A stretch of 34,376 nt of DNA from Pricia sp. (lineage in GTDB: Bacteria; Bacteroidota; Bacteroidia; Flavobacteriales; Flavobacteriaceae). The number at the start of each line of letters is the position of its first letter. The stretch's first letter is position 1. Of this stretch, positions 1 to 34,376 are shown piece by piece. The stretch is from contig JAGXIC010000278.1 of the NCBI GenBank assembly GCA_024635875.1, positions 1 to 34,376 of the forward strand, written 5' to 3'. The translations under genes and the position numbers were made by a program. Under the pieces are notes generated by a model. That model was not told where the DNA came from. It saw nothing but the letters and a program-made list of their open reading frames with translations, and searched no databases.

Positions 1-306
1 AAAGTTATCGCCCTTGTGATCGTAAAAATTATGGTGGAACTCAAAGAACTGGGCATCCTCGCTCATCCCCATGATTTCCATGGATACCTTAATCGGCTTC
101 CCCGGAAATACTTCCTTAAAGTAATACACATGCTCGTAGAAGACCACGGGGCCTATCTCGTTTTCCGCCAAGGTTTTCTGGTCAAACCCAAGGCCCATCA
201 AAAAAGACATTCGGGTATGGGCCATATAATTGATGTACGCGGTATTGGCCAAATGCCGATTGGCATCGATATCGCTCCAACGGATTTCAAAGTCTTTTAA
301 GTACAT
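1..306 (-). CDS. acyl-CoA thioesterase (4HBT/YbgC-like hotdog fold), partial at left window edge
   Basis: Reverse strand from ATG at 306 reads MYLKDFEIRWSDIDANRHLANTAYINYMAHTRMSFLMGLGFDQKTLAENEIGPVVFYEHVYYFKEVFPGKPIKVSMEIMGMSEDAQFFEFHHNFYDHKGDN, open to the edge. WSDIDANRHLANTAYINY matches the 4HBT active-site pattern. The + ORF 16..300 is its antisense. Confidence 0.88.
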   Translation of the reverse strand, partial: MYLKDFEIRWSDIDANRHLANTAYINYMAHTRMSFLMGLGFDQKTLAENEIGPVVFYEHVYYFKEVFPGKPIKVSMEIMGMSEDAQFFEFHHNFYDHKGDNF

Positions 307-380
307 ATCTTAGGGGTTTTTGTTATGCGTGCATAAGACTTACAAAAATAACATAGTTTCGGGGATTGGCTTAGCCGGAT

Positions 381-1469
381 TCAAGAAAGTTTGATGGTCT
401 TCCCTGTTTTAGCGGATGCATTGATGGCCTCAACGATAACGATGTCCTTCATACCCTCTTTGCCAGGTACCATAACCGGGCGGTTCTGTAAAATGGCCAA
501 GGCATCATCATCCATTTGGCGGGCCTGTTGGTTTTCGATGTACGTATTTAGCAGCGTTCCGTCACTAGCCTTTCCCTGTACCCCATTGTAAGCCTGAAAG
601 GGAGAGAGCTCGTACCACCCCTTTGCACAATCCGAACGAAGGATATTGACGGTCTCGGCCGCCGTCGTTTTTCCGCTGGCGCGTATCCCTTCTGGGAAGT
701 CAAATTCAAAATTGGTGACTTCCGCAACCTCTTTGAAAATTTCGGGCCTGCTGTTCTCGATGCGACCGGTTACGGCAAGAGGCTCCATCCCTGAGGTATA
801 GCGCAGCGCATTGATACAGTACACGCCGACATCGTAGATCAGTCCACCTCCTAGTTCGGCATCCATACGCCATGTATCCGGTGGATTGGTCGTGCGCCAT
901 CCAATATCCGCCCTTAACTTTTCGAGTTCTCCGAAGGGCTTCGTTTTCGACCACTCGATGATTTTTTGTGTATTGGGTTCGTGTTGCATGCGATAGCCTA
1001 TGGAAAGTTTGACCTTATTTTTGTTGCAGGCATCGATAATAGCCTGGCATTCTACGGCAGTTTTTGCCATGGGCTTTTCGCACCATACGTGTTTACCTGT
1101 GTTGGCCGCTTTTATGGCGTATTCGGAATGTAGCCCCGTAGGCAGCACGATATAAATGACATCGATGTCGGGGTTATTCGCTATACCATCCATATTTCCA
1201 TAGTTGTAGACGTTCTTATCGGGAATACCATACTTTTTCTGCCAGACCGGAATCTTTTCGGGGCTGCCCGTTACAATACCCCGGAGTTCGCAGTGCTCCG
1301 TCAATTGCAGGGCAGGCGCCAATTGGCCGCGGCTGTAGCCCCCCAGACCTACCAAGGCCACGCCCAATTTTTGTGTTTGGAATTTGGGTCTGAAAGCATA
1401 TTGGGGCAAAATGCTGATTCCGCCGAGTAATAATCCCGTTTTCTTGATGAATGTGCGTCTTTTTTGCAT
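381..1469 (-). CDS. Gfo/Idh/MocA family oxidoreductase with N-terminal Tat-type signal
   Basis: 362 aa; N-term MQKRRTFIKKTGLLLGG (twin-arginine-like), Rossmann GVALVGLGGYSRGQLAPAL, and EKPMAKT motif typical of glucose-fructose oxidoreductase-like proteins. Confidence 0.9.
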   Translation of the reverse strand: MQKRRTFIKKTGLLLGGISILPQYAFRPKFQTQKLGVALVGLGGYSRGQLAPALQLTEHCELRGIVTGSPEKIPVWQKKYGIPDKNVYNYGNMDGIANNPDIDVIYIVLPTGLHSEYAIKAANTGKHVWCEKPMAKTAVECQAIIDACNKNKVKLSIGYRMQHEPNTQKIIEWSKTKPFGELEKLRADIGWRTTNPPDTWRMDAELGGGLIYDVGVYCINALRYTSGMEPLAVTGRIENSRPEIFKEVAEVTNFEFDFPEGIRASGKTTAAETVNILRSDCAKGWYELSPFQAYNGVQGKASDGTLLNTYIENQQARQMDDDALAILQNRPVMVPGKEGMKDIVIVEAINASAKTGKTIKLS

Positions 1470-1656
1470 AGCTGTTCTTTTTCTTTGGATGGATATTTAT
1501 TTTGATGGATAAAAATGTTCCTACACTTCCCTTCACAAATTAACCATCTTTAGCCTTTATGTATTCTACTTTGTGACTTTATTAGGATGCAAATGCCATC
1601 AGTTGGATGCACTCCAGTTTTACTGCTATATTTGCATCTCGTACAAAAAACTTCAT

Positions 1657-2631
1657 ATGTCATCAAAACCCGCCTTCATCAAAGACCTATCCCTACCCGC
1701 CATCGCGGCACCCATGTTCCTGATTTCCGGCCCGAAACTCGTTATCGAATGCTGTAAAAACGGTATCGTCGGAACATTTCCCGCCCTGAACCAGCGCACT
1801 AGCGAAGGTTTTGAGGAGTGGTTGGTAGAAATCAAAACTGAACTCGACAAATTCGAAAAGGAAACCGGTAAAAAAGCGGCCCCGTTCGGCGTCAACCTTA
1901 TCGTGCACCAAACCAATCCCCGGGTGGAGGCCGATCTCAAACTCTGTGTAAAACATAAGGTGCCCATAATCATCACCTCACTAGGGGCGGTCAGCCAAGT
2001 CGTAGATGCCATTCACAGTTACGGTGGATTGGTATTTCACGACATCATCAAAAAACGGCACGCGGAAAAAGCACAGGAGGCCGGTGTAGATGGATTGATA
2101 TTGGTCGCAGCGGGAGCAGGAGGACACGCGGGCACCACCAATCCGATGACCTTGGTGGCAGAAATCAAAAAGTTCTTCAAAAAGACCATCATTCTTTCCG
2201 GATGCATCAGTACGGGGCGCGATATCGCCTCCGCCCTGCAGATGGGTGCGGATCTTGCCTATATGGGCACCCGTTTTATCAACACGGAAGAAAGCAAGGC
2301 CACTGACGAATACCGACAGATGATCATTGACGCTGGTGCTGGGGATGTGGTCTACACCGCTTCGATTTCCGGGGTACACGCGAACTTTTTAGGTGCCAGC
2401 TTAAAAGCCGCCGGAATCACCGAGGAAGATTTAAAAAAGGACACCAAAATCGATTTTGGGAAAGAGCTCGATACCGAGGCCAAGGCCTGGAAGACCATCT
2501 GGTCGGCAGGTCAAGGTTCTGCCTCGATAGACGACACACTCCCGGTGGCCGAGTTGGTCGCAAGATTAAAATCGGAATTTAAGGAGGCTGTTGAAGAGCA
2601 GGTAAAAATGTTGGAGAGGTATCCAAAATAA
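1657..2631 (+). CDS. nitronate monooxygenase / 2-nitropropane dioxygenase family
   Basis: MSSKPAFIKDLSLPAIAAPMFLISGPKLVIECCKNGIVGTFPALNQRT...; GAGGHAG and GADLAYMGTRFI motifs. Internal ATG at 1657 preferred over the ORF start at 1573. Confidence 0.9.
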   Translation: MSSKPAFIKDLSLPAIAAPMFLISGPKLVIECCKNGIVGTFPALNQRTSEGFEEWLVEIKTELDKFEKETGKKAAPFGVNLIVHQTNPRVEADLKLCVKHKVPIIITSLGAVSQVVDAIHSYGGLVFHDIIKKRHAEKAQEAGVDGLILVAAGAGGHAGTTNPMTLVAEIKKFFKKTIILSGCISTGRDIASALQMGADLAYMGTRFINTEESKATDEYRQMIIDAGAGDVVYTASISGVHANFLGASLKAAGITEEDLKKDTKIDFGKELDTEAKAWKTIWSAGQGSASIDDTLPVAELVARLKSEFKEAVEEQVKMLERYPK

Positions 2632-2664
2632 AGTACCGCTCTTTACACCGCTGGAAAAAGGTAA

Positions 2665-2766
2665 GGTTCAATCGCTACTTCGGAACTGTTCAAAGTTTAA
2701 GGTCACTATTTTTACCTTGCGCTTTGTAACCTTGAACTCTAAACCTGCCGAAGGCAGACTTGAACC
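2665..2766 (-). repeat. ~102-bp dispersed repeat, copy 1, with GGTTCAA/TTGAACC ends and internal hairpin CTGCCGAAGGCAG
   Basis: Reverse complement ends ...TTAAACTTTGAACAGttccgaagtaGCGATTGAACC, matching the end of 30692-30795 (...TTAAACTTTGAACAGcagcttagctGCGATTGAACC). Confidence 0.6.
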
Positions 2767-3350
2767 ATAAATTGTTGCTTAAGCACTCCAACAAATTTCT
2801 TAATCGGTTAAAAAGCTGATCCTCATTTATACCACCGACTCTCGAGTCTGCAATTCCCCCAGAAAATAGTGCAAATGGGCTCACCGCCATAGCACCCGCG
2901 CCCACCGCTGAAGCGACACGCTTGACCGAACCTTTTCGTACATTGCCCACGATGAAAGAACCGGGAATACTTGTCTCTAGCGACTGAGGTTTCCGTTTTC
3001 TAAAAATATCACACCGATAAAGGTCGTTTTCACTGATACCCGCACCGGTAAAAATGAACCCCTTTTCATCTGTGGCGACAAGACCATAGAGCCATTCGGT
3101 GCAGGGTTTGGCCCCGATAAAGGTAAAAAGGTTGGTGATATACGTTTTTGCCATGCAGTACGATCACGTTACCCGGGTTATAGGGGTCGTCAATATGTAT
3201 AGCCCCGTTTAAAACCAGGAAAAAATCGTATTTCAGGTCTCCGAGTTCAAAAATAGGGGTATCGGTTTCGAAAGTTTTCACATCACCATACTCTTTTAAC
3301 CTAGAAATCTGTTTTTGCGCTAGCTTTGTAAATCTAGAGTCTGTCATCAC
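2690..3350 (-). pseudogene. remnant of cyclic-nucleotide-binding domain + thioredoxin reductase fusion protein, internally deleted
   Basis: Two frames: 3350-3066 encodes a cNMP-binding N-terminus (FELGDLKYDFFLVLNGAIHIDDPYNPGNVIVLHG). 3154-2690 encodes a thioredoxin-reductase C-terminus (NLFTFIGAKPCTEWL...LETSIPGSFIVGNVRKGSVKRVASAVGAGAMAV). The FAD/NADP core between them is absent. Confidence 0.8.
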
Positions 3351-3469
3351 TTGGTATTTTGCAAAATTATCGGAAGTAAATCCATTAATTAATTTAAAAG
3401 TTTTTTTAAGTATTTTTAGCCTTGGGATCGTTCACAGGTATTTTCCCTACTCTTAGTAATCCATCAAAA

Positions 3470-4486
3470 ATGTATATCAAACGTAATATCGGTTGGGGAC
3501 TCATTCTTCGCTTCGCCTGGAAAAATCTAATATTCTTTACGCTCTATGCGACCGGAATTTTCTGTCTCTATCATTTCTTGGGATGGACGTTCATCGACGT
3601 GCCCTTTCAGCCCCTTAGCCTAATCGGTATAGCGGTCGCCTTTTACATCGGTTTCAAGAACAGCCAGAGTTATGATCGTTTTTGGGAAGGCCGTAAAATA
3701 TGGGGCGGCATTGTAAACTATAGCCGCACTTGGGCCATTCAGGTCTTAAGTTTTGTAAGGTCGGATGAATCCGAATACGATAAAAAGATGCAGACCCAAA
3801 TGATCCACCGCCACATCGCCTGGATCAATGCGTTGCGGGTGCAGCTACGTCAGCCCAAGCCATGGGCCCTGAAAGAAAATCGGATGGTAGAAAAGGTGTT
3901 CGACAAACACGACGAACGCAACATCTCGTGCAACGAAGCCTATAACTATGTTAGTAAGCGCGAGTTCAGCGATTTGAAAAAGCGCGTAAACCCCGCCACA
4001 CATTTGGTCAAAAATCAGGCGTTGGATATTTGTAGGTTAAAGGAAAAGCAAGTCATCGACGGTTTTCAGGAAGACCAGCTACACTCCGTTCTAGAGGAGT
4101 TCTATAACTTACAGGGCATGTGCGAACGTATTAAGAATACCCCTTTTCCAAGACAATATGGCTATTTCTCAAAAGTGTTTACTTGGATTTTCGTTTTACT
4201 TCTACCGTTTGGCCTATTGGATGTTTTTGAGGATGACGCGGCGACCGGGCCCGCAAAAATTGCCGATTGGTATGTGTTTTTAATGATTCCGTTTTCCGTA
4301 TTGATATCTTGGATTTTCAGTACTATGGAAATTATAGGCGATAACAGCGAAGATCCCTTCGAGGGCCGTATCAACGATGTGCCGATGACCGCACTTTGCC
4401 GGACCATTGAAATCGACCTTCGAGATATGCTGGACGAAGAGGAACTGCCAGATCCAGTGCTGCCGAAGGATAATATTCTGTACTGA
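3470..4486 (+). CDS. bestrophin-family (UPF0187) membrane channel protein
   Basis: MYIKRNIGWGLILRFAWKNLIFFTLYATG...FYIGFKNSQSYDRFWEGRKIWGGIVNYSRTWA is the bestrophin-like signature. Start chosen at internal ATG 3470. Confidence 0.88.
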   Translation: MYIKRNIGWGLILRFAWKNLIFFTLYATGIFCLYHFLGWTFIDVPFQPLSLIGIAVAFYIGFKNSQSYDRFWEGRKIWGGIVNYSRTWAIQVLSFVRSDESEYDKKMQTQMIHRHIAWINALRVQLRQPKPWALKENRMVEKVFDKHDERNISCNEAYNYVSKREFSDLKKRVNPATHLVKNQALDICRLKEKQVIDGFQEDQLHSVLEEFYNLQGMCERIKNTPFPRQYGYFSKVFTWIFVLLLPFGLLDVFEDDAATGPAKIADWYVFLMIPFSVLISWIFSTMEIIGDNSEDPFEGRINDVPMTALCRTIEIDLRDMLDEEELPDPVLPKDNILY

Positions 4487-5448
4487 TGCCGTTACTTTCT
4501 TCGAACTACCGGCCACCGCTATATCTTAGATACGGCCATCTATCCACTATCTATTCCGGGTTGTTCAGGAAGGTCGATGGGCTCGATCAAGAACGCGAAC
4601 GGCTAGAACTAACCGACGGCGATTTTATGGATCTGGATTGGAGCTTCGCGGAGCATCCTTCCGAAAAAGTTGCCATTCTGTTGCACGGTCTTGAAGGCAA
4701 TGCCCAGCGCCCCTACATCACAGGAAGCGCCAAGGCCTTTAACGAAGCGGGCATCGATACCTGTGCGGTCAATTTTCGGGGCTGCAGTGGCGAGACCAAT
4801 CTGCTGTACCGTTCGTACCATTCAGGGGCTACCGAAGATTTGGATGCCGTTGTGCAGCATATTATCCAAATCAAAAATTATAAGGAAATCTATATCAAGG
4901 GCGTCAGTCTGGGCGGAAATATGGCGCTGAAATACGTCGGGGAACCTCGAAATGTTCACGAACAAATTAAGGCGGTCATCGCAGTATCGCCGCCCTGCAA
5001 TTTGTACAGCTCGTTAAAAGAACTGTTGGAACCTAAAAATTACGCCTATGCCTTACGATTCCGGAAACATTTGGTCGATAAACTACGACTGAAACTGCCC
5101 CTTTTCCCCGACCGCATTTCAAGTTCGGAGATTAAGGGCATCAAGAACCTAAAAGACTTCGACGACATCTATACGGCACCTGCACACGGTTTCAAAGATG
5201 CACTGGATTATTACGAACAATGCAGTTGCCGACAATTTTTAGCGAACGTTCGTGTGCCCTCGCTAATCATAAGCGCAACGAACGATTCCTTTTTGGGGCC
5301 GGAATGCTATCCGTATAGCGAAGCTAAAGAAAACGGAGCGCTACATCTGGAAACTCCGAGATTTGGCGGTCATGTCGGATTCATTGACTCAAAAAATCGC
5401 TATTATTCCGAAAAAAGGGCAATAAAATTTCTGGAAGAGGTTATTTAG
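4486..5448 (+). CDS. alpha/beta hydrolase, YheT family (COG0429-type)
   Basis: LLHGLEGNAQRPYITG, NFRGCSGETNLLYRSYHSGATEDLD, KGVSLGGNMALKYVGE nucleophile elbow. Start codon overlaps the upstream stop (TGATG). Confidence 0.9.
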   Translation: MPLLSSNYRPPLYLRYGHLSTIYSGLFRKVDGLDQERERLELTDGDFMDLDWSFAEHPSEKVAILLHGLEGNAQRPYITGSAKAFNEAGIDTCAVNFRGCSGETNLLYRSYHSGATEDLDAVVQHIIQIKNYKEIYIKGVSLGGNMALKYVGEPRNVHEQIKAVIAVSPPCNLYSSLKELLEPKNYAYALRFRKHLVDKLRLKLPLFPDRISSSEIKGIKNLKDFDDIYTAPAHGFKDALDYYEQCSCRQFLANVRVPSLIISATNDSFLGPECYPYSEAKENGALHLETPRFGGHVGFIDSKNRYYSEKRAIKFLEEVI

Positions 5449-5522
5449 ATTTTATGATTCATTATATTAGTGGCTTAAATAATAAAGATGTCGAAATTTG
5501 TTCGACGCAAAATTTAACATAA

Positions 5523-6008
5523 ATGAAAAAAATACTGGTAGTATTTGCCTTGTGCGGATTGTTTATCGGCTGCGGCGAATCGAAAAAGGAAGAAAAGAAA
5601 GAAGGTTTTGAAATGAACCGTACCAAAACCGTCGACAAAGCGACCGAAGTCCAAGCGGAAGGCGTACCCGTAGATATGGAAAATGAGGGCGTCGGCCCGT
5701 TCAAGGATATTTCCTTTAACAGCGACATCAACCAAGAACTGGCTTCCGCCGGCGAGGCCAAGTACAAAGCCATATGCACCGCGTGCCATATGGCCGAAAA
5801 ACGTATGATAGGCCCTGCCCTTAAAGGCGTCTACGAAAGAAGAAATCCGGCCTGGGTGATGAACATGATTATCGGTCCCGACAAAATGCTCAAGGAAGAC
5901 CCTATTGCAAAGGCATTGTTAAAGGAGTACAACAATGCCATTATGTTGAATCAAAATTTATCCGAAGACGAAACGCGACAAGTTGCCGAGTACTTACGGA
6001 CGTTGTAA
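5523..6008 (+). CDS. monoheme c-type cytochrome lipoprotein
   Basis: Lipobox MKKILVVFALCGLFIGCGESKK; heme motif CTACH; Met-containing C-terminal cytochrome fold ending VAEYLRTL. Confidence 0.88.
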   Translation: MKKILVVFALCGLFIGCGESKKEEKKEGFEMNRTKTVDKATEVQAEGVPVDMENEGVGPFKDISFNSDINQELASAGEAKYKAICTACHMAEKRMIGPALKGVYERRNPAWVMNMIIGPDKMLKEDPIAKALLKEYNNAIMLNQNLSEDETRQVAEYLRTL

Positions 6009-6038
6009 GCTTCGAAAAGAAAGTATTAAAAAGTGCTG

Positions 6039-6167
6039 TTATCCGGTGATGTTCACGGGATAGTCGATGCCATGCTTTAACCGACGGTAGAAATTGTGTT
6101 CCGGCACTCGCTCGCTCAGCTGGAAATCGTTCAAGGGCTTTTCCCGGTACGGCTTTTTTCCCTGCAT
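6039..6167 (-). pseudogene. relic of IS1182-like transposase N-terminus
   Basis: Reverse strand MQGKKPYREKPLNDFQLSERVPEHNFYRRLKHGIDYPVNITG*, 42 aa then stop; MQGKK...F.LSERVPE.NFYRRLK resembles the start of IS1182-family transposases. Confidence 0.6.
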
Positions 6168-6253
6168 ACCTTAAGGTACGATCCCTTTCCCGATCGGCAA
6201 GATCGAAAACCCCATTTTTTGACTAACTTGTGCAGCAGGCATAGAACCTATGG

Positions 6254-6342
6254 GCAATGAACTCCACAGCCCTGGTCTCTTTTCCGCGTACGATGGGGCG
6301 GACGTAGTCCTTGTCCAGGCTAACGATACGGTCCGACCCTCG
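6254..6342 (-). pseudogene. relic of DDE transposase internal segment
   Basis: Reverse strand GRGSDRIVSLDKDYVRPIVRGKETRAVEFIAHRFY resembles the ...RIVS(I/L)xKxxVRPIVRGKExxxVEFGAK... stretch of IS5/IS1182-type transposases; stop shortly after. Confidence 0.6.
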
Positions 6343-6420
6343 TCCCCCGTAAAAACAAACCTAAATCGAACCCGTCACCAAAGTTTTAACTTAGAAAAAA
6401 CTAATTATCTTGCAGTAGCT

Positions 6421-8070
6421 TTAAAGCCCCCAAACATTAAAAGGATTTTTGGTTTCCTTTTCTTTCGTCTTCACATTGTCAACCATTACCTTATATGTAG
6501 GGTCTTCAAGTACGTTCACGTCGATAATTTCATTGGCATTTTCGAGAAGGCGGATGCAGTCTTTGCTCAAATGCCGAAGGTGTATTTTTTTTCCGACCTT
6601 GGCGTAGCGCTCGGTAATCTTATTCAGGGCCTCGATGCCCGACATGTCGGCAACGCGACTTTCCCGAAAGTCGATGATAACTTCATCGGGGTCGTTCTGC
6701 ACGTCGAACTTTTCACTGAAAAGGGTGGTCGAACCAAAGAACAAAGGACCATATATTTCATAATGCTTAATGCCGTTTTCATCGATACGTTTTCGGGCGC
6801 GAATCCGTTTGGCATTTTCCCAAGAATAGGCCAGCGCTGAAATTATGACCCCCAATAGCACGGCAATAGCTAGATTATGGGTAATCGCCGTAATCAGGGT
6901 GACCAAAACCATGACCACCACATCGGAGTTTGGCATTTTTCGAAACGTCTTAAAGCTTGCCCATTCAAAGGTGCCGATGGCGACCATAAACATCAGTCCG
7001 ACCAAAGCGGCCATAGGCAAACGCTCTATCAAACTAGAGCCGAACATAATAAAAACCAGCAGCATGACCGCTGCCGTTATACCCGACAGACGGGCACGGG
7101 CCCCTGCGGAAACGTTAATCAGACTCTGGCCGATCATGGCGCAACCGCCCATTCCCGAAAGAAAACCGGAAAAGATATTTGCCGTGCCTTGGGCAACACA
7201 TTCTCGGTTCCCGCTACCACGTGTTTCCGTAATCTCGTCGATAATGTTCAGCGTCAAAAGGCTTTCGATCAAACCTACCCCCGCTACGATGGCCGCATAG
7301 GGAAAAATAATCTTGAAAGATTCAAAGTTTACAGGTATCTGTGGAATAGAAAGCGGCGGAAATCCGCCTTTTATGGTTTCCCCTTCGCCCATAATACCGG
7401 CAACGGTCAGGGTGTCGACACTAAAGCCGATTACAATAGCCGAAACTACCACAATGGCCACCAATGATGACGGCACAGCTTTTGTTAGTTTCGGCAAGCC
7501 CCAAATGATCAGCATGGTCAATAGGGCGAGGCCGAGCATGGTCAAAAATGGACCTGTAGGCAACAGGTTTTCGGTTCCTTTTTGATAGAAATTAGGGAAT
7601 TGGGCCATAAAAATGATGATGGCCAAACCGTTTACGAAGCCGAACATCACGGGTTGTGGGACCAAACGGATGAATTTTCCCAAACGGAGCAAGCCTGCTG
7701 CGATTTGCAGGGCGCCGGCTACGATTACCGTGGCGAAGACATAATTTAATATAGTTTCCGGTTCGATACCGGGGAAATTACGTTTGAGCTCCAAAATCAG
7801 GCCGATAAAGATGACGGCTACGGCCCCCGTTGCCCCGGAAATCATTCCGGGACGCCCACCGAAAATCGAGGTAATCAGGCAGAGTACGAAAGCGGCATAC
7901 AATCCGGTTAGGGGAGAGAAACCGGGAATCAGGGCAAAGGCGATGGCCTCCGGCACTAACGCAAGCGCTACGGTAAGTCCGGATAGGATTTCCGTTTTAT
8001 AATCGACTTTTTGTCTAAAGTCAAAGAGGTTGAGGTATTTTTTCACGGGGCCGGTTTTTTGAGCGGGCAA
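6421..8070 (-). CDS. SulP family inorganic anion transporter with STAS domain (copy 1)
   Basis: 549 aa; GLTVALALVPEAIAFALIPGFSPLTGLYAAF; C-term STAS (EVIIDFRESRVADMSGIEALNKI). Confidence 0.93.
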   Translation of the reverse strand: MPAQKTGPVKKYLNLFDFRQKVDYKTEILSGLTVALALVPEAIAFALIPGFSPLTGLYAAFVLCLITSIFGGRPGMISGATGAVAVIFIGLILELKRNFPGIEPETILNYVFATVIVAGALQIAAGLLRLGKFIRLVPQPVMFGFVNGLAIIIFMAQFPNFYQKGTENLLPTGPFLTMLGLALLTMLIIWGLPKLTKAVPSSLVAIVVVSAIVIGFSVDTLTVAGIMGEGETIKGGFPPLSIPQIPVNFESFKIIFPYAAIVAGVGLIESLLTLNIIDEITETRGSGNRECVAQGTANIFSGFLSGMGGCAMIGQSLINVSAGARARLSGITAAVMLLVFIMFGSSLIERLPMAALVGLMFMVAIGTFEWASFKTFRKMPNSDVVVMVLVTLITAITHNLAIAVLLGVIISALAYSWENAKRIRARKRIDENGIKHYEIYGPLFFGSTTLFSEKFDVQNDPDEVIIDFRESRVADMSGIEALNKITERYAKVGKKIHLRHLSKDCIRLLENANEIIDVNVLEDPTYKVMVDNVKTKEKETKNPFNVWGL

Positions 8071-8087
8071 AAATACGGCTTATTATT

Positions 8088-9059
8088 TTACCAATTTCTC
8101 AAGCCCAACAACTTCTCTCCCAACTCGGTCAGTTCGGCGGTGTCGTATTTCTCCTGTTCCCAATGCCTAGGGTCGCCGGGAAAGGCATAGCCTTCAGGTG
8201 CGATACGTTGCTTCCAAGACTTGATTCGCCATTGCCGCAGTTCTTCATTATCCTCTTCGGCGGGCATCATGGAAATATATTGCGCAATACGGACTTTATC
8301 CTTAGACTTGTTCGGGCGGATGCCATGGGGCTCGGTACTATTGAAAATGAGCAGATCGCCCGCTTCCATTTTTACTTTAACAATCTTATCCTGTACGTCC
8401 GAAATATCGGGTTGAAAACGGTCGCGGTCATCAGGTTGGGTAAGCTTCCAGGTATCGTAATTACGATAAAGCCACGGAATGCACTGAAAACCACCCATAT
8501 TCTCATCGGTCTGGGCGGCGAGCGCCAAAACGCCCTGTACGTTCTGTGGTCGGGTCTCGGGATCATAATCCCAATGAATGAATCCCTTTTTATCACTTCC
8601 GGACGGCAATGGAAAATTGAGATTCGCCCTGTCGATGGTCACCCAAAGTTTTTCGGTGCCCCATACATCGACAAAGGCATTGTACACACGAGGCATTTGT
8701 CGGTTGTTCCAAAGATGCTGGTGATTGTAGACCTCCACCATGCCGGTACCTGTCAGTTCCTTCATTTTCATTTCGGCACGGGAGGGAGCATACCAAGTTT
8801 GGCGATCATTGGGATCCTTTTCGTCAAATTCCCAGATAAAATCCGCCGTGGCCCGTGCCTGTTCTTTGGGCACGGCGTTTTTTACGACTATGTATCCGTT
8901 GTGTTTCCAAAACTTCCAATCTTCTTCGCTCAAGACCCGCAAGGGTTTCCCATCGCTCCGGTCGTTCAGTTTTTGTTTGCTGCTTGTGGCAGTTGAAGGA
9001 TTTCCGGGGATTTCCTCATGGGCCTTGTTGGCCATTTCCGCCTTGTACTTCGAATCCAT
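8088..9059 (-). CDS. phytanoyl-CoA dioxygenase (PhyH) family protein
   Basis: 323 aa; FWKHNGYIVVKNAVPKEQ, HWDYD, and C-terminal HGIRPNKSKDKVRIAQYISMMPA consistent with the PhyH Fe(II)/2OG fold. 17 bp upstream of the SulP copy 1 start. Confidence 0.85.
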   Translation of the reverse strand: MDSKYKAEMANKAHEEIPGNPSTATSSKQKLNDRSDGKPLRVLSEEDWKFWKHNGYIVVKNAVPKEQARATADFIWEFDEKDPNDRQTWYAPSRAEMKMKELTGTGMVEVYNHQHLWNNRQMPRVYNAFVDVWGTEKLWVTIDRANLNFPLPSGSDKKGFIHWDYDPETRPQNVQGVLALAAQTDENMGGFQCIPWLYRNYDTWKLTQPDDRDRFQPDISDVQDKIVKVKMEAGDLLIFNSTEPHGIRPNKSKDKVRIAQYISMMPAEEDNEELRQWRIKSWKQRIAPEGYAFPGDPRHWEQEKYDTAELTELGEKLLGLRNW

Positions 9060-9207
9060 AGTCGTATATTATATCCTCTTAAATTACGTAATTTCGTTGA
9101 ATCTAATTCCAATAAATAGGTACGTTTCACCGTTAGGACTAGAAAAATGGCCTTTCAAGGCAGATATAGCCAAATAAACCTGTTATTTTACCGCAAATAT
9201 ACTATCC

Positions 9208-9597
9208 ATGAAATTCAAATTATTGCATCTTTTATCCATTACAGCAGTATTCTTGTTGTCGTCTTGTGCCCACCGTTTGGTCGGTACGTGGACTGTTCAG
9301 AAGTATGAGGACATAAGCCCCGGGGGCAAGGGAACTTCGGTACAGAATGCCGGTTCAATTTCCTTTGATACAGATGGTACCGGCCAAAAAGAAATGAACT
9401 ATACCGTGCTCGGGGTTGAGAAGGACGACAGCACTCCTTTTAAATGGTCGGCAACAGAAAATTACATCACTATTGAAAGTGAGGATTCGGATATTTCCAA
9501 AACATGGATTTATCTAGAAAACAAGGGCAAAAGCCAAAAATGGAAGTCGACCGACGGTAAAAATCAAGTGCAGACCTTGGAGTTGGTGAAGCAATAA
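9208..9597 (+). CDS. lipocalin-like lipoprotein
   Basis: 129 aa; lipobox LLSSCAHRLVGTWTVQKYE, followed by beta-rich pattern with KWSATENYITIE. Confidence 0.7.
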   Translation: MKFKLLHLLSITAVFLLSSCAHRLVGTWTVQKYEDISPGGKGTSVQNAGSISFDTDGTGQKEMNYTVLGVEKDDSTPFKWSATENYITIESEDSDISKTWIYLENKGKSQKWKSTDGKNQVQTLELVKQ

Positions 9598-9671
9598 ATA
9601 ACAAATTACAAATTACAAAACCTGGATGAAGCATTTCCGAAAGTCAATTCTATCAAGCTAAAAAAAACAAT

Positions 9672-10193
9672 ATGGAAATCTTTACCTCGTTAAAACCTTG
9701 GACTATCGTACAGATGTGCGTAGCGGCGCTATGTATCTATTTATACATCATGTTGATTACCCGGGTCGCCGGCAAACGAACCTTTGCAAAGATGACAAGT
9801 TTCGATTTTGCGGTAACCATCGCTATGGGTTCAATTTTAGCGGATGCCGTCAACAAACCGGTATCGAATTTGATGCCCGCATTTATTTCCTTGGCCGTTT
9901 TGGCTTTTTTGCAAGTACTCTTCGCCAAGATTCTGTCGTCTTCGGACAGTGTCGAAAAAATGATGACCAATACACCCATTCTTTTGATGAAGGATGGGAA
10001 AATTTTTGAGGAAAACCTGAAAAAGGCCTTGGTTAGCCGAGCCGATCTGATGGGAAAATTACGGGAGGCCAATGTATTGCAACTTTCAGAGGTTAAAGCG
10101 GTCATTTTTGAGACTACCGGCGATATATCCGTTTTGCATACAACCGAAGATATTTCGATCGATGCGGTTATACTGGAAGATGTTGGGGAATGA
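9672..10193 (+). CDS. DUF421/YetF-type membrane protein
   Basis: 173 aa; YIMLITRVAGKRTFAKMTSFDFAVTIAMGSILADAV is the DUF421 signature, followed by a small C-terminal domain. Confidence 0.88.
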   Translation: MEIFTSLKPWTIVQMCVAALCIYLYIMLITRVAGKRTFAKMTSFDFAVTIAMGSILADAVNKPVSNLMPAFISLAVLAFLQVLFAKILSSSDSVEKMMTNTPILLMKDGKIFEENLKKALVSRADLMGKLREANVLQLSEVKAVIFETTGDISVLHTTEDISIDAVILEDVGE

Positions 10194-10325
10194 ATCCCAG
10201 TATCCGGATTTTTCAAAAGATTTAGGGCAAGTTTGAAATTAGTGGTCTTTAGGAATAAATCAAGGCGGAAAGGGACTGCAATAGTTGGCAAGACTTTTTA
10301 AAATAGCTTTTTTATAATGCTTCAA

Positions 10326-10385
10326 AATAAAACCGCCCCAACTTTTTAAGCCAGGGCGGTCTCTAACTAAATAACCAACCAAAAA
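10326..10385 (-). ncRNA. orphan terminator-like hairpin; candidate small RNA on minus strand
   Basis: Perfect 7-bp arms ACCGCCC (10332-10338) / GGGCGGT (10354-10360). On the minus strand the stem is followed by TTTTATTTT; no minus-strand gene lies immediately upstream of it. Confidence 0.35.
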
Positions 10386-10557
10386 CGTTTTATCTGCTTT
10401 ATTTGACCGCAGAAGTATTATCCGATTGTTCTTCTAATATTAACGTCGACTATTTCGAAATATTGCCCCGTACGTATGAAGTGCACGTTAAAATTTCAGG
10501 CATTTCATCGAATACGCACTTGAAACCACAAAAAATATCTTTGCCTAATAATTTGAG

Positions 10558-10565
10558 TACATTTG
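10558..10565 (+). promoter_or_regulatory. candidate Bacteroidota -7 box (TACATTTG) upstream of gpsA
   Basis: Exact TAnnTTTG match ~14 nt before the first ATG (10579). Confidence 0.4.
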
Positions 10566-10578
10566 GACATCAAATCGG

Positions 10579-11586
10579 ATGGCTATGATGAAATCAATGA
10601 AATTCGCTGTAATAGGTGGCGGAAGCTGGGCAACTGCCATTGTCAAAATGCTCTGTGTCAATCAAAAAAAAGTAGGCTGGTACATGCGGAACTCCGATGC
10701 GGTAGGTTTTATCAATATCCAAAAACACAATCCCAATTATCTGACCTCGGTTACCTTCGATACCAATAAACTCGATTTAACCGATGATATCAATGTCGCT
10801 GTTGGCAAGGCGGATATATTAATCTTTGCCGTGCCATCGGCCTTTTTGGGCGGCGAACTCGAAAAATTGACCGTTGACATTAAGGACAAAGTTATTTTTT
10901 CGGCTATAAAAGGAATAGTTCCCGAATCGGGAATGATTGTCGGGAAACACTTTCATAGAGAATACGGTATCCCTTTTGAAAACATCGGGGTCATTACCGG
11001 ACCCTGCCATGCCGAAGAGGTAGCGTTGGAGCGACTTTCGTACCTAACAATAGCCTGTGCAGACGCTGAAAAGGCAGCATATGTGGCCAAAAACCTCAGT
11101 AGCGATTATATCAAGACCAAAGTTACCGAAGACATTATTGGTGCCGAATATGCGGCTATGCTCAAGAACATTTATGCTATTGCCGCCGGCATCGCCCATG
11201 GTTTGGGCTATGGCGATAATTTCCAAGCGGTTCTTATGAGCAATGCCATTCGCGAAATGAAGCGGTTTACCAAGCGTATCCACAAAATCGACCGGAATAT
11301 CAACAACTCCGCCTACTTGGGCGACCTATTGGTTACAGGCTATTCTACGTTTAGCCGTAACCGCATGTTCGGCAATATGATCGGCAAAGGCTATACCGTA
11401 AAAAGTGCCCAGATGGAAATGAGCATGGTAGCGGAAGGCTATTATGCCGCCAAAAGTGCCTTTAAGATTAAGTCGGATTTCGAAAAGAAAGCAAGAACAC
11501 CTATTATCGATGCGGTTTACGCTGTTTTGTACGAGGGAAAGAATGCCAAAAGGGTTTTCTTGGATTTGACAGAGGAGTTGGATTGA
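10579..11586 (+). CDS. gpsA: NAD(P)H-dependent glycerol-3-phosphate dehydrogenase
   Basis: FAVIGGGSWATAIVKML Rossmann motif; GAEYAAMLKNIYAIAAGIAHGLGYGDN; GDLLVTGYSTFSRNRMFG. Start may be 10579, 10588 or 10597. Confidence 0.92.
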   Translation: MAMMKSMKFAVIGGGSWATAIVKMLCVNQKKVGWYMRNSDAVGFINIQKHNPNYLTSVTFDTNKLDLTDDINVAVGKADILIFAVPSAFLGGELEKLTVDIKDKVIFSAIKGIVPESGMIVGKHFHREYGIPFENIGVITGPCHAEEVALERLSYLTIACADAEKAAYVAKNLSSDYIKTKVTEDIIGAEYAAMLKNIYAIAAGIAHGLGYGDNFQAVLMSNAIREMKRFTKRIHKIDRNINNSAYLGDLLVTGYSTFSRNRMFGNMIGKGYTVKSAQMEMSMVAEGYYAAKSAFKIKSDFEKKARTPIIDAVYAVLYEGKNAKRVFLDLTEELD

Positions 11587-11625
11587 TTCCGAAATTGGGA
11601 GGAGCCAAACGCAAATACTGCTTGA

Positions 11626-13296
11626 TTACAACCGATCCAATGAAAAGTTAGAGTGCTCTTCCAGTTCAGCCTGTAAAATTTCACGCCACACCAAAACCTG
11701 GGCATCATCAACCTTGTAAATCGCTTTGAATTCTTCCAAAACAGGTTCCATTAAAGTACGGATGCTATCGATATCAAAATACAACCTGCCCGTTCTTCGA
11801 ATAAAGAAGTCCATTGGATTTTGAACCATTTCAAAATCAATACAGAAATGGAGTTCGGCTTTGATTAAACGTTCATCTGTATCGGTATCTTTAAGGGTTT
11901 CGTAGGTCTTTAATATAGTTTCGGTCTGTTTTCCGTAACGTGTGACCAAGGCCCAAGCGTCGTATTCGTTGAACCCATCCGGTTTCATTCGATCGTATAC
12001 TTCCGTAATATATTTGGTAACGTGTTTGAATTTCTTGAAACCGTCGTTACCACATAGAGGTATTTCTTCTGTAAAGCATTCTTTTAAATCATTTTTCCCG
12101 TCTTCTTCCATTTGCTTGGCGATACGGTCTACTACCCTTTCGGCCATTTTGCGATACCCTGTTAGTTTTCCGCCGGCGATGCTTATGAGTCCTGTGTCGG
12201 AGGTGAAAATTTCATCCTTTCTTGATAGTTCGGAAGCCGACTTACCCTCTTCGTGAATCAGGGGGCGGAGTCCGGCCCAAGAAGATATGATGTCTTCCAT
12301 TTCTAAATCAATCTTGGGAAACATATTGTTGACCGCAGAAATCAGGTAGATGGCATCCGCCAAATCAGTACGTACATCATCCTTGTCCTTATTGAAATTC
12401 GTGTCGGTCGTGCCAACATAGGTTACCTTACCGCGGGGTATGGCGAACATCATCCGCCCATCGGGCACGTCAAAATATACCGACTGTTTTATAGGTAGTT
12501 TTTCCTTTGGGAACACTAGGTGCACACCCTTGGTCAAATGCAATTGCTTCCCCTTTTTGGAGTTATTGGTGCTCCGCAGCTCGTCGACCCAGGGTCCAGC
12601 GGCACTAATGACAAATTTTGATTTTATACCGAAGGTTTTATTTAATAGCATATCTTTAATAGTGACGCCCGCCACTTTATCATCCTCATAGATAAAATCT
12701 TCAACAGCGGCATAATTGAGTGCTTGTGCCCCGTATGTAAGGCTGGTCTTGATATTCTCGATGGTCAACCGTGCATCGTCGGTGCGGTATTCAGCATAAT
12801 AGCCTGCTCCTTTCAATATCTTTTTGGGCAGTAAGGGCTCCAATTTTAGGGCCTCCTTTTTGTCCAACATTTTCCTCTTGTCCTCACCTTCGACCTGAGC
12901 CAGAATATCATAGACCTTCAAACCGATGGATGTCAACCACTTACCGTACGAGCCGTTCTCGATTAAGGGCAACAACATTTTCTCCGGAAGCACCAGATGT
13001 GGGGCCAGTTTATGTACAATGGCCCGTTCGGAACCTACTTCTTTTACCAGCCAAAAGTCGAACTGTTTCAGATACCGCAATCCCCCATGAATCAGTTTGG
13101 TGGATTTGCTGCTCGTACCCGACGCAAAATCCCCTTTTTCGACCAAGGCCACTTTCAATCCGCGGGAAGCGGCGTCTAATGCTATACCGCCACCCGTGAT
13201 TCCGCCACCGATAACCACAAGGTCATATTCAGTTTCGGAAAGGGTTTTGATGGTTTTCTTTCTATCCAGGTTTGAAAATCTGATGTTTTTTACCAT
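11626..13296 (-). CDS. glpD: FAD-dependent glycerol-3-phosphate dehydrogenase/oxidase
   Basis: MVKNIRFSNLDRKKTIKTLSETEYDLVVIGGGITGGGIALDAASRGLKVALVEKGDFASGTSSKSTKLIHGGLRYL. Start chosen at 13296 rather than 13335. Confidence 0.93.
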   Translation of the reverse strand: MVKNIRFSNLDRKKTIKTLSETEYDLVVIGGGITGGGIALDAASRGLKVALVEKGDFASGTSSKSTKLIHGGLRYLKQFDFWLVKEVGSERAIVHKLAPHLVLPEKMLLPLIENGSYGKWLTSIGLKVYDILAQVEGEDKRKMLDKKEALKLEPLLPKKILKGAGYYAEYRTDDARLTIENIKTSLTYGAQALNYAAVEDFIYEDDKVAGVTIKDMLLNKTFGIKSKFVISAAGPWVDELRSTNNSKKGKQLHLTKGVHLVFPKEKLPIKQSVYFDVPDGRMMFAIPRGKVTYVGTTDTNFNKDKDDVRTDLADAIYLISAVNNMFPKIDLEMEDIISSWAGLRPLIHEEGKSASELSRKDEIFTSDTGLISIAGGKLTGYRKMAERVVDRIAKQMEEDGKNDLKECFTEEIPLCGNDGFKKFKHVTKYITEVYDRMKPDGFNEYDAWALVTRYGKQTETILKTYETLKDTDTDERLIKAELHFCIDFEMVQNPMDFFIRRTGRLYFDIDSIRTLMEPVLEEFKAIYKVDDAQVLVWREILQAELEEHSNFSLDRL

Positions 13297-13359
13297 ACTT
13301 TTAAATTTATGCTTAAGTTCACAGGTGAAGCCCAAGGTAATGAGTAATACAGTTGAAAA

Positions 13360-16300
13360 TTACACCTTTTCAACCGTAACCGTATCGTTGATGTAAACGA
13401 TCAATCGATTCTTGACTTGGTAACCCATGGCTTCCAAGGCATCGGAATAGGTGTAAAGCTGTGCTTTGTACTTTGGGTCGTGACCACCCGTTTTGTAATC
13501 GAGAAGGCTTGCATTATTTCCTTGCAAGACAATTTTGTCGGGCCTTAAAATGCGTCCGCTTTCGGTAATGATATCCTTCTCGTTCCTGACTGTTTTTCCT
13601 TTTTGAAAGTATATAGATAATTCCGGATGGTGTAGCACCTGCCCAATACTTTTCTTGACGCTTTCGATGTCATTGTTATCCAAATCACCGCTTCTGTTAA
13701 GGCTTTCAAAAGCGGCATCAACATCTTTTTCGGTTTCTATAAGTCCCAATACATAATGTATCAAATTCCCTTTTGAAATAGCCTGTTCCCTTCCCGTATC
13801 CCAAAGCATTCCCGATTTGGTCAAAATACGAAATCCAGGTCTATTTTTATATGTATAGCGATAGGCAATATTTTCGTGGGATGTAACGCTAGGGATACCG
13901 GTATTTTCATTCAAAGTACCAAAACTATAGGTACGCTCTTCATCCTTCCAAATCCCCTTTTTTTTCAGATAGTCGATAAACAGTCCAGAATACAGGTCCG
14001 TTTTATGTTCCCCTTTTTTCGTCAGGTCTTTTTCGCTGATAACGTACAATGCCTTTTCGGCACGGGTCAGCGCTACGTAAAGTACGTTAAGCGCATCAAG
14101 TTCCATTTTATGCTCTTCTTCGTAATATAAATCGGCCGCCACCTCGCCATAATTTTCAACCTCCTTTTTTTCGTTGATCAATACTTCCTCGAAACCGTTA
14201 AAGGCGTCGGCATCAATGGGCAACCACAGCTTTTTATCCATGCGCTTGTAGATATTCTCGTTCGCGAATGGAAAAATAACGATGGGAAATTCCAGCCCTT
14301 TGGCCTTATGGATGGTCATAATACGTACCGCCTCAATATTATCGGGGGCGGAAATGCCCAACCTGTCTTTTTTCTTTTCCCAATGGGATAAAAAGGCTTG
14401 TATTCCAGTACCCTCCTTTTGCTCGACTTCCAGTACCACATCCATAAAATACGTAATGTAGGCATCCGATTTGGGTGCCAGGTCAAACTGTTTTATGGCT
14501 AGTTCCAAACCATCGTAAACGGAAATCCGTTTGAGAACGTCCAGATCAAAACCGTAATCGGCGTTAAAGAGTTTTGCTACCTGACGAAGGTTATCGAATA
14601 TAAAAGGATGCCGATTTTTCTTTTCAGCCGATAAAAAGGATAGCATCCCATAGGCGACATCCAAATTCTTTGCATCCTCACTATAGGCCAGCACATTGAC
14701 TAAAAAACGCACTTTATCGCTACTGTGCAGCAGAAGACTTTCTGAGGAAATGGTAGGAATCTCTTGATGCGCCAAGAAATCGGCCAATACCACCCCTTCC
14801 TTTTTTCCCCTGACCAGGATACAAACGGAATCATAGCCGTAGTTTTTTGCGGTCACCGATTGGATGGTTTTTAGTACTTCTTCACAATAGCGCGTGTTCT
14901 TATCCTCGACTTCATCTTTTTCTATAAAGGTCAGCTGTACCGTTCCGCCTTTTTTGGCAGTGTACCCTTGCCGATTGCCCTCGATAAATAGGCTGTTATA
15001 CAGTTGGTTTTTCAAAAACGGACTGGTGGCGGTGAAAAAATCGTTATTAAATTTAATGACCTCTTCGTGGCTTCGGTAATTAACGGGCAGCACCTCGGTT
15101 TTAGGGGTGGCTACAAATGGATTCTCAACGGCATTCGCCAGGCTTACAAATTGCTCGGCCCTACCGCCCCGCCAGCGATAAATGGCCTGTTTGGCATCGC
15201 CCACCAGAAACAAAGAACCCCGGCGGCCCTGCATGTCCTCACTTTCGAGGGCATTGCCGATCAAGGGCACCAGATTGTTCCATTGTAGGGTGGAGGTGTC
15301 CTGAAATTCGTCGACAAAATAGTGTCGGTATTTCTCGCCGAGACGTTCATAAATGAAGGGCGCTGGCTGATTTTTTATCTCTTTGGATATTAAAGTATTG
15401 AATTCTGAAATTGAAAGTTGGTCGTTCTCGGTCAGCAAGGCTTTCACCTCTATTTGGATGGCATTTAGTACGGTTAGCGGTACGATGTTGTTGTAAGCAT
15501 TCTTCAGGAAGGCCAAATCGTAATACCCCGTTTGCAGAGCCGTAAAAACAGCCGTGAATTCCAGATGTAGTCTGTCAAGCGCCGCCTTTATATTTTCGGA
15601 TGCGGATTTGTTGTACAGGGTTTTGGTTTCAAAATTTTGCTTCCACCCGGCGGTAAAATCCATGTTCAAATCCCCTTCTGCAATTTTTATCAGGAACTTT
15701 GGAAAATAACTTCCTGTAAAGTCGGATGGCTCCAATCCCTCTCCCTCTATCAAACGCAATGTCTGTGAAGCGGTCTCCACCAACTTTTCCTTTAGTGCCG
15801 ACGCCCTTTTGTGAAGTGTCCCCTTCAATTCCAAAAAGTCATCAATCCCTTTATCCTTCAGCTTGTCGAGATGCTGGGCGTGGGTTTCGTTAAACAGCAG
15901 TTTCCCGATGTTAAAAAGGTCGAAGCCGATGTCCCAACTTTTATCATCCTCTATTTTTTCAAGAGCAAAATCCAAGAGCACTTTCGTCAGTTTTTTGTCC
16001 GTACCCGCTTTGTAGACCAGTCTTGCGACCGCTTCATCCAACAAAAGATCGGTATCGAGAACCACCTCGAAGTTTTGCGGTAATTTCAGGTCTTTGGCAA
16101 AAGTGCGAATCAGGCGGTGCGTGAATCGGTCAATGGTCGAGATATCAAAAAAGGCATAGTTGTGCAGAATTTCCTTGAGTGTTGTTCGTGACCGCTGGCG
16201 AAGTTCTTGTACGTCAACCTGTAGTTCATTCATTAGGTCGATAAACAATGGCGGGGTAACCTGTGAATCTTCAATTTTGCTGAATTGGTACAGACTGTCG

Positions 16301-16515
16301 AGTATACGATGTTTCATCTCGTTTACCGCTTTGTTTGTGAAGGTAATGGCCAGTATTTTCTTGAATCGCCCGGCAGAAGAAAGGGCGATTTTCAGATAGG
16401 CCTTGGTAAGGGTATGGGTCTTGCCCGAACCGGCAGAGGCATTGTATATCTTGAAGGGTGTGTCTTGCAAGTGCTTTTTTACGCAAAATACGGATTCTAT
16501 TGGTGTTCTTAACAA
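13360..16515 (-). CDS. UvrD/RecB-like helicase-nuclease (AddA-type)
   Basis: 1051 aa; Walker A NASAGSGKTHTLTKAYL, YFVDEFQDTSTLQW, GDAKQAIYRWRGG, TIHKAKGLEFPIVIFPF; C-term PD-(D/E)XK-like RPDKIVLQGNNASLLDYKTG. Confidence 0.9.
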   Translation of the reverse strand: MLRTPIESVFCVKKHLQDTPFKIYNASAGSGKTHTLTKAYLKIALSSAGRFKKILAITFTNKAVNEMKHRILDSLYQFSKIEDSQVTPPLFIDLMNELQVDVQELRQRSRTTLKEILHNYAFFDISTIDRFTHRLIRTFAKDLKLPQNFEVVLDTDLLLDEAVARLVYKAGTDKKLTKVLLDFALEKIEDDKSWDIGFDLFNIGKLLFNETHAQHLDKLKDKGIDDFLELKGTLHKRASALKEKLVETASQTLRLIEGEGLEPSDFTGSYFPKFLIKIAEGDLNMDFTAGWKQNFETKTLYNKSASENIKAALDRLHLEFTAVFTALQTGYYDLAFLKNAYNNIVPLTVLNAIQIEVKALLTENDQLSISEFNTLISKEIKNQPAPFIYERLGEKYRHYFVDEFQDTSTLQWNNLVPLIGNALESEDMQGRRGSLFLVGDAKQAIYRWRGGRAEQFVSLANAVENPFVATPKTEVLPVNYRSHEEVIKFNNDFFTATSPFLKNQLYNSLFIEGNRQGYTAKKGGTVQLTFIEKDEVEDKNTRYCEEVLKTIQSVTAKNYGYDSVCILVRGKKEGVVLADFLAHQEIPTISSESLLLHSSDKVRFLVNVLAYSEDAKNLDVAYGMLSFLSAEKKNRHPFIFDNLRQVAKLFNADYGFDLDVLKRISVYDGLELAIKQFDLAPKSDAYITYFMDVVLEVEQKEGTGIQAFLSHWEKKKDRLGISAPDNIEAVRIMTIHKAKGLEFPIVIFPFANENIYKRMDKKLWLPIDADAFNGFEEVLINEKKEVENYGEVAADLYYEEEHKMELDALNVLYVALTRAEKALYVISEKDLTKKGEHKTDLYSGLFIDYLKKKGIWKDEERTYSFGTLNENTGIPSVTSHENIAYRYTYKNRPGFRILTKSGMLWDTGREQAISKGNLIHYVLGLIETEKDVDAAFESLNRSGDLDNNDIESVKKSIGQVLHHPELSIYFQKGKTVRNEKDIITESGRILRPDKIVLQGNNASLLDYKTGGHDPKYKAQLYTYSDALEAMGYQVKNRLIVYINDTVTVEKV

Positions 16516-16611
16516 ATAATTAGGGGATTTTACTTGTTAAAAAATGTATATTAGCTATGTAACATTATGAATGTTGCGAAGTAAAAATTATTAATCTAAA
16601 AACACTATAAT

Positions 16612-17220
16612 ATGGCTTTTGATCTACCAAAATTACCCTATCCATTTGATGCATTGGAACCCAATATCGATGCCCGCACCATGGAAATACATCATGATAA
16701 ACATCATGCGGGCTACACCAGTAAACTAAACGCGGCCATTAAAGGTACAGATTTGGAGGGGAAGAAGATTGAGGATATCCTCAAAAATTTAGATATGTCG
16801 AAGACGGCCGTTCGTAATAACGGCGGCGGGTTTTATAATCACTCGCTATTCTGGAAAATAATGTCTCCAGACGGCGGAGGTAAACCCTCCGGGGAGGTTG
16901 CCAAAGCTATAGATGCTGCTTTTGGTTCTTTTGACAGTTTCAAAGAGAAGTTTAGCGACGCTGCAGGTTCACGATTTGGATCAGGCTGGGCTTGGTTGTG
17001 TGTGCACAAAGGTGGAAAAGTGGAAATCTGTTCCACCCCCAATCAAGATAGTCCGTTAATGCCGGATACCGGTTGTGGCGGTCATCCGATTTTGGGACTT
17101 GACGTATGGGAGCATGCCTATTATCTCAACTATCAGAATAAAAGACCTGAATATATCGGTGCGTTTTTCAACGTAATCAATTGGGATGAAGTAGCGAAGC
17201 GATATGCCGACGGCAAGTAA
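16612..17220 (+). CDS. sodA: superoxide dismutase, Fe/Mn family
   Basis: [40 protein letters not shown]...GSGWAWLCV...[20 protein letters not shown]. Confidence 0.96.
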
Positions 17221-17245
17221 ACGTTAAGTATTGTTTTAAACTGTA

Positions 17246-17279
17246 AAGCTCGGAACCAAAAATGGTTCCGAGCTTTTTT
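17246..17279 (+). terminator. intrinsic terminator downstream of sod
   Basis: AAGCTCGGAACCA-aaaa-TGGTTCCGAGCTTTTTT, long perfect stem plus T-run. Confidence 0.9.
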
Positions 17280-17440
17280 ATTGACCAATACGTTTTAAGT
17301 TTCAATCGCATTGCATCAGCTTGTATGCCATTGACAGACCCGCTGCCCTGCAGCAGGGTTAAGCCGTTTAAATCCGATGGGTTGATTCGACCAGCCATTT
17401 TGTAATCTGCCGTTGGCAATTATAAAATGAAATCCGTTTA

Positions 17441-17517
17441 AAATAGAAAAGGGCGGAGAAGTCTCCACCCTTTTCGTCCCAAATCTTACCATAAACTTAA
17501 CCTACTTATGCTATGGC
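17441..17517 (-). ncRNA. tandem small-RNA-like element, copy A
   Basis: Minus strand: near -7 box TATTTTTA (17522-17529), core CCATAGCATAAGTAGGTTAAGTTTATGGTAAGATTTGGG, stem GGGTGGAGA/TCTCCGCCC (one wobble), TTTTCTATTTT. Confidence 0.65.
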
Positions 17518-17647
17518 AAGGTAAAAATACTAGTATTGAAACGAATAAAAAAGAAATTTTCTTAAAATTTATGGTTTTTTTTATTAGAATTTGGGGTAAA
17601 TCTCAGTTCTAATTGGGGATATCCTTTCCTTTTATTGGGTTTTGGAC

Positions 17648-17721
17648 AAATAAAAAGGCGGAACAATTGCTCCGCCTTTTCCCCAAATCTTACCATGAAC
17701 TTAACCTACTTATGCTATGGT
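17648..17721 (-). ncRNA. tandem small-RNA-like element, copy B
   Basis: Minus strand: -7 box TATTTTTG (17726-17733), core CCATAGCATAAGTAGGTTAAGTTCATGGTAAGATTTGGGG, stem GGCGGAGCAA/TTGTTCCGCC (G-U), TTTTTATTT. Confidence 0.7.
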
Positions 17722-17954
17722 TCTCCAAAAATACAGCAAGGTTGGTGGTTTAAAAAAGGTTTTAGATGAACAGCAGTTTCTTCGGTTGAAATGCAAGAAT
17801 CAAACAGGTTTGGTTCGGAGTGCGCTAAAACAATTAGAAGATTTTTTAGCTTTTAATATTTTTTAGAGAGGGAGAGATTTATTTATATGGCAAGATGGAA
17901 CTCTAAATTAGAGACCGCGCCCGATGGCGGGTGACAAAAAACTGTCCTTATACA

Positions 17955-18029
17955 AAATAAAAAGGCGGAGCAAATTGCTCCGCCTTTTCCCCAAATCTTA
18001 CCATGAACTTAACCTACTTATGCTATGGT
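17955..18029 (-). ncRNA. tandem small-RNA-like element, copy C
   Basis: Minus strand: -7 box TACATTTG (18034-18041), same core, stem GGCGGAGCAA/TTGCTCCGCC, TTTTTATTTT. Confidence 0.7.
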
Positions 18030-18182
18030 GAGACAAATGTATGGCAGAAGATGTACGGTAGAAATTTTATTTGTTGAAGGGGATGAAAATGGGATGAAGT
18101 GCTGGGAATCAATTCTGACAAGCTATTGTCAAATATAATTAGACTGCGCTCTACGGTAAAGTGATAGCCCGGGGTTTTATTC

Positions 18183-18258
18183 AATAAAAAAGGTGGAGAA
18201 GTCTCCACCTTTTTTGCCCCAAATCTTACCATGAACTTAACCTACTTATGCTATGGTA
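18183..18258 (-). ncRNA. tandem small-RNA-like element, copy D
   Basis: Minus strand: -7 box TAAATTTG (18263-18270), CTTACCATAGC...CATGGTAAG hairpin, core ...GATTTGGGG, stem GGTGGAGA/TCTCCACC, TTTTTTATT. Confidence 0.7.
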
Positions 18259-18386
18259 AGCTCAAATTTACTTTGAGAATGTCGTTAAAGCGCCGAAAAG
18301 ACGATATAAAACGTAAATTATCGATGAAATGCATATATACATGTAGATCATCGATGGGAACCCAGCGGTAGGCACATTGAAGCGGT

Positions 18387-20285
18387 TCAATACGCCCGTT
18401 CGTTCTTGCCCTCGTAAAAATTGATAAAGGCTCTGTTGACCACTCGATTCCCTCCAGGAGTGGGATAATTTCCCGTAAAATACCAGTCCCCAAGGTTTTT
18501 TGGGCAGGCCTGATGCAAATTTTCTATCGTCTGATAAATAATCTGTACCTCGGCATTAATGTCATCGGGACTCAATAATTCCCCGATTTTTTGGGAAATT
18601 TCCTGAGCGGTAAATGGCGCATAGAAATCCTTGACGTAGTTAATGACATCGACATCCCTTGAATGGGCCTGTGCCATGCATTTGTCATAGATATCGTCTA
18701 CCACGTTCATGGTCAAGCGTTCTTGATGCAGGGCCAACCCCGCCTTGAAGGCAATAAAATCTTCTAGCTTGGCCATGTCGATACCATAGCAGTCGGGATA
18801 ACGTATCTGTGGGGCCGAAGAGACTACGATTATTTTTTTCGGCGATAGTCGGTCCAAAATGCGGAGAATACTCTTTTTCAGCGTGGTGCCACGAACTATG
18901 CTGTCATCTATGATGACCAAATTATCGCCCTTATCGACGGATCCGTACGAGATATCGTAAACATGTGCCACCAAATCGTCCCTGCTGCTGTCTTGCGTAA
19001 TGAAGGTGCGCAACTTGGCATCCTTTATGGCCACTTTTTCGATACGGGGGCGTACTTCCAGAATTTCATGTAGCTGCTCGCTGGTAATTTTTGTTCCTAT
19101 GGAAAGAATCTGTTCTTCCTTTCTCTTATTAAGATAATTCTGCGCCTCTTTCACCATACCGAAAAAAGAGGTTTCGGCCGTATTGGGAATATAGGAAAAT
19201 ACCGTGTGTTTAATGTCGTTTTCTATGGATGTCAATATCTGGGGAAAAAGAAGTTTCCCCAACATTTTACGTTCCTGATATATTTCCTTGTCACTGCCCC
19301 GTGAAAAATAGATGCGCTCGAAAGAACAGGCCTTTCGTTCTACCGGGGACAAGATTTCTTTTAAGGATGTTTTTCCATTCTTTTCTACAATGATGGCATG
19401 CCCCGGATCCAGTTCCATAACCTTTTCGTAAGGCACGTTGAACACGGTCTGTATGGCCGGTCGTTCGGAAGCAATGGCGACTACTTCATCGTCTTGGTAA
19501 TAGTAGACCGGACGGATACCAGCTGGATCCCGCAATACGAAGGCGTCACCATGACCTAGCAGTCCGGCCATGGCATAGCCACCATCCCAGTTTTTGGCCG
19601 CCCTTCTTAAAATCTTATGCACCTTTAATCTTTCCGCGATCAAGGGCGAAGCTTCCTGTTTGGTATATCCTTCCTTTTTTATCTGTTTGTAGAGCTTGGC
19701 AACGGCATCATCTAAAAAATGACCTATTTTTTCCATCACGGTGACCGTATCCGCCATTTCCTTGGGGTGCTGCCCTAATTGAATCAGGTTGTCGAACAGC
19801 TCGTTTACATTGGTCATGTTGAAGTTTCCGGCGATGATCAGGTTCCGGTGCATCCAGTTGTTCTGCCTTAGGAACGGGTGTACGTTCTCGATACTATTTT
19901 TCCCGAAGGTACCATAGCGCACGTGCCCCAACAGCACCTCCCCGATATAGGGAATATGCCTTTTCTGCATGGCGACGTTGTCAGCATATTCCGGATGGGC
20001 CAACAGCGTTGTATTGATACGGTCATTGATTTGGTCGAAAATGTCCTGAATGGGCTGTTGTGCCACGGAGCGTACCCGGCTCATGTAGCGCTCGCCGGCC
20101 TTCATATCCAATTTGATACTGGCAAAACCGGCACCGTCCTGACCACGGTTGTGCTGCTTTTCCATCATCAGGTACATCTTGTTTACGCCGTAGAAGGCCG
20201 TACCGTATTTTTCCTTATAATATTCCAAGGGTTTCAACAACCGGATCAAAGAAATACCACATTCGTGTTTAATAGCGTCGCTCAT
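18387..20285 (-). CDS. extended PurF-type amidophosphoribosyltransferase (class II glutamine amidotransferase + PRTase)
   Basis: 632 aa; MSDAIKHECGISLI, KQHNRGQDGAGFAS (Ntn GATase), LLGHVRYGTFG, PRPP loop VIIDDSIVRGTTLKKSI. Confidence 0.85.
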   Translation of the reverse strand: MSDAIKHECGISLIRLLKPLEYYKEKYGTAFYGVNKMYLMMEKQHNRGQDGAGFASIKLDMKAGERYMSRVRSVAQQPIQDIFDQINDRINTTLLAHPEYADNVAMQKRHIPYIGEVLLGHVRYGTFGKNSIENVHPFLRQNNWMHRNLIIAGNFNMTNVNELFDNLIQLGQHPKEMADTVTVMEKIGHFLDDAVAKLYKQIKKEGYTKQEASPLIAERLKVHKILRRAAKNWDGGYAMAGLLGHGDAFVLRDPAGIRPVYYYQDDEVVAIASERPAIQTVFNVPYEKVMELDPGHAIIVEKNGKTSLKEILSPVERKACSFERIYFSRGSDKEIYQERKMLGKLLFPQILTSIENDIKHTVFSYIPNTAETSFFGMVKEAQNYLNKRKEEQILSIGTKITSEQLHEILEVRPRIEKVAIKDAKLRTFITQDSSRDDLVAHVYDISYGSVDKGDNLVIIDDSIVRGTTLKKSILRILDRLSPKKIIVVSSAPQIRYPDCYGIDMAKLEDFIAFKAGLALHQERLTMNVVDDIYDKCMAQAHSRDVDVINYVKDFYAPFTAQEISQKIGELLSPDDINAEVQIIYQTIENLHQACPKNLGDWYFTGNYPTPGGNRVVNRAFINFYEGKNERAY

Positions 20286-20300
20286 TTCGCTTTGCGGGTT

Positions 20301-20323
20301 AAAAAAGCCCCAAATTTTGGGGC
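20301..20323 (-). terminator. intrinsic terminator between pfkB-like and purF-like genes
   Basis: GCCCCAAA/TTTGGGGC stem; on the minus strand followed by TTTTTT. Confidence 0.75.
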
Positions 20324-20334
20324 AGGTTTTATAT

Positions 20335-21261
20335 CTATTTTAATTCTATATCAAATTGGGTCAAGGTCTTGAACTGATGTAGGCGTTGGTTGACTTCTTC
20401 CCTTTTCAGGTCTTGCATCCGTTTTGTGCCGAAACGCTCTACACAGAACGAGGCTAGATTGGAGCCATGGATGACGGCATTTTTCAAGTTTTCGAACGAA
20501 ATAGTGTCGGTGGCCGCTAAATAACCTGTAAATCCACCGGCGATAGTGTCACCGGCACCTGTTGGATCAAACACTTCCTCTAAAGGCAGGGCGGGAGCAA
20601 AGAATACTTTTTCGTTATGGAACAGCAAGGCACCGTGTTCCCCTTTTTTTATAACAACATATTTAGGTCCCATTTTTTGTATTTCCTCCGCAGCCTTGAC
20701 CAGCGAGTATTCTTCCGTAAGTTGCCGGGCCTCTTCATCGTTTATTGTGATGACATCGATATGTTTTATGACCTGCTTTAGTTCTTCAAGGGCATGGTCC
20801 ATCCAAAAATTCATGGTGTCAAGGACAATCAACTTGGGGGTAGCTTTCATTTGTTCGATGACACTCATCTGAACCGAGGGATGCAAATTACCCAACATAA
20901 CCAGGTCGGCATCCTTAAAATTATCAGGGACTATGGGATTGAAATCGGCCAATGTATTGAGTTCCGTAACCAGGGTATCCCTAGAATTTAAATCGTTATG
21001 GTATTTACCTTTCCAATAAAACGTTTTGCCGCCCTTGACAATCTCAAGGCCCGATAAATCGATGTTCCTATTTCTGAGCAGGTCTAAATAGGCTTCAGGA
21101 AGGTCATCGCCGACAATGGAGACGATGGCCGAGTCGACTTCAAACTGTGACGCGGCCAGACCGATAAAGGTAGCGGCACCGCCCAGTATTCTATCGGTTT
21201 TACCAAAAGGAGTCTCGATTTCGTCAAAGGCAACGGTGCCTACGATCAGAAGTTTACCCAT
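20335..21261 (-). CDS. PfkB family carbohydrate/nucleoside kinase
   Basis: 308 aa; MGKLLIVGTVAFDEIETPFGKTDRILGGAATFIGLAAS and DPTGAGDTIAGGFTGYLA. Confidence 0.92.
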   Translation of the reverse strand: MGKLLIVGTVAFDEIETPFGKTDRILGGAATFIGLAASQFEVDSAIVSIVGDDLPEAYLDLLRNRNIDLSGLEIVKGGKTFYWKGKYHNDLNSRDTLVTELNTLADFNPIVPDNFKDADLVMLGNLHPSVQMSVIEQMKATPKLIVLDTMNFWMDHALEELKQVIKHIDVITINDEEARQLTEEYSLVKAAEEIQKMGPKYVVIKKGEHGALLFHNEKVFFAPALPLEEVFDPTGAGDTIAGGFTGYLAATDTISFENLKNAVIHGSNLASFCVERFGTKRMQDLKREEVNQRLHQFKTLTQFDIELK

Positions 21262-21400
21262 GCATTTTTATTTTAGTGCAAAGATAAGGTTTTGAAATCC
21301 CAACAAAAATTAAATCTGAGGTCTATTTTGATGAACGTTTCCTGACTTGTAAACCCTGATCTCCGGGGGAAAATCATGACCGGTTCATAAACGCAGAAAA

Positions 21401-23287
21401 TCAAGCCTCTCGCGCTGCCGTGGCATATTTATCCTTAACGTTGTTCTCTATCCACTTTAGGCAATCCGTAAAATTATCGAAAATATGTTCTTTGGGAATG
21501 AGATCGGGAACCATATCTACCCGCTCCATCATATAGCGCGGTTGTTTTAGCACATCGACCAGCAGCACATTGATGCCTGATTTCTTCAGGTCGATTAGTA
21601 CATCTTCTAAGGTGTATAGGCCCGATTGATCCATGTACTGCATCCGGTCCATGCGAATGATGACCGTTGACGCCGTTCTAGGAATCTGGTCGGCCAATTG
21701 CTGAAACTCACTCGTTGACCCGAAGAACAACGGCCCTTTGATGTGCTTGATAAAAACCTCTTCCTTAAACCTTTTGGGGAAATTTAACTCATCGGCCCAT
21801 CCATCTTCCTTATCCAAAGCTTTTACGTCGGAACGTTCAGCAGTAAGGTCGCCCATTTTTTTCATGAACATCAACGAGGCGATTACCAGACCTACGCCTA
21901 CCGCATAAACCAAATTCCACACCGAGGAGAGCACCAAAACAATCAGCATAATCACGACCTCGGAACTGAATTTTATCGGGCCTAGGCTCATGTCTTTGGG
22001 CAGACTGGGTATGGCTTTTAGTCCCTTATAATCCATCACCCCTATGCCTACGGTCACCAAAATACCGGCGAGTACGGCAGCGGGAATCTGCGAGGCGACC
22101 GGGCCTAATGCCAAGAGAATAATCAATAGCAGCACGCCGGCGATCATACCCGACAATTTGCTCTTACCGCCTGCATTGATGTTTACCACCGTTCTGATCG
22201 TTGCGCCGGCACCGGGTATGCCGCCGAAAACCGCGGCGATACTATTACCGATACCCTGCCCGACCAGTTCTTTATTGGGCTGGTGCTTGGTTTTGGTCAT
22301 GTTATCGGCCACGACCGAGGTCAATAGTGAATCTATGGCCCCTAAAAGCGCCAGGGTCAACGCCGTAAATACGTAGGGCGTGACCGTACCCAGCTCGAAT
22401 TCAGTAAATATACCTAGATTGGGCATGGGAAATCCGCTAGGTATCTGCTCGATGGGACGATACTTCAATCCGAAACCATAGGCAACTCCCGAGACTACTA
22501 CCAAGGCGACCAGGGCACTCGGAATCGTAGTGGTTATCCGTTTAAAACCATAAATAATGATGATAGTGGCCAACGCCAAGATCAGTTCGAGCCAATTGAC
22601 GTTTTTTAATGCCCTGGGAAAAACCTTGATGGCCCCTATGACTCCCGATGCTTCCGTCTTGGCCAAGGTTTGGGCTTCTTTGAGCATATCATCTTCGGTA
22701 ATCTTCTTGGCCCTTTTTATGGTCTCCTCAAAATTCTCTAAAACTAAAATACCTTCCCCTGCTTCTTCCTTTAAAATATTATCAAGAATGATTTCTTCGG
22801 CCTGTGGTTTGTATTTGCTGACAAAATCTTCATCTTCTTTTGGATAGTAACCAATGGCCGGCAAAATCTGAGTTACCAAAATGATAACACCGATAGCGGT
22901 CATAAAGCCCGAAACTACGGGATAGGGAATATACCGAATATACTTACCGATACCCATCAACCCGAGGCTGATCTGCATTAGCCCTGCCAACAGAAAGACG
23001 ATCAGTATAGCGGGTAAGGCTTTTTCAAGACTTCCATCATTAGCAGCTACAATACCGGCAATAACCACCATACTTACGGCGGTCATCGGCGCGGTAGGCC
23101 CCGAAATCTGAGTGTTCGTACCCCCGAAAAGGGCGGCGAAGAAACTGATGAAAATAGCACCGTAGAGTCCGGCGCTGGGACCCATGCCCGAACTTACGCC
23201 GAAAGCAAGTGCCAAGGGAAGGGCAACGATACCTGCGGTAATTCCACCAAAGAGGTCGCCCCTTAGGTTCGCAAATAGGTTTTTCAT
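21401..23287 (-). CDS. SulP family transporter with STAS domain (copy 2)
   Basis: MKNLFANLRGDLFGGITAGIVALPLALAFGVSSGMGPSAGLYGAI; C-term STAS (STVIIRMDRMQYMDQSGLYTLEDVLIDL). Internal ATG 23287 preferred because the ORF start lies inside the upstream terminator. Confidence 0.92.
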   Translation of the reverse strand: MKNLFANLRGDLFGGITAGIVALPLALAFGVSSGMGPSAGLYGAIFISFFAALFGGTNTQISGPTAPMTAVSMVVIAGIVAANDGSLEKALPAILIVFLLAGLMQISLGLMGIGKYIRYIPYPVVSGFMTAIGVIILVTQILPAIGYYPKEDEDFVSKYKPQAEEIILDNILKEEAGEGILVLENFEETIKRAKKITEDDMLKEAQTLAKTEASGVIGAIKVFPRALKNVNWLELILALATIIIIYGFKRITTTIPSALVALVVVSGVAYGFGLKYRPIEQIPSGFPMPNLGIFTEFELGTVTPYVFTALTLALLGAIDSLLTSVVADNMTKTKHQPNKELVGQGIGNSIAAVFGGIPGAGATIRTVVNINAGGKSKLSGMIAGVLLLIILLALGPVASQIPAAVLAGILVTVGIGVMDYKGLKAIPSLPKDMSLGPIKFSSEVVIMLIVLVLSSVWNLVYAVGVGLVIASLMFMKKMGDLTAERSDVKALDKEDGWADELNFPKRFKEEVFIKHIKGPLFFGSTSEFQQLADQIPRTASTVIIRMDRMQYMDQSGLYTLEDVLIDLKKSGINVLLVDVLKQPRYMMERVDMVPDLIPKEHIFDNFTDCLKWIENNVKDKYATAAREA

Positions 23288-23334
23288 TTCAATGCCTGAA
23301 TTATAAAATTTAAATATATAACCGTTTGAGGAAC

Positions 23335-23365
23335 AAAAAAAGCCAATTTTAAAATTGGCTTTTTT
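23335..23365. terminator. bidirectional terminator-like palindrome between carbonic anhydrase and SulP copy 2
   Basis: AAAAAAAGCCAATTTTAAAATTGGCTTTTTT; 18-bp perfect palindrome GCCAATTTTAAAATTGGC flanked by A and T runs. Confidence 0.85.
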
Positions 23366-23394
23366 AAACAATATACTACATCAACTTGTCTTTA

Positions 23395-24024
23395 TCAGAT
23401 AAAGGTAATCATTCCGTTTTTGATATCGTACATCGCTCCAACAATCTTTACTTCCCCATTGTCTTCCATTTCCTTAAGAACAGGGCTCATCAAGCGTGTG
23501 TTTTCAATGGTCATACGTACATTTTTCTCGGCTACTGCATTGACAAAGTCCAAATTTTTTGAATTTCGGAGGTTCTTGTCAGAAGGCTCATTTACGGCTT
23601 TGACCGCAGGTTTGATTTTATCGAGAAGCAAGGTGAGATTGCCCAATTTCGCGTCATCGCAGGCCCCTTTTACCGCACCACAGGCCGTATGGCCCAAAAT
23701 AACGACTACTTTTGTGCCCGCAAGCTTACAGGCAAATTCAATACTACCCAGAATATCTTCATTCACAACATTTCCCGCCACCCTTGCGCTAAAAATGTCG
23801 CCTACTCCTTGGTCGAAAATCAACTCTGCGGACACCCTTGAATCGATGCAACTCAATATGGTGGCAAAAGGGTATTGGCCTGATGCCGTATCATCAACCT
23901 GCTCCAACAGGTCACGATCGGCTTTTTTGTTCGCTACAAACCTTGCATTACCTTCCTTTAAAAGTTGTATTGCGGAGTCCGGTGATAGGGCGGCCTGTGT
24001 TTCTCTTGTATGTGCTTTCATCAT
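23395..24024 (-). CDS. beta-class carbonic anhydrase
   Basis: 209 aa; CIDSRVSAELIFDQGVGDIFSARVAGN and ILGHTACGAVKGA zinc-binding motifs. Confidence 0.95.
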   Translation of the reverse strand: MMKAHTRETQAALSPDSAIQLLKEGNARFVANKKADRDLLEQVDDTASGQYPFATILSCIDSRVSAELIFDQGVGDIFSARVAGNVVNEDILGSIEFACKLAGTKVVVILGHTACGAVKGACDDAKLGNLTLLLDKIKPAVKAVNEPSDKNLRNSKNLDFVNAVAEKNVRMTIENTRLMSPVLKEMEDNGEVKIVGAMYDIKNGMITFI

Positions 24025-24107
24025 AGTTATTTAATTTATTTGATTTATAATTAGAACTTGTCTTGACCTTTAAAATGACCTTATCGCCGCCGATATGTTA
24101 AACCCAT

Positions 24108-24917
24108 TCACTTTCCCGAAACCAAAACCGATGCGCTCGTTTTATTGATGATGTGCCCTATATCGGATAACTTTAAGACTCTTTCATCGTCCGAACCGTT
24201 CCTTACCCTTCTCAAATATAACAAGTCTACCTTATTTTTCGATATATACTTTGAAAGGCTGTTTATCGCACCATCACTGTATTCGAAAACATATTCAATG
24301 ACCTCTTTGTTTTGCGAAAGTGTTTTGTTTTTTGAAGCATTCGAATTTTTAACAAATTTAAACGATTTGATCGGCTTTAGAACATGCGACATCAAATCTA
24401 CGGCGAATTCTAAATTCATGGAATGCCCCGAATCGTTCAAAACGCCAAAAGACAATTTCTCTCCCGGCTCCAGGTCATGTTCACCCGAAGCAATTAGTAC
24501 CGGTCCGTCGAAGGTTTCCAACACAAATTCCGTGATACCATCACCAATGAAACTCAAGGGCTTATATTTTCGTCTTCCCAAGACGATGATGTCAGGGGAG
24601 TGCTCTTTGATGTAGTTGCTGATTTCATCTTTTATATTTCCAAAAACGAACGAATATTTTATATCAATTTCTTGGCTCTTTGAAATTGGAGCTATCAGTT
24701 CGCTTAATTGCCTGTCGATTGCCGAATGTTCAGTATTAATAGACCTCATGGCAGACAACTGATTATCAATGTCCACAATTTCAGTGGGTCTTTTTATATT
24801 GAAGATTGTTATCTCACCATGGATTATTTTGGCAAACTTGACCGTATTTTTGAGCATCCTATCCGTAACATTGTTCAAATCTGACAGTACCACTATTTTA
24901 TATGTTCTTTTTTTCAT
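24108..24917 (-). CDS. universal stress protein family (two-domain Usp-like)
   Basis: 269 aa; KIVVLSDLNN start, SPDIIVLGRRKYKPLSFIGDGITEFVLETFDGPVLIAS typical Usp C-motif. Confidence 0.8.
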   Translation of the reverse strand: MKKRTYKIVVLSDLNNVTDRMLKNTVKFAKIIHGEITIFNIKRPTEIVDIDNQLSAMRSINTEHSAIDRQLSELIAPISKSQEIDIKYSFVFGNIKDEISNYIKEHSPDIIVLGRRKYKPLSFIGDGITEFVLETFDGPVLIASGEHDLEPGEKLSFGVLNDSGHSMNLEFAVDLMSHVLKPIKSFKFVKNSNASKNKTLSQNKEVIEYVFEYSDGAINSLSKYISKNKVDLLYLRRVRNGSDDERVLKLSDIGHIINKTSASVLVSGK

Positions 24918-24923
24918 GATTTC

Positions 24924-26516
24924 TTAGCTTAAGCTTATATCAGATTTGGGCCTTTCTTTGAAGAACTGGAAAAAATTATCGGGGTTTTCTGCCACACCAC
25001 GTTTTGAAACAAGCTTTATATCAATGTTTCTCTCTTTGGCCTTAAAGGAGAAATCATCCAGAATTTCGATAATATCGTTATCTAAATATCTAGTTTTGAT
25101 AAGATCTAGTTCCAAATAGGTGTCCCTTGGCAAACTTTCGAGTTCTTTGAGAATTGCGCCTTTATTAAAGAATGTGACTTCTTCTGCCAGTGACATTTTT
25201 ATTTTATGCTTCCCATCGCTTTTATCCTCAATATGGAGAAAATGGGAGTTCTGATAGCTTTTCAATAAGATAACCACAATACCTACAGCGAGGCCAAGTC
25301 CGATTCCTGTTAATAAGTCGGTAAACACAATGCCCAAAACCGTTACGGCGAAGGGGATGGATTGTTTCCAGCCCAATTCATACATTTTTTTGAAAAGTGC
25401 CGGTTTTGCCAGTTTATAGCCCACAACGAATAGGATGGCCGCCAAAACCGACAAGGGAATCATATTCAATAAATTAGGAATCAAAATGACCGAAATTAAT
25501 AATAAGAAACCATGTATTATGGCCGACATTTTTGTTCTTGCACCTGACTGTATGTTTGCGGAACTACGTACTATAACCTGTGTAATCGGAAGTCCGCCAA
25601 TCATTCCTGAAATAACGTTTCCGGCGCCTTGTGCCAATAATTCCCTGTTCGTGGGCGTTACATTTTTATGCGGATCTAATTTATCAGTGGCTTCGACACA
25701 AAGGAGCGTCTCTAAACTCGCAACCAAAGCAATGGTAAAGGCCGTAATCCAAATTTCCGGATTGGTAATAACCGAAAAATTAGGAAAACTGAACTGATTG
25801 AGAAAGGAGGTGGCGTCATCAGGAACCGGCACACTGACCAAATGAGACTGTTCGATGCCCAAAGTATCACTAGATTTTGTGAGCACGTAAAAAAGAATTC
25901 CTAAGACCACTGCCACCAAAGGACCTTGTACAATTTTAAAGAATTTAGCTTTCTTGGCTAAAATATTATCCCAGAGTAAAATGACGAGTAGGCCAACTAT
26001 ACCTATAATCATTGACCCAAAGATGATGTTGTCCGATATATTCAGAATGGCGGAAAAGGTATTTTCCCCATCAGCATAAAAAAAACTGGCAGCACCTTCC
26101 GCCTCAGCGTCATATCCAAAAAAATGCGGTATCTGCTTTAAAATTATAATAATCCCTATACCCGTAAGCATACCTTTGATAACGGAAGAGGGAAAATAAT
26201 AGCCAATAATACCTGCCTTCAGAACTCCAAAACCAATTTGGATCACACCGCCCAAAACCACGGCCACAAGAAAATTTTCAAAGCCGCCTAAAGTACCGAT
26301 GGCGGTTAAAACGATAGCAGCAAGACCAGCTGCCGGACCACTTACCCCAATTTTCGAACCGCTTAACGCGCCTACTACAATACCACCTACAATACCTGCA
26401 ATTAAGCCAGAAAACAATGGTGCTCCGCTAGCAAGGGCAATGCCTAGGCAAAGCGGCAGCGCCACAAAAAATACGACCAGACTAGCTGGTAAATCACTTT
26501 TTAAATGTTTGAACAT
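24924..26516 (-). CDS. SulP family transporter (copy 3) with divergent C-terminal STAS-like domain
   Basis: 530 aa; MFKHLKSDLPASLVVFFVALPLCLGIALASGAPLFSGLIAGIVGG; C-term ILKELESLPRDTYLELDLIKTRYLDNDIIEILDDF. Confidence 0.92.
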   Translation of the reverse strand: MFKHLKSDLPASLVVFFVALPLCLGIALASGAPLFSGLIAGIVGGIVVGALSGSKIGVSGPAAGLAAIVLTAIGTLGGFENFLVAVVLGGVIQIGFGVLKAGIIGYYFPSSVIKGMLTGIGIIIILKQIPHFFGYDAEAEGAASFFYADGENTFSAILNISDNIIFGSMIIGIVGLLVILLWDNILAKKAKFFKIVQGPLVAVVLGILFYVLTKSSDTLGIEQSHLVSVPVPDDATSFLNQFSFPNFSVITNPEIWITAFTIALVASLETLLCVEATDKLDPHKNVTPTNRELLAQGAGNVISGMIGGLPITQVIVRSSANIQSGARTKMSAIIHGFLLLISVILIPNLLNMIPLSVLAAILFVVGYKLAKPALFKKMYELGWKQSIPFAVTVLGIVFTDLLTGIGLGLAVGIVVILLKSYQNSHFLHIEDKSDGKHKIKMSLAEEVTFFNKGAILKELESLPRDTYLELDLIKTRYLDNDIIEILDDFSFKAKERNIDIKLVSKRGVAENPDNFFQFFKERPKSDISLS

Positions 26517-26532
26517 ATAATATAAAAATTAC

Positions 26533-26554
26533 GTTTTCAATTTAAATTGAAAAC
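26533..26554. promoter_or_regulatory. perfect 22-bp palindrome upstream of SulP copy 3
   Basis: GTTTTCAATTTAAATTGAAAAC equals its own reverse complement; 16 nt upstream of the start codon at 26516. Confidence 0.5.
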
Positions 26555-26613
26555 TAGTTAGTTAGTGAACTTGTTTAAAGTTCAGTACACAAAAAAATGG
26601 GTGTGACGAAAAA

Positions 26614-26910
26614 CTAACAGATATGTTCAGGAGGGGGAAGAAGAATTTCAATAGTATGCTCTACGTGACCTATAGAATTATAATCACCGAGTATAGCCTC
26701 TTGAGATTGGGCTATTAGAGAAAAATCAAAATGTCCATCATTAATGATTTTTTCATTTGCTTGCGATTTTTTCCCGGATTCCTGTTGTTCTTCTTCGTTG
26801 AGATTGGTAACCAACACCGGATTATCATCATCTACTAAAGTAATGATGCTAGGGGTAACAATGGCAAAGAGCCATAAAAAAAGTAATACGATTTGAGCAA
26901 AACCCTTCAT
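26614..26910 (-). CDS. small hypothetical protein with N-terminal hydrophobic signal/TM segment
   Basis: 98 aa MKGFAQIVLLFLWLFAIVTPSIITLV...EILLPPPEHIC; plausible start and same strand as neighbours; no family recognised. Confidence 0.6.
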   Translation of the reverse strand: MKGFAQIVLLFLWLFAIVTPSIITLVDDDNPVLVTNLNEEEQQESGKKSQANEKIINDGHFDFSLIAQSQEAILGDYNSIGHVEHTIEILLPPPEHIC

Positions 26911-26968
26911 AAAAATCGTTGAATCGCAAATATAATAGTAATCGCTTCAATTTTTTGTTAAGAAATAT

Positions 26969-27727
26969 TTAAAAATCCTTCAGCAGTTTGATGTCCTCAG
27001 AAGGAATCCACCCCATAGTACCATCGGCTATTCGGATTTTTTTCCATTCGTTCAGCTCGTCGAGTACGATTACCTTGGTGCCTTCGTGAAGGGCAAAGGC
27101 TTCTTGGCTTGTTTTGTTGGGCTCCGATTTTACGCTTGCTTCCTGGGCAAACACGATGGCGGGCCGGTCGGCCTTGAAAGCATTGTATTCCAAATAGGCG
27201 AATACCAAGGATACGATTGCGATAAAAAGGGAAACGATACTCAAGACAAATGCCGAACGCTTGCGCGACGAATACCGAAAATAGTAGAAGGCGATGTAGA
27301 GCAGTACAAAAAGAACAACAAAGACTACGGCAACATAGCCCCATTGGTCAAAGGAAAGAAAACCGAGAAGGCTATTGTAGATTTTAGCGAACCCCGTTTC
27401 CGGCATGGTTTCGATGGCATCGAGGGTCATATTCCGCGCATAGGAAAGATTGTTCCTGATTTCGGAATCGTTAGGCTTTAATAAAAGGGCCTTTTCGTAA
27501 TAGTAGATGCTGGGCGCTATCTGGTTCAATTTATAATATGCATTACCCAGATTGTAATACAGCTCGGGAGAATGCTGGCCACTATCAAGAATTTTAAGAT
27601 AACTATCAACGGCAGTTTGATACTCCCCGGCGTTGTACGCCTCGGTGGCACCGTCGAAAATGACCTCGTTTTGGGCAGCGACCGTGAAGGTTATCAGAAT
27701 AGTTAGTATGCGGACTATTTTTTTCAA
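26969..27727 (-). CDS. batE: BatE-like TPR + SH3-type domain membrane protein
   Basis: 252 aa; TPR (AGEYQTAVDSYLKILDSGQHSPELYYNLGNAYYKLNQIAPSIYYYEKAL), two TM segments, SH3-like C-term (KVIVLDELNEWKKIRIADGTMGWIPSEDI). Confidence 0.85.
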   Translation of the reverse strand: MKKIVRILTILITFTVAAQNEVIFDGATEAYNAGEYQTAVDSYLKILDSGQHSPELYYNLGNAYYKLNQIAPSIYYYEKALLLKPNDSEIRNNLSYARNMTLDAIETMPETGFAKIYNSLLGFLSFDQWGYVAVVFVVLFVLLYIAFYYFRYSSRKRSAFVLSIVSLFIAIVSLVFAYLEYNAFKADRPAIVFAQEASVKSEPNKTSQEAFALHEGTKVIVLDELNEWKKIRIADGTMGWIPSEDIKLLKDF

Positions 27728-27952
27728 TGGTTATTATTTAAGATTCAAGCAAACATCATTTATTGTTTTATTATATTTTTATTCGTTGTCTTCGTAATCG
27801 TATTGAGTCCTTCGCGTGACACTCGCATCCCCACTTTTGAACGTAAGCTAGTAAATACAGACCGTAATTATAGTACTTAGGCAGTGCCCTAAATCACTAC
27901 TACTATTTTCCTTTTATACTTCGCACCACTAAGTTCATACCTCCTACTTTTC

Positions 27953-29725
27953 TCATAACTGTTTATCCAGCTGTGAGATTACCGCGCTGGCACTGTCATA
28001 ATCCTGCTGCATTTGCACTTCCGAGAACGGACTATAACGCGCCATTTCACAATTCTTGAGCAAGGCGATAAAGCCGTCCTTGGTCGATTCGTCAACCCCT
28101 TTTTCGTCCAATAGGGATGCAATCTTTTCTTTGTTAAACTCTGAAGTCTGTATTTTGAGCTTGGCCTTTAAATAGTTATGCAAGCCTTTTTCAAGAGCGA
28201 TGTAAAAAGGTTCCTTATTGCCAAGTTCCTTTCGGGCCTTCGACAAATATTTCCTGGCGAGTTTATTGGCCCTTCGAATTCGGTTACCGGCCACATCGCC
28301 GGCGATAGCCTCCCGTTTTTTTCCAAAAATGATCGCAAGGGGAATTAGCAACAGGGGCAACAGCAACCACAGATAGAACCGGGTAGACCCAAAAAAATAG
28401 TTCGTACCGATAGCGGTCAGGTGGGGCTTCAATTTTATAAAATTGAACTGGTTGCCAGTGGCCACGGACTGTTTTCCGTTTGAATTTTGTGCATCGAATA
28501 TATCGTTCGCACTAGTAGGCCCTTCCTTAACGTTGATTAGGATTTCTTTGGAAGTAAGCGTTTTGTAGCTTTCTATATTGGGGTCAAAATAAGTGAACGA
28601 GATAGATGGCATGGGATACTTACCTCTAAAAGAAGGTACAATCGTGTAGTTGTTGCTCACCGTTCCCTGGGTACCCGAAAGCGTGGTTCGGACGCTTTCT
28701 TCAAATTCGGGTTCGTACACCTCCAATGAACCGGGTAGAATGGGTTTGGGAAGTTGAAAAAGTTTTAGATTGCCCTTACCGCTCACCTGCACCTTGGCCT
28801 GTAACGATTCGGAAGCATTGAGATGGGTCTTGCTTGTGGTTACAGAAAAGTCGAATTTACCTACGGCACCACTAAAATTGACCGGCTTGCCTTTTTCGGG
28901 CAAAGGTTTTACGTCAATGGTACGGTTGCCTGCCGACACTGTTTTAGTAGTCTGCGAATAGATACGGCCCCCGAAAAAATCGCGTTGGTTTGTCGGCACA
29001 TCGACAGATACTTCGAGAGAGAGGGGTTCGATTTCCAGTTTTCCGGATTTCTGTGGATAGAGCACTACCCTTTTCAATATTACGTAGCGATAGGGCTTGC
29101 CATTGTAGGTGCCATTTTTCACATCGGGTCTGGAAACAGGAATATCCTGGCTCCAAAAGTTATTGTACTTCGGATTGTCAAGCGGTTGATAATTAGAGAT
29201 ACTTATGGCCGGACTGATATACATTTTGTACACCACACTCAAAGCTTCGTTAAGATAGGGGTCAGTCTTGGAAACCTCGGCCACCAGATGCAAACTTTCG
29301 TCCGCCACGTCGTCGGCCGTCATTTCATCGCTCGGCTTGTCCACGGCAGGAGTGACCTCAACTTCTTTAGGAGTCGATTTATAGGTCTGACCGTCGATTA
29401 CGATGGTAGCCTGTTTTATGGTGAACCGACCTTGTGACCTTGGTGCCAAGGTATAGGAATAGGTTTTGGAATAACTGCGTACCCCATTGACCCATGATGA
29501 ACTTATAGATTGTGAAGGCCCCATAAGTACCCGAAAACCGGTAAAATCAGGCGGGTTGAAGTTATCCCCATCTTTGTTCATGGCAAAGTCGACCCGCAGC
29601 CTTTCGTTGATACCAAGTTTGTCTTTACTGAGTATCATCTCGAAGGTAACGGCATCGCTATCCTGTGCTTTTAGTACGATAGCTAAAAACAACAAAGGAA
29701 TCAGGGTGATATACCTCTTTAACAA
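27953..29725 (-). CDS. batD: BatD family protein
   Basis: 590 aa; signal peptide, VSVDVPTNQRDFFGG, VSGKGNLKLFQLPKPILPGSLEVYEPE typical of BatD. Confidence 0.9.
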   Translation of the reverse strand: MLKRYITLIPLLFLAIVLKAQDSDAVTFEMILSKDKLGINERLRVDFAMNKDGDNFNPPDFTGFRVLMGPSQSISSSWVNGVRSYSKTYSYTLAPRSQGRFTIKQATIVIDGQTYKSTPKEVEVTPAVDKPSDEMTADDVADESLHLVAEVSKTDPYLNEALSVVYKMYISPAISISNYQPLDNPKYNNFWSQDIPVSRPDVKNGTYNGKPYRYVILKRVVLYPQKSGKLEIEPLSLEVSVDVPTNQRDFFGGRIYSQTTKTVSAGNRTIDVKPLPEKGKPVNFSGAVGKFDFSVTTSKTHLNASESLQAKVQVSGKGNLKLFQLPKPILPGSLEVYEPEFEESVRTTLSGTQGTVSNNYTIVPSFRGKYPMPSISFTYFDPNIESYKTLTSKEILINVKEGPTSANDIFDAQNSNGKQSVATGNQFNFIKLKPHLTAIGTNYFFGSTRFYLWLLLPLLLIPLAIIFGKKREAIAGDVAGNRIRRANKLARKYLSKARKELGNKEPFYIALEKGLHNYLKAKLKIQTSEFNKEKIASLLDEKGVDESTKDGFIALLKNCEMARYSPFSEVQMQQDYDSASAVISQLDKQL

Positions 29726-29789
29726 AATCCTACTTTATTTAAACCGTTTACGGCAGTTACATCTAGTATTAACCAACAAATGACCCGCA

Positions 29790-30650
29790 TTACCAATCCT
29801 TTTCATTTTTGACCTTTACCCCTTTCACTTTTTGGGCATCTATTTTTTCCTGAACTTTTTTCTCCTCGTTCTGCATGGCATCCAACAGGTTTTGTACCTG
29901 CTGCCTGCTCAATTGGTCGGGGCGGCGCTGCTGGGGCTGTTCCTGTTCATCGCCCTCTTCGGGTTTTTTCTCCTGTTCTTTTTTTTCGTTGCCTTCGCCC
30001 TCTTTATTATCGTCTTTCTTTTCCTCGTTTTCGTTGCCCTCGTCTCCTTTGTCGCCTTCGTCCTTTTTATCTTCTTTGTTCTCGTCTTCGTTATCGCCCT
30101 CTTTTTTATCCTCGTTTTTGTCTTTTTCGTCCTGTTTGTCCTGCTCGTTTTTATTATCTTGGTTTTGGTCGTTCTTTTGTTCGTCTTTTTCCAACATTTC
30201 TTTAGCGAGTGCCAGGTTATACCGGGTCTCTTCGTCGGTGGGGTTGTTGCGTAAGGCTTCTTTATACGCCTCGACGGCCTTTTGGTAGTCCTTTCGCTTC
30301 ATGAACACATTGCCCATATTATGGTAGGCGACATGTTTTTCTTCCTTATCGGTAGCGAGTTCCCCGGCCTCCTTAAAACGGCCGAAGGCTTCGCTGTAAG
30401 TTTCGTTGTTGTAGTATGCATTTCCCAAATTGTAACGGGCAGCGGCATTTTCATCGCTTTTGGCAATGGCGCGGCGATAATCCATCTCGGCGTCCACAAA
30501 TTTATCTTCGGAAAGCTGTTTGTTGCCTTCCCAAGTCAGGTCTTTGGATTGCTCGAGGGCTTTTTGCTTCGCTTTTTCGTCGTCTTGGCCGAAGGCAAGG
30601 CAGCTTATCAGTGCTATTAGAAATGTTAGTTTTAAGTTCATATGCTTCAT
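29790..30650 (-). CDS. batC: BatC-like TPR protein with long acidic/lysine low-complexity tail
   Basis: 286 aa; signal peptide, tandem TPR (ARYNLGNAYYNNETYSEAFGRFKEAG), Glu/Asp/Lys-rich tail. Confidence 0.85.
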   Translation of the reverse strand: MKHMNLKLTFLIALISCLAFGQDDEKAKQKALEQSKDLTWEGNKQLSEDKFVDAEMDYRRAIAKSDENAAARYNLGNAYYNNETYSEAFGRFKEAGELATDKEEKHVAYHNMGNVFMKRKDYQKAVEAYKEALRNNPTDEETRYNLALAKEMLEKDEQKNDQNQDNKNEQDKQDEKDKNEDKKEGDNEDENKEDKKDEGDKGDEGNENEEKKDDNKEGEGNEKKEQEKKPEEGDEQEQPQQRRPDQLSRQQVQNLLDAMQNEEKKVQEKIDAQKVKGVKVKNEKDW

Positions 30651-30691
30651 TTAATCGACATGGTTTACCGTTTGTCCTTTGCTCCAGGAAC

Positions 30692-30795
30692 GGTTTAAGG
30701 TTTAAATCCGCCAAAAGCGGGTTCAAAATTTAAGGTTCAAGTCGATGCAACATTAAACTTTGAACAGCAGCTTAGCTGCGATTGAACCTTAAACC
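30692..30795 (+). repeat. ~104-bp dispersed repeat, copy 2, with 14-bp imperfect terminal inverted repeats
   Basis: GGTTTAAGGTTTAA (30692-30705) and TTGAACCTTAAACC (30782-30795), 13/14 complementary; internal hairpins CCGCCAAAAGCGG and GCAGCTTAGCTGC. Confidence 0.65.
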
Positions 30796-30872
30796 AATCG
30801 AGCGTCAATTTCGAGGCCTGTCGCCAGCCTCATCGTAACTACCGACTGCAACTGCCATTGCCAACTTTTTCA

Positions 30873-31919
30873 CTACTGTACGTCCTTTTCATTGAACAGG
30901 TTCAACTTTCGTAACCACTTCGTCTTTTTTTCCAAGGTAAAAACATCCAAAAATAAAAATAGGAATCCTGTCCCCAAAAACCACTGGAACTGATCCTTGA
31001 ACTCGGCGAACTGTTTGGCCTCGAATTCCTTTTTATCCATCTGCAACAATTGTTCCTTAATGAATTCAACGGCTTCCCCTGTATTGTCTCCGTTGATATA
31101 TTCCCCGTTACCTTCATCGGCGATGTCCTTTAGAAAGGTTTCGTCCAGCTTTGTGATGACGGTTTCTCCTTTGTTATCCTTTTTCAAACTTTCGACTACG
31201 CCATTTCTTTTTATAGGGATAGGGGCACCTTTTGTTTTGCCAACACCAATAGTAAAAATACGTATCCCCTCGTCGGTCGCCTTTTCTACGGCCTCTATAG
31301 TCGACTCCCCAGAATGGTCTTCGCCATCGGAAATGATGAAAAGCACCCGATTCGTCTGTTCTTGGTCGTTGTAATAGGTGGTCGCCAATTCAATAGCTTG
31401 GTCAATCGCCGTACCCTGGGAAGTGAGCATCTCGGTGTTCATGCTTTGCAAAAACATCTTGGCCGCGCCATAGTCGGTCGTAATCGGCAGTTGTGGAAAT
31501 GCTTGCCCAGCATAGGCGATAATTCCGATACGGTCGCTGGCCAATTGATTGATTATTTCGGAAACCAGCCGCTTGGACTTTTCCAACCGGTTGGGCGCAA
31601 TATCCTCCGCCAACATACTTTTGGATACATCGATTGCAAAAACGATATCGACCCCTTCGCGCTTTACCGTCTCCAACTTCGTGCCGATTTTCGGATTTAC
31701 CAGTCCCAAGGTCAAAAAGGACAGCCCTAGTAACAAGAAAAATAGCTTCAGCCCCGATTTGAATTTAGATCTATCGGGCGTGAGCCGTTTCAATAACACC
31801 TCATCGGCAAAGGTATTCCGCGTGCGTTTTCTCCAGAGTTGCAGCAGGAAGAACAAGACGACAAGTACCGGGATTATCGCCAGCAGATAGAAATATATTT
31901 TTTCGTCTAATTGAATCAT
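30873..31919 (-). CDS. batB: BatB, VWA-domain membrane protein
   Basis: 348 aa; MIDAS-like DIVFAIDVSKSMLAEDIAPNRLEKSKRLVSEII; LFIISDGEDHSG. Confidence 0.9.
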   Translation of the reverse strand: MIQLDEKIYFYLLAIIPVLVVLFFLLQLWRKRTRNTFADEVLLKRLTPDRSKFKSGLKLFFLLLGLSFLTLGLVNPKIGTKLETVKREGVDIVFAIDVSKSMLAEDIAPNRLEKSKRLVSEIINQLASDRIGIIAYAGQAFPQLPITTDYGAAKMFLQSMNTEMLTSQGTAIDQAIELATTYYNDQEQTNRVLFIISDGEDHSGESTIEAVEKATDEGIRIFTIGVGKTKGAPIPIKRNGVVESLKKDNKGETVITKLDETFLKDIADEGNGEYINGDNTGEAVEFIKEQLLQMDKKEFEAKQFAEFKDQFQWFLGTGFLFLFLDVFTLEKKTKWLRKLNLFNEKDVQ

Positions 31920-32067
31920 TGTTTAAAGTTCAAGCGCAAGTTCAAGTATCAAGTTCAAATATTACTGGATTACAATTAAAATAATCGAATCAAAAGTTTT
32001 GAATCTATAGGTTTCATTAGGATTTTACAGATTCAATTTTATAAACTTATAAACCCATAACCCTTTT

Positions 32068-33066
32068 TTATATAAAACTCCGAAACAGCGTATTTCGCAA
32101 CACCCATTCCAATAGGAGCAAACCCCCTGCCAAAAGCACCCAGGAACGGAATTTTTCTTCGTACCTAAAGTACTTGAACTCTTCTATATCTGTTTTTTCG
32201 AGTTTGTTGATTTCCTCATAAATCGCTTCCAGTTTCTCGTTGTCCGTAGCCCTAAAATATTTTCCGCCGGTGACTTTGGCGATATCTTTCAGTAATTCTT
32301 CATCAATCTCTACCTGGCGCATGCCGTAACGAAACGAACCATCGGCGTTATAGGCGATGGGCGATAGGGCATTACCGTTCGTGCCGATAGCTATCGTGTA
32401 CGTCTTAATACCGTATTCAATCGCAAGATCTGCCGCGGTCTGTGGCTCGATAAAACCGGAATTGTTGACTCCATCGGTCAACAGAATGATGATCTTGCTT
32501 ACGGCTTTGCTTTCTTTCAACCTGTTGACCGATGTGGCCAGCCCCATACCGATGGCCGTACCGTCGTTCAATTGCCCATACGTTATATCACGGAGCGAAC
32601 TGAGTACAATGGCCTTGTCGCTCGTAATAGGCGTTTTCGTGTAGGCCTCACCGGCATAGGCCACAAGACCGATGCGGTCGTTCGGACGTTCTTTGATGAA
32701 ATCTCCCGCAACTTCTTTCAAGGCCGTAAGGCGATTGGGTTTCAGATCACGCGCCAGCATACTCGATGAAACGTCGATGGCCATAACGATATCAATGCCT
32801 TTTGTGGTCTTGGTTCTCGTAGAAATATCCTCGGTCTGGGGGCGCGCCATTGCCGTTATGATAGCCGTTAGGGCCAAAAGACGCAGTACAAACAGGAAGG
32901 GCTTCAACCTCGGAAGAAACCCCGACCCCGAAAAACCTTTGATAGTGGGCATTTTCAGTGAGGCCACCTGTTCCCTGCGTTTGTAGAAATACCACAAGAC
33001 GGCCAGAGGAAGCAACAATAGCAACCAAAAGAATTCCGGATTTGCGAATGTTATATTTTCAAGCAT
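32068..33066 (-). CDS. batA: BatA, VWA-domain membrane protein
   Basis: 332 aa; DIVMAIDVSSSMLARDLKPNRLTALKEVAGDFI; ILLTDGVNNSG. Confidence 0.92.
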   Translation of the reverse strand: MLENITFANPEFFWLLLLLPLAVLWYFYKRREQVASLKMPTIKGFSGSGFLPRLKPFLFVLRLLALTAIITAMARPQTEDISTRTKTTKGIDIVMAIDVSSSMLARDLKPNRLTALKEVAGDFIKERPNDRIGLVAYAGEAYTKTPITSDKAIVLSSLRDITYGQLNDGTAIGMGLATSVNRLKESKAVSKIIILLTDGVNNSGFIEPQTAADLAIEYGIKTYTIAIGTNGNALSPIAYNADGSFRYGMRQVEIDEELLKDIAKVTGGKYFRATDNEKLEAIYEEINKLEKTDIEEFKYFRYEEKFRSWVLLAGGLLLLEWVLRNTLFRSFI

Positions 33067-33162
33067 TTAGAGACTGATTTGAAACATCCCGATTATTTTT
33101 TTATACCTTTTTTTGCGCAGTACGTCGTTATCCCGAACGGTAGGGATTGAACCGTAACACCC

Positions 33163-34376
33163 TTAGACCTCCGTTTTTACTTCTACCGTGTTCAGTATGC
33201 GTTCTACGATCTGTTCGGCATAGGTGTCCCCATCGGTCCAGGTCAGCATTACCTGTTGTTGAAAACCTTTTCCGCCGAAAATCAGCAAACTGTATTTACC
33301 CTGTACCGCTTCTGGGGAATCGGGTACGGCAAACTTTGCGCTTCCATATATCTTAACCCCTTTTACGCCGGTGACCGTTGTGAATTCCTCGTCTTTCGTG
33401 ATGATATTTTTGGCGCCCCTGCTTTCCATATCTTTGACGAAGGCGTCGATAGATTTCTCATAATCCGGTTCCGTTTCTTGTGAAAGCAAGGTGGAGACCG
33501 CGCTAATCGAGAATAAGCCGTTGGGGCTTTCATATTGAAATACCTGCAATTCCTGTAGGTTCGCCTTTTGTTCAGGTGAAATCTCTTTTTTCTGCCTTTT
33601 CAACACCTTGGGGGTTTCCAGACTTATCGGTGGATAGCCATAGGTGCTCGCAATCCACTCACCTTCAAGCAAAGTCTTTGTCGGATGGCCGAATACGGAA
33701 TCCATTACTGGGGCGAAGCCGTATTTGTATACTGCAATACCTGTGGTAACCAGCAGAAAAGCGATGGCCGCCGCCGCTGCAAAAACAATTTTACGACGTT
33801 GCTGTTTGTGCGCCTGTTCCTCTTTATATTCCTCCTTTTCCATAAGCTCTTCTAGCGTAGGTTCGGGCAGGGCATCGTGTGTCTTGGTAACGATTTCTTC
33901 GATAGATTTCGGGTCGTTCTGCGCCATTGAAGATTCCGGTCGCGACTTTGCGAACTTGACCAGGTCGGCCGTTTGCAAGATACGTTTGAACTGCTTCAGG
34001 GTGTCGTCTTCCAGTTTCAGTTCGCCGGCATCCCGAAGCATTTCCAATTTATAGATCAGCTCATCGGTGGTACTTTCCATGGCGGACACGTGTACGTCTT
34101 CCTCGAGGTACAATCGCACGATATCCGTAAGCTCGGAATAATATTGTTTGTATTCGTCTTGGATAAGGTATTTGGAATTCTCCAGTTTTTTCAGTTCCAA
34201 CAGCGCACGGTCATAGGCGGGCAGTAGGGCTACTTTTTCCTCTTCGGATAACCGTTTTTTTCGGAAGACGAACCAATAGAGAAGTCCGCCGACAACCGCT
34301 AATCCCAAAAGGATACCTAAAACCCACAACCAAAGTTCGGAACGGCTTTTTTCGACCTCCATCAAGGGTTTGATAT
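33163..34376 (-). CDS. Bat-operon-associated membrane protein, partial at right window edge
   Basis: The frame stays open upstream of 34365 (I-K-P-L-M-E-V-E-K-S...), so the N-terminus lies beyond the window. TM segment LWLWVLGILLGLAVVGGLLYWFVF, coiled region, second TM. Confidence 0.75.
   Translation of the reverse strand, partial: IKPLMEVEKSRSELWLWVLGILLGLAVVGGLLYWFVFRKKRLSEEEKVALLPAYDRALLELKKLENSKYLIQDEYKQYYSELTDIVRLYLEEDVHVSAMESTTDELIYKLEMLRDAGELKLEDDTLKQFKRILQTADLVKFAKSRPESSMAQNDPKSIEEIVTKTHDALPEPTLEELMEKEEYKEEQAHKQQRRKIVFAAAAAIAFLLVTTGIAVYKYGFAPVMDSVFGHPTKTLLEGEWIASTYGYPPISLETPKVLKRQKKEISPEQKANLQELQVFQYESPNGLFSISAVSTLLSQETEPDYEKSIDAFVKDMESRGAKNIITKDEEFTTVTGVKGVKIYGSAKFAVPDSPEAVQGKYSLLIFGGKGFQQQVMLTWTDGDTYAEQIVERILNTVEVKTEV

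Follow-up and report, generated by a model that had tools for sequence, protein, structure and literature searches.

The gap between the convergent genes sodA and purF-like in the window (the whole stretch of 34,376 nucleotides analyzed here) contains four minus-strand copies of a putative small RNA (sRNA) gene, and the best model is that they belong to a LytTR-activated, Hfq-free and trans-acting sRNA family of the Flavobacteriaceae, a reading that we consider rather probable. According to this model the copies would be four genes of one trans-acting sRNA of about 75 nt, each transcribed independently. New are a direct-repeat operator, a separate promoter class (class A) and a candidate regulator of this Flavobacteriaceae-wide sRNA, which lacks an Rfam family. 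An earlier note on this DNA was sound on the units themselves, but overlooked the operator, the candidate LytTR regulator and the fact that copy A belongs to a class of its own.

Layout of the array in the window

The predicted features of the region are as follows:

16612..17220, plus strand: sodA, Fe/Mn superoxide dismutase (Pfam Sod_Fe_N/C), convergent neighbour of the array
17440..17521, minus strand: sRNA gene copy A, sod-proximal, class A (R1 covariance score 86.2 bits; fold)
17446..17475, minus strand: terminator hairpin of copy A (fold)
17522..17529, minus strand: -7 box of copy A, TATTTTTA (read from sequence)
17530-17550, minus strand: class-A-promoter-like stretch of copy A, CAATACTAGTA, resembling CAATACcAGTA
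17648..17725, minus strand: sRNA gene copy B, core and terminator (84.8 bits; fold)
17726..17733, minus strand: -7 box of copy B, TATTTTTG (read from sequence)
17757..17794, minus strand: direct-repeat operator of copy B, GCATTTCAACC...GCTGTTCATCTAAAA, 20-bp period (PWM 35.6 bits)
17955..18033, minus strand: sRNA gene copy C (88.6 bits; fold)
18034..18041, minus strand: -7 box of copy C, TACATTTG (read from sequence)
18065..18102, minus strand: direct-repeat operator of copy C (PWM 16.5 bits)
18183..18262, minus strand: sRNA gene copy D, adjoining the purF-like gene (91.2 bits; fold)
18263..18270, minus strand: -7 box of copy D, TAAATTTG (read from sequence)
18295..18332, minus strand: direct-repeat operator of copy D, GCATTTCATCGATAA...ACGTTTTATATCG (PWM 15.0 bits)
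18387..20285, minus strand: purF-like glutamine amidotransferase (Pfam GATase_7/GATase_6), upstream of the array on the same strand

The four minus-strand copies of about 75 nt described in the earlier note proved to be real and lie in register at 17447-17526, 17651-17730, 17959-18038 and 18187-18266. Their near-invariant core was recovered at 17481-17516, 17685-17720, 17993-18028 and 18221-18256 with 0 mismatches when one variable base is allowed, and the proposed -7-like boxes were found on the minus strand at 17529-17522, 17733-17726, 18041-18034 and 18270-18263. Read on this strand, all four units have the same order of -7 box, 5-6 nt, CCATAGCATAAGTAGGTTAAGTTYATGGTAAGATTTGGG, GC-rich hairpin and U-rich tail, and the fold predicted for each copy begins with a hairpin at the 5' end, continues with an unpaired linker and closes with a terminator hairpin whose tail is rich in U. 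The folding energies of the four copies range from -26.7 to -33.9 kcal/mol (z -4.8 to -6.7), and none of 200 shuffled sequences was as stable. A stretch of the sRNA usable as a probe target on the minus strand is AAGTAGGTTAAGTTYATGG. The spacers had been regarded as dissimilar, and indeed they share no similarity longer than 9-10 nt; however, copies B, C and D have the upstream operator in common, which a plain similarity search misses.

Several further observations concern the surroundings of the array. A perfect 14-bp inverted repeat at 17245-17276, directly past sodA, constitutes a stand-alone sodA terminator. The draft genome, which is 80% complete, has a fifth, solitary and degraded copy on a different contig (G000:C291:5751-5823, core 5786-5821); with two core mismatches, a -7 box still in place, a terminator that is weak and the operator missing, it looks like a decaying dispersed copy. 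According to the open reading frames, positions 21401-26516 encode on one strand a SulP transporter, a carbonic anhydrase, a universal-stress-like protein and a second SulP transporter, possibly a bicarbonate uptake operon, and the cluster of TPR, BatD-like and von Willebrand-type proteins at 26969-34365 resembles a Bat (aerotolerance) operon.

Conservation of the unit and its locus in Flavobacteriaceae

A 30-nt pattern of the core (up to 3 mismatches) matched 306 of 399 Flavobacteriaceae genomes and 187 of 237 genera, 'genus' and 'family' being the grouping used by the genome search tool in all counts. As the reversed pattern matched 0 of the 399 genomes, chance is excluded for the core. Among the carriers are Zobellia, Maribacter, Flavobacterium, Aquimarina, Winogradskyella, Kordia, Salinimicrobium, Robiginitalea and others, and the core-pattern search of the family gave 1-7 copies per genome. 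A covariance model added divergent copies in five genomes missed by the pattern, and in order- and class-wide searches its strong matches were confined to Flavobacteriaceae. The order sodA-(sRNA)n-purF, with the sRNA on the purF strand, was found in nearly all loci with flanks, so that the position in the gap between convergent sodA (+) and purF-like (-) genes, already pointed out for the window, is conserved across the family loci. Flavobacteriaceae are a large family of marine and soil habitats and major polysaccharide degraders in the sea. Given that most genera keep the sRNA with an almost unchanged 40-nt core, it is probably a central regulator in these bacteria.

The interpretation as an sRNA gene is supported by the joint conservation of promoter, core and terminator in about 290-360 copies from many genera; the earlier note had named the lack of promoter or terminator features in homologous copies as an argument against it, and homologous copies elsewhere do keep them (292 and 359 copies examined). 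In the alignment of 292 copies conservation extends from CCA to the U-tract, in agreement with the expected start and end, most core positions are invariant, and in most copies a TAnnTTTG-like box is located 5-6 nt before CCA. This motif had been taken as the established -7 consensus, which is correct for flavobacteria (PMC9723704).

Pairing in the terminator was counted per copy, the terminators being unaligned in the MAFFT/RNAalifold approach, and at least 8 uninterrupted pairs are kept in 356 of 359 copies by 128 different arm sequences. The maintenance of pairing through so many different stems argues for independently transcribed sRNA genes. The 5' hairpin folds in 358 of 359 copies, in some of them with shifted or replaced pairs, and its variants pair differently (CCAUA/UAUGG, CCAGAAC/GUUC, UCAUAA/UUGUGG). 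Least variable are the hairpin loop AGUAGGUUAA and the linker GAUUUGGGG. The linker differs between lineages by a 1-nt indel (UAAGAUUUGGGG or UAGAUUUGGGG) and the terminator stem varies in length; therefore, no reading frame is kept and coding of a small peptide was rejected. Judged from their sequence, the units combine the attributes of sRNA genes, namely an own promoter, no coding frame and an intrinsic terminator, and we infer that transcripts of about 75 nt are produced from them. A second subtype of the sRNA (CGTAAGTAGGTTAGGTCTATGG) was observed in Aequorivita and a related MAG (L068:3967, L011:1159, L012:1178), where it adjoins a standard copy, differs in its upstream region and shows hairpin changes that compensate each other.

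These data also bear on two alternatives. The hairpins could be duplicated cis elements that terminate the mRNAs of sodA and the purF-like gene or serve in their 3' processing, and in line with this the array is always found at the 3' ends of both convergent genes, and the terminator of the array lies in some genomes just past the end of sodA, where it may stop both transcripts. Nevertheless, we regard this explanation as very improbable: the units have their own -7 box at a fixed distance and mostly an operator as well, neither of which is needed by a terminator, and the core is conserved far more than the terminator. Furthermore, sodA in the window has its own hairpin terminator (17245-17276), which makes the sRNA terminators unnecessary for ending its mRNA. 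Even harder to credit is that the repeats represent a mobile or REP-like element or a small-peptide gene. A near-identical repeated sequence, an ATG within the core and the stray degraded fifth copy would fit, but the locus is fixed in more than 100 genera, promoter and terminator are conserved while the spacers diverge, and any frame is broken by the linker indel and the variable stem length.

Operator, class A promoter and a candidate LytTR regulator

Upstream of the -7 box and at a constant spacing from it, most copies of the sRNA carry two direct repeats, GCATTTCAnC and GCAGTTYATC, which are 20 bp apart and each followed by an A-rich tract. This operator scores above 10 bits with the PWM in 228 of 292 copies; in the window copies B, C and D have one, and copy A is negative with -9 to -16. 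In the 2.0-Mb genome of Ca. Arcticimaribacter forsetii, the operator of the sRNA is the only site above 20 bits. Activator sites of LytTR proteins stand just upstream of the -35 element and comprise direct repeats of 9 bp separated by 11 to 13 bp, most often 12 (PMC6193735). The same format is present in copies B, C and D of the window and not in copy A, and we infer that a LytTR protein binds at the repeats.

Copy A is a member of class A, which is characterized by a T variant of the core, a linker ending in GGGACG or GGGATG and its own promoter motif; in the window it shows the T variant and the GGGACG end. Within the alignment, where class A stands for 38 copies sharing promoter and linker including copy A of the window, the motif CAATACCAGTA..TTTAG occurs in 32 of the 38 versus 1 of 254 other copies. 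The operator is absent from 44 of 45 class-A copies, a number defined by the linker motif in a listing with up to 7 mismatches that contains false matches. With an own promoter and no operator in class A, one RNA would be made from at least two kinds of promoters. Copy A may thus be driven by a different conserved promoter, which would enable the same RNA to answer two signals, with a dosage that scales with the copy number.

A candidate for the regulator is the sole LytTR protein of four small sRNA-carrying genomes, which forms one orthologous group with proteins of two other genomes. In five of the seven loci read, its gene is flanked by priA and rpsF; the gene of the source genome is found at G000:C257:22617-23300. 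The protein is an orphan with a degenerate receiver, which falls below the Pfam cut-off in some genomes and has its phospho-acceptor position replaced in several. A strong match to the regulator profile was found in 288 of 306 genomes with the sRNA versus 15 of 93 without it, bearing in mind that related genomes are not independent. Based on copies with up to 4 mismatches only, operator and regulator agree in 59 of 61 genomes with a readable promoter, and 54 of these have both. The five of the 61 that lack the operator all keep the sRNA, and the regulator is absent or divergent there. As to exceptions, two genomes (G247, G301) possess the operator and no strong regulator match, one genus (g11) has the regulator with the sRNA undetected, and some genomes carry the sRNA without the regulator. 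Judging from these patterns, one orphan LytTR regulator is apparently dedicated to switching the sRNA on, and copies B, C and D of the window would be activated by it via the two repeats 20 bp apart. Candidate regulator and operator together make the model directly testable.

Mode of action and comparison with known systems

In the proposed mechanism the loop AGUAGGUUAA and the linker GAUUUGGGG, both invariant and predicted to be single-stranded, would base-pair with translation-initiation regions of mRNAs, and this pairing would proceed without Hfq or an RRM chaperone. Hfq was not found in 11 genomes of the family, and RRM_1 was absent from the source genome (80% complete) and from 16 of 17 family genomes, the remaining one of the 17 having one. 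The sRNA is probably also a natural starting point for studying how genes are controlled post-transcriptionally when Hfq is missing. The anatomy of the RNA and the FopS sRNAs (PMC11697453) suggest that it may act as an antisense RNA at translation starts, although none of the predicted targets proved to be conserved.

Target prediction in one genome gave 13 initiation regions with -18 kcal/mol or lower versus 7.2 +/- 3.1 for shuffled RNAs, a slight excess, as 1 of 40 shuffled RNAs also reached 13. The best prediction was a pairing of 19 bp with the start of one TonB receptor in Ca. Arcticimaribacter, which looked FopS-like. SusC/TonB proteins are not enriched as a target class (p 0.94), and the pairing was not seen in the homologues with readable starts, in a comparison that took several minus-strand loci unoriented. 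Pairing energies of orthologue pairs from two genomes showed no correlation (rho -0.01). At the start of sdhB, about half of 30 genomes show a predicted pairing of ATGAATTTAACC with AGGUUAAGUUCAUGGU (-16 to -24 kcal/mol). This pairing with the sRNA core of 13-16 bp was seen in many genomes, e.g. at L202:324-1070. For sdhB as a target this is a weak lead, considering that the encoded MNLT imposes much of the start sequence and that other genomes are without the pairing.

The main rival explanation is that the sRNA binds and titrates a protein, similar to CsrB/RsmZ or 6S RNA, and that many copies serve as more decoy. Loop, stem and linker, together about 40 nt, are nearly invariant, which is beyond the needs of one short seed, the copy number reaches 7, two G-rich single-stranded sites are available and target predictions found no conserved mRNA target. 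On the other hand, each motif occurs once per unit, unlike the repeated sites of CsrB-type RNAs, a multi-target antisense RNA can be constrained equally, and no candidate protein was identified; we therefore assume that titration is unlikely, though less so than the two alternatives discussed above. Returning to the antisense model, a wider version of it describes a family-wide module in which an orphan LytTR pseudo-response regulator is dedicated to a tandem, multi-copy sRNA whose loop and linker would be two invariant seeds for core-metabolism or envelope mRNAs, free of Hfq and RRM chaperones and with a second promoter class. For this complete picture the chances appear evenly balanced.

With Rfam 15 no family reached its gathering threshold in the window, including Flavo-1 (RF01705), which the earlier note had singled out for comparison. 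Flavo-1 is likewise an RNA family of Flavobacteriaceae, but the array has no match to it. A Flavo-1 RNA (83 bits) is present near the sodA/sRNA locus of Flavobacterium swingsii (L070:5116-5193) and represents a separate element. Low-score matches to other families, e.g. STnc40 and MicC, seem to be due to the terminator and were dismissed. The core sequence was not found in the literature searched.

The FopS sRNAs (RF04319) of Bacteroidaceae are multi-copy RNAs of about 65-70 nt, mostly with their own primary-sigma promoters, which consist of a 5' conserved region and a terminator and are bound by the RRM protein RbpB (PMC11697453). The array resembles them as a multi-copy Bacteroidota sRNA with own promoters, conserved 5' region and terminator. 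However, membership in FopS was rejected (19.9 bits, E 2.7 versus a gathering score of 56), the RRM partner is missing from the source and most related genomes, and SusC-type targets are not enriched here. Similarly, Rfp18 and other sRNAs of Flavobacterium psychrophilum are independent transcription units conserved beyond the species (PMC9723704). Rfp18 is the one flavobacterial sRNA with a mutant phenotype found in the literature searched. Rfp18, which is associated with protease targeting, is predicted to pair through its third stem-loop (PMC9723704), whereas our sRNA has two predicted hairpins and, compared by description, appears different; it may nevertheless be among the 85 Rfp transcripts of this species (PMC9723704).

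On the side of regulation, the array is similar to AgrA/RNAIII of Staphylococcus aureus and other LytTR systems in that a LytTR protein would activate the promoter via a pair of direct repeats lying upstream of it (PMC4227749, PMC6193735). In contrast to RNAIII, our RNA is short and multi-copy, and its sequence is unrelated. In contrast to AgrA and other LytTR systems, the orphan regulator has a degenerate receiver and is encoded next to neither a kinase nor a membrane inhibitor, and in the one genome scanned it shows no autoregulation via repeats of this kind. Sets of nearly identical sRNA genes whose doses add up under a single dedicated regulator are also known from CiaR with csRNA1-5 and from LuxO with Qrr1-5. 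Those sets have a regulator of another family and no sequence relation to the array, which is arranged in tandem at one locus and includes with class A a copy outside the operator regulon. Taken together, by its sequence the sRNA is a member of no family tested, but it resembles these multi-copy sets under the control of one regulator.
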